A stretch of 64,000 nt of DNA from an uncultured Muribaculaceae bacterium (GTDB taxonomy: Bacteria > Bacteroidota > Bacteroidia > Bacteroidales > Muribaculaceae), in assembly GCA_944321875.1 (NCBI GenBank), contig CALUMX010000006.1, positions 1 through 64,000 of the forward strand. Direction: 5' to 3'. Shown here one piece after another: positions 1-64,000 of the stretch (its first letter is position 1; each line of letters opens with the position of its first letter). Under the pieces are notes generated by a model. The model saw only the letters and a list, made by a program, of their open reading frames with translations, had not been told where the DNA came from and did no database searches. A program made the position numbers and the translations under genes.

Positions 1-43
1 CACTTCAACCAAAACCCTTGTAACTCAATTCTATCACTATATC

Positions 44-75
44 TTTCCGCATTTCACTTTTTTGTAGTAACTTTG
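44..75 (+). promoter_or_regulatory. Promoter of tsaD-cinA
   Basis: A Bacteroidota -7 box, TAACTTTG, lies at 68-75. A near-match -33 element, TTTC, lies 20 bp upstream at 44-47. The tsaD ATG follows 24 bp after the box. Confidence 0.6.
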
Positions 76-99
76 CAGCAAATAATTCCTATCACGGTT

Positions 100-1119
100 A
101 TGAGTAATATTATATTAGGTATAGAATCGTCGTGCGACGACACGTCAGCAGCCGTAATCAAAGACGGTATCCTGCTCTCCAACGTCATTGCAAGCCAGAG
201 TGTGCACGAGGCTTTCGGGGGCGTCGTTCCCGAGCTCGCATCCCGTGCCCACCAACAAAATATCGTGCCGGTGGTCTCCGAGGCCATCAAGCGCGCCGGA
301 ATTCAGAAATCCGACCTCAGCGCGATTGCCTTCACCGCAGGACCGGGCCTGATTGGCTCCCTCCTCGTGGGAACATCGTTTGCCAAAGGTCTCTCCACGG
401 CCCTCAACATCCCGATGGTCTGCGTCAATCACCTCCACGGCCACGTACTCGCCCATTTCATCCGCGAGGACGAGACCACAGAAGTGCCTGAATTCCCCTA
501 CATGTGTCTGCTCATCTCAGGCGGCAACTCTCAGATTATTCTGGTGGAGGACTACAACAAGATGTCCATTCTCGGCCAAACCATCGACGACGCCGCAGGC
601 GAGGCTTTCGACAAGTGCGCGAAGGTAATGGGACTTCCCTATCCGGGTGGTCCGCACATCGACCGACTCGCCCAGGAAGGCAATCCGGAGCGGTTCAAAT
701 TCAGCAAGCCGCATATCCCCGGTCTTGACTACAGCTTCAGCGGACTGAAGACGTCGTTCCTCTACACCCTCCGCGACGAGTTGAAGAAAGACCCTGATTT
801 CATCGAGAAGAACAAGGCCGACCTTGCTGCGTCGCTGCAGAAGACCATCATCGACATTCTCATCGACAAACTCGCCAAGGCCGTCAAGGAACATCCGGAA
901 ATCAAGCAGATTGCCATCGGCGGCGGCGTATCGGCCAACTCGGGCGTACGCAATGCGGTTGCCGAATTCTGCGAGCGCAGAGGCCTGAAGGCATTCATTC
1001 CGAAAAGGGCCTTCACGACCGACAACGCGGCAATGGTGGCTATCGCCGGACTTTTCAAATTCAAGGACAAGGAGTTTGCCGATCTGAACATAGCCCCCTT
1101 TGCAAGAGTGGAAGTTTAA
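100..1119 (+). CDS. tsaD: tRNA N6-adenosine threonylcarbamoyltransferase TsaD
   Basis: TsaD transfers the threonylcarbamoyl group from TC-AMP to A37 of ANN-decoding tRNAs, working with TsaB and TsaE in the cytoplasm. The 339-residue length is normal for the family. Visible features are the ASKHA-type N-terminus (GIESSCDDTSAA, residues 7-18), the metal-binding HLHGH at 111-115 (HxxxH), and the C-terminal IGGGVSANS phosphate-binding loop. I chose the ATG at 100 because it gives the canonical N-terminus; the frame is open from a TTG at 73, but that codon lies inside the -7 box. cinA starts 26 bp downstream, so the two are probably co-transcribed. Confidence 0.97.
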   Translation: MSNIILGIESSCDDTSAAVIKDGILLSNVIASQSVHEAFGGVVPELASRAHQQNIVPVVSEAIKRAGIQKSDLSAIAFTAGPGLIGSLLVGTSFAKGLSTALNIPMVCVNHLHGHVLAHFIREDETTEVPEFPYMCLLISGGNSQIILVEDYNKMSILGQTIDDAAGEAFDKCAKVMGLPYPGGPHIDRLAQEGNPERFKFSKPHIPGLDYSFSGLKTSFLYTLRDELKKDPDFIEKNKADLAASLQKTIIDILIDKLAKAVKEHPEIKQIAIGGGVSANSGVRNAVAEFCERRGLKAFIPKRAFTTDNAAMVAIAGLFKFKDKEFADLNIAPFARVEV

Positions 1120-1145
1120 CACAAAAAAACAAACAGCATAACATT

Positions 1146-2387
1146 ATGGAAGTTTCTGTAATTGCCATTGGCGACGAACTGCTCATCGGGCAGGTTGTCG
1201 ACACCAATTCGGGCGTAATTTCACGCGAAATCACCCCCGACGGCTGGACGGTGCGCAGCACGCGTGCCGTCGGTGACAACGCCGAGGACATCAAGCGCGC
1301 AATTACACAAGCCTTTGAACAAACCGACGTTGTTCTTACCACAGGCGGCATCGGCCCCACCAAGGACGACATCACCAAGCAGACCCTCTGCGACTACTTC
1401 GGAGGCGAGCTCGTCTACGACACAGCCGTAGAGAAGAACGTGCTGGAGGTTGTAGCCAAACGAGGTCTGAAAATCAACCCACTGACCGCCGCCCAGGCCT
1501 ATGTGCCTTCATCATGCAGCGTTATCCAAAACCGCGTGGGCACTGCACCCATCATGTGGTTTGAGAAAGAAGGCAAGGTTCTCGTATCCATGCCCGGCGT
1601 ACCGTTCGAGATGAAGGAAATGTTTACCACGGAAGTGTTCCCGCGCCTGAAACAGCGTTTCCAATCGGATATCGCCGTAGAGCACCGCACATTCATCGTC
1701 ATCAATTACAGCGAGTCGGTGCTGGCAGGGAAATTGGAGAAATTTGAGAATGACCTTCCCGGCAACATCCACCTGGCCTATCTGCCCCAGCCGGGCATCA
1801 TCCGCCTGCGCCTGACCGGCACAGACACCGACAAAGCACGGCTTTCCGACACACTCGACAGCCTCAGCGCCCAACTTGACGACATCGTAGGAGCCGACAT
1901 CATCTGCAAAGAAGACAAGACTCCGGCTGAAATATTGGGCGACTTGCTCCGCAAAAAAGCGCTTACCCTCTCCACGGCCGAAAGCTGTACGGGAGGAAAC
2001 ATCGCCCACTGCATTACGCTCGTTCCCGGCTCTTCCGACTATTTCAAAGGCTCTGCCGTCACTTATGCCAACGAGATAAAATCGGCAATCCTTAACGTCA
2101 GCCAGGCCGACCTTGAGCAGCACGGAGCCGTCAGCGAGGAAGTCGTACGCCAAATGGCAGAAGGAGCCACCGCCACATTCCACACCGACTGCGCCATCGC
2201 CACATCGGGCATTGCCGGACCCTCAGGAGGCACCCCCGACAAACCTGTCGGCACAGTCTGGATGGCAGCAACCCTCGGCGGCAAGACCGTCAGCGAGTGC
2301 CGGCGTTTCGCAGGCAACCGCGAGCGAGTCATCAATCACGCGACAACAATCGCTACCCTCCTACTCATCAAACTCTTGCTAAATTGA
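1146..2387 (+). CDS. cinA: CinA family protein, nicotinamide-nucleotide amidase
   Basis: The 413-residue protein has the two-domain CinA layout. Residues 1 to about 170 form a MoaB/MogA-like domain with TTGGIGPTKDD at 65-75 (the ADP-ribose/COG1058 half). The C-terminal portion is a PncC-like deamidase carrying the Ser motif LSTAESCTGG and a GIAGPSGG loop. The family deamidates NMN to NaMN in pyridine-nucleotide salvage and can hydrolyse ADP-ribose; the competence link implied by the name is historical. It follows tsaD by 26 bp on the same strand. It ends in TGA, which shows that TGA is a normal stop codon in this genome and matters for the interrupted gene near 10.9 kb. Confidence 0.95.
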   Translation: MEVSVIAIGDELLIGQVVDTNSGVISREITPDGWTVRSTRAVGDNAEDIKRAITQAFEQTDVVLTTGGIGPTKDDITKQTLCDYFGGELVYDTAVEKNVLEVVAKRGLKINPLTAAQAYVPSSCSVIQNRVGTAPIMWFEKEGKVLVSMPGVPFEMKEMFTTEVFPRLKQRFQSDIAVEHRTFIVINYSESVLAGKLEKFENDLPGNIHLAYLPQPGIIRLRLTGTDTDKARLSDTLDSLSAQLDDIVGADIICKEDKTPAEILGDLLRKKALTLSTAESCTGGNIAHCITLVPGSSDYFKGSAVTYANEIKSAILNVSQADLEQHGAVSEEVVRQMAEGATATFHTDCAIATSGIAGPSGGTPDKPVGTVWMAATLGGKTVSECRRFAGNRERVINHATTIATLLLIKLLLN

Positions 2388-2425
2388 AGATTATAAAAAA
2401 ATTAATTCACAAAAAGCAAGAAAAA

Positions 2426-2457
2426 TTTGGTTTGTATGTAAAAAATCACTTACTTTG
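2426..2457 (+). promoter_or_regulatory. Promoter of rpmB-rpmG operon
   Basis: A -33 TTTG at 2426-2429 is separated by exactly 20 bp from TTACTTTG at 2450-2457, one base off the TAnnTTTG consensus. The leader to the rpmB ATG is about 45 nt and AT-rich, as expected for a highly expressed Bacteroidota gene without a Shine-Dalgarno sequence. Confidence 0.7.
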
Positions 2458-2508
2458 CACTCTGTTTTGAGGATTATAGTTTTGAAAAATTAAAAATTAA
2501 TTATAGCC

Positions 2509-2763
2509 ATGTCAAAAGTTTGTCAAATTACAGGCAGAAAAGCGGCCGTAGGTAACAACGTGTCTCACTCAAAGAGAAGAACAAAACGCAAATTTGAAGT
2601 AAACCTCTTCGACAGAAGATTCTTCTGGGTTGAACAACAAATTTGGATTCGTCTTACTGTGTCAGCAGCTGGACTTCGCACAATCAACAAGATTGGTTTG
2701 AATGCTGCAATCAAGCAAGCATCAGAAAAAGGGTATTTAACAACCATAAAATTAGCAGAATAA
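2509..2763 (+). CDS. rpmB: 50S ribosomal protein bL28
   Basis: The 84-residue basic protein begins [20 protein letters not shown], the typical L28 start, with the [13 protein letters not shown] segment after it. It is a structural protein of the large ribosomal subunit. It is first in a compact three-gene run (rpmB, rpmG, DUF4295) with 1 bp to rpmG, an order conserved in Bacteroidota. Codons end in A/T more often than in neighbouring genes, consistent with a strongly expressed gene. Confidence 0.98.
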
Positions 2764-2764
2764 T

Positions 2765-2953
2765 ATGGCAAAGAAAGCAAAAGGCAATAGAGTTCAAGTT
2801 ATCCTTGAATGCACTGAGCATAAGGACAGCGGTATGCCGGGTACTTCTCGTTACGTTACTACAAAGAACCGCAAGAATACAACTGAACGTTTGGAATTGA
2901 AGAAATACAACCCGATTTTGAAACGTGTAACTGTTCACAAAGAAATTAAATAA
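2765..2953 (+). CDS. rpmG: 50S ribosomal protein bL33
   Basis: The 62-residue basic protein carries the L33 core ([11 protein letters not shown], then [13 protein letters not shown] and LELKKYNP). Only one cysteine is present (residue 16), so this is the zinc-free C-minus form. It starts 1 bp after rpmB and is followed 8 bp later by the small DUF4295 gene. Confidence 0.98.
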
Positions 2954-2961
2954 TATAAGCT

Positions 2962-3111
2962 ATGGCAAAGAAAACAGTCGCTACTCTTCAAACTGGTGAA
3001 GGACGTACATACAGCAAAATCATCAAGGCTGTAAAGTCTCCGAAAACTGGCGCTTATGTCTTCAAAGAAGAAATGGTGCCTAACGACGGTGTTAAAGACG
3101 CCCTGAAATAA
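2962..3111 (+). CDS. DUF4295 small basic protein, probable ribosome-associated protein
   Basis: This 49-residue ORF begins MAKKTVATLQTGEGRTYSKI, is lysine-rich and ends VPNDGVKDALK. It matches the DUF4295 family, confined to Bacteroidota and almost always encoded directly after rpmB-rpmG. The position, size and charge suggest a ribosomal protein. From memory, a cryo-EM study of a Bacteroidota ribosome named an extra large-subunit protein bL38 that may correspond to this family; I am not certain of that link. In many relatives ftsY follows; here a terminator follows instead. Confidence 0.9.
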   Translation: MAKKTVATLQTGEGRTYSKIIKAVKSPKTGAYVFKEEMVPNDGVKDALK

Positions 3112-3140
3112 TATTTGAATATATTTTTCCTATCAATAGA

Positions 3141-3183
3141 CAATGGCTTTTGGGATTCGTCCGAAAAGCCATTGTTATTTTTT
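3141..3183 (+). terminator. Rho-independent terminator of rpmB-rpmG-DUF4295
   Basis: A perfect 11-bp stem, CAATGGCTTTT (3141-3151) with AAAAGCCATTG (3164-3174), has a 12-nt loop and is followed by TTATTTTTT. Confidence 0.9.
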
Positions 3184-3232
3184 ATTAACATTAATCCGCC
3201 CCTCACAGTCAATTCCTTCCCCCAACTTTTCG

Positions 3233-3240
3233 TAACTTTG
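3233..3240 (+). promoter_or_regulatory. -7 box upstream of queD
   Basis: TAACTTTG lies 93 bp before the queD ATG. No good -33 element sits 20 bp upstream, so the strength is uncertain. Confidence 0.45.
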
Positions 3241-3333
3241 CAGAATCGGGGGATACCGTCTTGACATGCCGCCCGCACCACCGGGCCTACCTGTCAGTTA
3301 TCATCCACAAGTAACCATTTTCTGAACAACTTT

Positions 3334-3678
3334 ATGTACTATATTTCGAAAAGAATTGAAATCTCAGGAGCTCATCAACTGACGCTGAACTACGAAAGCA
3401 AGTGCCGCCAACTGCACGGTCACAACTGGATTGTCACGATTCACTGCTGCGCCCGCGAACTGAACGAAAACGGCATGGTGTGCGATTTCACCATCATCAA
3501 GGAAAAAATCCACGGTTACCTTGACCATGGCAATTTCAACGAGCTTCTTCCCTTCAATCCCACAGCCGAGAATATCGCCAAATGGATTTGCGACCAAATC
3601 AAAGAATGCTATAAAGTCGAAGTTCAGGAATCCGAAGGCAACATTGCAATCTACGTAGCCGATGACAAGCAGTTTTAA
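3334..3678 (+). CDS. queD: 6-carboxy-5,6,7,8-tetrahydropterin synthase QueD
   Basis: This 114-residue T-fold enzyme converts 7,8-dihydroneopterin triphosphate to 6-carboxytetrahydropterin in the queuosine/7-deazaguanine pathway. The zinc ligands are the His of SGAHQL (residue 14) and the two His of LHGHNW; the cysteine in SKCRQLHGH is the expected catalytic residue. Its 3' end overlaps queE by 17 nt, so the two are translated from one mRNA. queC and queF are not in the window. Confidence 0.95.
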   Translation: MYYISKRIEISGAHQLTLNYESKCRQLHGHNWIVTIHCCARELNENGMVCDFTIIKEKIHGYLDHGNFNELLPFNPTAENIAKWICDQIKECYKVEVQESEGNIAIYVADDKQF

Positions 3679-4252
3679 AATCAACGAAATATTCTACAGC
3701 CTGCAGGGCGAGGGCTTCTTCACCGGCACACCGTCACTTTTCATCCGGTTTTCCGGCTGCAACCTGCACTGCCCGTTTTGCGACACACAGCACAACGAGG
3801 GTACATTCATGACTGTGGAAGAAATCGTCCGAGCCGCCGACAGCGTCCCGGCAAGCCACGTCGTACTGACAGGCGGAGAACCGTCACTTTTCGTAACCGA
3901 GGAGCTTACGCGCGCCTTGAAAGCGGGAGGCAAACGCTTTCTCGCAATGGAGACCAACGGCACGCATGCCATTGCACCGGGAGTAGACTGGATAACGCTC
4001 TCTCCAAAGTTTGAATTTACGGAGAACGCACAATTGGCCATCCAATCCTGCGACGAGTTGAAGGTCGTCTATACCGGTCAGGACCTGACCCCTTACGAAA
4101 ACATACAGGCTACCCACCGTTTCCTGCAACCCTGCGACACGGGCGACGCTACAAGGAACAGGGAAATCATAGAACGGACCGTACAGACTTGCCTCGACAA
4201 TCCGCAATGGAGACTGTCATTGCAAACACACAAGGTGCTTCAAATACGCTAA
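3662..4252 (+). CDS. queE: 7-carboxy-7-deazaguanine synthase QueE (radical SAM)
   Basis: QueE rearranges 6-carboxytetrahydropterin to 7-carboxy-7-deazaguanine. The radical-SAM cluster motif CNLHCPFCDT (Cx3Cx2C) lies near residues 33-42, after the NEIFYSLQGEG substrate motif at 8-18; the TGGEPS glycine motif follows near residue 70. The length of 196 residues is typical of short QueE. The start overlaps queD by 17 nt and directly continues that pathway. Confidence 0.95.
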   Translation: MTSSFKINEIFYSLQGEGFFTGTPSLFIRFSGCNLHCPFCDTQHNEGTFMTVEEIVRAADSVPASHVVLTGGEPSLFVTEELTRALKAGGKRFLAMETNGTHAIAPGVDWITLSPKFEFTENAQLAIQSCDELKVVYTGQDLTPYENIQATHRFLQPCDTGDATRNREIIERTVQTCLDNPQWRLSLQTHKVLQIR

Positions 4253-4311
4253 TCGTACCATTCTGCACATTCTTTGGTCCATACTGCCAACAAATATCGG
4301 CTTTAGCGGTG

Positions 4312-4340
4312 TTGCTTTAATAATTATTTTATTACATTTG
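4312..4340 (+). promoter_or_regulatory. Promoter of the sulfate activation/sulfotransferase operon
   Basis: TACATTTG at 4333-4340 is a full match to the Bacteroidota -7 consensus. TTG at 4312-4314 lies 18 bp upstream. The ATG of the transporter follows 26 bp later. The only other material in 4253-4366 is AT-rich spacer. Confidence 0.6.
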
Positions 4341-4366
4341 TAGCTAATTAACTAATAGAGAGAAAA

Positions 4367-5911
4367 ATGAATTTTGAGATAATATTTGTTTTAATCTGCA
4401 TGGTGGGGATGCTGACCGCTTTGATTATGGATATCATGCGACCGGGATTGATTCTTCTATGCATCGTAATCCTGTTTCTCTGTGCCGGCATTCTCACTCC
4501 AAAAGAAATGCTTCTCGGCTTCAGCAACAAAGGCATGATTACCGTCGGATTGCTTTTCCTCGTCAGCGAAGGCGTCAGACAAAGTGGTGCCCTGAACTCC
4601 ATCATCCATAAGCTTCTCCCTCAAAAAAACGCATCTCTGGCAAAAGCCCAACTGAGAATGCTGCCATCCATCAGTTTCATTTCGGCTTTTCTCAACAATA
4701 CACCGGTAGTGGTCATCTTCGCCCCCATCATCAAGCGCTGGGCTGAGAAGATGAAGATTCCGGCAACGAAACTGCTCATTCCCCTGTCCTACGCGACTAT
4801 TCTCGGCGGCATCTGCACGCTTATCGGCACGTCGACCAACCTCGTGGTACACGGTATGATTCTCGAATCCGGACATAAGGGATTCACGATGTTTGAGTTG
4901 GGTAAAGTGGGCATATTCATCACGATAGCCGGATTAATCTACATCATAGCCTTTTCCAAAAAACTACTTCCCGATGCCGGCAAAACCGACAGCAACGAGC
5001 AAAATCCAACCGATAACCTGCACCGCGTTGAAGTAATTATCGGAGCCCGTTTCCCAGGTATCAAGAAGACGTACGGTGAATTCAACTTCACCCGCCACTA
5101 CGGTGCCTACATCAAGGAAGTGAGACGCAAGGGTCAACCGATTGAGGATGACTACTCGAAAGAAATCATCATGGAAGGCGACACGCTTATACTCTGGGCC
5201 GACGACACGTTTGTACCGACATGGGGTGACTCCCGCGTCTTCCTCATGGTATCCAACGGAAAGGAAGCACAACCCAAGGCATCCAAGGCCAAGCGACTGA
5301 CGGCACTGGCCCTCATCATCTTCATGATTACGGGTGCAACCATCGGCGAATTGCCGGCTTTTGAGAACATCATTCCCGGCATCGACCTCGACATGTTCTT
5401 CTTCGTTTGCATCACGACACTCATCATGGCATGTACGAAAATGTTCCCACCGAAAAAGTACACGAAGTACATCTCCTGGGACATCCTCATCACCATTGCC
5501 TGTGCCTTTGCCATCAGCCAGGCCATGATTAATTCCGGATTTGCCAATGTCGTAGCTGCCTCCGTCATCGACATGACCGACAGCCTCGGCCCGCACGGCA
5601 TCCTCGCCATGCTATTCATCGTAACCAACCTCACGACAGAGCTGATTACCAACAATGCGGCAGCAGCCCTGAGCTTCCCGATTGCACTTGCCGTTGCCCA
5701 GCAGTTGCACGTCGACCCGATGCCATTCTTCGTAGTCATCTGCATCGCTGCGTCAATGAGCTTCTGTACGCCAATCGGCTATCAGACCAATCTGATTGTA
5801 CAAGGTATCGGCGGCTATAAGTTTACCGACTTCCTCAAGTTTGGCTTGCCGCTCAACGTTATATCTTTCATTATCTCTGTATTCACAATTCCTTTATTCT
5901 GGGAATTCTAA
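4367..5911 (+). CDS. SLC13/DASS-type anion permease with RCK_C domain, probable sulfate importer
   Basis: The 514-residue membrane protein has about a dozen hydrophobic segments split by a soluble insert around residues 215-295. The inverted-repeat signatures of the DASS/ArsB-NhaD fold are visible: SFISAFLNNTPVVVIFAP near residue 105 and TELITNNAAAALSFP near residue 425. The insert (VIIGARFPGIKKTYGEFNF, then EGDTLILWAD) looks like a TrkA-C/RCK_C regulatory domain. Sequence alone does not settle the substrate. Because it heads an operon with the three PAPS-making genes and a sulfotransferase, sulfate is the best inference. The gap to cysC is 14 bp. Confidence 0.9.
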   Translation: MNFEIIFVLICMVGMLTALIMDIMRPGLILLCIVILFLCAGILTPKEMLLGFSNKGMITVGLLFLVSEGVRQSGALNSIIHKLLPQKNASLAKAQLRMLPSISFISAFLNNTPVVVIFAPIIKRWAEKMKIPATKLLIPLSYATILGGICTLIGTSTNLVVHGMILESGHKGFTMFELGKVGIFITIAGLIYIIAFSKKLLPDAGKTDSNEQNPTDNLHRVEVIIGARFPGIKKTYGEFNFTRHYGAYIKEVRRKGQPIEDDYSKEIIMEGDTLILWADDTFVPTWGDSRVFLMVSNGKEAQPKASKAKRLTALALIIFMITGATIGELPAFENIIPGIDLDMFFFVCITTLIMACTKMFPPKKYTKYISWDILITIACAFAISQAMINSGFANVVAASVIDMTDSLGPHGILAMLFIVTNLTTELITNNAAAALSFPIALAVAQQLHVDPMPFFVVICIAASMSFCTPIGYQTNLIVQGIGGYKFTDFLKFGLPLNVISFIISVFTIPLFWEF

Positions 5912-5925
5912 CCATATAAAGAAAA

Positions 5926-6525
5926 ATGAACGACAACAACATTTATCCCATATTTGACAAAATGCTTGCCCGCACCGACAAGGAGCAGCTTCTGAAGCAG
6001 CGAGGCATGATGATTTGGTTCACCGGACTGAGCGGCTCTGGAAAGAGCACGGTGGCCATTGCCCTCGAGCGCGAGCTGCACAAGCGCGGTCTGCTCTGTC
6101 GCATTCTCGACGGCGACAACATCCGCACGGGCATCAACAACAACCTCGGATTCTCTCCCGAAGACCGCATCGAGAACATCCGACGCATTGCCGAAGTGGG
6201 CAAACTCTTCGTCGAGACAGGCATCATTACGCTGGCCGCATTCATCAGTCCGAACAACGACATGCGCCGAATGGCCGCAGAAATCATCGGCAAGGATGAT
6301 TTCCTGGAAGTCTACATCAGCACGCCGATTGAAGAGTGCGAGAAACGCGACGTGAAAGGGCTCTATGCCAAAGCCCGCCGTGGCGAAATCAAGGAGTTTA
6401 CCGGCGTTTCCGCCCCGTTTGAGGTTCCGGAGCATCCGGCCATCTCACTCGACACATCAAAAATACCTCTGGAAGAATCTGTCAACAGGCTCCTCGAGCT
6501 GATTCTCCCGAAAGCAAAATTGTAA
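5926..6525 (+). CDS. cysC: Adenylylsulfate kinase CysC
   Basis: CysC phosphorylates APS on the 3'-hydroxyl to give PAPS. The 199-residue protein shows the P-loop GLSGSGKST (34-42), the DGDN motif (62-65) and the FISP substrate-gate motif (106-109). It is free-standing rather than fused to CysN. It lies between the transporter (14 bp) and cysD (22 bp). No PAPS reductase is nearby, so the PAPS is probably used for sulfonation by the last gene of the operon. Confidence 0.97.
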   Translation: MNDNNIYPIFDKMLARTDKEQLLKQRGMMIWFTGLSGSGKSTVAIALERELHKRGLLCRILDGDNIRTGINNNLGFSPEDRIENIRRIAEVGKLFVETGIITLAAFISPNNDMRRMAAEIIGKDDFLEVYISTPIEECEKRDVKGLYAKARRGEIKEFTGVSAPFEVPEHPAISLDTSKIPLEESVNRLLELILPKAKL

Positions 6526-6547
6526 ATATTAATCTATCAAATACATT

Positions 6548-7456
6548 ATGTCAGACTATAAATTAAGTCACCTCAAAGAATTGGAGGCCGAAGCGATTTA
6601 CATCATCCGCGAAGTGGCTGCCGAATTCGAAAATCCGGTGATGCTCTACTCTATCGGAAAGGACTCCTCCGTGATGGTCCGTCTTGCCGAGAAAGCATTC
6701 GCACCGGGCAAAGTGCCTTTCCCGTTGATGCACATTGACTCAAAGTGGAAATTCAAGGAAATGATTCAGTTCCGCGACGAATACGCCAAGAAATACGGCT
6801 GGAACCTCATCGTTGAGTCCAACATGGAGGCGTTCAAAGCCGGCGTAGGACCATTCACCCACGGAAGCAAGGTGCACACCGACCTGATGAAAACCCAGGC
6901 GCTGCTTCACGCCCTGGACAAATACAAATTTGACGCAGCCTTCGGTGGCGCACGCCGCGACGAGGAAAAGAGCCGCGCCAAGGAGCGCATCTTCTCCTTC
7001 CGCGACAAATTCCACCAGTGGGACCCGAAAAACCAGCGCCCTGAACTGTGGGACATCTACAACACCCGCGTACACAAGGGCGAGAGCATCCGCGTATTCC
7101 CGTTGTCCAACTGGACGGAGCTTGACATCTGGCAATATATCCGCCTCGAGAATATCCCTATCGTACCACTCTACTTCGCCAAGGAGCGCCCGGTTGTGGA
7201 AATCGACGGCAACCTCATCATGGCCGACGACGACCGTCTGCCGGCTGAATACCGCGACAAGATACAGATGCGCATGGTGCGTTTCCGCACGCTCGGCTGC
7301 TGGCCGCTGACCGGCGCCGTAGAGAGCGAGGCCGACACCATCGAGAAAATCGTGGAGGAGATGATGACAACCACCAAGAGCGAACGCACCACCCGCGTCA
7401 TCGACTTCGACCAGGACGCAAGTATGGAACAAAAGAAACGCGAAGGTTACTTCTAA
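6548..7456 (+). CDS. cysD: Sulfate adenylyltransferase subunit 2 CysD
   Basis: CysD is the catalytic subunit of ATP sulfurylase, joining sulfate and ATP to form APS, with CysN supplying GTP-driven energy. The 302 residues are the usual length. The PP-loop motif SIGKDSS is at 35-41 and the arginine-rich active-site segment [15 protein letters not shown] is at 133-147. cysN starts 15 bp downstream. Confidence 0.98.
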
Positions 7457-7471
7457 AAAATCTGCAAAATC

Positions 7472-8905
7472 ATGGACAATAACTCAAACCTCAATATAAA
7501 GGAATTTCTCGACAAAGACGAACAGAAGGACCTTTTGCGGTTCCTGACTGCCGGCTCTGTCGACGACGGTAAGTCCACCCTTATCGGACGCCTGCTTTTC
7601 GACAGCAAGAAGCTCTACGAAGACCAGCTCGACGCTCTCGAGCGCGACAGCAAGCGCATGGGTAACGCCGGTGAGCACATCGACTACGCCCTTCTGCTCG
7701 ACGGCCTCAAGGCTGAGCGTGAGCAAGGTATCACCATCGATGTGGCCTACCGCTATTTCAGTACCAACAACCGCAAGTTCATCATCGCTGACACTCCGGG
7801 ACACGAGCAGTATACGCGCAACATGATTACCGGCGGCTCTACGGCCAATGCGGCCATCATCCTCGTGGATGCACGCACCGGCGTCATCACGCAGACTCGC
7901 CGCCACACCTACCTCATCTCATTGCTCGGCATCAAGCACCTCGTACTGGCCGTCAACAAGATGGACCTCGTCAATTACGACAAGGCCGTGTTCGACAAAA
8001 TCGTGGCTGACTTCCATGAGTTTGTCAAGGGTCTGAATATTCCTGACATCACTTGCATTCCGTTGTCAGCACTGGAAGGCGACAACGTAGTGGACAAGAG
8101 CGACCGCACACCCTGGTATGAAGGAAAAAGCCTTCTCGACTACTTGGAAACAGTGCCCATCGACCTCGACCGCAACTACGAAGACTTCCGCTTCCCTGTG
8201 CAATATGTACTGCGCCCAAATCTCGATTTCCGCGGCTTCTGCGGCAAGGTGGCTTCCGGCGTTATCCGCAAGGGCGACACCGTAATGGCCCTGCCTTCCC
8301 GCAAGACTTCAAAGGTGAAAAGCATCGTCACCTACGACGGCGAGTTGGAAGAGGCATTCCCACCGCAATGCGTGACTATCACCCTGGAGGATGAAATCGA
8401 CATCTCCCGCGGCGAAATGATTGTAAAACCCGACAATCTACCCATCGAGGACCGCAATTTCGAGGCTGTCCTTGTATGGATGGACGAGGAGGATATGGAC
8501 GTGAACAAGCAGTTCTACATCAAACAGACGACCAACACGACCCGTGCGCGCATCGCCGACATCAAGTTCAAGGTCAATGTCAACACGATGGAACGCACCC
8601 ACGTCGAAAAACTCACGCTCAACGAAATCGGACACGTTGTGTTCACTACGGGTAAGGAGCTGTTCTTCGACCCCTACTATACAAACAAGCAGACCGGTTC
8701 CTTCATCCTCATCGACCCGATTACCAACAACACATCGGCTGTGGGCATGATTCTCAACCGTGTCGACGCTAAGGACATCGCCGGAAACGAGGCAACAATC
8801 ATCTCACTCAGCAATCTGGACATCGACGCGTCCCACCTGGAGGCCATCCAGAAAGTATGTGAGGAATTGAAGCATCAAGGTATTTACATTAAAGCTGTAA
8901 AATAA
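7472..8905 (+). CDS. cysN: Sulfate adenylyltransferase subunit 1 CysN (GTPase)
   Basis: This 477-residue EF-Tu-like GTPase couples GTP hydrolysis to APS synthesis by CysD. G1 is GSVDDGKST (28-36), G3 is DTPGHEQY (107-114) and G4 is NKMD (162-165); two beta-barrel domains follow. It ends at about residue 477 with no APS-kinase domain, so it is CysN and not the CysNC fusion. The sulfotransferase starts only 6 bp after its stop. Confidence 0.98.
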
Positions 8906-8911
8906 ACACGT

Positions 8912-10012
8912 ATGGGATTGACATTTGACAAACTGCCGGTCAACACCCTCGTGGGCGCCGATTGGAAAACTTTCAAGGCGCTCACGCAGGACCAGGTAAT
9001 CGGCGACAAATACAAAGGCAAATACCGTCTTACGAAAGCGGTATGCCGCCTGCTCAGCTCGCTCAAGACATTTGAGGACCGTGCCTACCGCAAAATCGAG
9101 AACCAACCGCTGCAGGAAGACCCGCTGTTCATCCTCGGCCACTGGCGTAGCGGTACAACGTTCGTGCACAACGTGTTTGCCTGCGACAAGCATTTCGGTT
9201 ATACGACCACCTATCAGACCGTATTCCCGCACCTTGTGCTGTGGGGACAGCCGTTCTTCAAGAAGAACATGGCGATGCTCATGCCCGACAAACGCCCGAC
9301 CGACAACATGGAGCTGCGTCCCGACCTTCCACAGGAGGAGGAGTTCGCACTCTCCAACATGATGCCTTACACTTACTACAATTTCTGGTTCTTCCCACAA
9401 CGCTGGATGGAGTATTGCGACCGCTTCCTGACGTTTGAGAAGATTACGGAAGAGGAACGCGCCGTGTTCAAGGAAGTGTTCATGCGCCTCGTAAAAGTTT
9501 CATTGGCCAACACGGGCGGCACTCAGTACCTCTCGAAGAACCCGCCTCACACAGGCCGCGTACGCACGCTTGTCGAGATGTTCCCGAATGCAAAATTCAT
9601 CTACCTGAAGCGTAACCCGTACACGGTATTTGAGAGCACACGCAGCTTCTTCACCAATACCATCAAGCCGTTAAAGCTCCAGGACATTTCCGACGAGCAG
9701 ATTGTAGCCAACATCGTCGAAGCCTACAAACGGCTCTACGACCGCTATGAGGCGGACAAGGTCTGCATCCCGGAAGGCAATTTGGTGGAAATCAAGTTTG
9801 AGGACTTCGAGAAGAACGCTTTCGACTTGACAAAGGACATCTACCAACGTCTCAACCTCAAAGGATTTGACGAGGCAGAGGCCGACATCAAGAAATATCT
9901 CGACAAAAAGAAGGGCTACAAAAAGAACAAGTACCAGTATGCCGAATCAACTGTGAAAATTGTAGAGGAAAACTGGAACAAGGCTCTTGAAGAATGGGAT
10001 TATCATCTTTAA
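8912..10012 (+). CDS. PAPS-dependent sulfotransferase family protein
   Basis: The 366-residue cytosolic protein has the sulfotransferase PAPS-binding loop GHWRSGTTFVHN (76-87) and a 3'-phosphate-binding segment YLKRNPYTVFESTRS (231-245). The N-terminus has no signal peptide. It is translationally packed behind cysN (6 bp) and ends the operon at a strong terminator, so its donor is very likely PAPS from CysD/CysN/CysC. The acceptor is unknown. From established work, a homologous gene next to a PAPS cluster in Bacteroides thetaiotaomicron (BT_0416) sulfonates cholesterol and other steroids, so a sterol or lipid acceptor is one hypothesis; a glycan or sulfonolipid route is another. Confidence 0.9.
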   Translation: MGLTFDKLPVNTLVGADWKTFKALTQDQVIGDKYKGKYRLTKAVCRLLSSLKTFEDRAYRKIENQPLQEDPLFILGHWRSGTTFVHNVFACDKHFGYTTTYQTVFPHLVLWGQPFFKKNMAMLMPDKRPTDNMELRPDLPQEEEFALSNMMPYTYYNFWFFPQRWMEYCDRFLTFEKITEEERAVFKEVFMRLVKVSLANTGGTQYLSKNPPHTGRVRTLVEMFPNAKFIYLKRNPYTVFESTRSFFTNTIKPLKLQDISDEQIVANIVEAYKRLYDRYEADKVCIPEGNLVEIKFEDFEKNAFDLTKDIYQRLNLKGFDEAEADIKKYLDKKKGYKKNKYQYAESTVKIVEENWNKALEEWDYHL

Positions 10013-10033
10013 ATCCACATAACTGATAAAACG

Positions 10034-10069
10034 AAAAATAGGGTTGCCAGCACGGCAACCCTATTTTTT
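10034..10069 (+). terminator. Terminator of the sulfotransferase operon
   Basis: The stem AAAAATAGGGTTGCC (10034-10048) pairs with GGCAACCCTATTTTT (10054-10068) around a 5-nt loop. The stem is symmetrical with A- and T-rich feet, so it could also stop minus-strand transcripts from the gene ending at 10202. Confidence 0.92.
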
Positions 10070-10201
10070 ATCGCATGACATCAGACGCAATTCTTGATTC
10101 ATTTAGCCTAAGTGAATACATCTGATTTTCATGCTTTACAGGAAGGCCGCCGAATCCCTTCGCCGGCCCTTCAACCTCATTAACCAGTTACTATATTGTT
10201 A

Positions 10202-10936
10202 TTATTCGACAATTACTTTCTGCACATAGTAACTACCTTGCTTTGAAACACTAATCATGTAGATGCCCGGCTGCAAATCACGGATTTCTGAACTTCCCTC
10301 CGGAACATTCAAGGTACGAATTACCTGACCGTTGACGCCATACACTGTAACCACGGCATCCATAGAAACATTCACATATATAACCCCATTTGAAGCGTAA
10401 ACCAAATCGTTCGTCTGAACTCCATCGATACCTGAACCGCCCACTTCTACAGGAACTGTTTTCAATGTAAGTTTCGGGAAAGTCGCGTTAGTCATTTCGC
10501 AGTACACTTTCTCATCCTGCGGCTTGAGGAACGTTGTCACGCCATCAGCAATCGTATAGTCAGTACTCTCGGCCAGCTCTATACCCGACTCTGTCTTCCA
10601 TACGAAAGTAGTCTGATTGCCACCAACCTGGTTTTCCGCGCTGAAATCAACCTTACCCTCCACAACTGTGGCATTAATTTCTTTTTGCGGTTCGTAGTAG
10701 AAATATTTAGACGTTGATATAGGTATATTACTGAACGGCAATCTATTATTGCGTACACTACCATTCTTAAATTCGTAACCTTCCGACAATAAAAGTTGAG
10801 ACAATTCATTATCGTTACAAGTCAACTGACTCAAAGACGGACATGTAGTGAAATCCAACGAAGTTAACTTATTAGTTTGCAAATCCACCAATTTCAAAAG
10901 TGAACAATTCTCAAATTTAGCATCTGTCAACTGATT
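10202..10936 (-). pseudogene. 3' remainder of the LRR/T9SS protein, cut off by an in-frame TGA
   Basis: This stretch is in the same frame as the gene at 10937-13783 and continues it directly after a TGA at 10937-10939. The reading goes VYCA, stop, NQLTDAKFENCS, which is exactly an LRR turn where TCA (Ser) would fit, so one base change explains the break. The remainder holds the last LRRs, the third copy of the beta-domain ending in DEKVYCEMTN, and a complete T9SS type A sorting tail (VYGVNGQVIRTLNVPEG, then LQPGIYMISVSK and QKVIVE). A TTG at 10928-10930 could be read as a start, but there is no sign of a real start or signal peptide. Sequencing error is possible. Confidence 0.75.
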
Positions 10937-13783
10937 TCAAGCGCAATACACATTCTGCAAATTAAGTTTATTACTCAAATCCAGAGAAGTCAAACGGTTT
11001 CCTGACATATTAAATAAACGTAACTTAGAAAGAGGTGACAGATTAATGCTCTCAAAACGATTATCATATAATGACAACTCCTCAATTTCCGGGAACTGAG
11101 TCAAATCAATCTCACTCAAGCCGGCACCTGAAAGATTCAGGCACATTAAACGATTGAAATTTGACAAATCATATTCACCCAAACGTACGTTCTGAAAACT
11201 AAAGACTGAAAGTGGAGTTTCCTTCAAATCGTATGCATAAAACTTGATTTGTTTAGTCTCACCGAGCACTCCTTTATACACATTGTATGTAATTCCAATC
11301 TTACATTCTCTCAAAACCCCATCACCATAATCCGCATAAAGGAATCCCGGTTCATAGGCCGCCATTCGGATTTCAAATTCTTTTCCTACATCCTCGTTAA
11401 TATTTAAAGAGGCAACTAAGACCTGAGGCGCATCCGTCGGTTTAACGCAAGTTGTTTTCAAAACCATATTTGCATTTATTGGATTACGCATTTCACAATA
11501 TACGCTGTCCACATTCGTCACAAGGAATGTTGTTATACCATTCTCAATCGTATAATCATCACCTTCATACAATTCAGAATTTGTCCCCTCCATTTTCCAC
11601 ACATACTCTGTTTGATTCTCACCCACGACATTTTCAGATGCCAAATCTACCAGATTTGCCTTTTTCGCAATATCAATCGGAGCCTGAGCCGTTGCTATTA
11701 TTTCCGCATTAGTGATCGGCAACGTACTAAATTTAAATCTGTTACCTGAAATACCCAATTTAGACAAAACCGGAGCATCCGAACAATTAAGCGTAGCCAA
11801 TTGGTTATTTGATAACCAAAGCTCTTTCAAAGATTCATTTGATAATTTTACATTAGTCAATTTATTATTTATCGCTTGAACTTTTGTTAATATAGGCTTC
11901 AATGTCAAATCCAACTCTGTTAATTGATTTCGACTACAATCCAATTCCGTAATTGAAATACAACCGTCAATCAAGAGTTTCTCCAATTGATTATCTGCGA
12001 CAGACAACTTACTTAATGTATTTTTCCCAGACAGAACCAATTCTTTCAATTGATTTCTACCCAATGCAAGTTTTACCAATTTAAATTGATGAGAAAAATC
12101 AATTTCTTCCAATAGATTATTCGTAAGATCAACATCTGTTAATGCGTACGAGGAAAGTAAATCAATTGTTTTTACCTTCTGCCCTAAAATATGAATGGCG
12201 GATAATTGTACTCCAGGTTTTGCATAAACCTTAACTGTTTTACCTTTCAATTGTCCACGCAAACTACCCCCATAAATATAGTTTTTCAACTTAAAAGTTT
12301 GAAGTTGGCCGTCACCAAAGTCAATGTCAACTTCAGAATCTGATTCAAGTGCAGCCAATGACATTGTCACATACTCATTAACAGCTTTCTCTGTAGTAAA
12401 TTCAAAAGCTAATGACGATTCTCCAATATCTTCCGGATTCTTTACCATAAACTTGGATGTTTTCCAATAAAGTCCTTCAAAATCACTATGAAGCACCTGG
12501 CAATAAACACTATCAGGCTGAACAGTCTTAAAAGTCACTTTTCCTTTTTCTACCTCAAAATCCGTTCCTTGAACTAGTTCTTTTTTAAATTTGGGATCAT
12601 TTCGATCTGTCAAAAACAAATCAAACTTCAGTTCGTAACCTTCACGATATACCAATTCTGTTAAATCAACTGATGTTTCCACAGCATACTCTTTCGAATC
12701 CAACACATATACCTCTTGTGGCGAATAGGAATAGTAATACATATCATAATCCGATGGATATGGCATTGTATTGAAAACCATATAGTTATCATAGATATGC
12801 AGCTCCGATATTTTTGGATTATGCGAAATATCAATACTCTTCAACAAATTGTTTTGAGCATGAAGACAGAAAAGTTCCGGATTTTTAGACAGGTCCAGAT
12901 TGGTCAATCTATTGCCTGCACAAAAAAGTATTTGCAATTCAGGATTGGATGAAACATCCAAATTTTTTAACAAATAACTTACATTTGCATTAGAAAGCCT
13001 TGTTATGTAAAGTTCCCTCAATTTTGAATTTTGACTAACATCAATATTACGGACTTTCGTGTAACTGATATTCAAAACCTCTAAATCCGTATTATTAGTG
13101 ACATCAACCGAAGCAATTGATGTTCCATCAATCGACAATTGTCTTAAATATTTGTTTGTTGAGACGTCAACATTCGTTATGACACGGCAGTTATACATCA
13201 CAATACTCAAAATGTTCGGCGTTTTGGAAAAATCTACATTTACCAAATTCTTATTATTCTGAGCATACAGAATAGCCAGATTCGGATTATTGGAAAAATC
13301 CAATTGCTTGATATCATTATTAGAGCAATCTAATGACACCAAATTTGGGTTTCCACTCAAATCCAATTCTTCCAGAAAGTTATTCTGAACAATTAATTTT
13401 TCCAGACTCGTGCATCTTGTAAGATCAATATTTGTAAGAGCGCTGGTTGTTCCAAAAAATGTAATCAAATTCTGGTCACCATACACTTTAATTGTCTGAC
13501 CTTCCACTGTCGGACCTATTACCCATACAGTATCCTGTGCCGTCATTGGATATTCTTGAAGAGCGCCATCTCCCAAATCAACTTTCAACGTACCCGCATT
13601 ATTAGCCGATACGAATTTAAGCTGAACAGATTTTTGTTTAGAAGACATTGTCATTAAGGGTTCGTCTGACTGAGCATTCACCATAAATGGCAGCAGAAAA
13701 AACGATAGAATCATCAAGGTCTGCATAAATCGACAAGTATAAGAACCTGTGACTTTACCTTGTAAATAGAAATGTTTTCTCAT
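10937..13783 (-). CDS. Secreted leucine-rich-repeat protein, nonsense-truncated (lacks sorting tail)
   Basis: The 948-residue product has a signal peptide (residues 1-37, ending FMVNA). It is built from repeated modules: a beta-domain with a DLGDG/DFGDG/DYGDG motif (near residues 68, 490 and 835), a run of about 22-residue LRRs (LDLSGNPNLVSLDCSNND type), and a beta-domain closing with DSVYCQV or DSVYCEM. The third module is interrupted after NLQNVYCA by TGA, and the rest, including the T9SS tail, lies at 10202-10936. As it stands the product could be exported to the periplasm but not passed through T9SS. The region is AT-rich: 12001-12060 has 19 G/C bases against 32 in 9001-9060. The complete protein would be about 1,193 residues. 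Confidence 0.8.
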   Translation of the reverse strand: MRKHFYLQGKVTGSYTCRFMQTLMILSFFLLPFMVNAQSDEPLMTMSSKQKSVQLKFVSANNAGTLKVDLGDGALQEYPMTAQDTVWVIGPTVEGQTIKVYGDQNLITFFGTTSALTNIDLTRCTSLEKLIVQNNFLEELDLSGNPNLVSLDCSNNDIKQLDFSNNPNLAILYAQNNKNLVNVDFSKTPNILSIVMYNCRVITNVDVSTNKYLRQLSIDGTSIASVDVTNNTDLEVLNISYTKVRNIDVSQNSKLRELYITRLSNANVSYLLKNLDVSSNPELQILFCAGNRLTNLDLSKNPELFCLHAQNNLLKSIDISHNPKISELHIYDNYMVFNTMPYPSDYDMYYYSYSPQEVYVLDSKEYAVETSVDLTELVYREGYELKFDLFLTDRNDPKFKKELVQGTDFEVEKGKVTFKTVQPDSVYCQVLHSDFEGLYWKTSKFMVKNPEDIGESSLAFEFTTEKAVNEYVTMSLAALESDSEVDIDFGDGQLQTFKLKNYIYGGSLRGQLKGKTVKVYAKPGVQLSAIHILGQKVKTIDLLSSYALTDVDLTNNLLEEIDFSHQFKLVKLALGRNQLKELVLSGKNTLSKLSVADNQLEKLLIDGCISITELDCSRNQLTELDLTLKPILTKVQAINNKLTNVKLSNESLKELWLSNNQLATLNCSDAPVLSKLGISGNRFKFSTLPITNAEIIATAQAPIDIAKKANLVDLASENVVGENQTEYVWKMEGTNSELYEGDDYTIENGITTFLVTNVDSVYCEMRNPINANMVLKTTCVKPTDAPQVLVASLNINEDVGKEFEIRMAAYEPGFLYADYGDGVLRECKIGITYNVYKGVLGETKQIKFYAYDLKETPLSVFSFQNVRLGEYDLSNFNRLMCLNLSGAGLSEIDLTQFPEIEELSLYDNRFESINLSPLSKLRLFNMSGNRLTSLDLSNKLNLQNVYCA

Positions 13784-13992
13784 AGTCTATTAAATTAGTT
13801 AAACAATAAATTCAAATACAACTGACCTACTGATATAGACAGGCCCCAATTTCCGGTTGTTTAAAAACCTAATTTAAGATAGACACAAAATCTACAACCA
13901 ACCTATTTTTTGAGGGGAGCAAATGGGGAGGTATTCAGGATAACAAGGGGGATATTATTATATATACATTTGATTTAAAGCTATTTATTATT
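13784..13992. other. Intergenic spacer between the LRR gene and its neighbouring regulator
   Basis: These 209 bp are AT-rich, with a G-rich tract on the plus strand near 13912-13952. I find no TAnnTTTG box for the minus-strand LRR gene and no terminator hairpin, so its promoter is unidentified. Confidence 0.5.
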
Positions 13993-15615
13993 TCAAAAAT
14001 TTATAAGATAAGCATAAAGATTCTGTGCCGATTCCAATCCGAGTTTATGAGAAATAGCTTGTTTCTTCTTCTTGCAATATTCTGCCGTGATATTCAACAT
14101 CGCTGAAATTTCCTTATTATTAAGACCTATGTATACCAATGAAAGGAAACGGATTTCGTTAGCCGTAAGGTCCGGGTGCTTCTCACGAAGCTTCCAAATA
14201 AACTCCTGATTGATTTGTTCGAAATATACCGTAAAATTCTCCCATTCCTTGTTTTCTGCCATTTGCGACTTCAATTGCCGGATATTGTGGTCAAGTTGAG
14301 AATTTCGGTCAATCTTCACATCCTTCGATAACTGCTCTATAATATTCTGAATAGACTCGTTGCGATGAGCCACAAACATGGCCTTCGACATCAGTTCACG
14401 ATTTTTCTTTTCCAACTCCAGTTGATATTCTCTTTTTCTCAACAAAGCCTCAGCATCCTGCTCTCTCTGTTTATTTTGCAATATTTCCAGACTTTTCTTC
14501 TGCTGATCAATCTGCAGAGCGGCAATATGCTGCTTTTGCTTCAAACGTGCTCGAGTAGCAATCAACGCCCATACCAACAGAATGCACACGACTAATGAAG
14601 AACTAAACAGAATTAGATTCCGCAAAGACCGCGCCTTATACTCCCCAGCCTTCTTTTCATTTTGCAACAACTCAAGCTGAATGTCACTGTTGACATATAA
14701 ATTATGCTCTACCCTCCTGAACAAAGAATCATTGGCTGCAATCAACGAATCCTTATAATTTACGACCTGACGGTAATCTCCCATTTTTTCATATATACGA
14801 CTCAATATCGCATAGAACATAACTCTGCAAGATATTTCATCGTCATCGGCCAAACCTTGCTTTGCTGATTCTATTGCCTTGTCATAATTTCCCATCTCAA
14901 AATAGGCCATTGCCATTTTCCTACGTATTTCAATCAATATATTCTTATTATTCATAACCTCCGGTTTTGCCAATAAAGACAAACCTCCATAAATCACCGA
15001 CTCATATGCTCGTGTTTCCAAAAAATATCCCATCCGCAGCAATTCAAGCCTATAAGCCTCCGGCGTATTATCTTTTATATATTTTCGTGCAATATCAAGA
15101 TATCTGTCACAATCCTCCAATCGAAACATTTGCAACGATGTCAGTGCGATATTCAATGCAGAGCCACCAATCAGGACTGTATCGCCAAGCTCCTGCGCAT
15201 GTTTATAATTACGCATATAGAACTCCTCTGCCTCCTGCAACTTGCCCATTCTAAAATAAAGTCCGGCAATATTATTGGTAATGCTCATCTCTTTACGCTT
15301 GTCAAGCTTAGTCGTAGCCAACTCATAGGCTTTAAAGAAGGCATCCAGCGCATCATCATAATTCATCGTTTCCGACTGGTTAATGCCCCAATTGGTATAG
15401 CACCAGAACAAAAGCTCGGCATCGTCCTTCTGCTCCGCCAATTCCTTTAATTCCTCAAGCATTTGAAAGGCATGCACATATTCTTTTCGCTCCGACAGCT
15501 CTATTGCCTGCTTTAACAGAGAGTCAACCTGAACCGTACGGTCAGAGACATTCAAAGCTGCATGTACATTTAACGAAACTGTCAACAACAATAATATTCC
15601 AACTATATTTTTCAT
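13993..15615 (-). CDS. TPR membrane protein with C-terminal LuxR-like HTH
   Basis: The 540-residue protein has a signal peptide (1-19), tetratricopeptide repeats from about 30 to 310, one membrane helix at 332-353, a long charged coiled coil to about 430, and a C-terminal HTH (LTANEIRFLSLVYIGLNNKE, then ISAMLNITAEYCKKKKQAIS). The arrangement puts the TPRs in the periplasm and the HTH in the cytoplasm. Such one-piece regulators are common in Bacteroidales but mostly uncharacterised. It lies 209 bp upstream of, and on the same strand as, the LRR gene, so it may control that gene; this is inference from position and shared AT-rich composition. Confidence 0.8.
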   Translation of the reverse strand: MKNIVGILLLLTVSLNVHAALNVSDRTVQVDSLLKQAIELSERKEYVHAFQMLEELKELAEQKDDAELLFWCYTNWGINQSETMNYDDALDAFFKAYELATTKLDKRKEMSITNNIAGLYFRMGKLQEAEEFYMRNYKHAQELGDTVLIGGSALNIALTSLQMFRLEDCDRYLDIARKYIKDNTPEAYRLELLRMGYFLETRAYESVIYGGLSLLAKPEVMNNKNILIEIRRKMAMAYFEMGNYDKAIESAKQGLADDDEISCRVMFYAILSRIYEKMGDYRQVVNYKDSLIAANDSLFRRVEHNLYVNSDIQLELLQNEKKAGEYKARSLRNLILFSSSLVVCILLVWALIATRARLKQKQHIAALQIDQQKKSLEILQNKQREQDAEALLRKREYQLELEKKNRELMSKAMFVAHRNESIQNIIEQLSKDVKIDRNSQLDHNIRQLKSQMAENKEWENFTVYFEQINQEFIWKLREKHPDLTANEIRFLSLVYIGLNNKEISAMLNITAEYCKKKKQAISHKLGLESAQNLYAYLINF

Positions 15616-15688
15616 GACAAAAAAGCATTTGATACAGAAAATTTCGGCGAAATTAGAGAACTGCTTTTATAACCGCCTTTTTACAAAG

Positions 15689-15723
15689 CAACTGCCGTCT
15701 CGCCGATTGCCTGACGGCAGTTG
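15689..15723 (-). terminator. Hairpin downstream of cstA, possible terminator
   Basis: CAACTGCCGTC (15689-15699) and GACGGCAGTTG (15713-15723) form a perfect 11-bp stem. In the minus direction the following sequence is CTTTGTAAAAAGG, a poor U-run, so it may be a weak terminator or a 3' stabiliser for cstA. The arms match those of the hairpin at 17275-17305. Confidence 0.5.
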
Positions 15724-15765
15724 TTCTAAAAATTAGACTCATATAGACACAAAAGCTGTCGCGTC

Positions 15766-17181
15766 CTATCTTCTAAATTTCTTCGACCATTGGAAGAACC
15801 AAAGGAAAACAGCCAGCGTGCAAATGCCGCCAATGACATACGACAATGTCTCGCCAAGACGTAAGCCTTCCGGAGCTATGCAAATGTAAGTGAAGCAGAC
15901 AAGCGTCATAAACAGAGCCGGAATCATCACAAACCAATAAGGCTTCCGCTCTTGCATCAGGAACGCGATGATTGTCCACAGCGTAAATACGGACAACGTC
16001 TGGTTAGTCCAGGCGAAATAACGCCATATCGTATTGAATCCGTTAGCATCCTTCAAGCTATACAGCAAAATCCCCACCGCAGCCAGAAACAGCGGAACAC
16101 AAATAATCAGACGGCTTGTGATTTTTTTCTGTCCGATATGGAAAAAGTCGGCAATGATAAGCCGGGCAGAACGGAAGGCCGTATCACCCGAGGTTATCGG
16201 AGCGGCAATCACGCCAAGCACTGCGAGCACGGCGCCAACTGTGCCCAGCCAACTCTTCGTAATCTCATCAACTATTACGGAAGCATTATTCTCTTCCATA
16301 CCGTTCTCACGGAAGAAATAGGTGGCGGCGGCCGCCCAAATCAAAGCGACAATACCTTCGACAATCATCGCACCGTAGAATACGGGTCTACCGTGATATT
16401 CCGACCGCAGGCAGCGTGCCATCATCGGGCTTTGCGTAGCGTGGAAACCGGAAATAGCACCACAGGCAATGCTGACAAACATAATCGGGAAAATCGGCAA
16501 TGTATCGGCATTGGGATGCGTGTTTTCCAATCCGTCCCACAATTCGGGCAACGCAGGTTGATGATAGAAAAGCATTCCCAGAATGCTGACCGCCATAAAC
16601 AGCAACGCGAAGGCAAACAGCGGATATATCTTTCCGATAATCTTGTCGATTGGCAACAATGTTGCCAGCAGATAATAAAGGAAAATCATAATAATCCAGA
16701 AGGTCGTATCCAAAGCTTCCGGTGTCAGCTTCGCCAACAAACCGGCAGGACCGGCCACAAATACAGCACCTACCAGCACCATCAGCACTATCGTGAACAG
16801 ACACAAAACGTTGCGCATCCGCTTGCCCAGGTAGCGGCCCGTAATCTCAGGCAGGCTCTCTCCGTTGTTGCGGATAGACAACATTCCGGAAAAGTAATCG
16901 TGCATAGCTCCGGCAAAGATGCTACCCAGCACAATCCAAAGATAAGAAGCCGTTCCGAACTTTGCGCCCAGAATAGCACCGAATATCGGACCAAGACCGG
17001 CGATGTTGAGAAACTGAATCATGAATATTTTCCACGTAGGCATCGGGATATAATCCACCCCGTCGGCTTGAGTCAGCGCGGGGGTCTTGCGATTGTCAGG
17101 ACCAAAAACCCGCTCCACAAAGCGGCCATAGGTAAAGTAGCCTGCAATCAAGGCAATAAGGCAAAGTGTAAATGAAATCAT
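15766..17181 (-). CDS. cstA: CstA family carbon starvation protein (peptide/pyruvate transporter)
   Basis: The 471-residue protein is almost wholly hydrophobic, with about 13 membrane segments. It matches CstA through the N-terminal FMIQFLNIAGLGPIFGAILG, then the GSIFAGAMHDYFSGMLSIRN and GFHATQSPMMARC segments. This is the short CstA form lacking the long C-terminal region of the E. coli protein. The family takes up peptides or pyruvate, usually under carbon limitation; which substrate applies here cannot be told. It stands alone between two hairpins with matching arms. Confidence 0.93.
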   Translation of the reverse strand: MISFTLCLIALIAGYFTYGRFVERVFGPDNRKTPALTQADGVDYIPMPTWKIFMIQFLNIAGLGPIFGAILGAKFGTASYLWIVLGSIFAGAMHDYFSGMLSIRNNGESLPEITGRYLGKRMRNVLCLFTIVLMVLVGAVFVAGPAGLLAKLTPEALDTTFWIIMIFLYYLLATLLPIDKIIGKIYPLFAFALLFMAVSILGMLFYHQPALPELWDGLENTHPNADTLPIFPIMFVSIACGAISGFHATQSPMMARCLRSEYHGRPVFYGAMIVEGIVALIWAAAATYFFRENGMEENNASVIVDEITKSWLGTVGAVLAVLGVIAAPITSGDTAFRSARLIIADFFHIGQKKITSRLIICVPLFLAAVGILLYSLKDANGFNTIWRYFAWTNQTLSVFTLWTIIAFLMQERKPYWFVMIPALFMTLVCFTYICIAPEGLRLGETLSYVIGGICTLAVFLWFFQWSKKFRR

Positions 17182-17209
17182 GGTGACTGTATTTATAAGT
17201 TAATCAATG

Positions 17210-17217
17210 CAAATTTA
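17210..17217 (-). promoter_or_regulatory. -7 box of cstA
   Basis: On the minus strand this reads TAAATTTG, 28 bp before the cstA start. A TTTG lies 17 bp further upstream (17235-17238), shorter than the usual 20 bp. Confidence 0.4.
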
Positions 17218-17269
17218 GCAAATATTTCCAACTTCAAAATTTCAAACCCCATATTTTACGACAAACACA

Positions 17270-17305
17270 TAAAAAACTGCCGTCCACCAAAGGCAGACGG
17301 CAGTT
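17270..17305 (-). terminator. Terminator of the 17328-20753 T9SS gene
   Basis: On the minus strand the stem AACTGCCGTC/GACGGCAGTT (plus-strand arms 17275-17284 and 17296-17305) is followed directly by a T-run ending in ATG, a clear Rho-independent terminator 22 bp after the stop codon. Confidence 0.9.
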
Positions 17306-17327
17306 AAATTCAACCTATTCCCTGTGA

Positions 17328-20300
17328 CTATCGAACGATGATTTTCGTTACGTTTTCAGTCGTTTCAGTCACAGCCTTCACTACGTAAGTGCCCGGCAAC
17401 AACTCCTCAGTGAGCTGTTCCATCGAAGCGCATTTCTCTACTTGCTTCAAAATGCGGCCGTAAAGGTCATAAACAGTCACATCCGGCAATTCCTCAAACG
17501 AAATAGCGGCGATGCCTGAACCTTCCACGTTGTTGACTGCAACCGGCACATATACATCAGCTGCACCTCTTGAAGAAATCTTCACATAAGCCTCGTGCAC
17601 GCCCACTTCGTTCGACTGGAACTTAATTGTGAACTTGCCACCACCAGCAGGCAACTCTGCAGGAGATACCTCAAACTTGCTCTTATTCGGACCGCCTACT
17701 GTCAGCACAACAGGTTCTGTCGTATTGAGCGTCTCAACAGTGATTTCTTCTGAAACCTTCGCCTGTCCGACGGTTGCCTCCATCTCGAGCATATCGACTG
17801 AAGGAGTAATCATCGGAAGGTCTGTGCGGCCGAATGAAACGTCGTCGATGTAGTAAACGGTCGTATTCTCACGTCCCAATTGTGTCTTGAAACGGAAACC
17901 GATGAAGAATACATCGTCCAAATCCTGGTTAGAAAGATTGAAGTGGTACTCAAGCCATTCACCATTCTGATCCGGAATATTCGGGAACTGGAAGTCGAAC
18001 GGAGATTCTACTCTATTGCCGTTCTCATCCAAAGTAATGTAAACCATTGTGAGTTCGTCATCCTGCTCTTCTCTCATGAGGTCGCCCATCACGCGGAATG
18101 TAAACATCTTTGTCGCAGCGTTTACGAAATCCAGCGGCGGAGTGACAAGCAGCATTTCCGATGGAGTTGATTCTCCTACCTCTGCCATCGAGTTGTATCC
18201 GCTCACCTTTGCAACACCTTCGTCTTCCAGATTGTAACCCCACCAAGCGCGTGTGCCTTCTACAGCATAGTTGCGCCAGCCTTCAAGAGCCAACGGCTGA
18301 TTGTTTGTATTGCCTGAGAAGTTTTCAATCAGCAACGACAGCGGATTCTCATCAGAAAGCGGTTCTGTGTCACCCTCCTGGTCCGGAGTCGTACCTGAGC
18401 CTGTAGCGTCACCTACCACTGTGATATAGATTGTCTCTGCTTCCAATGCGGAGAACTCAATGCGCTCTGTAAACTTACCTTCCTTCTTCGGTTGGAACGT
18501 GATAGTGAAATCAGTTTCCGCCTCTTTCAGAAGCATGGTTGTGCTGATAAGGAATGAGCCTTCACCCTCGCCCATCAGTTTCACGTTGGCAAAGTCAGGC
18601 AAACCTTTCGTTACGACTTTGATAGTTTGAGTCTGCTTCTCGCCAACGTTTGCCTTGAACTCTGTCAGAGCAGCTGCGTCAACAACAATTGTCGGCGGAT
18701 TTTCCGGGTCAATAGCCACCGTACGTACAGTGAACGCTGTGTTCAGTTCCGGCATGTCGGACGATTCAAAGTTGATGCGAGCCTCATGCTTGCCAACATT
18801 GTCCGGTGTATAGGTAACAACGATATCCGTATTCGATGTTCCAGCCTCGATGGTCTCAGCAGAAAGAGAGAACAGCTTACCATCCTTACCTGTAATATAT
18901 ACGCTCACGGCTGAAGGCAAATTAGCTGCCGCCACTTTCAGACGTACATATTCTGTTGCCTGACCTACAGGAGCCGCAGTACCTTCAAAAATCATTTCAT
19001 CTTCCACGACGAGTGACGGTTCGCCACTGATGCCTGTTTCCATATCGGCCAAGCGGCGCGGACCTACGACAACTGCACCTCCCGAAGTTGAGATACCGGT
19101 CATGGTCACTGCTTCTGACGGAACTGTCGTACCAATAATATCCGTACCGTCAAAGATGTTCATACGACCGGACTCTGTACCGTCGGTAATTTCCGGATTA
19201 ATCATGTCTTCCGTGAATGTCTGTCCGGCAACTTCCTTAAATGTCACATTCGCAACGCGTACCACTTGGTTAGCGTATTCGCTAAGAGCAGCCTTCAATT
19301 CTGCCAAAGTCACATCCACCGGCTCAACAGTCTTACCACTGCCTGTTACATTCACCGGTGTTCCTTCTATCGGTTCAAAATAAATAGAACCAAACGCTGA
19401 CTGCAGATAGCCGACAAAGTTTGTTACCTCATCGCCTTCCTTCAATTCTGCCAATTCGCCGTAACTGTCAGTAATCTTCAAACCACCCGTAGCGTCCTGC
19501 AGATAATATTCCATAGCTGACTTAACCTGTGTGCAGAAAGTTACGACAGCTTTTCCTGTATAGCGGAATGCTTCATAAGTTCCTGCATCTTTTCCTGTAA
19601 GAGTTTTCAAATCAGCCACATCAATAGTTTCAACTGTATACCAGAATACCGTTACCTTCTTCTGATCAGCACCAGGGCTGTCTAACGTAATCTCATACAT
19701 GCCTTCATCGCCGACCTTCGGTGAAATTTCCACCTCCAGATTGAAGCCCTCTTCTGATTCGGCATCAGCCTTCGCAATCGTTGTAGTTGAGAACTTCACC
19801 TGTTCCGTAGCCTCACCACCAACAGTGATGTCACCTCTAAGGTCAGTACCCTTCACATTCAGAATTGACTTGTAGCTCTGACCCTCAAATACGTAATTGT
19901 AACCGATATAAGAAGGATCAGTTGTTATGACTGCCGGTTCCGCAGGCGCTCCAAACAGGTCACCATAGGAGCGGGCCACACGCACAGCATCCACTACGTA
20001 AGTAGGAGCATATCCCATCGCTTCGGAAGCCTGACGGATTTCCAAGCCCTGGAAACCTTTCGCAGGCTCGTCGCCGTCTGCTGCCGTATAAACCGCATCA
20101 GCCGCAGCCGGTTCAGCACCTGAGCCAGAGTTGACGAAAAGTGACACTACATCATCATTTGCCTCCGGATTAAACTGATATTTTACGATAACCTGATAAG
20201 TTTCACCTACGTTGTATTCGTTTTCAGCAAACACCTGATTGTCATCACGGCAGCCCACGCCCAAACGGAATTTGGTATCATCACTGCCCTTGCCTACGAA

Positions 20301-20753
20301 AAGCATACCAACTTCGGTGCCCCACGACTTATCTTTCAGCTCATCATCATAACTGCTCGGTGTCAGGAGTGAAATCAGATAGCTCGGTCCGTAGATATAT
20401 GACATATCCTCTATCTTAATAAGCGTTGAGAAGTAGAGTGCTCCGTCTGAAATCTGCGCTGTTCCCTCAGTAAATTTCGCAAACACTTTCTGTGATGAGG
20501 GAGAGTTGGAAAGACGGATAGCACCACCAACGGCTTCCGACTGATAGCCATCATAGGTTAATGATTCAGCAGTCACCTTTACCGCATTATAGCCGGACGA
20601 GCTGTACTGCCACCACTGTCCGTTACCGTAAAGATTGCCTGTCGGGTAATCGAAATTGTCTTCAAATAGCGTCTGTCCACTCATGGCATTGCCCGAAAGC
20701 AATAGACTGAGCAACACAAACCACTTAGGATTAAAAATGTAACTTCGCTTCAT
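17328..20753 (-). CDS. Large multidomain T9SS cargo protein (LamG-like, OB-like, cleaved-adhesin domains)
   Basis: The 1,141-residue protein has a signal peptide (about 1-26, ending AMSGQ). An N-terminal concanavalin/LamG-like domain spans about 27-265 (LFEDNFDYPTGNLYGNGQWW). Then come an Ig-like repeat, a region resembling the DUF5689/OB-fold (YYLQDATGGLKITDSYGEL, near 415), two further Ig-like beta-repeats, and a choice-of-anchor J/cleaved-adhesin domain (near 795-970, with YYIDDVSFG). The C-terminal T9SS type A tail is VYDLYGRILKQVE, then LLPGTYVVKAV and KIIVR. It should be secreted through T9SS and attached to the surface or released. No protease or glycosidase active site is apparent. 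It is divergent from the T9SS gene at 21091. Confidence 0.88.
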   Translation of the reverse strand: MKRSYIFNPKWFVLLSLLLSGNAMSGQTLFEDNFDYPTGNLYGNGQWWQYSSSGYNAVKVTAESLTYDGYQSEAVGGAIRLSNSPSSQKVFAKFTEGTAQISDGALYFSTLIKIEDMSYIYGPSYLISLLTPSSYDDELKDKSWGTEVGMLFVGKGSDDTKFRLGVGCRDDNQVFAENEYNVGETYQVIVKYQFNPEANDDVVSLFVNSGSGAEPAAADAVYTAADGDEPAKGFQGLEIRQASEAMGYAPTYVVDAVRVARSYGDLFGAPAEPAVITTDPSYIGYNYVFEGQSYKSILNVKGTDLRGDITVGGEATEQVKFSTTTIAKADAESEEGFNLEVEISPKVGDEGMYEITLDSPGADQKKVTVFWYTVETIDVADLKTLTGKDAGTYEAFRYTGKAVVTFCTQVKSAMEYYLQDATGGLKITDSYGELAELKEGDEVTNFVGYLQSAFGSIYFEPIEGTPVNVTGSGKTVEPVDVTLAELKAALSEYANQVVRVANVTFKEVAGQTFTEDMINPEITDGTESGRMNIFDGTDIIGTTVPSEAVTMTGISTSGGAVVVGPRRLADMETGISGEPSLVVEDEMIFEGTAAPVGQATEYVRLKVAAANLPSAVSVYITGKDGKLFSLSAETIEAGTSNTDIVVTYTPDNVGKHEARINFESSDMPELNTAFTVRTVAIDPENPPTIVVDAAALTEFKANVGEKQTQTIKVVTKGLPDFANVKLMGEGEGSFLISTTMLLKEAETDFTITFQPKKEGKFTERIEFSALEAETIYITVVGDATGSGTTPDQEGDTEPLSDENPLSLLIENFSGNTNNQPLALEGWRNYAVEGTRAWWGYNLEDEGVAKVSGYNSMAEVGESTPSEMLLVTPPLDFVNAATKMFTFRVMGDLMREEQDDELTMVYITLDENGNRVESPFDFQFPNIPDQNGEWLEYHFNLSNQDLDDVFFIGFRFKTQLGRENTTVYYIDDVSFGRTDLPMITPSVDMLEMEATVGQAKVSEEITVETLNTTEPVVLTVGGPNKSKFEVSPAELPAGGGKFTIKFQSNEVGVHEAYVKISSRGAADVYVPVAVNNVEGSGIAAISFEELPDVTVYDLYGRILKQVEKCASMEQLTEELLPGTYVVKAVTETTENVTKIIVR

Positions 20754-20827
20754 GTTGTTATTTTATGGTTAGTATTCTTAGTTAAATCAATCTGTAAACG
20801 CAGTCCTGTATTTCCTTCTTAGCCTAC

Positions 20828-20835
20828 CAAAGTTA
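20828..20835 (-). promoter_or_regulatory. -7 box of the 17328-20753 gene
   Basis: On the minus strand this reads TAACTTTG, 74 bp before the start codon. No convincing -33 element lies 20 bp upstream. Confidence 0.5.
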
Positions 20836-21018
20836 TAAAAACTTTTGATACTTTCATAAATTTTATTGCATTTTTTGATAATATTTTTTGCTGAGAACCG
20901 CCAAACCGCACATTTAAAACGTACTACAATAAATGATAAAAGCATGACAACATTACAAAAATTGCACACATATTTTAAAATATTGCGCAAAACATGGTGT
21001 ATTTTCATTTCTTTCTTT

Positions 21019-21026
21019 TATTTTTG
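21019..21026 (+). promoter_or_regulatory. -7 box of the 21091-23016 gene
   Basis: TATTTTTG lies 64 bp before the chosen ATG. The upstream -33 is not clear. Confidence 0.45.
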
Positions 21027-21090
21027 TAAAAGCCAAGGAAAAGCATTCATCCCCGGATTATATTTACAAAATTTTAGAATATTGTTTGAT

Positions 21091-23016
21091 ATGAGATTGT
21101 CAATCCTCACCTCCCTTCCAATTCTTCTGACTGCTGCGAATGCCTACGGCCTGACCGTCGATTTCACAGCCAAGGAAGCTGCCACGACCTATTACAACCA
21201 AGGTTTTGACAGCACCGATGAGTTTAACTCGTGGGAACTGAAAAGCACCAATTCTTCTCCGGAATGCACCTGGCATCTCACGGAGAAACCCTATGTCAAG
21301 GGACTGCCCGCGTTCAGCGCCTTCGAGAGCGACAGCAAAATGTCGCTTGCCATCCGCTACAACGACACCGAGGACCAGCACGAAACCATCACCTCTCCCG
21401 TCGTTGAGATTCAGCCCAACTCATCCTGCGAATTCTACGCCTGCTTCAGCGGCGGACTGCTTGTATTTGCACACTGGTCGCTATGGGTCACTGATATGAC
21501 CGACAATTCCGAACATGAGCTGCTGAATGCCTTCCGATGGGCGCAAGAAGTGGGATTCGACGGTCCGAACTGGATTCCGTTCACCGCCGACCTGTCGCAA
21601 TTTGAAGGAAAAGACGTGCGTTTCAGTTTCAAATACGACGGACAAGGTGGAGAGGACGTGCTCATCGACGGATTCAAAGTCGCCCAAGCCGACACGTCAG
21701 AAGAAGCAAGAGTCAGCATCCACCCGGGAGAGAGCGTCCATTTCACCTCGCTGACCGAGGGAGCCACCGAGTGGAACTGGACATTCGAGGGCGGCACTCC
21801 ATCTTCTTCCTCTGAAGCAAATCCGACAGTCACCTACAGCAAGGCCGGTGTCTACAGCGTCAGTCTGACCGCCGGCGACGGATCCGAATCTTCAACCCGC
21901 GAGCGGAAGGGCTTTGTCACCGTCACCGAAATCGCCCCCAAAGCTATCATCGGAGTTCCCGAGACCGGCTACCTTTCTCCGTGGATTTACTCATTCGTCC
22001 CTGTCGGCGTGCCCGTACAATTTCACGACCTTTCTGAAAACGAGCCGACAGAGTGGTTATGGACCTTTAACGGTACCGACATTACGGAATCAATCGAGCA
22101 GCATCCCACGGTTACCTATCAGCAACACGGAGCATACAGCGTAGGACTGAGAGCGACCAACTCTGCCGGAACAAGCACCGACATGCTTCAGAATGCCATC
22201 CAGGCAGGCGGAGCGCAATACATCTGGAACATCACACCCGAAGAAAATCAGTCGCTCGCTCCCATCAGTTTCCCGTTCTTCGGCTATTACGGCGGCACAA
22301 ACGCTCTCGGGCTTCCCGCGTTTGCCGAACTGTTCCAAGCACCCGCGGCGAAAGCCACAATCAGCGAAGTGGCCGTTTATTTCGCAGTTGCCGATGTTGC
22401 CAATCCCAGTGCGGAACTGACGGTAACCGTTACCGATATGAATGAGAAAGGACTGCCGGGAACGCCCCTCGCCTCCTGCACGCTTACGGCCACCGACATT
22501 CTGTATTCCGACACGGATTTTGAGGAAACCATCTTCCGTTTCGACTCACCGGTAGAAATCGATGATGCATTTTTCATTACTATTGATGGATTGTCGGCCG
22601 ACCCCGACAACACACTTGCCATGTTCTGCTCGCCCAACCGTGGAGAGGACGGGAAATGCACAGCCTATCACCTTGCGGAAGAATGGGACGAGAACGACCA
22701 GCCTACCGGAAAAACCGAATGGTTCAAAGGAGATGAAGCCGTTTCTTTCGCCCTCACCCCACTGCTCGACTATGGAGGCAGCGCAACCGTCGGACAGACA
22801 GCCGCCCCAACATTCCGCCTCGTCACCTCTCAGGAAGCCATCACGGTCATCCCTGGAGGTATAAACGCAGACATCACGGTCTACAACCTTGCCGGACAAC
22901 CCGTCAAGTCTGCACGCAACGTGCAACAACTATCGACGGCCGACCTTCCGGCTGGAATCTACCTCGTCCGTGCAACTGTCGGAGGACAAACAATCGTCAA
23001 AAAAATCATCCGCTAA
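21091..23016 (+). CDS. T9SS cargo protein with two PKD domains
   Basis: The product is 641 residues from the ATG at 21091, which gives a clean signal peptide (MRLSILTSLPILLTAANAYG). The open frame extends upstream, but the extension would bury this signal. An N-terminal beta-sandwich resembling choice-of-anchor domains is followed by two PKD repeats (ATEWNWTFEGGTPSSSSEAN and PTEWLWTFNGTDITESIEQH, each ending TVTYxxxGxYSVxL). A longer beta-rich region follows, then a T9SS type A tail (VYNLAGQPVKSARNV, LPAGIYLVRA, KKIIR). The function is probably surface or secreted binding; no catalytic site is seen. Confidence 0.85.
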   Translation: MRLSILTSLPILLTAANAYGLTVDFTAKEAATTYYNQGFDSTDEFNSWELKSTNSSPECTWHLTEKPYVKGLPAFSAFESDSKMSLAIRYNDTEDQHETITSPVVEIQPNSSCEFYACFSGGLLVFAHWSLWVTDMTDNSEHELLNAFRWAQEVGFDGPNWIPFTADLSQFEGKDVRFSFKYDGQGGEDVLIDGFKVAQADTSEEARVSIHPGESVHFTSLTEGATEWNWTFEGGTPSSSSEANPTVTYSKAGVYSVSLTAGDGSESSTRERKGFVTVTEIAPKAIIGVPETGYLSPWIYSFVPVGVPVQFHDLSENEPTEWLWTFNGTDITESIEQHPTVTYQQHGAYSVGLRATNSAGTSTDMLQNAIQAGGAQYIWNITPEENQSLAPISFPFFGYYGGTNALGLPAFAELFQAPAAKATISEVAVYFAVADVANPSAELTVTVTDMNEKGLPGTPLASCTLTATDILYSDTDFEETIFRFDSPVEIDDAFFITIDGLSADPDNTLAMFCSPNRGEDGKCTAYHLAEEWDENDQPTGKTEWFKGDEAVSFALTPLLDYGGSATVGQTAAPTFRLVTSQEAITVIPGGINADITVYNLAGQPVKSARNVQQLSTADLPAGIYLVRATVGGQTIVKKIIR

Positions 23017-23045
23017 CCCTCATCTTCATTTATATAATAACAAAC

Positions 23046-23089
23046 AGCGGGGAACAGTCCACCCGGACCGCTCCCCGCTTCAATTTTTC
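23046..23089 (+). terminator. Terminator after the PKD/T9SS gene
   Basis: AGCGGGGA (23046-23053) pairs with TCCCCGCT (23072-23079), with an inner GTCC/GGAC stem, followed by TCAATTTTT. Confidence 0.85.
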
Positions 23090-23099
23090 ATTTCTTATT

Positions 23100-24671
23100 T
23101 CATTGCTCCGGCAACAGCAACCGAGCGACTGCCTCGGCACACCGCTCACCGTCCATCGCAGCAGACACGATGCCTCCCGCATAACCGGCACCTTCACCAC
23201 AAGGATAAAGCCCGGCCACTTCGATGTGGGTCATTCTTTCCGCATCGCGCGGTATCCGCACCGGCGACGACGTGCGCGACTCCACTCCTATCAGAATGGC
23301 CTCATTCGTCAGGAATCCCGGACGCAGTTTTCCGAAACGGCGGAAACCCTGCTGCAACCGCCGGCCAATCATCGGCGGCAACCACTTGTCGAGCCGAGAG
23401 GGATGAATGCCGGGCGCATAGGAGGTTCGCGGCAAAGACTTCGTGTCACGCCCTTCCACAAAATCGACCATGCGTTGTGCCCCTGCGTTAAGCGTACGGC
23501 CCGATTGCTCGTAGCAAAGCCTTTCAAGGTCTTCTTGAAACGCCATCATGCGCAAAGCCCCAAACTTATCGTACTTTTTACCAATATCCTCCGGACGCAC
23601 CTCCACAACCATACCGGAATTCGCCCATTGTGAGCCACGATTGGCAGGCGACATGCCATTCACCACCAATTGCTCCGGTCCACTGGATGCCGGCACAACG
23701 ATACCACCCGGACACATACAGAAGGAATAGACACCGCGCTCCTCAACCTGAACGACAAAGCTGTATTCCGCCGCCGGCAAATACTCTCCACGTCCTTGCG
23801 GCGAATGATACTGAATCTGATCAATCAGGTGCTGGGGATGCTCCAGACGCACGCCGACGGCGATACCCTTCGGCTCCAAAACGATGTCCGCGCCGTCAAG
23901 CATACGGTAAACGTCGCGCGCCGAGTGGCCGGTAGCTAAAATAACCGGACCGTCAAAACGGCTTCCGTCAGCGCATTCCACGCCTTTCACGCAGTTGTCC
24001 TCCAATACAAGAGAGGTGACCTTCGTCTGAAAATGCACCTCACCGCCGCTGGCGATAATCTGCTCACGCATATTGCGTATCACTCCCGGCAACTTGTCCG
24101 AACCGATATGGGGATGAGCGTCGATAAGAATATTCTCAGATGCACCGAATTGATTGAATATCTGCAGGATGCGGTCAACCGAGCCACGTTTTTTACTGCG
24201 CGTATAGAGTTTGCCGTCAGAATAGGCACCGGCACCGCCTTCTCCGAAACTGTAGTTGGAATCCTCATCTACGATTCCCTCACGGGAGATACGCGCCAAA
24301 TCCAACCGACGGTCAACGACGTTCTTACCTCGTTCAAGAACCACCGGTCTCACCCCCAGCTCAATCAACCGCAAAGCGGCAAACAAACCGCCGGGACCTG
24401 CTCCCACGACAATGGCTTGCGGCTGTCGGGAAACATCGCCATACACATAAGGCTCGTAACGGGGAGTCATGTCGGAAAGGGAATCCATAAAGCAACGCAC
24501 AGTCAGGTTTACATAGACCTGGCGCTGACGCGCATCAATGGAACGCTTGAGGATACGCACCTTCTTCACCCGTCCGGGAGCTACACCATGATGCCTGTTC
24601 AGATAATTAATAATGCGGCCCTCGTCCGCAGCAGTACGGGGGTCGACCCGCAATTGGAAATCTTCAATCAT
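23100..24671 (-). CDS. NAD(P)/FAD-dependent oxidoreductase (COG2509-like)
   Basis: The 523-residue flavoprotein has an N-terminal small alpha/beta domain (1 to about 85), then a Rossmann FAD motif VVGAGPGGLFAALRL near residue 88 and an ILATGHSARDVY segment typical of uncharacterised FAD-dependent dehydrogenases. GEGGAGAYSDGKLYTR and the final GEGAGYAGGIVSAAMDG loop also fit that family. The physiological substrate is not known. It is monocistronic by position, convergent with the T9SS gene and divergent from the HAD gene. Confidence 0.88.
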   Translation of the reverse strand: MIEDFQLRVDPRTAADEGRIINYLNRHHGVAPGRVKKVRILKRSIDARQRQVYVNLTVRCFMDSLSDMTPRYEPYVYGDVSRQPQAIVVGAGPGGLFAALRLIELGVRPVVLERGKNVVDRRLDLARISREGIVDEDSNYSFGEGGAGAYSDGKLYTRSKKRGSVDRILQIFNQFGASENILIDAHPHIGSDKLPGVIRNMREQIIASGGEVHFQTKVTSLVLEDNCVKGVECADGSRFDGPVILATGHSARDVYRMLDGADIVLEPKGIAVGVRLEHPQHLIDQIQYHSPQGRGEYLPAAEYSFVVQVEERGVYSFCMCPGGIVVPASSGPEQLVVNGMSPANRGSQWANSGMVVEVRPEDIGKKYDKFGALRMMAFQEDLERLCYEQSGRTLNAGAQRMVDFVEGRDTKSLPRTSYAPGIHPSRLDKWLPPMIGRRLQQGFRRFGKLRPGFLTNEAILIGVESRTSSPVRIPRDAERMTHIEVAGLYPCGEGAGYAGGIVSAAMDGERCAEAVARLLLPEQ

Positions 24672-24727
24672 AATTCAAAAAATCATTCTAAGTTATGGAA
24701 AAATCCCCGATTGACAAAATAAATGCT

Positions 24728-24735
24728 TATTTTTG
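24728..24735 (+). promoter_or_regulatory. -7 box of the HAD-YjbR-methyltransferase operon
   Basis: TATTTTTG lies 19 bp before the ATG at 24755. A TTG at 24711-24713 is only 14 bp upstream, so the -33 assignment is doubtful. Confidence 0.45.
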
Positions 24736-24754
24736 CTGAAAAATACGACCTTTT

Positions 24755-25393
24755 ATGAACATCGGAGTACTATTTGACTTAGACGGCGTTGTCATCGACA
24801 GCGAACGAATATATACCCAATTTTGGGAGGAAGTGGAGAAAATTTACCCTACTCATGTGGAGAATTTCGCTCTCGTCATCAAGGGGTCCACACTTCCCAA
24901 AATCCTCAACACTTATTTCCCGGAACAGGAAAAACAGGACAAAATCAACGAAATGCTGAAAGCATTTGAGTTGACAATGAAATATGAACCGTTTGACGAG
25001 GCTCTGCGCTTCATCCGCGAACTGCGTGCTGCCGGCATCAAATGCGCCATCGTCACGAGCAGCTCACGCCGCAAAATGGACAACTTCTACCGCCAGAATC
25101 CCGGTATTCAAGAACTTTTCGATGCCATCATTACCGGCGACATGGTTACCCATTCAAAACCCCATCCAGAGCCTTACCTGCTGGGAGCAAAAGCCATCGG
25201 TATCGACATCAGGAACTGCTGCGTGTTTGAGGACTCTCTTTCCGGCATCGCGTCCGGCATTGCTTCCGGCGCAACGGTTGTCGGCCTCGCCACGACGCTT
25301 CCCATCGAAGAAATTCACGACAAGGCAACTATCGCCATCAATGATTTCACAGGCTTCACCGTCGCCGACATGCTTCAGGCCATGGGCCGGTAA
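24755..25393 (+). CDS. HAD-superfamily hydrolase, beta-phosphoglucomutase-like
   Basis: The 212-residue protein has all four HAD motifs: FDLDGVVIDSE (motif I, residues 7-17), VTSSS (motif II), the motif III lysine in HSKPHPEPY, and FEDSLSGIASG (motif IV). A helical cap of subclass I sits between motifs I and II, as in beta-phosphoglucomutase and small sugar-phosphate phosphatases. The exact substrate cannot be assigned. The YjbR-like gene follows after 13 bp. Confidence 0.92.
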   Translation: MNIGVLFDLDGVVIDSERIYTQFWEEVEKIYPTHVENFALVIKGSTLPKILNTYFPEQEKQDKINEMLKAFELTMKYEPFDEALRFIRELRAAGIKCAIVTSSSRRKMDNFYRQNPGIQELFDAIITGDMVTHSKPHPEPYLLGAKAIGIDIRNCCVFEDSLSGIASGIASGATVVGLATTLPIEEIHDKATIAINDFTGFTVADMLQAMGR

Positions 25394-25406
25394 AAACGTA
25401 TGACTT

Positions 25407-25784
25407 ATGGACATCGAAACCGCCCGACAGCTTTGCCTGTCCTATCCCTGCTCGGAAGAGTCATTTCCGTTTGATGAAACCACATGGACTGCCAAAGTGG
25501 GCGGACGGATGTTTGCCGTCTTGCCTTTGGAAAAAGCCGATATGCTCATACTGAAATGCGACCCGGAAAAAGCCATCGAACTGACAGAGCTCTATGCCGA
25601 CATCGAACCGGCTTGGCATTTCAACAAACGATATTGGATTATGATACGATTCGGAGGCGACGTTCCCGACCGCCTCATCGCCTCCCTCATCGGCCATTCC
25701 TATCAGGAAGTAGTCAAAAAACTGACAAAGAAACTACGCACCGAATTAGGATTAGAACAATTTCTCAATGACGCTCAACAATGA
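25407..25784 (+). CDS. MmcQ/YjbR family protein
   Basis: The 125-residue protein carries the YjbR/CyaY-like fold signature: LSYPCSEESFPFDETTWTAK, then VGGRMFAVL, the KCDPEKAIEL segment and PAWHFNKRYWI. The family is called a DNA-binding protein in databases, but its role is poorly defined. Its stop codon overlaps the next ATG by 4 bp (ATGA), so the methyltransferase is translationally coupled. Confidence 0.92.
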   Translation: MDIETARQLCLSYPCSEESFPFDETTWTAKVGGRMFAVLPLEKADMLILKCDPEKAIELTELYADIEPAWHFNKRYWIMIRFGGDVPDRLIASLIGHSYQEVVKKLTKKLRTELGLEQFLNDAQQ

Positions 25785-27010
25785 ATAGCAACACCCGCTT
25801 CGACTTTATACTCACGGACGAATTCCAAAAGTTTGCCAAGGAACACTCAGCAGCCGACCCTGTCATGCTACGGCTCAAGGATTTAAGCCAACTTCCGTTT
25901 GACAAGGAACTGGCCATCATTCAGCTGGAGTGCCGCAAAAAAGCAAAACGGAAAATACCGGAATTGGCCGAACAACTCGCCTATCCGACGGCCGTCAGCA
26001 TCGAGCAATGCACTTCGTCCATTCTTGCTGAATTCCACGCATCACTGTTTGAGACAGACGACAACGTCATCGACCTTACCTGCGGATTGGGTATCGATAC
26101 GTTCTTCATTGCACAGAAAGCCCAAACGGTGACAAGCGTCGAAGCCAACGACATCGTTGCGGAAGCTGCCGGCTTCAACTACAACCGCCTGGGACGGTCG
26201 AACATCAGCGTCGTATGCGACACTGCCGAACACTTCATCAGCACCCATAGCGGAGAGTTAAAAGCCAATGCCGTATTTGTCGACCCTTCACGACGGCTGA
26301 CACAAGACCGCAACCTGCGCACCTATTCCATCAAGGACACAACTCCCGATGTTGCCCTAATGCTGCCTGAAATCAGACGCTTTGCCGACTTTATGATTGT
26401 CAAGGCTTCCCCGATGGTCGACATCAGTCAAACCATTGCCGATTTCCCCGACATCAGCGATGTGTGGATTCTATCCGTAAAAAATGAGTGCAAGGAGCTG
26501 CTTTTCCGAATTGATTTCCGAACAAAAAAAGAAATCGAAATCCATACGCTGAATTTCGATTCCCTTCATACACAAATATTTTCCTATACATACGGAGCAA
26601 CAGCCTCTCCGCTGATTTCTTCCCATATCGGTCAGGGACACACGCTTTGCGTTCCCAATGCCTCCGTCATGAAAGCCGGGGCCTACAACCTAGCAGCCCA
26701 AGCGTTTGGACTCCGAAAGATAGCGGCCAACTCCCATCTTCTGTTTGCCGAAAAAGGGCAACCGGACTCTTTCCCGGGACGACAGTTTGAAGTCATCGAC
26801 ATCCTGTCGCTCTCCAAACCCGACGTCAAGAAGCTGAAATCCATCACCGGATGTGCCAACATTGCCTGCCGCAACTTCCCGCTGACGCCGGAGGAACTTC
26901 GCAAGAAACTGCGTATCGGCGACGGAGGCGAATACTATATTTTTGCCACGACAACAGCCGACGCTAAAAAAATCCTGCTGCTCTGCAAGCCTCAACAGCC
27001 TACCGCTTGA
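25781..27010 (+). CDS. Class I SAM-dependent methyltransferase with THUMP-like C-terminus
   Basis: The 409-residue protein has a SAM-binding motif [16 protein letters not shown] near residue 97 and VFVDPSRR near 168, where RNA/DNA methylases carry an N/DPPY-like loop. The C-terminal part ends in a domain described as THUMP-like in Bacteroidota homologues, which hints at an RNA substrate. It starts within the stop of the YjbR-like gene and its last 11 bp overlap the end of smpB on the other strand. The smpB terminator appears to sit inside its coding sequence (26966-26998). Confidence 0.85.
26966..26998 (-). terminator. Probable smpB terminator inside the methyltransferase gene
   Basis: On the minus strand, right after the smpB stop, CTGTTG pairs with CAGCAG (plus-strand arms 26993-26998 and 26975-26980), followed by GA and seven T (plus-strand A-run 26966-26972). 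The stem is short, with one G-U pair, but the U-run is good. Confidence 0.5.
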
Positions 27011-27458
27011 ACAGGCGGTCCATTTCCCGCTTGTCTTCCTTCGCCTTGATGGATTGACGCTTGTCGTATTCCTTCTTACCCTTCGCCAACGCAATCACCA
27101 CCTTGGCAAGGCCACGCTCGTTGATAAACACACGCAACGGCACGATGGAGAAACCGCTATCCTTTGAGGCCTTTCCAATTTCTCGGATTTCCTTCTTATT
27201 CAACAGCAACTTCCGGTCGCGGCGTGAGGTATGATTGTTGTAGGAGCCGTAGAAATACTCTCCTATATACATGTTCTTAATCCAAATCTCGCCGTTGTTC
27301 TCATAGCAGAACGAATCGGTCAGTCCGGCCTTTCCCAGACGGATGGACTTTATCTCGGTTCCGGTCAGGACAATACCGGCTGTAAACGTGTCAAGAATCT
27401 CAAAATCAAAAGTGGCACGTTTATTCTTTATATTGACAGGGGTCAGTTTCATTTTCAT
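27000..27458 (-). CDS. smpB: SsrA-binding protein SmpB
   Basis: The 152-residue protein binds tmRNA and guides it to stalled ribosomes. The core is intact: [39 protein letters not shown], then the [19 protein letters not shown] segment and the basic tail [17 protein letters not shown]. It lies 11 bp after the Yip1-like gene on the same strand. No tmRNA gene is visible in the window. Confidence 0.98.
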
Positions 27459-27469
27459 AATTTATCTAT

Positions 27470-28027
27470 CTATGATTCCGGCACAAAATGCCACAATATC
27501 AACAACAAGCTCACCGGCACCAGTATCGTGCAGGCAAACATTGCCAAACTGAAAAACGATTTCCGCTCATCGTCAATTCCAAATTCACCGGCACAACGGG
27601 ATATCGGATAAAACAGACACAAGGGGAAAATATACAACGGCTGCAAAGGCACCGGAAGTATGTTCTGAATAACTGTAACAACTATCAGCATCGACATGTT
27701 CAGCATGGCGAAATACTTGAACTTATCACCCATTTCCGACTCTACGCAGCGCACTCCGCAGAACTTACGGATGGACCATGCCATCAGCGCCGGACACAAC
27801 TGATAGGAAAGGAAAAAAGACGCAAAAATAACAATTCCCTTCGTCAAAGCGGCCGTCAGCTCAGCGCCATAAAGCATCGACACGAACGCCGTGGCTGCTG
27901 CCAGTGCCATCAACGGATAAAACCATTTACGCTCGTGCTCAACAGCCGGTTTTCCGGCATCGACCATCTCGCGCCATGAAGGCTGCGGCGAAACCAGAAA
28001 CTTGAATATCAATAATAACTCTTTCAT
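27470..28027 (-). CDS. Yip1-family-like integral membrane protein
   Basis: The 185-residue protein has five to six hydrophobic helices. The N-terminus, FLVSPQPSWREMVDAGKP, is the typical start of bacterial YIP1 proteins, with the PSWREM helix before the membrane part. The role is unknown; the family is usually just called a membrane protein. It is 11 bp upstream of smpB and probably shares its mRNA. Confidence 0.8.
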   Translation of the reverse strand: MKELLLIFKFLVSPQPSWREMVDAGKPAVEHERKWFYPLMALAAATAFVSMLYGAELTAALTKGIVIFASFFLSYQLCPALMAWSIRKFCGVRCVESEMGDKFKYFAMLNMSMLIVVTVIQNILPVPLQPLYIFPLCLFYPISRCAGEFGIDDERKSFFSLAMFACTILVPVSLLLILWHFVPES

Positions 28028-28046
28028 ATTTCAGCAAATTCTTATA

Positions 28047-28054
28047 CAAAAGTA
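28047..28054 (-). promoter_or_regulatory. -7 box of the Yip1-smpB operon
   Basis: On the minus strand this reads TACTTTTG, 20 bp before the start codon at 28027. The -33 element is not clear. It is immediately adjacent to a plus-strand TAATTTTG at 28056-28063. Confidence 0.5.
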
Positions 28055-28084
28055 GTAATTTTGCGTGAGCATAGTCACATTATT

Positions 28085-28115
28085 TTGAAAGATACACCAA
28101 AATAATTTACTTTTG
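28085..28115 (+). promoter_or_regulatory. Promoter of the LolC/E-like permease gene
   Basis: TTG at 28085-28087, a 20-bp spacer, then TACTTTTG at 28108-28115. The ATG is 25 bp downstream. A second -7-like box, TAATTTTG, sits at 28056-28063. Confidence 0.7.
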
Positions 28116-28140
28116 TATCATAAATAACCCTCTCGGACGG

Positions 28141-29385
28141 ATGAAATTCGAAATTCAGATAGCAAGGAAACTCCGGCTGAACAGCACCGGACGGTCAACA
28201 ACAGCCACGCTGAACGTTGCCGTTGCCGGCATCGTTCTCGCCGTTGTCATCATGATTGTATCGGTTGCCGTAGTGACCGGGTTCAAGCAGACTGTCATTT
28301 CAAAAATCGGACAGCTCGACAGCCACGTCAAAGTACATCAGCAACAATATGACGAGATGGGAAACCTCCACAACAGCATCGAGTTCTCGGAAGAAATCCG
28401 CCGGCTGACATCGGTGGATGACAGCAAAATACAATCGGTCTACCTCATCGGAGAGACACCCTGCGTCATTAAGTCGGAGCAAAACTTCTCAGGACTGCGC
28501 TTCAAGGGACTTCCCGACGACTACGACCTCCATCGGATTTCCGACCAAATCAAGGAGGGTAAAGCCGACCTGACCGGAAACGGCATTCTCGTTTCCCGCA
28601 CCACAGCCGACAAACTCGGCATCAAGACAGGCGACCGCATCACGGTCTATTTTATGAACCCACAGGCAGTGAAGCTCCGCAAATGCACTGTCAACGGCAT
28701 ATTTGCCTCCGACTTTGAGGAATATGACAAAAACGTAATCATCGGCAACATCAGCATTATCCAGTCAGTCAACCGATGGAACGACCGGACCGGCTCCTAT
28801 CTGGAAATCAACTGCCACGACATCAACGACGCGCCGGCCGTTCGCGATGCCATATTCAACAAAATCAAGGCCGCTGCCGAGGCCGGAGCGACAGCAGGAC
28901 TTTCCGGCTATTTTCAGGTTTCGTCCATCCAGGACAACAACCCTGCCTATTTCTCCTGGCTCGACCTGCTGAACATGAACATCATCGTCGTGCTCGGACT
29001 GATGGCATTCGTGGCGTGCTTCGCCATCATCGCCTGCCTCATCATCGTCGTGCTCAACCGCATCAACACGATTGGCGTACTGAAAGCATTGGGAGCCACC
29101 AACCGCAGCATTCAGCTTATTTTTGTCTATACGACAATGAGAATCATCGTACGCGCCATGCTCATCGGCAACGCAGTCGCATTTCTGTTCCTGTTCCTGC
29201 AAAGCCGGTTCCACATTGTCAAGCTTGATGCCTCCTCCTACTTCATGAGCTATGTGCCGGTAGAGTACAGCCACTGGCTCATCTGGCTGAATGCCGGAAT
29301 TTTCGTCATCTCCCTGCTTTCACTCATCATTCCGTCATTTATCGTCTCATCCATCCAGCCGACGAAAACAATGAAATTTGAGTAA
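28141..29385 (+). CDS. FtsX-like ABC transporter permease, LolC/LolE-like
   Basis: The 414-residue protein has one N-terminal membrane helix (about residues 25-50), a periplasmic MacB_PCD-like domain to about 270, then three helices in the FtsX region with the coupling segment LNRINTIGVLKALGATNRSI. That layout and length match LolC/LolE lipoprotein-release permeases. The ATPase partner (LolD) is not adjacent, which is common in Bacteroidota. MacB-type export is the alternative assignment. Confidence 0.85.
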   Translation: MKFEIQIARKLRLNSTGRSTTATLNVAVAGIVLAVVIMIVSVAVVTGFKQTVISKIGQLDSHVKVHQQQYDEMGNLHNSIEFSEEIRRLTSVDDSKIQSVYLIGETPCVIKSEQNFSGLRFKGLPDDYDLHRISDQIKEGKADLTGNGILVSRTTADKLGIKTGDRITVYFMNPQAVKLRKCTVNGIFASDFEEYDKNVIIGNISIIQSVNRWNDRTGSYLEINCHDINDAPAVRDAIFNKIKAAAEAGATAGLSGYFQVSSIQDNNPAYFSWLDLLNMNIIVVLGLMAFVACFAIIACLIIVVLNRINTIGVLKALGATNRSIQLIFVYTTMRIIVRAMLIGNAVAFLFLFLQSRFHIVKLDASSYFMSYVPVEYSHWLIWLNAGIFVISLLSLIIPSFIVSSIQPTKTMKFE

Positions 29386-29390
29386 ATAAA

Positions 29391-29421
29391 TTGCAGAGCA
29401 CCGACAATTTTAGTACTTTTG
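29391..29421 (+). promoter_or_regulatory. Promoter of galE
   Basis: TTG at 29391-29393, 20 bp, then TACTTTTG at 29414-29421. The galE ATG is 21 bp further on. Confidence 0.75.
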
Positions 29422-29442
29422 CACAAACTTAATAAAATCATT

Positions 29443-30477
29443 ATGGGAACTCGTATTTTAGTTACCGGCGGAACCGGATACATCGGTTCACACACCGTTG
29501 TAGAATTGCAAAACGCCGGATTTGATGTTGTAATTATCGACAATCTCTCCAACAGCAACAAGGACGTACTGGACGGAATTGAAAGAATCACAGGCATTCG
29601 CCCGAACTTCGTAGAAGCTGACTGTACGGACATCGTTGCGCTCCGTAAATTGTTTCAAGACTATCCGGGTATTAAAGGAATTATCAACTTTGCGGCAAGC
29701 AAGGCCGTAGGCGAATCCGTACAAAAGCCGTTGCTTTACTACCGCAACAATCTCAATACGCTGATTAATCTTCTGGAACTCATGCCGGAATTCGGAGTTG
29801 AAGGAATCGTATTCTCTTCTTCCTGCACCGTTTACGGCGAGCCTGACACTAACCCTGTTGACGAATCAGCACCAATCAAGAAGGCGACTTCTCCTTACGG
29901 CAACACAAAGCAAATCTGTGAGGAAATCATTCAAGACGCCATCACAGCCGGCAATCCTTACAAGAGCATCATCCTGCGCTACTTCAATCCGGTGGGTGCC
30001 CACCCGAGCGCAGAAATCGGAGAACTTCCGAACGGTGTGCCACAAAACCTCATCCCGTACCTGACGCAGACTGCCATCGGCGTACGCAAGGAGTTGAGCG
30101 TATTCGGCAACGACTACAACACTCCTGACGGTTCCTGCATCCGCGACTTCATCAACGTGGTTGACCTCGCCAAGGCTCACGTTATCGCCATCAAGCGCAT
30201 GCTCGAGAACAAGGATACAGACAAGGTAGAAATCTTCAACCTCGGAACCGGCGACGGCGTTTCCGTGCTTCAACTCATCAACACGTTTGAGGAAGCTACC
30301 GGCGTAAAGGTACCGCACAAAATCGTAGGCCGCCGCGAAGGTGACATCGAAAAGGTTTGGGCCGACCCTGTGAAAGCCAACACAGTTCTTGGATGGAAGG
30401 CAGAAGTGCCATTGGCCGACACAATGAAATCGGCATGGGCTTGGCAACTCAAGCTGAGAGAACGCGGCATTATGTAA
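29443..30477 (+). CDS. galE: UDP-glucose 4-epimerase GalE
   Basis: The 344-residue extended SDR enzyme interconverts UDP-glucose and UDP-galactose for sugar catabolism and surface polysaccharide synthesis. The NAD motif GGTGYIGS is at 9-16, the catalytic Tyr-Lys pair is Y152/K156 in SPYGNTK, and the serine stretch FSSSCTVYGEP is at 124-134. The ATG at 29443 is preferred over the in-frame TTG at 29419, which lies in the -7 box. It is monocistronic, with its own promoter and tandem terminators. Confidence 0.96.
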   Translation: MGTRILVTGGTGYIGSHTVVELQNAGFDVVIIDNLSNSNKDVLDGIERITGIRPNFVEADCTDIVALRKLFQDYPGIKGIINFAASKAVGESVQKPLLYYRNNLNTLINLLELMPEFGVEGIVFSSSCTVYGEPDTNPVDESAPIKKATSPYGNTKQICEEIIQDAITAGNPYKSIILRYFNPVGAHPSAEIGELPNGVPQNLIPYLTQTAIGVRKELSVFGNDYNTPDGSCIRDFINVVDLAKAHVIAIKRMLENKDTDKVEIFNLGTGDGVSVLQLINTFEEATGVKVPHKIVGRREGDIEKVWADPVKANTVLGWKAEVPLADTMKSAWAWQLKLRERGIM

Positions 30478-30507
30478 GAATACACCCCGCCCCTATCGGG
30501 ACACGAT

Positions 30508-30557
30508 AACAACAGCACTTCCGCCAGTGAACAAACTGACGGATGTGTTGTTTTTTA
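30508..30557 (+). terminator. Terminator of galE
   Basis: AACAACAGCACTTCCGCCAGT pairs imperfectly with ACTGACGGATGTGTTGTT across a 6-nt loop and is followed by a T-run. Confidence 0.8.
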
Positions 30558-30558
30558 G

Positions 30559-30583
30559 ACGGGCGCAATCGCCCGTATGTTTT
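30559..30583 (+). terminator. Second hairpin between galE and dnaG
   Basis: ACGGGCG (30559-30565) and CGCCCGT (30570-30576) form a perfect 7-bp stem with loop CAAT, followed by ATGTTTTT. It is either a back-up terminator for galE or part of the dnaG promoter region (TATGTTTT at 30576-30583 is one base off the -7 consensus). Confidence 0.5.
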
Positions 30584-30602
30584 TCACTGAGCAGAAACGA
30601 CT

Positions 30603-32789
30603 ATGATTGATAAAGAAACTGTTGACCGGATTTTGGATGCCGCGGACATTGTCGACGTGGTTTCCGACTTCGTACACCTGCGCCGGCGCGGTTCCAATTA
30701 TATCGGATTATGCCCGTTCCACAACGAGAAAACTCCCTCTTTCTCTGTTTCGCGCTCAAAAGGTATCTGCAAGTGTTTCAGTTGCGGCAAAGGCGGAAGC
30801 CCTGTCAACTTCATCATGGAGCACGAACAGATGTCCTACTACGAGGCATTGAAATACCTTGCCAACAAGTACCACATCGAAATCAAGGAGCGCGAATATA
30901 CCGACGAGGAGCGTCAGGCGCAGTCGGAACGCGAGAACATGCTTCTTGTCAACGATTTCGCACTGAAGCATTTCGAGCACAATCTGTTTGAGACAGAGGA
31001 AGGACGCAACATCGGACTCTCCTATTTCTACGAGCGCGGTTTCAACGATGCCATTATCAAGAAATTCCATCTCGGCTACTCGCTCGACCACCGCTCTCAT
31101 CTCTATGAAAGTATCAAGGCAAAAGGGCTCAACCCGAAATTTGCCGTCGATACGGGTCTCTGCATCCAGTCCGACAGAGGCATTTACGACCGTTTCAAGG
31201 GACGGGTCATGTTTCCCGTTCTCAACATCGCAGGCAAGGTGATTGCCTTTGGCGGACGTACGCTCAAAAACGACCCTGCCAAATACGTCAACTCACCGGA
31301 ATCAACCATCTACAAAAAGAAAAACGAGCTCTACGGACTCTATCAGGCGAAGCAGGCCATTGTCAAGAAAGAGAACTGCTACCTGGTGGAAGGCTATACC
31401 GACGTGCTCTCAATGCATCAGGCCGGCATCGAAAACGTTGTCGCCTCCTCCGGCACATCACTGACCGAAGGACAGATACGCCTCATTCACCGCTTCTCGG
31501 AGAACATTACAGTGCTCTACGACGGCGACTCAGCCGGCATCAAAGCCTCCCTCCGAGGCATCGACCTGCTGCTGGCCGAAGGACTGAATGTGAAGGTGTT
31601 GCTTCTCCCCGACGGTGACGACCCCGACAGCTTTGCACGCAAGCACAGCGCCAGCGAGTTTCAGGACTACATCGCCGAGCATGAGACCGACTTCATAAAG
31701 TTCAAGATTTCCATTTTGCTGGAAGGTGTCGAAAACGACCCTATCAAGAAAGCGGCGGCCATCAGCGACATTGTCCGCTCCATTGCCGTCATACCTTCCG
31801 AGATAAGCCGTGCCCTGTATCAGAAGGAATGCAGCACCCGCTTTGAGATTGAGGAGAAAATCATCGCCTCCGAAGTAAGAAAAGCCATCGAGAAGAATGC
31901 GGAGAAGGCCCGAAGCGCACAAAACCGCCTCAACCGTGAGGAATCCAGAGCAACCGACGAGCCGCAACCGGTATCGGCAGAAAGCCGGCAAACCGTCGAA
32001 ACTCCGTCTTCACAACCGGCGGAAACGACCACACCGGCCGACCAGACACAAACCTTCGGCGACGGCGTATTCAAAACCTACGAGACAGACGTCATCCGCA
32101 ACATCGCCAAGTTCGGCATGTGCGACTTCTGCAAGGCTATTGACGAGTCGGGCAACAATTATAATATTTCTGTACTGGACTATATCCGTTTGGACCTGGA
32201 GAGCGACAATATCCACTTCAGCTATCTCCCTTATGTCAAAATTTTTGAGAAGGCAGTGAGCCTCATTCCTGAATTCAAGGCATCTTCCGCTTCCCGCATC
32301 ACGGAGATAGAAGCCGAATGCGAGGCTGCCCTGCAGGCTGGCATCGACGAAATCCGCAACAAGTACAGCAACATGGAGGATATCCAACGGGAAGAGAAAA
32401 ATCTGCGGGACAGAGTGACGCAACTGCACAATAAACGCGTCATCGAGTTCCAGAGCAGCTTCCTGGAAAAGAAACTGTGCTCCGACCCCGACGATGACAT
32501 CCGCCACACGGCCCTCAACCTGATTTCCGAGAAATACCAGCTCAGCAAGCTGCATACGAAATACGCAAAAATCGAGTCCGACTTCGACCGCCTGAGCGAC
32601 CTGGTTCCCGGCTCACTGTGGGTATGGAAAGACGCTATTCTCGCCCATCAGATAAAGGAGATTCAAAACCAGATGAAACGGGCTACCACCCCGGAAGAGA
32701 TTGAGACACTCATGCTCCAGATGAGCGAACTGATGAATCTCCGCGCCCAGTTTGCCAAACTGATGGGAGAGCGAGTCATCATCCCATAA
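30603..32789 (+). CDS. dnaG: DNA primase DnaG
   Basis: DnaG makes RNA primers for replication. The CHC2 zinc motif is C37, H40, C58 and C61 (CPFHNEKTPSFSV, then CKCFSCGKGG). The catalytic core carries the EGYTDVLSMHQAG Toprim motif near 270 and YDGDSAGIKAS near 310. At 728 residues it is longer than most: a Ser/Thr/Pro/Glu-rich linker lies at about 445-485, before the C-terminal helicase-binding part. Confidence 0.97.
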   Translation: MIDKETVDRILDAADIVDVVSDFVHLRRRGSNYIGLCPFHNEKTPSFSVSRSKGICKCFSCGKGGSPVNFIMEHEQMSYYEALKYLANKYHIEIKEREYTDEERQAQSERENMLLVNDFALKHFEHNLFETEEGRNIGLSYFYERGFNDAIIKKFHLGYSLDHRSHLYESIKAKGLNPKFAVDTGLCIQSDRGIYDRFKGRVMFPVLNIAGKVIAFGGRTLKNDPAKYVNSPESTIYKKKNELYGLYQAKQAIVKKENCYLVEGYTDVLSMHQAGIENVVASSGTSLTEGQIRLIHRFSENITVLYDGDSAGIKASLRGIDLLLAEGLNVKVLLLPDGDDPDSFARKHSASEFQDYIAEHETDFIKFKISILLEGVENDPIKKAAAISDIVRSIAVIPSEISRALYQKECSTRFEIEEKIIASEVRKAIEKNAEKARSAQNRLNREESRATDEPQPVSAESRQTVETPSSQPAETTTPADQTQTFGDGVFKTYETDVIRNIAKFGMCDFCKAIDESGNNYNISVLDYIRLDLESDNIHFSYLPYVKIFEKAVSLIPEFKASSASRITEIEAECEAALQAGIDEIRNKYSNMEDIQREEKNLRDRVTQLHNKRVIEFQSSFLEKKLCSDPDDDIRHTALNLISEKYQLSKLHTKYAKIESDFDRLSDLVPGSLWVWKDAILAHQIKEIQNQMKRATTPEEIETLMLQMSELMNLRAQFAKLMGERVIIP

Positions 32790-32843
32790 CAACACGACTG
32801 CAACTTTTATAGAAATATCACACGCTGATTGACTTTTTTTTCG

Positions 32844-32851
32844 TATGTTTG
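32844..32851 (+). promoter_or_regulatory. -7 box of the LysM gene
   Basis: TATGTTTG lies 91 bp before the ATG. No -33 element is found at the standard distance. The rest of 32790-32942 shows no hairpin. Confidence 0.45.
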
Positions 32852-32942
32852 TAATTTAAAGGCGGCAACCTGCCCTGTCAGAAGGAATTATCCGACACAA
32901 GCAGACCAGCCTCCAACTATGCTTTAAACAACGTCATTAAGT

Positions 32943-34820
32943 ATGAGAAAGGCAAAATTAACCGCATACCTTTTGCTGGCGGCTCTCAGCTTCTCCGCTT
33001 CCGCCCAACTCAATCTGCCCGTAAGAAAAATCGGTGGTGTCGACTATTACTACCACCAGGTGAAGAAAAAAGAAACCATCTACGGCATCTCAAAAGATTT
33101 GGGCATCCCAAAGGAAGATATCATCAAATACAATCCCTCGGTGGCCAACGGACTGAAGAAAGGGCAATATCTCTATTTCCCCATCAGCGCCTACGGACAA
33201 CCGGCACAACAGGCTGCAACGAAACCCGCTGTCAATTCCAAACACTCACACGAGGTTGAACCGGGACAAACGCTCTACGGCATTTCCAAAATGTACGGCG
33301 TGACGGTGGATGCCCTGCGCAAAGCCAATCCGGAAACCAGCAATGGATTGAAGGTCGGAACCATACTGACCATTCCCGTGGATGCAATCGACACACAAAA
33401 TGACGGAACTCCCTACTCTATCCGTCAGGGAGAAACCTTGTTCAGCATTGCGGAGCGCAACGGTGTGGAGCTGACCGACTTGCTTGCGGCCAACCCGAAC
33501 GTATCACCCGACTCCTACAAAGCCGGGGATATCATACTCATCCCGTCGCCGAAACAGACTCAGAGCGACAAGGATTCGGAACCGGATACCGTATTCCTTA
33601 CCGACACAGCCGAAAAGGGTGACACCTACGAGTCGTTGGCCGACGAATATCAAGTACCCGTCGAAGACCTCATGGCAGCCAATCCCGACCTGGAAAAACC
33701 CAAGAAAGGCAGCCACATCTCCATCCCGGTTCCAACAGAAGAGGAACTGACGAATACGGAAATGCATGAAGTGGAGGCAGAGGCTTATGAGGAAGTCTAC
33801 CCGACGCTTGAGAACAAGGACGGTTGCAAATTTGCCATCATCCTGCCGTTTGAGTCGGAATCAGACATGCCTTCCAAAGAGGCGAAGCTATATCAAGATT
33901 TCTACCGTGGATTCCTGCTCGGCATGAACGACTGTACGGAAGCTGGCATTCCTGTCAGCCTATCGGTCTATGACTCTTACAACCATACGCTTTCCAGTAT
34001 ACTCAAACAGGTTAAGGAGACCGATATGATTTTCACGGCCGACAATATGCTTGCGGAGACTGCCGATTTCGGCAAGAAAAACTCCATCAACGTCGTCAAC
34101 GCCTTCTCTCCGACCGACGAGACGTTCTACGAGAACTACAACATCATCCAGCTCTGCACACCGTCGCCTCTGATGTATGCAGCGGTGCGCTCTCACGTGG
34201 ACTCTACATTCTCCGACTATGAGATTGTATTCCTGAAAGATGACGGCAGCGAAGACAAGCCGCTGATTGAGTATATGAAGAAATCAAACCTGCCCCAGCA
34301 GACCGTCAGCCTCAGCGAAGCCAGCGACTCCACGATGAGCCTCGGCAGCAAGACGCTGTTTATCCCTACCTCCAGCAGCAGAAATACGCTCAAGGCCATC
34401 AGCAAGCTGACGAAAGCACTGCGCAAGACATTCCCAGAGAAAGACATCCGTTTGCTCGGGTATCCGGAATGGGCTTACTACAGCGAATACGAACACTATC
34501 TGAAAGATATTGAAGCCTGCATATTCTCCCGCTACAACCTTTTCGAAACCGAAGGTGACGACAACTACCGCTACTGGTACGGAGAAAAGCCGATTCACTC
34601 CATGCCCAGCATGTACAGCCTCGGCTACGACATGGCCAAATATTTCACCACGGTCGTAAACCGCTACGGAAAATACATCACCGAAGAGCCGGAAGCCTAT
34701 GCCGGACAACAGCAGCCTATCGACCTGGAGCGGTCAAGCAATTGGGGTGGACTCGTCAACAAATCGGTCTTCCTCTATCAATACAACCGAAACGGCATTG
34801 ATAAAACAGTAATCAAATGA
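32943..34820 (+). CDS. Four-LysM protein with C-terminal periplasmic-binding-protein-like domain
   Basis: The 625-residue exported protein has a signal peptide (1-21, ending SASAQ). Four LysM repeats follow between about 30 and 270 (KKKETIYGISKDLGIP, EPGQTLYGISKMYGVT, RQGETLFSIAERNGVE and the weaker EKGDTYESLADEYQVP). After an acidic linker, residues 295-625 resemble a type 1 periplasmic-binding or LpoA-like fold (FAIILPFESESDMPSKEA, FYRGFLLGMND). LysM points to peptidoglycan binding, so the protein may sense or stimulate cell-wall synthesis. The downstream beta-barrel gene overlaps by 4 bp. Confidence 0.85.
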   Translation: MRKAKLTAYLLLAALSFSASAQLNLPVRKIGGVDYYYHQVKKKETIYGISKDLGIPKEDIIKYNPSVANGLKKGQYLYFPISAYGQPAQQAATKPAVNSKHSHEVEPGQTLYGISKMYGVTVDALRKANPETSNGLKVGTILTIPVDAIDTQNDGTPYSIRQGETLFSIAERNGVELTDLLAANPNVSPDSYKAGDIILIPSPKQTQSDKDSEPDTVFLTDTAEKGDTYESLADEYQVPVEDLMAANPDLEKPKKGSHISIPVPTEEELTNTEMHEVEAEAYEEVYPTLENKDGCKFAIILPFESESDMPSKEAKLYQDFYRGFLLGMNDCTEAGIPVSLSVYDSYNHTLSSILKQVKETDMIFTADNMLAETADFGKKNSINVVNAFSPTDETFYENYNIIQLCTPSPLMYAAVRSHVDSTFSDYEIVFLKDDGSEDKPLIEYMKKSNLPQQTVSLSEASDSTMSLGSKTLFIPTSSSRNTLKAISKLTKALRKTFPEKDIRLLGYPEWAYYSEYEHYLKDIEACIFSRYNLFETEGDDNYRYWYGEKPIHSMPSMYSLGYDMAKYFTTVVNRYGKYITEEPEAYAGQQQPIDLERSSNWGGLVNKSVFLYQYNRNGIDKTVIK

Positions 34821-35500
34821 GAAAAACGATATTTGTCATCATCGCGCTGCTCGGCATCGGATTCGGAGCCAAAGCCCAAATCCCCGTCGACCCCAATTTC
34901 TCCATCGGTGTCAAAGGCGGGGCAACCATCTCCAAACAGATGTTCAGCCCTTCGGTCGAGCAAACGATGCTCCCCGGCTTTATGGGTGGCGTGATGCTGC
35001 GCTACATTGAGGAAAAGTATTTCGGCATCATCGCAGAAGTCAACTTTGAGCAACGGGGCTGGAAAGAGAAATTCAAGGAAACTCCCTTCTACTACCAGCG
35101 GCGTCTCTCATACGTGCACGTCCCGCTGCTCGCCCATATCTATTTCGGTAAAGAACGACTGAAATTCTTTTTCAACGCTGGCCCGGAGATTGCCTTTCTC
35201 ATAGGCGAAGCCTCCGATGCCAACTTCGACTACCACAATCCGTCGGGCGTGGAAGGACTTCCTCTTGAGAACCGCAACACCGCGCAATTCACGATGGATA
35301 TCAAAAACAAAATCGACTACGGAATCTCTGCGGGACTCGGAACGGAAGTCAACCTCAACAAACGGAATTCATTCGTTCTGGAAGGCCGCTTCTACTACGG
35401 ACTGAACAACATATTCGGAGCCAACAAGAAAGACATTTTCGCTGCTTCCAACAGCATCTCCATCATGGTCTCCCTCGGATATATGTTCCGCGTAAAGTAA
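34817..35500 (+). CDS. Outer-membrane beta-barrel protein (PorT/OmpX-like)
   Basis: The 227-residue protein has a signal peptide (1-20, ending GAKAQ), an opening strand NFSIGVKGGATISKQ, alternating hydrophobic strands and a terminal strand SISIMVSLGYMFRVK. This fits the OMP_b-brl_2 family, sometimes labelled PorT family; I cannot say whether it is the T9SS protein PorT. The 4-bp overlap with the LysM gene suggests the two envelope proteins act together. Confidence 0.85.
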   Translation: MRKTIFVIIALLGIGFGAKAQIPVDPNFSIGVKGGATISKQMFSPSVEQTMLPGFMGGVMLRYIEEKYFGIIAEVNFEQRGWKEKFKETPFYYQRRLSYVHVPLLAHIYFGKERLKFFFNAGPEIAFLIGEASDANFDYHNPSGVEGLPLENRNTAQFTMDIKNKIDYGISAGLGTEVNLNKRNSFVLEGRFYYGLNNIFGANKKDIFAASNSISIMVSLGYMFRVK

Positions 35501-35503
35501 CAC

Positions 35504-35521
35504 ATACCCTCTTTTGGGTAT
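35504..35521. repeat. Small inverted repeat after the beta-barrel gene
   Basis: ATACCC and GGGTAT flank TCTTTT. There is no T-run after it, so it is not a classical terminator. It lies 17 bp upstream of the NarL-like palindrome, and its ATACCC half resembles that palindrome's TACCC core. Confidence 0.4.
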
Positions 35522-35537
35522 CCCCTCCCCATAGAAA

Positions 35538-35553
35538 TACCCATCTATGGGGA
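35538..35553. promoter_or_regulatory. NarL-like 7-2-7 palindrome, candidate operator
   Basis: TACCCAT-CT-ATGGGGA fits the NarL/FixJ-type heptamer pair TACYYMT-N2-AKKRGTA at all but one position. It sits inside a longer perfect inverted repeat, CCCCATAGA (35527-35535) and TCTATGGGG (35544-35552), and abuts the -33 element of the hemerythrin operon. The operon's own second gene encodes a LuxR/NarL-type regulator, so autoregulation is a natural reading. Confidence 0.5.
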
Positions 35554-35584
35554 TTGTCATATCCTGTTTCATCCCCTAACTTTG
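35554..35584 (+). promoter_or_regulatory. Promoter of the hemerythrin-LuxR operon
   Basis: TTG at 35554-35556, exactly 20 bp, then TAACTTTG at 35577-35584. The ATG follows 16 bp later, so the mRNA leader must be very short. Confidence 0.75.
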
Positions 35585-35600
35585 CATTAAAATATAAACT

Positions 35601-36323
35601 ATGAGCAATTTCCACAAATTCAAGCCTACTGACAAGATGTACAACGTCATCGGCCGCAACTATTCGCTGATTTCCGTATTGAGCCGTTTCGGCCTCTCTT
35701 TGGGATTCGGAGAAAAGACGGTGCGTGAGGTGTGCGAAAGCCAGAATGTAGACTGCAACACATTCCTGACCGTTGTGAATTTTGTGGAAGAAGAGTCGGT
35801 CGGCGGTGATTTTGTCCTTGAGCTGGAACATATCTCGCTCGAGGCACTCATCGAATATCTGAAACAGGCCCACAGCTATTTCCTCGATTTCAGCCTGCCC
35901 GCCATCCGTCAGAAACTCTGCCAGGCTCTCGACATGGAACCCGGAAACAACGACATCACGGAGACCATACTGATGTTCTATGACAAATATGTGGAGGAAG
36001 TCAGACGACACATGGACTACGAGGACAAATATGTCTTCACCTACGTCAAAAGTCTGCTTGACGGAAACTATTCCGGCAACTTCAACATCCGGAACTTCGC
36101 CGAGCACCACGATTCCCACATCAAGAAAAAACTTACGGAGCTCAAAAATATCATCATTAAGTATTATCCGCAAACGCAATGCAACAACCTGCTCAACGCC
36201 TCCCTGTTCGACATTTTCAACTGTGAGGCCGACCTGCAGATGCACTGCAGTCTGGAGGATAACGTCTTCGCTCCGGCCGTCGCACAATTAGAAGCTAAAA
36301 TTGCAAATGAAGCACAAGGATAA
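35601..36323 (+). CDS. Hemerythrin-domain protein with ScdA_N-like N-terminus
   Basis: The 240-residue cytosolic protein has a four-helix hemerythrin domain from about 80 to 235. Candidate di-iron ligands are QAHSYF, RRHMDYEDKY (HxxxE), AEHHDSH and MHCSLEDN (HxxxE). Residues about 10-65 (MYNVIGRNYSLISVLSRFGL, then EKTVREVCESQNVDCNTFL) resemble the DUF542/ScdA_N domain of RIC iron-centre repair proteins, but the CCGG motif is replaced by GFGE. It could bind O2 or NO, or act in iron-sulfur repair; the 17-nt overlap with a LuxR-type gene suggests a sensing unit. Confidence 0.85.
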   Translation: MSNFHKFKPTDKMYNVIGRNYSLISVLSRFGLSLGFGEKTVREVCESQNVDCNTFLTVVNFVEEESVGGDFVLELEHISLEALIEYLKQAHSYFLDFSLPAIRQKLCQALDMEPGNNDITETILMFYDKYVEEVRRHMDYEDKYVFTYVKSLLDGNYSGNFNIRNFAEHHDSHIKKKLTELKNIIIKYYPQTQCNNLLNASLFDIFNCEADLQMHCSLEDNVFAPAVAQLEAKIANEAQG

Positions 36324-36918
36324 CGTCAAAATCGTCATTGCTGAAAGTGCCCCCATCCTCCGGACGGGACTGACCGGCATACTGAAACGTTTCAGCAGGG
36401 AAAACTTCTCGGTGACAGAGATTGCCAACGGCGAGGCGTTGCCTATGTTCCTACGCCTTCACATGCCGCATGTGCTGATTATCAACCCGATGTTTCAGCC
36501 AGCGCAGAATGCCGCTGCCTTAAAGAAAGAATATCCGGATTTGCGTGTCATAGCCTATGTGTCTTCCATGATTGACCCGAAAGCGCTCTCCGACTATGAC
36601 GCGATGATTTCCATCCATGACGAACCGGATGACATAAACGACAAACTGTCGACTCTGCTCTTCGAACCGGAAGCTGACGACGACACTCAGGACACCGAAC
36701 AGCTCAGCTCTCGGGAAAAGGAAATTATATGCTACGTTGTGAAGGGGCTGACCAACAAGTCCATCGCAGAGGCTCTGTCCATTTCCATCCACACTGTCAT
36801 CACCCATCGCCGCAACATTGCGAAGAAACTGCAAATACACTCCTCCGCAGGTCTTGCCATCTATGCCATCGCCAACCGGCTGGTAGACTTGAAGGACATT
36901 AAGGACAATATTAATTAA
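36307..36918 (+). CDS. LuxR/NarL-type regulator with degenerate receiver domain
   Basis: The 203-residue protein has a receiver-like domain (residues 1 to about 120) and a LuxR HTH (LSSREKEIICYVVKGLTNKS, then IAEALSISIHTVITHRRNIA). At the expected phospho-acceptor position the sequence reads VLIINPMF, with Asn in place of Asp, and the N-terminal acidic pair is reduced to one Glu (AES). It probably does not use normal phosphorylation. I chose the ATG at 36307 rather than the TTG at 36301. It overlaps the hemerythrin gene by 17 nt, so hemerythrin state may be the input; this is inference. Confidence 0.88.
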   Translation: MKHKDNVKIVIAESAPILRTGLTGILKRFSRENFSVTEIANGEALPMFLRLHMPHVLIINPMFQPAQNAAALKKEYPDLRVIAYVSSMIDPKALSDYDAMISIHDEPDDINDKLSTLLFEPEADDDTQDTEQLSSREKEIICYVVKGLTNKSIAEALSISIHTVITHRRNIAKKLQIHSSAGLAIYAIANRLVDLKDIKDNIN

Positions 36919-36952
36919 AAAAAATCTGAGTCAATCGACTCAGATTTTTTTA
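36917..36952. terminator. Bidirectional terminator between convergent genes
   Basis: CTGAGTC (36926-36932) and GACTCAG (36937-36943), with A-rich and T-rich feet (about 36917-36925 and 36944-36951), form one stem that serves both the LuxR-type gene (plus) and the HU-SPOR gene (minus). Confidence 0.9.
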
Positions 36953-37905
36953 ATCCATATATCGGGATACCGTTCTCGTAAATTATGCTTGTCAATCCAG
37001 CGGCTCATCTCCCCGTAAGTATCACCTGAAGCTGCCACTACCCGGAAGAGGTTTCCGGAAGAGGAAGGAAGAATCTGCAGATTTTCCATTCCCGCACTCT
37101 TCACAAAGTCCTCAGCCTGCTTCATCGTCGGAAGAGAAGCGATGACTGCGCAATAACGTTTCTCAGGAGCTTCCGGCTTAACTGTTTCAGCCGGCTCTGC
37201 CGCAACCGATGATGTCTCCACCGTTTCCGGCTTGACAGTTTCCTGTGTCTCGGCTTTCTCCACAACCTTCTTTTCCTCAACAGGGATAACCGGTTTCACC
37301 ACTGCTGGCTTCGGCTGTACGGTGTTTATTCCGGCATAGTCCAACGGAGTATCTACGGAAATCGGTGTTGTGAGCGTAAATGCCAATACAATCAGAACCG
37401 CAATTGAAGCCGCAATTCTGAAAATATTCTTGCTGAGCGGCAAATAGACCACATCGTCCTTCTCTTCTTCCACGTCCAACTCATTCAATGGTTGCAACGC
37501 CAACGAAGGAAGTCCGAAGAAAGCACCGTTGCCTACGCGGCAGCCTACAGCAGGCTCAAAGACGAACAAGTTGTCACTGCCCTGCAACGTAAAACGACCC
37601 AAACGGCCGAATGTCAATTCGCCATTTTCAAACAACTGATTTCTCATCGCGTCCACGTCAGCAGCGATAAGTTCCATAGCACGGTCGTAGGTCACACCCT
37701 CCCGACGCATCACGGAATTAGCCAGCATACCGTCACTGTGTGTTATCGCGCTATTGAATCCGACTACACGCGTCGGCGCACTGAGAACTTGGCTCTCAGC
37801 CACTTTCGCATTTTCCATTTGAGCGACAAATGCGCCAAAACCCGGAATAATGACACAATCATTGTTCCGAATCAGAAATTCAATATGAGGAATCAGCATT
37901 AACAT
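36940..37905 (-). CDS. Membrane protein with N-terminal HU-like (CCDC81) domain and C-terminal SPOR domain
   Basis: In the 321-residue protein, residues 1-118 form the two-part HU-CCDC81-like module (LIPHIEFLIRNNDCVIIPGF, then THSDGMLANSVMRREGVTYD and LTFGRLGRFTL). A membrane helix lies at 162-180, a Pro/Glu/Val-rich linker at 190-245, and a SPOR domain at about 246-321. The topology puts the HU-like part in the cytoplasm and the peptidoglycan-binding SPOR domain in the periplasm. This suits a link between chromosome or cytoplasmic factors and the division septum, but the function is untested. An alternative start is the second Met, at 37899. Confidence 0.85.
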   Translation of the reverse strand: MLMLIPHIEFLIRNNDCVIIPGFGAFVAQMENAKVAESQVLSAPTRVVGFNSAITHSDGMLANSVMRREGVTYDRAMELIAADVDAMRNQLFENGELTFGRLGRFTLQGSDNLFVFEPAVGCRVGNGAFFGLPSLALQPLNELDVEEEKDDVVYLPLSKNIFRIAASIAVLIVLAFTLTTPISVDTPLDYAGINTVQPKPAVVKPVIPVEEKKVVEKAETQETVKPETVETSSVAAEPAETVKPEAPEKRYCAVIASLPTMKQAEDFVKSAGMENLQILPSSSGNLFRVVAASGDTYGEMSRWIDKHNLRERYPDIWIKKI

Positions 37906-37909
37906 ATAG

Positions 37910-37940
37910 CAAAATTAAGCAGAATTCTTGGTTCACACAA
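37910..37940 (-). promoter_or_regulatory. Promoter of the HU-SPOR gene
   Basis: On the minus strand: TTG at 37938-37940, 20 bp, then TAATTTTG at 37910-37917, only 4 bp before the chosen start at 37905. This favours the later Met at 37899 or a near-leaderless mRNA. Confidence 0.65.
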
Positions 37941-37949
37941 CCCCTTCCG

Positions 37950-38771
37950 CTACATTTTTTTCAAGAACGGGGCAACCAACGACTCATCGCAGCCCAATTC
38001 CTTGGCCTGTTTTGCATAGGATGCCGCATCGTCATAGCGGAACTGCATCTGTGCCATTTTGGCCTTCAGCAGGAAAATATCAGGATTGGAAGGCTCATGC
38101 TTCTGCGCCTCGTGCAAGTCGGCCTGTGCCTCGTCAAACATTTCCAGCTCCACATAGCATTCCGCCCTGTTCATAAAATTCGTAAAGCGGTCCTCACGCC
38201 CGATAATTTCAGAATACAGCGCGACTGCCTCCTTATAGTTTCCATTGAGTTTATTCCACAGTGCCAACCCGCGCTTTGCGTCAGGCTCCGCCGGATTGAT
38301 TTTCAGCACCTCGTCAAAGCAGGATTTGGCCTGCTCCATCTCGCCAAACTCCATCGCGATGAAGCCGAGATAATTTCTCGCCACGCAATCCTGTCCGTTA
38401 AGGGCTACAATCCTTCGGTAGTCATTGAAAGCCGCCTTCGCACTGTCCAGCTCCAGATAGAGCGAAGCACGGTTATGCAGTATCGTTGTCGCATTGGGAG
38501 TAATCGACAACGCCAGATTGTAGTCGGCAAGCGATTCTGAAAGTAATCCCATGTTGCGGTGAACCGTTCCCAGATTTGAAATCAGCAAGAAATTATTCGG
38601 ATTGCCCGGCTCCAACTCAAGCGCCTCCTTCAGCAATTTTTCCGCCGATTTCCAGTCCTGCTTGTCGATACACTTGTCGACATCCGCCACAATGGCCTCA
38701 TACGTACGCGCCTGTACGGTGAAGCATACCAGCAGCATCAGCAGCCCTCCTATCAGTCTTTTTCCTTTCAT
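37950..38771 (-). CDS. Exported tetratricopeptide-repeat protein
   Basis: The 273-residue protein has a signal peptide (1-21, ending TVQA) and about six TPR units through its whole length (for example LEPGNPNNFLLISNLGTVHR and HEPSNPDIFLLKAKMAQMQF). There is no other domain. It is a periplasmic or outer-membrane-associated scaffold of unknown partner. It lies 44 bp upstream of the HU-SPOR gene's own promoter region on the opposite side of MscS. Confidence 0.85.
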   Translation of the reverse strand: MKGKRLIGGLLMLLVCFTVQARTYEAIVADVDKCIDKQDWKSAEKLLKEALELEPGNPNNFLLISNLGTVHRNMGLLSESLADYNLALSITPNATTILHNRASLYLELDSAKAAFNDYRRIVALNGQDCVARNYLGFIAMEFGEMEQAKSCFDEVLKINPAEPDAKRGLALWNKLNGNYKEAVALYSEIIGREDRFTNFMNRAECYVELEMFDEAQADLHEAQKHEPSNPDIFLLKAKMAQMQFRYDDAASYAKQAKELGCDESLVAPFLKKM

Positions 38772-38790
38772 CTTTATTAATTTTCTTCGC

Positions 38791-38798
38791 CAAAGATA
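38791..38798 (-). promoter_or_regulatory. -7 box of the TPR gene
   Basis: On the minus strand this reads TATCTTTG, 19 bp before the start codon. No good -33 is present at 20 bp. Confidence 0.45.
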
Positions 38799-38818
38799 CC
38801 TATCTTTTTGCCTTCCCG

Positions 38819-38850
38819 TTTGCTTTTCACTCTTTTCTTTACTATTTTTG
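38819..38850 (+). promoter_or_regulatory. Promoter of the mscS-like gene
   Basis: TTTG at 38819-38822, 20 bp, then TATTTTTG at 38843-38850, with the ATG 19 bp downstream. Confidence 0.7.
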
Positions 38851-38869
38851 TAATAAAATAAATCAAATT

Positions 38870-39961
38870 ATGAATATATTAGGATTAATACCAGATATAG
38901 CTTCCGATACAGCAAAAAATCTGGAAGCACCCGTAGAAGGCCTCGCCTCTCAGTTGAAACATGTGCCGATTGACCAAATTCTTGAGAAATTGCTGAGCAC
39001 TGCCGTTGACTTCGCGCTGAAACTGGTGGCTGCCATCATCGTATTCTATGTGGGCAAGCTCATCATCAACCGCATTCACCGCAGCATCAAGAAAATCTTT
39101 ATCCGCCGCAACGTTGAGCGTTCCCTCTCGACGTTCATGCTCAGCGTAATAAAGATTACCCTCCTGTTCTTCCTCATCATCATTGTCATCTCCATCCTTG
39201 GCATACAGACCAGCTCGTTCATCGCCCTGTTTGCCTCTGCCGGTGTGGCAATCGGTATGGCATTGAGCGGCACGCTCCAGAATTTCGCCGGCGGTGTGCT
39301 CATCCTGCTCATCAAGCCCTACAAGGTGGGCGACTTCATCGAGTTCCAGGGATTCACGGGTACAGTCAAGGAAATTCAGATTTTTAACACCATTCTGAAT
39401 ACGCCTGACAACAAATGCATCATGATTCCCAACGGCGGATTGTCGACAGGCAGCATCAACAACTACAGCAAAGAAGCCTACCGACGCGTCGACTGGACCA
39501 TCAACCTGGCATACGGCGACGACTATGAGGTGGCAAAGAAAGCCATCATGCGCATCATCAGCGAAGATGACCGCATCGTGAAAAAATATCTTGAAGACGA
39601 CAAAGCCTACCGCCAGTCGCTGATAACTCCTGAAGAACAGCAGAAAGCCGACATCGCTGCCGAGCTGCTGGAAAAAGGCAAGCGCAAACTTCTTTTCTTC
39701 AGAAGAAAACCGAAAAAAGAAATCGCTGTCGAAGAAAACAAGACAGCCACTCCGGCCGCGACGTTGCCAAAGACCGACTGCTCTCCTTTCATCGCATTGG
39801 GAGCCCTGTCGGCAAGCAGCATCGACATCATCGTAAGAGTCTGGACACCGACCCAATACTACTGGGGCGTGTACTTCGACCTGAACGCACGCTTCTACAA
39901 GGAGCTGCCCGAAGCCGGACTCAACTTCCCCTTCCCGCAAATGGACATTCACATGCGATAA
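38870..39961 (+). CDS. Small-conductance mechanosensitive channel, MscS family
   Basis: In the 363-residue protein, three membrane helices lie at about 46-65, 92-112 and 115-150. The last is the pore helix with the Ala/Gly pattern ALFASAGVAIGMALSGTLQN, followed by the MscS beta-domain (KPYKVGDFIEFQGFTGTVKE). It relieves hypo-osmotic stress at the inner membrane. A charged insert at about 240-305 (KKYLEDDK, EEQQKADIAAELLEKG, basic RRKPKKE, then Ala/Thr-rich) splits the C-terminal alpha/beta domain and is absent from standard MscS. Confidence 0.92.
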   Translation: MNILGLIPDIASDTAKNLEAPVEGLASQLKHVPIDQILEKLLSTAVDFALKLVAAIIVFYVGKLIINRIHRSIKKIFIRRNVERSLSTFMLSVIKITLLFFLIIIVISILGIQTSSFIALFASAGVAIGMALSGTLQNFAGGVLILLIKPYKVGDFIEFQGFTGTVKEIQIFNTILNTPDNKCIMIPNGGLSTGSINNYSKEAYRRVDWTINLAYGDDYEVAKKAIMRIISEDDRIVKKYLEDDKAYRQSLITPEEQQKADIAAELLEKGKRKLLFFRRKPKKEIAVEENKTATPAATLPKTDCSPFIALGALSASSIDIIVRVWTPTQYYWGVYFDLNARFYKELPEAGLNFPFPQMDIHMR

Positions 39962-39968
39962 CCTACCC

Positions 39969-40001
39969 AAGTGCGACCGCCACAAACGGTCGCACTTTTT
40001 T
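39969..40001 (+). terminator. Terminator of the mscS-like gene
   Basis: AAGTGCGACCG (39969-39979) and CGGTCGCACTT (39987-39997) form a perfect 11-bp stem followed by TTTT. Confidence 0.93.
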
Positions 40002-40056
40002 GTTATATAATTTTAAAAAATCAACGCAGTACAACACTTTTCACAAAAAGTATAAG

Positions 40057-40064
40057 TATATTTG
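40057..40064 (+). promoter_or_regulatory. -7 box starting the recJ leader
   Basis: TATATTTG is a full consensus match, 183 bp before the recJ ATG. It implies a leader of about 175 nt. No clear -33 element is seen. Confidence 0.55.
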
Positions 40065-40069
40065 CGTAA

Positions 40070-40235
40070 AGGAACAGTTCCGGCCTTTAAGCAACGTTTT
40101 CTGCTAAACACTTTGGCCTCCTCGACTGTTACTAATTACGCGGAGCCGATTGCTGATACTCAAGCAACAGGAGACACGGATGCCTCCGGCTCTGCCGGTG
40201 TCCACCATGAGGACACCCCCGGAAAAGATAAATAA
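40070..40235 (+). ncRNA. Candidate structured leader or small RNA upstream of recJ
   Basis: The stretch between the -7 box and recJ is G+C-rich and folds by eye. TTCCGG (40078-40083) pairs with CCGGAA (40219-40224) and closes the whole unit. Inside are AGCAA/TTGCT (40090-40094, 40150-40154), GGCCTCC/GGAGCC with one bulge (40115-40121, 40142-40147), and a perfect GGTGTCC/GGACACC hairpin (40197-40203, 40211-40217). A stem CCGGC/GCCGG (40186-40190, 40194-40198) competes with the last one. There is no terminator before recJ. It could be a recJ leader or a 6S-like RNA; I do not recognise a family. Confidence 0.4.
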
Positions 40236-40247
40236 AAAACTATATAA

Positions 40248-41978
40248 ATGATAAGTAAATGGAATTACTTACCCCTTACATCCGAAGAACAAGAATTAGA
40301 GATCGAGTTGGCAAAAAAATTTGCCGGCAGCCCAGCGATAGCTGAGCTGCTCGTTCAGCGCGGCATCACTTCTGTTGCTGAGGCTGAACGCTTTTTCAAC
40401 CCTTCTCTGTCTGATTTGCATGATCCGTTCCTGATGAGGGACATGGATAAGGCTGTAAACAGGCTTAACAAAGCAATGGGGGCAAAAGAGAAGATATTGG
40501 TATATGGCGACTACGATGTCGACGGCACGACTGCCGTAGCACTCGTATACAAATATCTGCGGAATTACTACTCGCACATTGAGTATTACATTCCGATGAG
40601 AGATGAAGAAGGATACGGCATCTCGTTCAAGAGCATTGACTATGCCGTGTCAATTGGTGTTAAACTTATTATTGTGTTGGACTGCGGTATCAAGGCCATT
40701 GATGAGATTGCCTATGCCAAGGAGAAAGGCATTGACTTCATCATCTGCGACCACCACGTACCCGACGACACGCTGCCTGACGCTTGTGCCATCCTCAACC
40801 CGAAGATGGACAACAATACTTATCCCTACCCGCACCTCTCGGGTTGTGGCGTGGGATTCAAGTTCATGCAGGCATTCGCCAAAAGCAACGGGCTGACCAA
40901 CCAGAACGAACTGTTCGGACTGCTCGACCTGGTGGCCGTAAGTATCGCGGCCGACATCGTGCCCATGACGGGTGAGAACCGCATCATGTCCTACCACGGA
41001 CTGAAACGGCTCAACACAAACCCCAACATGGGATTGAAGAGCATTATCAAAATCTGCAATCTGGCCAACAAGGAAATCACCATCAGCGACGTGATTTTCA
41101 AAATCGGTCCGCGCATCAACGCATCCGGCCGTATGCAATCGGGCATGGAAGCCGTCGATTTGCTGACAACCAAGGACCAGGCAGAGGCGTATGCTAAGGG
41201 TCGCAACATCGACCAGTACAACAAGGACCGCAAGGAGCTTGACAAACGCATTACGGAAGAAGCCAACAGCATTCTTGCCGAACGCGGAGAAATCAACTCC
41301 AACAACAAATCAATCGTCATCTACAACAAAAACTGGCACAAAGGTATCATAGGAATCGTGGCATCGCGTCTGACCGAGCTTTACTACAAGCCGGCTGTCG
41401 TGCTTACACTTTCCAACGGACTGGCCACCGGCTCTTCCCGCTCCGTACAGGGCTACGACATCTACAAGGCGGTGGAAGCAGCCCGCGACCTGCTGGAGAA
41501 TTTCGGCGGGCACACCTACGCCGTAGGACTGTCACTGAAGGAGGAAAACATCCCGGAATTTACCCGACGCTTCGAGGCCTATGTGGCTGAGACCATCAAG
41601 CCCAACCAGATGACACCTCAGATTGACATCGACACTTACCTCAAATTCAGCGAAATCAACTCGGAATTCCTGACCAACCTGAAACTTTTCAATCCGTTCG
41701 GACCGGGAAACCAGAAGCCGATTTTCTGCTCAAAGCGGGTAAAGGACTACGGCACAAGCAAGCTCGTAGGCAAAAATCTGGAGCACATCAAGCTGGAATT
41801 GGTCGATGACTCCTCGGCAACCGTCATGAACGGCATCGCCTTCAACATGTCGAAGTATTTCGACCACATCAAGGCCGGCAAACCGTTTGACATCTGCTAC
41901 ACGATTGAGGAAAACAAACATCCGAACAATGCCAACCATTACCAGCTGTTTGTAAAGGAAATCCATCTGTGCAACTAA
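40248..41978 (+). CDS. recJ: Single-stranded-DNA-specific exonuclease RecJ
   Basis: RecJ degrades single-stranded DNA 5' to 3' in recombination and mismatch repair. The 576-residue protein shows the DHH-family motifs GDYDVDGTTA (near 87), DCGIKA, CDHHVPDD (near 167), and the DHHA1 glycine-rich GGHTYAVGLSL (near 422), followed by an OB-fold region. recQ starts 10 bp after its stop, so these two partners of the RecF pathway form an operon. Confidence 0.97.
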   Translation: MISKWNYLPLTSEEQELEIELAKKFAGSPAIAELLVQRGITSVAEAERFFNPSLSDLHDPFLMRDMDKAVNRLNKAMGAKEKILVYGDYDVDGTTAVALVYKYLRNYYSHIEYYIPMRDEEGYGISFKSIDYAVSIGVKLIIVLDCGIKAIDEIAYAKEKGIDFIICDHHVPDDTLPDACAILNPKMDNNTYPYPHLSGCGVGFKFMQAFAKSNGLTNQNELFGLLDLVAVSIAADIVPMTGENRIMSYHGLKRLNTNPNMGLKSIIKICNLANKEITISDVIFKIGPRINASGRMQSGMEAVDLLTTKDQAEAYAKGRNIDQYNKDRKELDKRITEEANSILAERGEINSNNKSIVIYNKNWHKGIIGIVASRLTELYYKPAVVLTLSNGLATGSSRSVQGYDIYKAVEAARDLLENFGGHTYAVGLSLKEENIPEFTRRFEAYVAETIKPNQMTPQIDIDTYLKFSEINSEFLTNLKLFNPFGPGNQKPIFCSKRVKDYGTSKLVGKNLEHIKLELVDDSSATVMNGIAFNMSKYFDHIKAGKPFDICYTIEENKHPNNANHYQLFVKEIHLCN

Positions 41979-41988
41979 ACGCCGGGTA

Positions 41989-43884
41989 ATGCGCGACATT
42001 ATTCACGACATTCTTTATAAATATTGGGGCTACGAATCTTTCCGCGAGCAACAGGAGGAAATCATCCTCTCGGTGCTCGCCGGAAAAGATACGCTCGGCC
42101 TTCTTCCCACAGGCGGCGGCAAGTCGCTCACATTTCAGGTTCCGGGTCTGGCAATGGACGGCATCACACTGGTCATCACGCCGCTCATCGCCCTGATGAA
42201 AGACCAGGTGGACAACCTGAGAGAACGCGGCATCAAGGCCCGCTGCATCCATTCCGGCATGCGCCGCGGAGAAATACGCAACATCATCGACCACTGCCTG
42301 TACGGCAAATGCAAGTTTCTCTACGTCTCGCCTGAACGGCTCACCTCACAGACTTTTCTCGACAGCCTCCGGCAAATGGACATCTCCCTCATTGCCGTCG
42401 ACGAGGCGCACTGTATTTCCCAATGGGGCTACGATTTCCGCCCCTCCTACCTCAACATATCCGCCATCCGCGCTCTTTTCCCCGATGCTCCGGTACTGGC
42501 TCTGACGGCTTCTGCCACACAGGAAGTCGTAGAGGACATCATGCACAAGCTGCAATTCCGCCACCGCAATATCTTCCGGAAGAGTTTCCGACGCGACAAC
42601 CTGTCCTACATCGTCCGCCGGCATGAGAACAAGACCGACAAACTGCTGTCTGTCATGGAGCGCACCCACGGCAGCTGCATCATCTACGTCAGAAGCCGCA
42701 GAAAGACAGCACTGGTCGCCAAGGAACTGTCAGAAATGGGTTATCCTGCCGATTTCTACCATGCAGGACTCTCAACGGAGGAAAAGCGCGACAAGCAGGA
42801 CCGCTGGAAATCGGGAGAGCGGAGAATCATGGTGGCAACCAACGCCTTCGGAATGGGAATCGACAAGCCCGACGTCCGGCTTGTCGTCCACCTCGACGTG
42901 CCCAATTCTCTTGAAGAGTACTACCAGGAAGCCGGCCGTGCCGGACGCGACGGAAAGCAGTCGTACGCCCTGCTCATCGCCGGTCCGAAGGACGTGGCAA
43001 CCCTGCGACGCCGCATTGCGGAAGCCTACCCGCCGAAAGATTTCATCATGACGGTCTACGAGCGTGCCTGCGATTTCCTGGAGATACCCATCGGTGGCGG
43101 CTTTGACCAGATGTTTGATTTCAACTTCCAGCTTTTCTGCACAACATTCAAACTCCCGGAGGTACAGACGCTCAGCGCGGTTAAAATACTCACGGCATCC
43201 CGCCTCATCGACTACATCGACGAAGTGGAGACCCAGTCGCGCATACTCATCCTCGCAGAAAAAGAAGACCTCTACAACATCCCCGGCATGACTCCGGAAA
43301 TGGATAACGTATTGGTCACCATACTGCGCAACTACACGGGCTTCTTCTCCGAATACGTGGCTATCGACGAAGCGTCGCTATCCTACCGCTACCACATCCC
43401 GCAGCAACTCATCTACGAGACGCTGCTCTTCCTCAACCGCAATCACCTGCTCCACTACATTCCCCGCAAGCGGACTTCCTATATCTACTTCCCGCAGTCA
43501 CGGGAAGAGCTGAAACACACCGTCATCACCCGAGAGGCCTATGAGGAGGGCAAACAACGGCTGGAGCGCCGTATCCTGTCGATGATTGACTACGTGGAGA
43601 ACACCACTGACTGCCGCGAGAGAAAAATGCTGTCCTATTTCGGAGAGCAAAACACGACGGACTGCAACCGGTGCGATGTCTGCAAAGAGTATAAAAAAAA
43701 GAAAAGCTCTTTCAACAAAGAGCTTTTCAATTCCATTCAATATATGGTGTCGTTGAAACCCTGCTCCGCAGCCGATTTCCTCGACACATTGTCGCAACCG
43801 AAAGATGAAATTATCGGAATGCTCCGATTCATGTCCGACGAAGGCTTCATCACCTTCGCCAACGGATTATTCCGCCAGAAATGA
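41989..43884 (+). CDS. recQ: ATP-dependent DNA helicase RecQ
   Basis: RecQ is a 3'-5' helicase working with RecJ. The 631-residue protein has Walker A LPTGGGKS (39-46), the DEAH box at 138-141 followed by the aromatic loop CISQWGYDFR, and the QEAGRAGRDG motif VI. The RQC zinc site is C-RERKMLSYFGE, then CNRCDVC. It stops after a winged-helix-like tail with no HRDC domain. Near its 3' end (43691-43728) the lysine/serine linker KKKKSSFNKELF is encoded by a perfect hairpin that serves as a terminator for the opposite strand. The last 18 bp overlap the tolC-like gene. Confidence 0.97.
   Translation: MRDIIHDILYKYWGYESFREQQEEIILSVLAGKDTLGLLPTGGGKSLTFQVPGLAMDGITLVITPLIALMKDQVDNLRERGIKARCIHSGMRRGEIRNIIDHCLYGKCKFLYVSPERLTSQTFLDSLRQMDISLIAVDEAHCISQWGYDFRPSYLNISAIRALFPDAPVLALTASATQEVVEDIMHKLQFRHRNIFRKSFRRDNLSYIVRRHENKTDKLLSVMERTHGSCIIYVRSRRKTALVAKELSEMGYPADFYHAGLSTEEKRDKQDRWKSGERRIMVATNAFGMGIDKPDVRLVVHLDVPNSLEEYYQEAGRAGRDGKQSYALLIAGPKDVATLRRRIAEAYPPKDFIMTVYERACDFLEIPIGGGFDQMFDFNFQLFCTTFKLPEVQTLSAVKILTASRLIDYIDEVETQSRILILAEKEDLYNIPGMTPEMDNVLVTILRNYTGFFSEYVAIDEASLSYRYHIPQQLIYETLLFLNRNHLLHYIPRKRTSYIYFPQSREELKHTVITREAYEEGKQRLERRILSMIDYVENTTDCRERKMLSYFGEQNTTDCNRCDVCKEYKKKKSSFNKELFNSIQYMVSLKPCSAADFLDTLSQPKDEIIGMLRFMSDEGFITFANGLFRQK
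43691..43728 (-). terminator. Terminator of the RND efflux operon, inside recQ
   Basis: On the minus strand GAAAAGCTCTTT and AAAGAGCTTTTC (plus-strand arms 43701-43712 and 43717-43728, 4-nt loop) are followed by eight T (plus-strand A-run 43693-43700). In the plus direction there is no T-run, so recQ transcription is not stopped. It lies about 140 bp past the stop of the tolC-like gene. Confidence 0.85.
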
Positions 43885-45030
43885 GTCGTACTTTGAAAGT
43901 TCGATGAACTTCTGGCTATACTGGTATTTCATCTCGTCAAGACGGGCTTCCGCCTCCAGGAAGAAGCGGTATTCCGCCAGATAGTCAATCAGCGAGATGG
44001 ACCGTTCCGCATAGGATTTCTCCAGACTGTTTCTCACGTTCGTGTCATTGACAATGCCCTCAAATTCCTTGATGGCCTGACCGAGCGACTCCACCTCTCC
44101 ATACAGCGACTCCACCTGCAACCCGAGCTGCAGCTTCGTAGTCTCATACTCCAGTTCGGCAGCCATGCGGTAAGCCTTGGCAGCCTTCACCTTATGACGG
44201 TTGGAGAAGAGCGGTATCGATACGCCGACCATGAATCCATGAAGCGGCTCGTCTTCCTTCACAAACTTATAGCCCAGCGAGAAGCCCGGCAGATAACCCT
44301 GCTTTGCCACCGACAAGTTCTTCTGCATGGCGAGGTTCTTCTGCATGACAGCCTGATTGTCGGGACTCTGCGCATAAGCGTCGGCATAATGGGCGCGGTC
44401 TTTCAGCTCGGCATTGAATTCGCACGTTTCCGTGTCAATCTCAACCGGCTTTCCTCCGTTCATGATGCGCAGACTCTCCAGCACAACGTTCCGCTCGATT
44501 TTCATCTGACGGATTTGTGAGGCAAGGTCAAACGCCTCAATACGCAGTTTGCCGATTGTAATGACAGTCATCTCGTCACGCACCTCCAGCAAAGCCGTGT
44601 TATTGACGATTTTCTCAATCATGGCAAGAATCTTACCCTGCCGCTTGATGGAGCGGTTCAACCGCACCAAGTCAAGATAGGCAAGACGGGCCTGCTTTAC
44701 GGCCTCAATCTTCTGGCTCTCATAGAGATATTCAAATGCGGAAATATTATGTTCGATAGCCTTCCGGCGTGCCATATAGGCTCCCGGCCACTCAAACGAC
44801 TCCTTGACAGTCATTTCCATCGTGCCGGCCTTCGGCATATACTCAACTTCCACCTCCGGGTCCGCCAGATTGTTCTCACTGCGGGCACTGAGCGAATCAG
44901 CCTCCTTATTGAGGCGGGCCACTTCCAAATCCGGATTGTTTTTCAAAATCTGAGCGACCAGTGCCTCCTCCTGTGCCATGACAGACACAGCCGACAATGC
45001 GGCAACCGTCAGTATCAATAACTTTTTCAT
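43867..45030 (-). CDS. TolC-family outer-membrane efflux protein
   Basis: The 387-residue protein has a signal peptide (1-19, ending SVMAQ) and the long alternating alpha-helical repeats of OEP/CusC-CzcC proteins (ILKNNPDLEVARLNKEADSL at the start of repeat 1). It provides the outer-membrane duct for the RND pump encoded just upstream, whose stop overlaps this start by 4 bp. It is shorter than E. coli CusC, as is common in CzcC-like proteins. Confidence 0.92.
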   Translation of the reverse strand: MKKLLILTVAALSAVSVMAQEEALVAQILKNNPDLEVARLNKEADSLSARSENNLADPEVEVEYMPKAGTMEMTVKESFEWPGAYMARRKAIEHNISAFEYLYESQKIEAVKQARLAYLDLVRLNRSIKRQGKILAMIEKIVNNTALLEVRDEMTVITIGKLRIEAFDLASQIRQMKIERNVVLESLRIMNGGKPVEIDTETCEFNAELKDRAHYADAYAQSPDNQAVMQKNLAMQKNLSVAKQGYLPGFSLGYKFVKEDEPLHGFMVGVSIPLFSNRHKVKAAKAYRMAAELEYETTKLQLGLQVESLYGEVESLGQAIKEFEGIVNDTNVRNSLEKSYAERSISLIDYLAEYRFFLEAEARLDEMKYQYSQKFIELSKYDSFLAE

Positions 45031-48000
45031 TTCGCCTCCTCCTTCTTTCTACAGTTAAGGTAATAGATAATCGGGACAATAAACACATTCAGCAGCGTAG
45101 AGCTGAACAAGCCGCCCAAAATCACGGCAGCCATCGGGCTTTGAATCTCGTTACCCGGTTCCGTACCGCGCAGCACAATCGGAATCAAAGCGAGCGCTGA
45201 GGTCAACGCCGTCATCACGATAGGCAGCAGACGGTCGGAAGAACCCATCTTAATGCGTTCCATCAGGGAGAATCCTTCCTCCTGAAGCTGACGGTAGCGC
45301 GACATCAGCAACATACCGTTACGGGTCGTAATACCCAGCAGGGAAATGAAACCGATAATCGCAGGAATGTTCAACTCTCCTCCGTTAATCCACAGGATAA
45401 GCACACCGCCAATCATGGCCAACGGAATATTGACGAGAATGATAAGCGATTCCCGCATATTGTGGAATTCCTGATAAAGCAGAATCAATATCACAAGGAG
45501 TGCCAGCAAGGTCGCAGCACCCAGCGTTCTCGAGGCAGCCTCCTGGCTTTCGAACTGACCGCCGTAGTTCACATAATAGCCCTCCGGCATCGGAACGGAA
45601 GCGTCAATCTTCTCGCGTATCTCATTCACCGCACCGACAAGGTCACGGTTAGAGACATTGGCTGAAACGACAATGCGGCGACGGGCATTCTCACGGCTGA
45701 CTGAATTGTAAGTCGTTGACGACTTCACCTCAGCAACCTGCATCAACGGAACCTTGCCGACATTTGTGTCAATCAACAGGTTACGCACGTTTTCCAGGGT
45801 CGCACGGCTCTCATCCTTTACGCGGACCACCAAGTTGTAAGGAACACCCTTATCGTACACCTCCGACACGACAATGCCTGACACAGAGGCGTTGAGCATC
45901 TTGTTGAGCGTAGGAACCGTCACGCCGTATTTGGCCATCAGTTCTCGCTTGGGCAGAATCTCAATCTCCGGCCGTTGCACTTGCTGCTCCATATTGACAT
46001 CGACAATACCCGGAATTTCCGAAATGGTCTTCTTTACCTTGTTACCCAAAGAAAGCAACTGGTCGAGGTCGTCACCGAAAATCTTGATGGCAATCTGTGC
46101 CTCCGTACCCGAAAGCATGGCATCAATACGGTGGGAAATCGGCTGTCCCACTTCTACACTCAAGCCCGGAATAAGCGACAGCTTCTCACGGATTTCCTTG
46201 GCAATCTCCTCACGCGGACGGTCGATAATCTCATAAGGAGCCTCGATTTCCGAAGAGTTCGTACCACGGGAGTGCTCGTCAAGCTCCGCACGGCCTGTCT
46301 TGCGGGCAATGGTCTTGATTTCAGGAATGCTGAGCAGCATCTGGTCTGCCTGTTCTCCGATTTTATTGGACTCCTCCAATGAGATACCCGGCAGCGTAGT
46401 AAGGTTGATGGTAAACGAACCCTCGTTGAACGGCGGCAGGAAGCCGCGTCCCAATGTGGCAGTCAGCAGAAGTGCCACCACAAACAAACCACCCACCGAT
46501 GTCAGCAGCACTTTCTTGTGGCGCATGGCATAGAGAAGCGATTTCGCGTAGTATTCCTTCATCTTGCGCGACACGACGGCCTCCTTGCTGCCCGACCCCA
46601 GATGTTTATCCTTCGCCAGCAACACGTTGCACAGCACCGGCGTAAGCGTCAGCGCCACTACCGTAGAAGCAATCAGGGCAATGATAAAGGCGATGCCCAG
46701 CGGAATCAGCAGGCGGCCTTCGATACCCGACAGGAAGAACAGCGGAAGGAAGCTGGCAATGATAATCAGCGTGGAGTTGAGAATCGGACGGCGCACCTCG
46801 GAAGATGCCTCAAAAATCACCTCCTTAATGCTGAGCCACTCGCCCGCAGGCAACTGCCGGTTCAGCCTCAACCGCCGGTAGACGTTCTCCACGTCGACAA
46901 TCGCGTCATCGACCAGCGAGCCGATGGCAATGGCGATACCGCCAAGCGACATCGTATTGATTGACAATCCCATGATATGCAACACCACCAACGTGATAAT
47001 CACAGAGATAGGCAATGCAAGCACGGAAATAACCGTTGCCCTCACATCCATCAGGAAAAGGAAGAGGATGATGATGACAAACAAGGCTCCTTCCAGCAAC
47101 GCGCTTTGAATGTTGCTGATAGAATTATCGATAAAATCGCTCTGACGGAAGATATTGGTCGAAATGTTCACATCGGCAGGAAGATTCTTCTTCAACTCCG
47201 CCAGTGAATTCTCAACCGCTTCAGTCAGTTCGAGCGTATTGGTCTCATTCTGTTTGGACACGGTTACCAGCACGGCAGGCTTTCCGCATTCCGTGGCCAG
47301 ACCCAGCTTCGGAAATTCCGAGCCAATCTTCACTTCCGCGATGTCGCTTACCCGTACAATGCCGTTTTCATCCGAACGGATGACAGACTGTCCGATAGCG
47401 TCCACGTCGGTCGTATTGACAATGCTCTTAATTAGATACTCATTGTCGTGCTCATAGAGGATACCGCCGTTGGAATTGTTGTTGATGCCTTCCGTAGCCT
47501 CCAGCACCTCATCCACCGTCACGTTGTAGTAACGCATGCGCTCCGGGTCGAGCAATATCTGATACTCCTTGATGTCGCCACCCATGACCGTCACCTGCGC
47601 CACTCCGCTGAGCGACAGCAACTGCGGCTTGAGGACGCGGTCGGCAATCGTGCGCAACTCCTGACCGGAAGTCTTGTCGGAAGTAAGTCCGATAATCATC
47701 ACCTCACCCATGATGGATGTCTGCGGCGTCATAACCGGCGTTCCCACATTCGGCGGAAGCGCGTCGGCAATCGTCATCAGCTTCTCCGAAACAATCTGAC
47801 GGTCGATATAAACATCGGTTCCCCACTCAAATTCGGCAATCACAACCGACAGACCCATATCGGAGCTGGAACGTACACGACGCACGCCCGTAGCACCGTT
47901 CAAAGCCGTCTCAATCGGATATGACACCAGTCGCTCCACTTCGTCCGGGGCAAGACCCGGAGCCTCAGTCATCACCGTAACCGTCGGCGCGTTCAAGTCG

Positions 48001-48119
48001 GGGAACACATCGACATTGGTACGGGAGATTGTATAGAGGCCACCTGCAAATATCAGCACAAAGGCAAATATTATCAGGTACTTATTCTCTAATGAAAAAC
48101 GTATTATTCTATTTAGCAT
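45027..48119 (-). CDS. Heavy-metal efflux RND pump, CusA/CzcA family
   Basis: The 1,030-residue inner-membrane protein has the 12-helix, two-periplasmic-loop RND layout. The heavy-metal subfamily signature is clear: the N-terminal TISRTNVDVFPDLNAPTVTV and the helix-4 acidic motif GSLVDDAIVDVENVYRRLR, with the GGIAIAIGSLVDDAI context. It exports monovalent or divalent metal ions by proton antiport together with the adaptor and TolC-like protein. Copper/silver and zinc/cobalt/cadmium types cannot be separated by eye. It is flanked by a 4-bp overlap (tolC) and a 12-bp gap (adaptor). Confidence 0.95.
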   Translation of the reverse strand: MLNRIIRFSLENKYLIIFAFVLIFAGGLYTISRTNVDVFPDLNAPTVTVMTEAPGLAPDEVERLVSYPIETALNGATGVRRVRSSSDMGLSVVIAEFEWGTDVYIDRQIVSEKLMTIADALPPNVGTPVMTPQTSIMGEVMIIGLTSDKTSGQELRTIADRVLKPQLLSLSGVAQVTVMGGDIKEYQILLDPERMRYYNVTVDEVLEATEGINNNSNGGILYEHDNEYLIKSIVNTTDVDAIGQSVIRSDENGIVRVSDIAEVKIGSEFPKLGLATECGKPAVLVTVSKQNETNTLELTEAVENSLAELKKNLPADVNISTNIFRQSDFIDNSISNIQSALLEGALFVIIILFLFLMDVRATVISVLALPISVIITLVVLHIMGLSINTMSLGGIAIAIGSLVDDAIVDVENVYRRLRLNRQLPAGEWLSIKEVIFEASSEVRRPILNSTLIIIASFLPLFFLSGIEGRLLIPLGIAFIIALIASTVVALTLTPVLCNVLLAKDKHLGSGSKEAVVSRKMKEYYAKSLLYAMRHKKVLLTSVGGLFVVALLLTATLGRGFLPPFNEGSFTINLTTLPGISLEESNKIGEQADQMLLSIPEIKTIARKTGRAELDEHSRGTNSSEIEAPYEIIDRPREEIAKEIREKLSLIPGLSVEVGQPISHRIDAMLSGTEAQIAIKIFGDDLDQLLSLGNKVKKTISEIPGIVDVNMEQQVQRPEIEILPKRELMAKYGVTVPTLNKMLNASVSGIVVSEVYDKGVPYNLVVRVKDESRATLENVRNLLIDTNVGKVPLMQVAEVKSSTTYNSVSRENARRRIVVSANVSNRDLVGAVNEIREKIDASVPMPEGYYVNYGGQFESQEAASRTLGAATLLALLVILILLYQEFHNMRESLIILVNIPLAMIGGVLILWINGGELNIPAIIGFISLLGITTRNGMLLMSRYRQLQEEGFSLMERIKMGSSDRLLPIVMTALTSALALIPIVLRGTEPGNEIQSPMAAVILGGLFSSTLLNVFIVPIIYYLNCRKKEEAK

Positions 48120-48131
48120 GGCAACAGCTTG

Positions 48132-49289
48132 TTAATGATGGTGATGACCCTCAGGAATAGCACCTGTATTGGCCGCTAATTTCACATAGACAGCTCCTTC
48201 CGAAACCACTTTGTCGCCCGGTTTCAAGCCTGACTTCACTTCCACACGCTCTCCGTTGCCGTTACCGAGCACCACCTGACGCTTTTCGTAATGTTCCGGC
48301 ATCGTGCTTACGAACACGGAGTAAGTGCCCTGCTCCTCGATAACCGCTTTCTCAGGCACGGAAATCACATCCGGACGTTCCACGCCGAGCAGATAAACCT
48401 CCACATAGCTTCCCGGCACCACCGTTCCGTCGTTGTTGAACGAGAAAGAGACCGTGAAATAGCCGTTGCTCACCTGCGACAACTCGCCCGACGACAAGCG
48501 ACGGCCGCTCATACCGGCAAGTGAATAGACTTTCTCACTGCCCGGCATCTTGAAATTAGCAGAATTAATCAGCGAATAAGAAGAATAATATTGCTGAGGC
48601 ACAGTAGCCGTAAGCACCAGCTCTGTACCTGAATTTACTACCGCTACCGGCGTTCCAACCGACACATAGGCACCGTTCTGCACCAGCATCTGGCTGATTA
48701 CGCCGCTGATGTCGCTTCTCACCTCTGTGCTGGACTGATTGCTGTCGATGGCATTCTTCGCCATGTCCATTGCAGACTTCGCGTTGTTCAACTCCTGCGC
48801 AGTGGCAAGTTCCGCGTCATAAAGCGCCTTCACGCGCTCGTATTCCTTCTTTGCACGGTTATACTCGATAACAGCCTGCTCCTTCGGGTCACCGCCCAAT
48901 ACGCCGGCCGACGAAATGGAACCGAGAGCGGCGCCCTTGCCGACCTTCACTCCCGCTACCATCCCTTTACGGAAAGAGATGACGCCGGACGACTTGGCTA
49001 CGACTACCGACTGTACCGTCGGTGCGGGAGCAATCTCTCCTCCCACCTTAAACACTTCCGAGAACGGAGCTGCCTGGATGGTTTCCACCTTAATGCCCAG
49101 TTTCTTCGCCCGCTCATCGTGCATCACGACCACGCCGTCACCGTCCTCGTGAGCGTGCTCGTCCTTGGTTTCCTTCACTTCTTCCGCATGGTCATGCCCT
49201 TCATGCGCATGCTCTTCATGCTCGTGCGTACCGCACGCTGTCAGCCAGAACATGGCCAGACAGCCTAAAAACAATTTATTGATTTTCAT
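48132..49289 (-). CDS. RND efflux periplasmic adaptor lipoprotein, CusB/CzcB-like
   Basis: From the ATG at 49289 the protein is 385 residues with a lipobox LTAC (Cys19); the open frame runs 24 codons upstream, but that would hide the signal. After the Cys comes a His/Glu/Asp-rich stretch (HEHEEHAHEGHDHAEE, DEHAHEDGDG), then the barrel-sandwich, alpha-hairpin and beta-barrel domains of membrane-fusion proteins. The C-terminus ends EGHHHH. The His-rich ends are likely metal ligands. It sits between the pump and the small His-rich gene. Confidence 0.93.
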   Translation of the reverse strand: MKINKLFLGCLAMFWLTACGTHEHEEHAHEGHDHAEEVKETKDEHAHEDGDGVVVMHDERAKKLGIKVETIQAAPFSEVFKVGGEIAPAPTVQSVVVAKSSGVISFRKGMVAGVKVGKGAALGSISSAGVLGGDPKEQAVIEYNRAKKEYERVKALYDAELATAQELNNAKSAMDMAKNAIDSNQSSTEVRSDISGVISQMLVQNGAYVSVGTPVAVVNSGTELVLTATVPQQYYSSYSLINSANFKMPGSEKVYSLAGMSGRRLSSGELSQVSNGYFTVSFSFNNDGTVVPGSYVEVYLLGVERPDVISVPEKAVIEEQGTYSVFVSTMPEHYEKRQVVLGNGNGERVEVKSGLKPGDKVVSEGAVYVKLAANTGAIPEGHHHH

Positions 49290-49351
49290 AGTTTTGGATT
49301 GTATTTTTCGATTTCTTGAATTTTCATTCCGTCCAGATACGGAAAAGCCAG

Positions 49352-49378
49352 CACGGGACAAGCACAGCTTTGTCCGGG
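49352..49378. repeat. Hairpin between the His-rich gene and the adaptor gene
   Basis: GGGACAAGC (49355-49363) and GCTTTGTCC (49367-49375) pair with one bulge. No T-run follows in either direction. The 143-bp gap 49290-49432 otherwise shows no clear promoter; the hairpin may mark an mRNA processing or stability element. Confidence 0.35.
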
Positions 49379-49432
49379 CTGCAATGAAAAGAGGCTACCG
49401 CGAAAGTAACACGGCACCCCATCCTCTCTACC

Positions 49433-49831
49433 TTATACAATCGGAGGACCTCTTAGATTTACGGTTTCCCCTCCCCGGCATTCACTGCCAAGCACCGAGG
49501 GTATAAAAAAACGAGCATCGCTCTCTCCGACATACGGTTCGACCACCGCAAGCTCGGAAGGCAATGCATCGTAGGATATAGATTGAAGCTGATGGTGCAC
49601 ATCAGCACTGTACACCTTGGATATGATATACGACTGCTGGTATTCGCAGGGTAAATCGCCGTCTTTCTCTGAATGATGGTGCTCGCTGCACTGCAGGTCG
49701 GAGGCAAACATGGCCTCATACACAGGAGATACAGCTACATGATGATGGTGATGATGGAACTGGACAATGCTGAACATTGCCATAATTCCAACCAGAAATA
49801 TTGCCAATATTTTCTTTACACCATGCATCAT
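49433..49831 (-). CDS. Small exported histidine-rich protein
   Basis: The 132-residue protein has a hydrophobic N-terminal segment (KKILAIFLVGIMAMFSIVQF) directly followed by six His (residues 26-31) and later CSEHHHSEKDGDLPC. The rest has no recognisable domain. Small His-rich proteins of this type precede CusB/CzcB genes in other Bacteroidales. A periplasmic metal-binding or metal-sensing role for the efflux system is inferred. Start could be either of two adjacent Met. It begins 6 bp after the hslR stop, so it may be read from the rplY promoter as well. Confidence 0.75.
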   Translation of the reverse strand: MMHGVKKILAIFLVGIMAMFSIVQFHHHHHHVAVSPVYEAMFASDLQCSEHHHSEKDGDLPCEYQQSYIISKVYSADVHHQLQSISYDALPSELAVVEPYVGESDARFFIPSVLGSECRGGETVNLRGPPIV

Positions 49832-49837
49832 CTGTTT

Positions 49838-50272
49838 TTATTCCTCATCATCAAAGAAGTCATCGTCGAAGTCAAATTCCGCCTCGCTATAGGAGTACAT
49901 ATCATCGGTAAACTTCGACAACTCACGCCCATCTTTTTTTGTCGGACGCCCCAATCCCTTCTGTCGGTTGATGAATCCGGTAATTTTCACCATCTCCAGC
50001 AACTCATACTGGCTCGGAGCCGTGACATTCTCAAGAAATTGCGGTACTAATTTAGCACCCATTCTGTTTTCTGCCAAATCCAAGACCTTAAAAGAATAGA
50101 CGATGGGCGGTTTTTTCACATCTATTATCTCTCCGACCTTCACCGGACGGGAGGGCTTGACGCCGACACCTCCCACCGACACGCGGCCTTTCTTGCAGGC
50201 CTCGGTGGCAATGGTACGGGTCTTGAACACGCGGGTGGCCCAAAGCCACTTATCTATTCTTACTTCTTTCAT
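49838..50272 (-). CDS. hslR: S4-domain RNA-binding protein, Hsp15-like
   Basis: The 144-residue protein has an N-terminal S4 domain (VRIDKWLWATRVFKTRTIAT, then CKKGRVSVGG) and an acidic tail (YSEAEFDFDDDFFDDEE). Hsp15 proteins bind free 50S subunits carrying a nascent chain and help recycle them. It follows pth by 3 bp. Confidence 0.92.
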   Translation of the reverse strand: MKEVRIDKWLWATRVFKTRTIATEACKKGRVSVGGVGVKPSRPVKVGEIIDVKKPPIVYSFKVLDLAENRMGAKLVPQFLENVTAPSQYELLEMVKITGFINRQKGLGRPTKKDGRELSKFTDDMYSYSEAEFDFDDDFFDDEE

Positions 50273-50275
50273 GCT

Positions 50276-50839
50276 CTATTTGTTGTTATAGTTGTTCATT
50301 GCGAACGCGAGCCCCGACAGGCAGAACGCTTTCATTGCCTCGACCGCCAGACCGATGCGCTCGTCAAGCAACTCACGCTCCTCAGCCGGGAACCGGCCCA
50401 GGACATACTCTACCTGGAATCCTTTGGGAAAATCGCATCCTATGCCGAAGCGAAGACGCGCATACGACTGCGAGCCGACACATTCAGCCACACTTTTCAA
50501 ACCATTGTGTCCTGCATCGCTACCCTTTCCCTTCAGGCGGATAGCTCCGACAGGCAAGGCCAAATCATCCACAAGTATCAGGACATTTTCCAACGGAATG
50601 TTCTCCTTGTCCATCCAGTATTTCACGGCATTGCCGCTGAGGTTCATATAGGTGGACGGCTTCAGCAACACCAGCTGCTTGTTTTTCAAGCGCGTGTGTG
50701 CCACGTCACCGTAACGCTCCGTCTGAAAAGAAATATTGGATGCTTTCGCAAAAGCATCCAATATCATAAATCCTATATTGTGGCGGGTATTTTGGTACTC
50801 TGCACCAATGTTCCCCAAACCGACAATCAAGTATTTCAT
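50276..50839 (-). CDS. pth: Peptidyl-tRNA hydrolase
   Basis: The 187-residue enzyme releases peptides from peptidyl-tRNA. The family start [20 protein letters not shown] includes catalytic His20 and Asn10; [12 protein letters not shown] and the VDDLALPVG and [11 protein letters not shown] motifs are also present. It lies 9 bp after rplY and 3 bp before hslR, a translation-quality operon. Confidence 0.97.
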
Positions 50840-50848
50840 ACGAAATTA

Positions 50849-51499
50849 TTACTTGCCTTGAGCAGCCTGAGCACCACGGGCAGCACGTGTCAATTGAACG
50901 GCGCAAACGACAGCGTTCTTTGCGTTCATCAATTCCAAGCCTTCGAAGTGCAAGTCGCCAATCTGCATTGTCTTACCAAGACCGAGGTTGTCAACGTTGA
51001 TAACCACTCTCTCAGGAATTGCAGAGTAGATAGCCTTAACTTTGATTTTCTTCATTGACAAGCTGAGCTTACCACCGGCCTTCACACCTTCTGCGTGACC
51101 TTCCAACTTAACAGGAACTTCGATAACAACCGGCTTCTTGTCGTTTACTTCCAACAAGTCAATGTGAAGAATTTCTTCTTTTACCGGGTGGAATTGGATG
51201 TCCTTCAATACAGCAACCTTCTTCTCGCCGTTGATGTCGAGGTTGATTGCGTAGATGTCCGGAGTATAGATAAGCTTGCGAACGTCCTCTGCCTTTACAG
51301 TAAGGTTAGTTACGATGACAGCCTTGTTGTTTGCGATTTCGATGAGTGATTGACCTTCCTTCAATGAACCGTTGTATGGGAGTTCTACGATTTCACCACC
51401 GTTCATTACTACTGGAATCAAACCTGCGTTACGCAATTCTTTAGAAGCCTTCTTACCGATGCAAGTTCTCGGTTGAGCTGATAAGTTAAAATTTTTCAT
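50849..51499 (-). CDS. rplY: 50S ribosomal protein bL25, CTC form
   Basis: The 216-residue protein has an N-terminal 5S-rRNA-binding domain (LSAQPRTCIGKKASKELRNA, then GLIPVVMNGG) and the C-terminal TL5/CTC extension (VPVKLEGHAEGVKAGGKLSL). It ends in an Ala/Gln-rich tail. It is first in the rplY-pth-hslR run and has a textbook promoter. Confidence 0.97.
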   Translation of the reverse strand: MKNFNLSAQPRTCIGKKASKELRNAGLIPVVMNGGEIVELPYNGSLKEGQSLIEIANNKAVIVTNLTVKAEDVRKLIYTPDIYAINLDINGEKKVAVLKDIQFHPVKEEILHIDLLEVNDKKPVVIEVPVKLEGHAEGVKAGGKLSLSMKKIKVKAIYSAIPERVVINVDNLGLGKTMQIGDLHFEGLELMNAKNAVVCAVQLTRAARGAQAAQGK

Positions 51500-51585
51500 T
51501 TGTAATTAAGTTTTGTGTTACTCAAAATTAAGTGTAGTTACATGCTCCTTAATTTCCCATCACACGGAATTTTAAAAAAGCGTTG

Positions 51586-51617
51586 CAAAATTACACGTTT
51601 TTCCGCTATCTCACAAA
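51586..51617 (-). promoter_or_regulatory. Promoter of rplY-pth-hslR (and possibly the efflux genes)
   Basis: On the minus strand: TTTG at 51614-51617, 20 bp, then TAATTTTG at 51586-51593. The leader to rplY is about 80 nt. I see no terminator in the remainder of 51500-51696 for the nuclease gene ending at 51697. Confidence 0.75.
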
Positions 51618-51696
51618 TTTTCCAAGCGTTTTCTGCTCTTAATTTATTATAATTCAATAAATCAAGTGTCTTTTTCCTCGAAGCACGCTGTTTGCC

Positions 51697-54600
51697 CTAT
51701 CGGCCACAGGCTTCCTTAAACTGGCAATACTTGCAGTTTTCCTCATTCTCAGTCTGGCGGAAAGGCTCTTTCGGGTCAAACAAACTTTCGATTACCTTGC
51801 CAAACTCATCCATGAATGCTTGGTTGTCAAACACTCCGGCGTCCTTATAGTTGAACAGATTCGCCTTATTGACAGTCAACGCCTGTCGGCCGTTTGCCCA
51901 CGTCGTAACCTTCCTCAACTTGTAAATCACCGGCTGTATAACCTTCTCTTCCGGATGACGCATTTCGTAGGCGTTGCAATAAAGCAGTAACTGGAATATG
52001 CCTTCCGGCCATTTGGCATTGGTGCGTCCGAAAAGAGTGCTTATGTAGTCATTCTTCAACTCCATTTCCTCATCGCCCGTCTTATAATCGACGATGCGCA
52101 GACGCTTCTCACCGCATTCATCGGTCGGTTTCGGGGAAACTCTGTCCAAGCGGTCTATGAACATTTTGAAGTTGAACTCTATTCCGTTGTCAAGTTTCCA
52201 CGGGAACGTATCTTCCACCTCCGAACCCAGATAGTCAAACGGACACAAGTCCTTCTCGCGCCGCAACACTTCCTCCACATAATAAGCCACAATCTTTCCG
52301 ATAAGAATGGCCTCACCTTCCAACGGCGTGAGCCGTCTGTCCTCTTCCTCGATTCCGTTATAGAAGCAGTTGACCGCACTCGTCACATATTGGTCGAGCT
52401 TGGTATGCTTCGATTCGAGGAGGCCGTCAATATAATCGGCCGTAACAAGCCTGACTCCCGCCTCATTCTTTAGCGACACACCGTTATAGACAAGCTCAAA
52501 AACTCTGTGCACCACCAATCCGAAAGTCGCACTGTCTATAAAGTCGCTCATCTCGGTCGCTTCCTTTATATTCTCGATACGGTTCAGATAGAACTTCAGC
52601 GGACAAGCTATATAGGCTTTGATGGCACTGGCCGAAAGATTTCTTGTGCCGCACCATTTGCCGTTCTCCCATTTGCCGGTTTTGAACTTCTCCAGCTCTG
52701 CCATGACGCGGTCATCCTTGTTCACAACAATCGGAACTTCCTCCATTGCCTCCACCTTGTAGTCGTAGACTCTGCGACGGATAGCATCACGCCGGTCGGC
52801 ACCACTGTAATATATCTTCTCCAACTGATAGATATAGCGCGACTCCTCTCCGCTCGACAATCCCTGCGTCCGCGAATCATAGATGAGATAGACATTCTCC
52901 GCACGGCTTATCATGCGGTAGAAATAGTAGGTGTACATCGAATCCTGCAACTCATAAGTTGCCATTCCGAAGGCGATGCGCAACGTGTTGGGAATAAACG
53001 AGCGTGTATAGTGCTTTGTCGGGAATACCTTCTCGTTCATCGAGAGGATGATAAGGTTCTTGAAATCAAGCAGACGCGTCTCAAGCACACCCATCAGCTG
53101 CAAACCTTTCAACGGCTCTCCCTCAAACGGTACCGACGAACCGGCCATCATGCGTGAGAGAAGGAAGAACGACGAGCTGCCGCTCAGTCCCTCCACGTTG
53201 TAAGTAGTAATCAGCGAACGCAAGACGGCAAGCGTACTGCGGTACTGACGGATGAAATACAATTCCAGCGTTTCCTGCAACGACGCTTCTCCGGCGTCAT
53301 CCTCCTGCGCTTCTGCCGGATGCAAGGCAGACAGTCCGGTTTCTATGCGCTTTAGTAGACGGTCCAGATAGTCAATCACCGAAGCCGAATGACTGCTGTC
53401 GATGCCGCAGAACGTTTCCCGCAGCCCTTCGCTCGCATCGGAGAAGAAGGAGGCTGGGACAAAGAACAGCCGCTTCTCCTTCGCCGTGTCAAGCAGACGG
53501 TTTATCTCACTTCCCGAACGGGCAAGCAACGGCATATATGGATGCGTCAGCAACGATTCCACATCCGGGAAATAGAACGCGGCACTGCCGCCCACCAGTC
53601 GCCGGCGATGATGGAGCGTCGAGACCATCGAGACGAGCGAAGCCACCGATGTCTGACCGATGGGAAATCCCATCGTGATGTTTACGTCCATATCCCGTCC
53701 CGATATGGCCGACAGCACGGAATTGAGATATTTCTCCTCCGGCATCACGACAGCCGTGTCAATCGGGTCGCTCATGTCTATCTTTCCGGCAGTCTGAAGC
53801 TCACCGAGAATCTCGTTCACCACCTTGGCCTGTCCCCCACCTGACGGAACCGAAACCACCTCCACATTCGGGAAGTGGGTGGCTTCGCCTGTCACTGTAT
53901 AGCGCGAGGGGTAAGCCTTGACATATTTCCGCAGGAAAAACGAACCTTTGTTGACGTCATCGAAAAACGGCGACTCAAAATCCCAATAGAAGTCGGCAAT
54001 GTCCAACTTCTGCAAATGCCTGAATATCTTTTCCTCCGCCGTGGAGAGCGTGCTGAATCCGACAAAGACAATGCGGCGGAACTCAAAGTCGTCGGCCGTC
54101 TTCTTTTCAATGTTCTCCGCCGTGGCCCGGTACATCATTCCGTTGTAAGCCACACCCTTCTTTTCCAGCTCTGCCCGGAAATTCTTATAAAGGTCGGCGA
54201 GCACATCCCACAGACGGGTAAACGCACCCTTGGCGGCTGATTTGCTCTCAGGACGCACCCACAGATGCTCATCATCGGTCGACCTGACAAGCCCCCAGAA
54301 TTCCTTGATGACATCCAATTGCGCTTCTGTCAGATAATTGGATTGAATCTCCTTGAAGTTCGCCATATTGTGAAACAGCGCGCGGGCATCAACCATATAG
54401 CGGTCCACATCGTTGAAATCGCCTAGAATCATATCACCCCAATAAAGGAATTTGTCAAAGTCGGAAAATTCCTGCGACAGCTTGCGGAACTCGGCGTAGA
54501 GAATCATCAGCTGCTCCACACGGTCCACCTCCAGCAACCCGGAAATGCCGCTGACAAACTCGGAAATAGTCCTGATTTCAGGCAACACAAAAGCCTTGCC

Positions 54601-54741
54601 TTTCACTTGCTCACAGAAATATTTTTTGAAAAACGAACTACTTCGTCTGTTGGGAAATACGAAACAGGTATCAACCAACAAATCCGGCTCGTTCTGGATA
54701 TAAGCCTTGGCTATTTTCGACAAAAAAGGTTCCGGTGCCAT
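51697..54741 (-). CDS. AddB-like PD-(D/E)XK nuclease of a recombination helicase-nuclease
   Basis: The 1,014-residue protein has an N-terminal inactivated helicase-like portion (FPNRRSSSFFKKYF) and a C-terminal nuclease domain with IDRLDRV and DYKTGDEE, the D and DxK parts of the active site. Four cysteines of an iron-sulfur cluster are expected from IACPLKFYL and CKYCQFKEACGR, as in AddB. It should process double-strand breaks with an AddA helicase-nuclease, but no addA is in the window. It starts 17 bp after holB. Confidence 0.88.
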   Translation of the reverse strand: MAPEPFLSKIAKAYIQNEPDLLVDTCFVFPNRRSSSFFKKYFCEQVKGKAFVLPEIRTISEFVSGISGLLEVDRVEQLMILYAEFRKLSQEFSDFDKFLYWGDMILGDFNDVDRYMVDARALFHNMANFKEIQSNYLTEAQLDVIKEFWGLVRSTDDEHLWVRPESKSAAKGAFTRLWDVLADLYKNFRAELEKKGVAYNGMMYRATAENIEKKTADDFEFRRIVFVGFSTLSTAEEKIFRHLQKLDIADFYWDFESPFFDDVNKGSFFLRKYVKAYPSRYTVTGEATHFPNVEVVSVPSGGGQAKVVNEILGELQTAGKIDMSDPIDTAVVMPEEKYLNSVLSAISGRDMDVNITMGFPIGQTSVASLVSMVSTLHHRRRLVGGSAAFYFPDVESLLTHPYMPLLARSGSEINRLLDTAKEKRLFFVPASFFSDASEGLRETFCGIDSSHSASVIDYLDRLLKRIETGLSALHPAEAQEDDAGEASLQETLELYFIRQYRSTLAVLRSLITTYNVEGLSGSSSFFLLSRMMAGSSVPFEGEPLKGLQLMGVLETRLLDFKNLIILSMNEKVFPTKHYTRSFIPNTLRIAFGMATYELQDSMYTYYFYRMISRAENVYLIYDSRTQGLSSGEESRYIYQLEKIYYSGADRRDAIRRRVYDYKVEAMEEVPIVVNKDDRVMAELEKFKTGKWENGKWCGTRNLSASAIKAYIACPLKFYLNRIENIKEATEMSDFIDSATFGLVVHRVFELVYNGVSLKNEAGVRLVTADYIDGLLESKHTKLDQYVTSAVNCFYNGIEEEDRRLTPLEGEAILIGKIVAYYVEEVLRREKDLCPFDYLGSEVEDTFPWKLDNGIEFNFKMFIDRLDRVSPKPTDECGEKRLRIVDYKTGDEEMELKNDYISTLFGRTNAKWPEGIFQLLLYCNAYEMRHPEEKVIQPVIYKLRKVTTWANGRQALTVNKANLFNYKDAGVFDNQAFMDEFGKVIESLFDPKEPFRQTENEENCKYCQFKEACGR

Positions 54742-54758
54742 AAGGGTCTTTATTTTTC

Positions 54759-55886
54759 TTACATTCTTAAAGCCACTATCATTTTAATGGCGTAATCAAA
54801 CAATACGATTTTTGCGTTGGCATTGCGTGAGATGTCAAGTGCGGCACGGTCAGTCTCATTGATGATGGCCGACACGTTACGCTCGTTGACAAACGGACAG
54901 AACTTCGAATTGAACGCTTCTTCCTCGCGCGTCATGTAGTTCAGTTCGCGATTTCCCAGATTGTAAATGAAACTTTCCCGAATCATCCGCGCAAGAAACT
55001 CAAGGAACGAGCCGCACCGCTCGCGCTTGAAGTCGGCCACTTCCTCCGACCAAATCTTCAATCCTCTGACGTCACGCATGTAAGCCTGACGCATGAGCTT
55101 GCGGTAATAGTCGAGAAACTCCACATTGTCCGTTTCCACATCAAGCAGCCCAACCGCCGCCGTCATGCTTCCTTCCGCCATGTGTGCCATGGCTTTCGCC
55201 GTCTGCGGCTCCGTGGCGTAACGGTCGACCAGATAACGTTCAATCAGCTCGCCCGGCAACCGCTTCATCTTGACACGCTGCACGCGGGAATAGATGGTAG
55301 GCAGAATATCCTGAGGATTGTTGCTGACAAAAAGAAGCAGCGTGTCGTCGTAAGGCTCCTCTATCATTTTCAGCAGACGGTTCGCACATTCCTCTTTCAT
55401 CTTCTCCGGAAGCCACATAATCATTATCTTATAGCGGGAGGCATACGACTTGACACTCACCTTGCGAAGGATGGCATTTCCCTCGGAGTTATAAATGATG
55501 GGCTGCTTCGTGCCCGGGTTCAGGATTCTCACCCATGTGTCGAAATCCGCATACATGTCGGAACTCAGGAACTCATGCCATTCGTCCAGAAACTCCTCGC
55601 AGTACGACTCCGAATCGCTCTTCCGCTTGAATATCGGAAAAGCGTAGAACAGGTCCGGATGATTGTTGGACTCGTGAAGCCGACATGCCTGGCATTCTCC
55701 GCAAGGCTCCCCCTCCGGCGTACGGTTCTGGCAATGGACATATTGGGCAAAGGCTCTCGCCATCGCCAGCTTGCCGATGCCCTCCGGCCCCTCAAGGAGC
55801 AAGGCATGGGGAATGCGGTCGGCCGCCACCATGGCGCGCAACCTGTCTTTTACGGATTCATGTCCGGGAATGTCTGTAAATCTCAT
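54759..55886 (-). CDS. holB: DNA polymerase III delta-prime subunit
   Basis: The 375-residue clamp-loader subunit belongs to the AAA+ family. The P-loop is altered to GPEGIGKLAMA, and the zinc module is C-QNRTPEGEPCGECQAC. NRLLKMIEEP, then the SNNPQDILPTIYSRVQ sensor 1 and arginine-finger segment are typical. Delta-prime subunits do not hydrolyse ATP, in keeping with the non-standard P-loop. It lies 9 bp after metF. Confidence 0.93.
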   Translation of the reverse strand: MRFTDIPGHESVKDRLRAMVAADRIPHALLLEGPEGIGKLAMARAFAQYVHCQNRTPEGEPCGECQACRLHESNNHPDLFYAFPIFKRKSDSESYCEEFLDEWHEFLSSDMYADFDTWVRILNPGTKQPIIYNSEGNAILRKVSVKSYASRYKIMIMWLPEKMKEECANRLLKMIEEPYDDTLLLFVSNNPQDILPTIYSRVQRVKMKRLPGELIERYLVDRYATEPQTAKAMAHMAEGSMTAAVGLLDVETDNVEFLDYYRKLMRQAYMRDVRGLKIWSEEVADFKRERCGSFLEFLARMIRESFIYNLGNRELNYMTREEEAFNSKFCPFVNERNVSAIINETDRAALDISRNANAKIVLFDYAIKMIVALRM

Positions 55887-55895
55887 ATCTCTTTT

Positions 55896-56852
55896 TTAAT
55901 ATATACTGCTTGCCACTTTTCTTACGCTACCGGCTGCCATAAGCGAATAGAAATGAATGCTCGGCACGCCTGCCGCCTTCAGTTCCCGCGCCTGCATCGT
56001 GCACCACTCCACGCCTATCTGCTTGGCCGCTTCCGTATCCTTGCACTTTATCAGCTCCTGTGCCAGGTCGTTGGGAAGGTCGACATGAAACACCTTCGGC
56101 AACACCGTCAGCTGGCTGGGATGTGAAATGGGCTTCAGTCCCGGTATGATGGGAACCGTAATACCCGCCTTCCTGCAACGGTCGACAAAGTCAAAATACT
56201 TGCTGTTGTCGAAGAACATCTGAGTCACAACGTAATCGGCTCCGTTGTCAACCTTACGTTTCAGATACATCAGGTCGATGTCCATATTGGGAGCCTCGTC
56301 GTGCTTCTCCGGATAGCCGGCCACTCCGTAGGAAAACTTCGCATCCGTGATGATGTCCATCTTCGTCCCGTCATTGAAGTAGCCGTCGTTGAAGTTATTG
56401 ACCTGCTGCTGCAGCTCACTCGCATAGGCATGCCCGTTCTCATGCGGCACGAAACGGTTTTCATGCTTCGCCTTGTCACCTCGAAGCAACAACAGATTGT
56501 TGATTCCGAGGAAATTGAGGTCAATCAACGCATACTCGGTCTCCGTTTTCGAAAAACCGCTGCAAATGATGTGAGGCACAGCCTGAATGCCATACTTCTG
56601 CTGAATGGCCGCCGCAACGGCTACCGTGCCCGGGCGCGAGCGTTCCGACACCCGCTGATAGGTACCGTCGTCATTACTCTTAAAAACGAACTCACTCCGA
56701 TGGGTCGTAATGTTTATGTAAAGAGGGTCGAACTCACGAAGGCTGTCAATAGTGTCGTAAATCTGCACGATGCCCTTGCCTTTCAACGGAGGCAAAACCT
56801 CAAACGAGAATCCGCATCCCTTCTTGTTCTCTATCAGTTCCGTAATTTTCAT
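55896..56852 (-). CDS. metF: Methylenetetrahydrofolate reductase MetF
   Basis: MetF reduces 5,10-methylene-THF to 5-methyl-THF for methionine synthesis. The 318-residue TIM-barrel flavoprotein has FSFEVLPPLKGKG near the N-terminus, THRSEFVF, LLLRGDKAK and the VTQMFFDN motif. It lies 22 bp after uvrA in a run whose other members concern DNA or envelope. Confidence 0.96.
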   Translation of the reverse strand: MKITELIENKKGCGFSFEVLPPLKGKGIVQIYDTIDSLREFDPLYINITTHRSEFVFKSNDDGTYQRVSERSRPGTVAVAAAIQQKYGIQAVPHIICSGFSKTETEYALIDLNFLGINNLLLLRGDKAKHENRFVPHENGHAYASELQQQVNNFNDGYFNDGTKMDIITDAKFSYGVAGYPEKHDEAPNMDIDLMYLKRKVDNGADYVVTQMFFDNSKYFDFVDRCRKAGITVPIIPGLKPISHPSQLTVLPKVFHVDLPNDLAQELIKCKDTEAAKQIGVEWCTMQARELKAAGVPSIHFYSLMAAGSVRKVASSIY

Positions 56853-56874
56853 AATAATACTTTTTCCTTTGTTT

Positions 56875-59708
<2,834 letters not shown>

Positions 59709-59721
<13 letters not shown>

Positions 59722-60638
59722 TTTTCGTTGAATGTTTTGATAGATTGCTTACTTCTGTAAATACTCTCAGGCTTCGGCACCTTCACCATGTAGGTGTGAC
59801 CCTTCGTGTTAGGCAGCGTTGAATTGACAATCCAAGGATTGAGCAAACGCACCATCTGGTAGGTCGTACCGTTCTGCTTGGCCCATTCCACCCAGCTTTT
59901 CACTTCACCCGTCACCTTCACCTCACGGCATGCGATAGGCTGATAGAGCTGTTCCGGCGTAAATTTGAATCCGTACTTCTGCGGATTCTCCATCACCGTC
60001 TTGAATGCGTACAGACGACAGATGTAGCGCGAAGTCTCGCTGTTGAGATAGAGGTCAAACACGCTGTCAATCTGCTGATCATCGAAAGCATTCGAAATCC
60101 GGGCCATTCCGGCATTATAGGAGGCAGCTGCAGCTACCCAACTGCCATATTTCTTATACGCGCGCTTGAAATAGCGGCAAGCTGCCCGCGTCGATTTCTC
60201 CAAATGATAGCGCTCATCAACGTAGGAATTCACTTCCAGTCCGTATTCCTCGGCTGTCTTAGGCATAAACTGCCAGAACCCCGCCGCCTTTCTGTAAGAT
60301 ACGGCCTTCGGGTCAAGATGGCTTTCCGTCGCTGCCAGATAGACAAAATCAAAGGGAATACCCTCACTTTTCAGAATGGCGGCCATTTCCGGGAAATAAC
60401 GGTTGGCACGCTTGATGGTGAGGAGGGTGTTCGTATGTCCGTACGAGAGCGAGATTATCTCCCGGTCGAGACGCTCATAGAGATCGAAGCGGTCGAGATT
60501 CAACTCCTCTCCCGCAAATTTCATCACTTCCGGCATAACCGGCGCCGGCACCGTCGTTGGTTTCACAGTGACCGTCGATGACTGAAACGCCACCACCGAC
60601 ACGACACATACAACCATTATCAATATCAATTTCTTCAT
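59709..60638 (-). CDS. Lytic transglycosylase, SLT/MltD type
   Basis: The 309-residue exported protein has an N-terminal hydrophobic signal (KKLILIMVVCVVSVVAF) and an SLT domain with the catalytic Glu in AATESHLDPKAVS, followed by AAGFWQFMPKTAEEYGL and ASYNAGMARI. It cleaves peptidoglycan glycan strands to 1,6-anhydro ends. The C-terminal region (VKSWVEWAKQNGTTYQMVRL) is a LysM-like remnant. It overlaps uvrA (13 bp) and the T9SS type B gene (4 bp). Confidence 0.92.
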
Positions 60639-61945
60639 TGCTGCTTGCTCTTTAAAATGTTAATATCTCCCTTCAGGTTATACTCCTTGCCATCGGCTCC
60701 CTTTGCCTCGATGACATAATAATAGACACCGGCTCTCACATATTTTCCCTTATACTTTCCATCCCATCCCATGGCAGGGTCATCGAAAGAGAATATCGGA
60801 GTACCGTAACGGTCAAAAATCCAGCACTTAAAAGAAACGATGGATTTGTAGGAAACTTTCCACTCGTCGTTGACACCTTCGGACGAATCAGGAGAAAAAG
60901 CGTTCGGACACTCCAGGCGCGACTCTCCAATCGTTATCGTATAGACATCACCGTCAATCGTGCAGGACGCATCCTCATTGCTAGCGGTAAATTTCACATA
61001 GAACGTACCGTTTTCCCGGAATGAATAATCCAAGTCGGACTCATTGAAACGCAACAGCACTTCGCGGAATTCAGCATCGCGCGAGAACTGCCATTCCTTA
61101 AATGCCACCGCATCCGTACAATAGGAACGGAACTGAATATCGGCAGGAGCCGAACCACCCAACGCCGACTCGTCGCCTTTCTGCTCATTAGGATTGTCAC
61201 GCTCGGTCTGAGTAGCAGTCGTTCGCACTTCAATCGACTTCGTCAGATAGGTATCCGAAACATATTCCACCGGCTCACCCCATTGCACCTGAAAGCGGTC
61301 GCCACGAATCGTAAACTGCGTGTCGCACAACGGTGCGGGAATCACCTCCAGCTCCTCGATGTTGTCGCACATCGAACTCGCCGATACATTCTGAAATCCT
61401 GTCTGCTCCTCGTTCCATTGGAGAGTGTTGTAGATAATCTCAATGTCGCGCGACAGCGTCTTCGGACTTCCGTTCACCGTGTAATAACGGATGGGAGCAC
61501 AATCTGCGTCAAACGCAATCGTTGCGACACCGCAATCCTGTTCCTCCGGGAACGAGACGGAACGGAGATTGAAACGAAAATCGGAATAGTCAACCACCCA
61601 GAAATAGTAGCGTTTCGCTCCGTCCTCAATATAGTAGCCCGTATTGGCCTCTACAACCGACAACGTCGAACGCGTACCGTCGTTCGTAATTCCACTGACC
61701 AATTCCGCATATCCGCCGCCTTTTTCCTTAAACTTATACCATTTCACGTCAGCCGCGCTCCCTCCGGAAGGCAAGTAAGAAGCCGACACGCCGTCAGTCT
61801 CATACAGCGTATAGACTGCGTCCAGTCCTGTTCCCGACTCAGGCGTAGTGTTAATCACCGGATGTGAGACACCGGAAAAGTCCACTTGCGCGTAAGCACT
61901 TCCGAACGAACATAAGGCTGCGATAAACGTATATAGATATCTCAT
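60635..61945 (-). CDS. T9SS type B (gliding-motility C-terminal) secreted protein
   Basis: The 436-residue protein has a signal peptide (1-19, ending GSAYAQ), a beta-rich Ig-like body and the C-terminal gliding-motility/T9SS type B domain: CPNAFSPDSSEGVNDEWKVS, FDRYGTPIF, MGWDGKYKGKYVRAGVYYY and KGDINILK. Secretion by T9SS to the cell surface is expected; the body has no catalytic motif I recognise. It is the first gene of the six-gene minus-strand run, with its promoter in a 57-bp repeat. Confidence 0.9.
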   Translation of the reverse strand: MRYLYTFIAALCSFGSAYAQVDFSGVSHPVINTTPESGTGLDAVYTLYETDGVSASYLPSGGSAADVKWYKFKEKGGGYAELVSGITNDGTRSTLSVVEANTGYYIEDGAKRYYFWVVDYSDFRFNLRSVSFPEEQDCGVATIAFDADCAPIRYYTVNGSPKTLSRDIEIIYNTLQWNEEQTGFQNVSASSMCDNIEELEVIPAPLCDTQFTIRGDRFQVQWGEPVEYVSDTYLTKSIEVRTTATQTERDNPNEQKGDESALGGSAPADIQFRSYCTDAVAFKEWQFSRDAEFREVLLRFNESDLDYSFRENGTFYVKFTASNEDASCTIDGDVYTITIGESRLECPNAFSPDSSEGVNDEWKVSYKSIVSFKCWIFDRYGTPIFSFDDPAMGWDGKYKGKYVRAGVYYYVIEAKGADGKEYNLKGDINILKSKQQ

Positions 61946-61995
61946 AGTTTTCGTATTTTAAGCATGTGCGCCAGAACGCACGGTTTATCTTTTTT

Positions 61996-62027
61996 CAAAG
62001 ATAGTGCAAATTGAGTGCAATGGCAAA
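61996..62027 (-). promoter_or_regulatory. Promoter of the six-gene run, inside the 57-bp repeat
   Basis: On the minus strand: TTTG at 62024-62027, 20 bp, then TATCTTTG at 61996-62003, 51 bp before the first start codon. The second repeat copy keeps the TTTG (62103-62106), but its -7 is degraded to TACTATGG (62075-62082). Confidence 0.7.
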
Positions 62028-62137
62028 TAAACCGTAGGTTTAATTTGACTTTGCCGAAATGCAGCCTATCTTATCCATAGTAGTGCAAATTGAGTGCAAT
62101 GGCAAATAAACCGTAGGTTTAATTTGACTTTGCCGAA
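61998..62137. repeat. Tandem 57-bp direct repeat within a palindromic intergenic element
   Basis: Two identical 57-bp copies (62002-62058 and 62081-62137) have a period of 79 bp. Copy 1 is embedded in a nested palindrome: AAGATAG/CTATCTT (61998-62004, 62066-62072), TGCA/TGCA (62005-62008, 62060-62063), GGCAAA/TTTGCC (62022-62027, 62050-62055) and TAAACC/GGTTTA (62028-62033, 62037-62042). No other copy is seen in the window. Similar GTGCAA-rich elements ending in CAGCCTATCTTATCC are, from memory, scattered in intergenic DNA of Prevotella and relatives. Confidence 0.85.
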
Positions 62138-62156
62138 TGGTTTGAAACTTCCATAA

Positions 62157-62195
62157 ACAAAAAAGTTTCCGCAGCCTTTACGGTTGCGGAAACTC
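62157..62195 (-). terminator. Terminator of tRNA-Arg
   Basis: On the minus strand GTTTCCGCA and TGCGGAAAC (plus-strand arms 62185-62193 and 62165-62173) are followed by a run of T (plus-strand A-run 62159-62164). Confidence 0.88.
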
Positions 62196-62204
62196 TATTC
62201 TCTG

Positions 62205-62276
62205 TACGCCCATGGGGAGTCGAACCCCAATCGTCGGAACCGGAATCCGATATTCTATCCATTGAACTATGGGCGC
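62205..62276 (-). tRNA. tRNA-Arg (anticodon CCG)
   Basis: The minus strand gives a complete cloverleaf. Acceptor GCGCCCA pairs with TGGGCGT (last pair G-U). The D arm holds GTTCAATGGATAGAAT. The anticodon stem TCGGA/TCCGA has loop TTCCGGT, so anticodon CCG reads CGG. The T arm is GGGG/CCCC with TTCGACT. The CCA end is not encoded. The gene is followed by its own terminator. Confidence 0.95.
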
Positions 62277-62296
62277 ATTTTTGATTAAATGCGTGG

Positions 62297-62328
62297 CAAA
62301 AGTACAAAATAAATATTAGCTTTGCAAA
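62297..62328 (-). promoter_or_regulatory. Promoter of tRNA-Arg
   Basis: On the minus strand: TTTG at 62325-62328, 20 bp, then TACTTTTG at 62297-62304, about 20 bp before the mature tRNA end. Confidence 0.75.
62317..62324 (+). promoter_or_regulatory. -7 box of ung
   Basis: TAGCTTTG lies 22 bp before the ung ATG and directly abuts the -33 element of the divergent tRNA promoter, so the two promoters share their DNA. Confidence 0.5.
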
Positions 62329-62346
62329 AAAGCAACAAGAAGATTT

Positions 62347-63009
62347 ATGAATGTAAATATCGAAAATAGCTGGAAAGAAGTGCTCAAAGATGAGTTCGAA
62401 AAAGAATACTTCTCTGATTTAGTGAAATTTATACGCAACGAGTACAGCACTACCACCATTTACCCTCCCGGCAATAAAATTTTTGCCGCATTTGACTCCA
62501 CTCCGTTCAACGAGGTGAAAGTAGTCATTATCGGCCAGGACCCCTACCACGGCGAGCATCAGGCCAACGGACTAAGCTTCTCTGTCAATGACGGCATCCC
62601 GTTTCCACCGTCACTGCGCAACATCTTCCAGGAAGTGCATGACGACACCGGCGCTCCCATTCCTCAAAGCGGCGACCTCTCCCGCTGGGCCCACCAGGGC
62701 GTGCTGATGCTCAACGCCACTCTCACGGTACGCGCCCACTGCCCCGGCTCCCACCAGGGAAAAGGATGGGAAACGTTTACCGATGCCGCCATCCGCAAGC
62801 TGGCAGAACAGCGCGAGAACCTTGTCTTCATCCTGTGGGGAAGCTATGCGATGAAAAAAGGCGCATTTATCGACCGTACCCGTCACTTGGTGCTGACGTC
62901 ACCCCACCCGTCTCCGCTATCCGTCAGACGCGGCTTCTACGGCAACCACCATTTCTCACAAGCCAACGGCTACCTTACAGCCCACGGCAAAACACCGATA
63001 GTCTGGTAA
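62347..63009 (+). CDS. ung: Uracil-DNA glycosylase, family 1
   Basis: The 220-residue enzyme removes uracil from DNA. GQDPYHG (63-69) contains the catalytic Asp65; the Leu-loop motif HPSPLSVRRGFYG carries the second catalytic His. FSV, PPSLRNIF and LLNATLTVR segments match family 1. It is followed after 19 bp by the T9SS plug gene on the same strand. Confidence 0.98.
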   Translation: MNVNIENSWKEVLKDEFEKEYFSDLVKFIRNEYSTTTIYPPGNKIFAAFDSTPFNEVKVVIIGQDPYHGEHQANGLSFSVNDGIPFPPSLRNIFQEVHDDTGAPIPQSGDLSRWAHQGVLMLNATLTVRAHCPGSHQGKGWETFTDAAIRKLAEQRENLVFILWGSYAMKKGAFIDRTRHLVLTSPHPSPLSVRRGFYGNHHFSQANGYLTAHGKTPIVW

Positions 63010-63028
63010 CTCCTAAACTCCAACAATT

Positions 63029-64000
63029 ATGCGACACACAATCATAGCATCCATTCTGCTATTGGCGGCCGCATTCTCGGCCAACGCCCTTGACACAAAG
63101 ACCCGCGTGTTCGACAGCGGCTTCAAGTCACTCCGTGCCTGCGTCGAGGGAGGCTACTATGCTCCACCCGTTATCGAGCTGGGCGGCAACGACCGTATCC
63201 GTATCGAGTTTGACGAGCTGTCGTCCGACCTGCGCTACCTGCGCTATTCCGTGCTGCACTGCAACGCAGACTGGACTCCGTCCCAGTTGGTTGACAGCGA
63301 CTATGTCAACGGATTCAACGAAGCGGAAGTAACGGACTACTCGTTCTCGTCAGCCACCTTCGCCCCTTATGTGCATTACGGAATTTCCCTCCCCAACGAA
63401 AACATGCAACTACTGCTGTCGGGCAACTACCTGCTCCGCGTCTATGAGGAGTATGAGCCGGAAAAGCCTTTGCTGCAAGTGAGATTCTCCATTGTTGAGA
63501 ACCAGGTGGACATTGCTACGGAACTGACCTCCCGTACCGACATCGACTACAACCAGCAGCACCAGCAGCTTAACATTACGGTCGACACCAAGGACTATTA
63601 TGTACAGAACCTCTACAACGACCTGAAAGTTGTCGTCACTCAGAATTCCCGGACCGACAACGAGGTGTTGGTCACCAATCCGATGCGCGTCAGCAGCAAC
63701 AAGGCATTTTTCGAGCATAACCGCCAGTTGATTTTTCCTGCGGGCAACGAGTTCCGTCGTTTCGAAATGACAACGACCAACTATATCGGCATGGGCATCG
63801 ACCACTACGAATACCATGCCCCTTACCACCATGCCGTGCTGCAGCTCGACGAGCCGCGTGCCTTCGCTTCCTACTCCTACGACCGTACCCAGTACGGACG
63901 CTTCACCATCCGCGAGAGCAACGCCTTCGACTCAAACACGGAAGCGGACTACATGGTAACTCACTTCACGCTCGAAATGCCGGAACTGACCAACGGCGAT
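63029..64000 (+). CDS. Type IX secretion system plug protein (DUF5103), partial
   Basis: The frame is open from the ATG at 63029 to the window edge (324 codons) and continues beyond it. A signal peptide (1-20, ending SANA) is followed by the DUF5103 core: LRYSVLHCNADWTPSQL, YVNGFNEAEVTDYSFSS, YVHYGISLPNEN and LSGNYLLRVYEE. The plug closes the SprA translocon pore of T9SS when no cargo passes, so its presence supports a working T9SS for the cargo proteins in this window. Confidence 0.92.
   Translation, partial: MRHTIIASILLLAAAFSANALDTKTRVFDSGFKSLRACVEGGYYAPPVIELGGNDRIRIEFDELSSDLRYLRYSVLHCNADWTPSQLVDSDYVNGFNEAEVTDYSFSSATFAPYVHYGISLPNENMQLLLSGNYLLRVYEEYEPEKPLLQVRFSIVENQVDIATELTSRTDIDYNQQHQQLNITVDTKDYYVQNLYNDLKVVVTQNSRTDNEVLVTNPMRVSSNKAFFEHNRQLIFPAGNEFRRFEMTTTNYIGMGIDHYEYHAPYHHAVLQLDEPRAFASYSYDRTQYGRFTIRESNAFDSNTEADYMVTHFTLEMPELTNGD

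Follow-up and report, generated by a model that had tools for sequence, protein, structure and literature searches.

The window, a 64,000-nt stretch of the genome of an uncultured Muribaculaceae bacterium, encodes on its forward strand a hemerythrin protein and a pseudo-receiver regulator of the LuxR/NarL type. The hemerythrin gene (35601..36323, ATG start) encodes 240 aa. The regulator gene (36307..36918, ATG start, with an alternative TTG start at 36301) encodes a 203-aa orthologue of CdhR that has 39% identity to the regulator of P. gulae. The hemerythrin stop at 36323 and the regulator ATG at 36307 define a 17-nt overlap (36307..36323), exactly as given in the original prediction. A terminator-like hairpin (TCTGAGTC/GACTCAGA plus a T-run, 36925..36951), read from the sequence, lies 3' of the regulator and is common to the convergent gene. 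Flanking genes encode LysM, OMP, HU-CCDC81, TPR, and MscS proteins, and no cognate histidine kinase was identified nearby. A 274-aa antisense ORF opposite the hemerythrin gene (35463-36287, minus strand) is most likely a compositional artefact, and AmiA-like, Imm68, and NadA Pfam matches in the window were dismissed as sub-threshold noise.

The hemerythrin protein

The hemerythrin consists of an ScdA_N-like N-terminal domain (about residues 1-70) and a RIC-type four-helix bundle. Pfam Hemerythrin covers residues 83-226 (E 1.1e-8), and the AlphaFold2 model (pLDDT 93) matches YtfE/ScdA in Foldseek. The bundle contains the four His and two Glu diiron ligands by which RIC proteins are recognized (ligand list in PMC9268430). 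These YtfE-type ligands, H91, H137, E141, H170, H215, and E219, are invariant in all 82 hemerythrins aligned (alignment A1). Cys45 (codon 35733..35735, plus strand) shows the strongest conservation in the family: it is C in 156 of 157 sequences, with a gap in the other one, and is invariant in the 82-member alignment. Neither Cys45 nor the invariance of the six ligands figured in the original prediction.

Among characterised proteins, ScdA (profile E 8e-10) and YtfE (3e-6), both of the RIC type, are closest. An ScdA_N-like domain that has lost its CCGG motif had been predicted, and the family profile, built from 82 members, bears this out: it aligns with ScdA from ScdA residue 2 on, with GFG where CCGG is expected. 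The relationship is visible only through this profile-to-PDB alignment. The Pfam ScdA_N model matched 0 of 82 family members, single-sequence searches included, so the N-terminal domain is best read as a divergent relative of ScdA_N. The N-terminal part of the model aligns with 2k53, a solved 70-residue domain, at a TMt of 0.77 with a weak E of 1.7. Against the RIC equivalog TIGR03652, the hemerythrin scores 51.2 bits, below the cut-off of 204.7.

The regulator and its pseudo-receiver

The C-terminal LuxR-type HTH of the regulator (residues 131-187, 36697..36867, plus strand; recognition region HTVITHRRNIAKKLQIHS) was identified by Pfam GerE (1.7e-17), and GerE is present in 56/56 homologues. 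No receiver model matches the window regulator, and Response_reg is detected in just 5/56 homologues. The AlphaFold2 model of the N-terminal domain (residues 7-119, 36325..36663, plus strand; pLDDT 89) adopts the (beta-alpha)5 fold of receivers, and in Foldseek it comes closest to LiaR, RcsB, NarL, and the Spo0F receiver (TMt 0.74).

In one alignment with canonical response regulators, HVLIIN corresponds to LVLLD, so Asn60 (codon 36484..36486, plus strand) falls in the phospho-Asp column; in the model it directly follows beta-3. The predicted replacement of the phosphorylated Asp by Asn is thus confirmed, and the remaining active-site residues are missing from this regulator too. Across 81 regulator homologues, this column holds N in 38, D in 27, and S in 10, and there is no conserved Asp of the kind that would have refuted the original prediction. 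Both residues of the acidic pair are kept in 0/81 and the beta-5 Lys in 1/81, and no homologue (0/81) has a complete receiver active site (acidic pair, Asp, and Lys). Asn60 is a family trait and no quirk of one protein. We rejected a classic two-component system, as the original prediction had also done, on the grounds of N60, the incomplete active site in 81/81 homologues, and the lack of a neighbouring histidine kinase.

Split pairs and fusions

By protein search, 87 of 99 related genomes carry the hemerythrin. From this search and a GTDB scan, 157 distinct hemerythrin loci were classified: 78 have a neighbouring regulator (split pairs), and in 79 a single ORF encodes hemerythrin plus HTH (fusions). 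The hemerythrin gene is upstream in 77 of the 78 split pairs, and most genes overlap or lie a few nucleotides apart. The receiver is absent from the fusions, where a linker of 15-39 residues joins hemerythrin and HTH; Pfam Hemerythrin plus GerE was confirmed in two examples. In the hemerythrin tree, fusions nest among split pairs. Several independent fusion events are likely; minimum parsimony gives four changes, of which the starred branches force only one. Because the receiver is dead and 79 fusions have none, the hemerythrin likely signals directly to the DNA-binding domain, independently of phosphorylation, as had been proposed.

Seven members form a clade that has lost the diiron ligands and kept Cys45. 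It includes a second, paralogous hemerythrin-regulator pair of the window's genome (L109, contig C12, 1659-2905), in which the receiver is barely recognisable. This pair sits behind a gene resembling 5-formyltetrahydrofolate cyclo-ligase, and the same upstream gene end precedes several clade members. At another locus (L036), two pairs of different subclades occur on one contig, about 1 kb apart and convergent. A Prevotella-type fusion (L096) occurs in a MAG labelled Bacillota that is probably mis-binned.

Operator and promoter

Upstream of the window pair is a predicted 7-2-7 operator, TACCCAT-CT-ATGGGGA (35538..35553, plus strand), which matches the NarL-type family pattern TACCYAn-nn-nTRRKKA with no mismatch. 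The dyad consists of inverted heptamers with a 2-bp gap, the arrangement bound by NarL (engineered NarL site TACCCCTAAAGGGGTA; PMC4549865), and binding by the window regulator is predicted. A repeat search also detected a 28-bp extended inverted repeat, TCCCCATAGA-n8-TCTATGGGGA (35526..35553), that overlaps the operator. The promoters of Bacteroidetes consist of -7 and -33 elements. Here, the 21-nt operator pattern ends in ATTG (35553-35556), overlapping the -33 element, and a Bacteroidetes -7 box, TAACTTTG (35577..35584, plus strand), follows 20 nt after the pattern. The search pattern takes in the promoter core, and the conserved ATTG may be partly the -33 element. A spacing of 20 nt between operator and -7 box occurs in 138/147 sites and therefore places the dyad near -42, from which we infer a class II activator position.

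The operator is also found upstream of the pair in most close relatives. It occurs in front of Bacteroides, Porphyromonas, and Coprobacter pairs as well as many fusions from Prevotella. Many other family members have no such operator upstream, and their targets may differ. Among split pairs, the motif is upstream in 13 of 14 with an I/V-THRRN-[AT][KR]KLQIH helix and in 4 of 62 others, an association confounded by phylogeny; among fusions it is not significant (Fisher p 0.22). Although not independent of phylogeny, this association supports the view that this regulator binds the operator. Motif-pair co-occurrence over 50 genomes gave no discrimination because the family is nearly ubiquitous (47/50 genomes). 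When the pattern was tightened to GATTG and TA-- at -7, few matches were obtained in the window's own relatives.

Genes behind the shared promoter

Operator plus -7 box scans covered two partly overlapping genome sets, one of 149 P. gulae relatives and one of 199 Bacteroides luti relatives, and about 147 sites from both scans were analysed. The reversed-pattern control gave no matches in either genome set. A hemerythrin gene lies behind 65 of the sites. The others include sites preceding 23 TonB-receptor Plug proteins, 8 FeoA-FeoB fusions, 3 flavodoxins, and 3 TetR regulators, as well as HmuY, a PepSY_TM protein, and an LCM-type methyltransferase. Some sites precede genes without an evident iron role, such as those for an LRR protein and a porin-like OMP. 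With one mismatch permitted, the P. gulae genome has only two matches to the pattern, one upstream of the pair and one upstream of hmuY-hmuR, and P. loveana presents the same picture, with sites before the pair and hmuY. The operator is thus common to the pair and hmuYR in both species, and the window pair has the same operator.

The loci with an operator before a porin-like outer-membrane protein (L257, L313, L314, L325, L327, L363, and L426) possibly reveal a new iron-related OMP. At another locus (L254), the operator precedes a gene for a DUF2249 protein, a family that often accompanies hemerythrin-like proteins.

In the window's genome, a relaxed operator and promoter pattern detected three sites only. 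One precedes the pair and another a TonB-receptor operon that includes a small His-rich ORF (contig C41); the third precedes a candidate iron-regulated small RNA (L432/L172, contig C7 near 16751-16799). This candidate lies directly behind the operator promoter. Further candidate loci occur elsewhere (L324, L328, L331, L332, L335, L341, L342, L351, L353, L356, L364, L365, L375, L379, and L381). In the predicted RNA, a near-invariant AATTAGTTAGTCATAATTACGTAA is followed by a terminator hairpin, in which 11 of the 23 predicted pairs show compensatory changes. Rfam gave no meaningful match for the 7 loci scanned, and no obvious peptide is encoded (ATG AAT TAG). The nitrite-responsive SnoA RNA was considered and set aside as a different system.

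Signal and proposed mechanism

A 2023 study described the hemerythrin-CdhR operon as PG1236-37 in P. gingivalis and BT_0519-0520 in B. thetaiotaomicron, with a fused form in P. intermedia (PMC10434189). Iron depletion induces the orthologous operons 7-fold in P. gingivalis (PG1236-38) and 16-20-fold in B. thetaiotaomicron (BT0519-20), and hmu, fldA, TonB, and TetR genes are co-induced in the transcriptomic data; the same paper calls the mechanism of CdhR regulation unclear. PMC10101095 cites CdhR as an activator of hmu and reports that cdhR is down-regulated under microaerophilic conditions. Human FBXL5 and plant BTS use hemerythrin domains to sense iron (PMC4356067, PMC12022348), and the diiron sites of hemerythrin and RIC proteins are reactive towards O2, H2O2, and NO (PMC12022348, PMC9268430).

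The original prediction, a diiron protein signalling O2, NO, or redox state to a DNA-binding partner, is thus upheld in part. Direct, phosphorylation-independent signalling by something other than a standard RIC protein or a two-component system is supported, and O2 or NO as the main signal is not. The promoter is shared with hmuYR, feoAB, TonB receptors, and flavodoxin, and orthologues are induced by iron starvation (PMC10434189); both point to iron rather than O2 or NO as the likelier signal. Redox or O2 could modulate iron signalling, given the O2 reactivity of hemerythrin diiron sites and the reported decrease of cdhR under microaerophilic conditions.

We propose, with a probability of roughly 60%, that the pair is an iron-starvation regulator in which a diiron hemerythrin senses iron and controls an activator of iron uptake that carries a pseudo-receiver. 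Occupancy of the diiron centre, or its redox-dependent lability, would report cellular iron, and the hemerythrin would contact the regulator directly. The pseudo-receiver would serve as a docking or dimerisation module in place of the phosphorylation switch. Iron would be the primary ligand signal and the apo form the active one. At low iron, the hemerythrin would lose its iron, and a regulator dimer would bind, presumably via this HTH, the 7-2-7 operator near -42, overlapping the -33 element. The bound regulator would then activate its own operon together with genes for iron and heme uptake and for iron sparing (hmuYR, TonB receptors, feoAB, flavodoxin, and the small RNA). If the site behaved as in BTS, where the reduced centre exchanges iron and the oxidised centre holds it, a single site might report both iron and O2.

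A more ambitious version holds that diiron occupancy in a RIC-derived hemerythrin, acting via the pseudo-receiver or a fusion, controls a main iron-starvation activator of Bacteroidales, a NarL-type protein with its own 7-2-7 operator, uptake regulon, and small-RNA arm. To this we give slightly less than even odds. Several observations count against the iron-sensor reading: many family members lack the operator, some operator sites precede genes without an evident iron role, the operator-helix association is confounded by phylogeny and absent among fusions, the window's genome has three FUR-family genes and only three operator sites, and the diiron-less clade retains the pair.

Among the alternatives, a sensor of O2, NO, or redox state would have the diiron centre bind O2 or NO, or change its redox state, and so control the regulator, with iron genes following via the link between iron and O2 stress. 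The reactivity of such diiron sites, the microaerophilic decrease of cdhR, and the invariant Cys45, which could serve as a redox thiol, are in keeping with this possibility. However, the target promoters belong to iron and heme uptake rather than NO or O2 defence, and the orthologues respond to iron depletion, so we regard such a sensor as unlikely. It is rather less probable still that the pair is a passenger, with a Fur-family or other iron regulator binding the operator and inducing both the pair and the uptake genes while the pair acts elsewhere, for example in iron-centre repair plus minor regulation. A promoter in common does not by itself reveal which protein binds it, and the three FUR-family genes offer candidates. 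Against this, the 7-2-7 geometry is NarL-type and matches the HTH class of the regulator, operator presence tracks the HTH helix among split pairs, and CdhR is reported to activate hmu (PMC10101095).

A RIC-type iron-sulfur repair enzyme that is by chance encoded with its own regulator is highly improbable. ScdA and YtfE are indeed the nearest characterised relatives in both sequence and fold, but the loss of CCGG, the TIGR03652 score far under the equivalog cut-off, and the 79 homologues with a covalently fused HTH led us to reject an autonomous repair enzyme.

Relationship to known systems

Iron sensing is poorly understood in Bacteroidales, which include gut commensals and oral pathogens. 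The iron-starvation regulator proposed here offers testable predictions of a sensor, an operator, a promoter position, and a regulon. If it is correct, bacteria own a hemerythrin iron sensor, and a response regulator has traded phosphorylation for a metalloprotein partner, its receiver then being lost in fused descendants. We know of no earlier case in which a hemerythrin iron sensor acts through a DNA-binding domain; this one would parallel eukaryotic FBXL5 and BRUTUS. No proposal of a bacterial hemerythrin iron sensor was found in a partial coverage of the literature, and the BtModulome (PMC12596196) does not mention iron, hemerythrin, or BT_0519/0520.

The window pair adds a member to the CdhR operon family. 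Gene pair and order are as in PG1236-CdhR (PG1237) of P. gingivalis and BT_0519-0520 of B. thetaiotaomicron, and PIN17_RS10465 of Prevotella intermedia (PMC10434189) represents the fused form of the same family. The P. gulae locus has an RluA-type neighbour, as at PG1236-1238, and the same operator upstream, and its regulator also has Asn in the receiver. The literature on the CdhR operon covers the operon itself, its induction by iron depletion, the Prevotella fusion, and hmuYR control, without the operator, an analysis of the pseudo-receiver, or a diiron sensor mechanism. Apparently undescribed until now are the sensor mechanism, the operator, the regulon, and the small RNA.

With YtfE/ScdA (RIC), the hemerythrin shares the two-domain architecture, the four-helix bundle, and six identical diiron ligands, but it lacks CCGG, scores under the RIC cut-off, and has a LuxR HTH as partner or fusion. 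The regulator resembles NarL/CsgD/VpsT-type LuxR regulators in its receiver fold and GerE HTH, and its operator has the 7-2-7 arrangement of NarL; it differs in lacking a phosphorylation site, in its hemerythrin partner, and in the absence of the receiver from fusions. Bhr-DGC of Vibrio cholerae, as cited in PMC10101095, likewise uses a bacterial hemerythrin as sensory input, but its output is c-di-GMP synthesis and it senses redox or O2. The likeness to FBXL5 and BRUTUS, a hemerythrin diiron site as the proposed iron sensor over iron uptake, would be a functional resemblance: those proteins are E3 ubiquitin ligases, whereas the output here is a DNA-binding domain.
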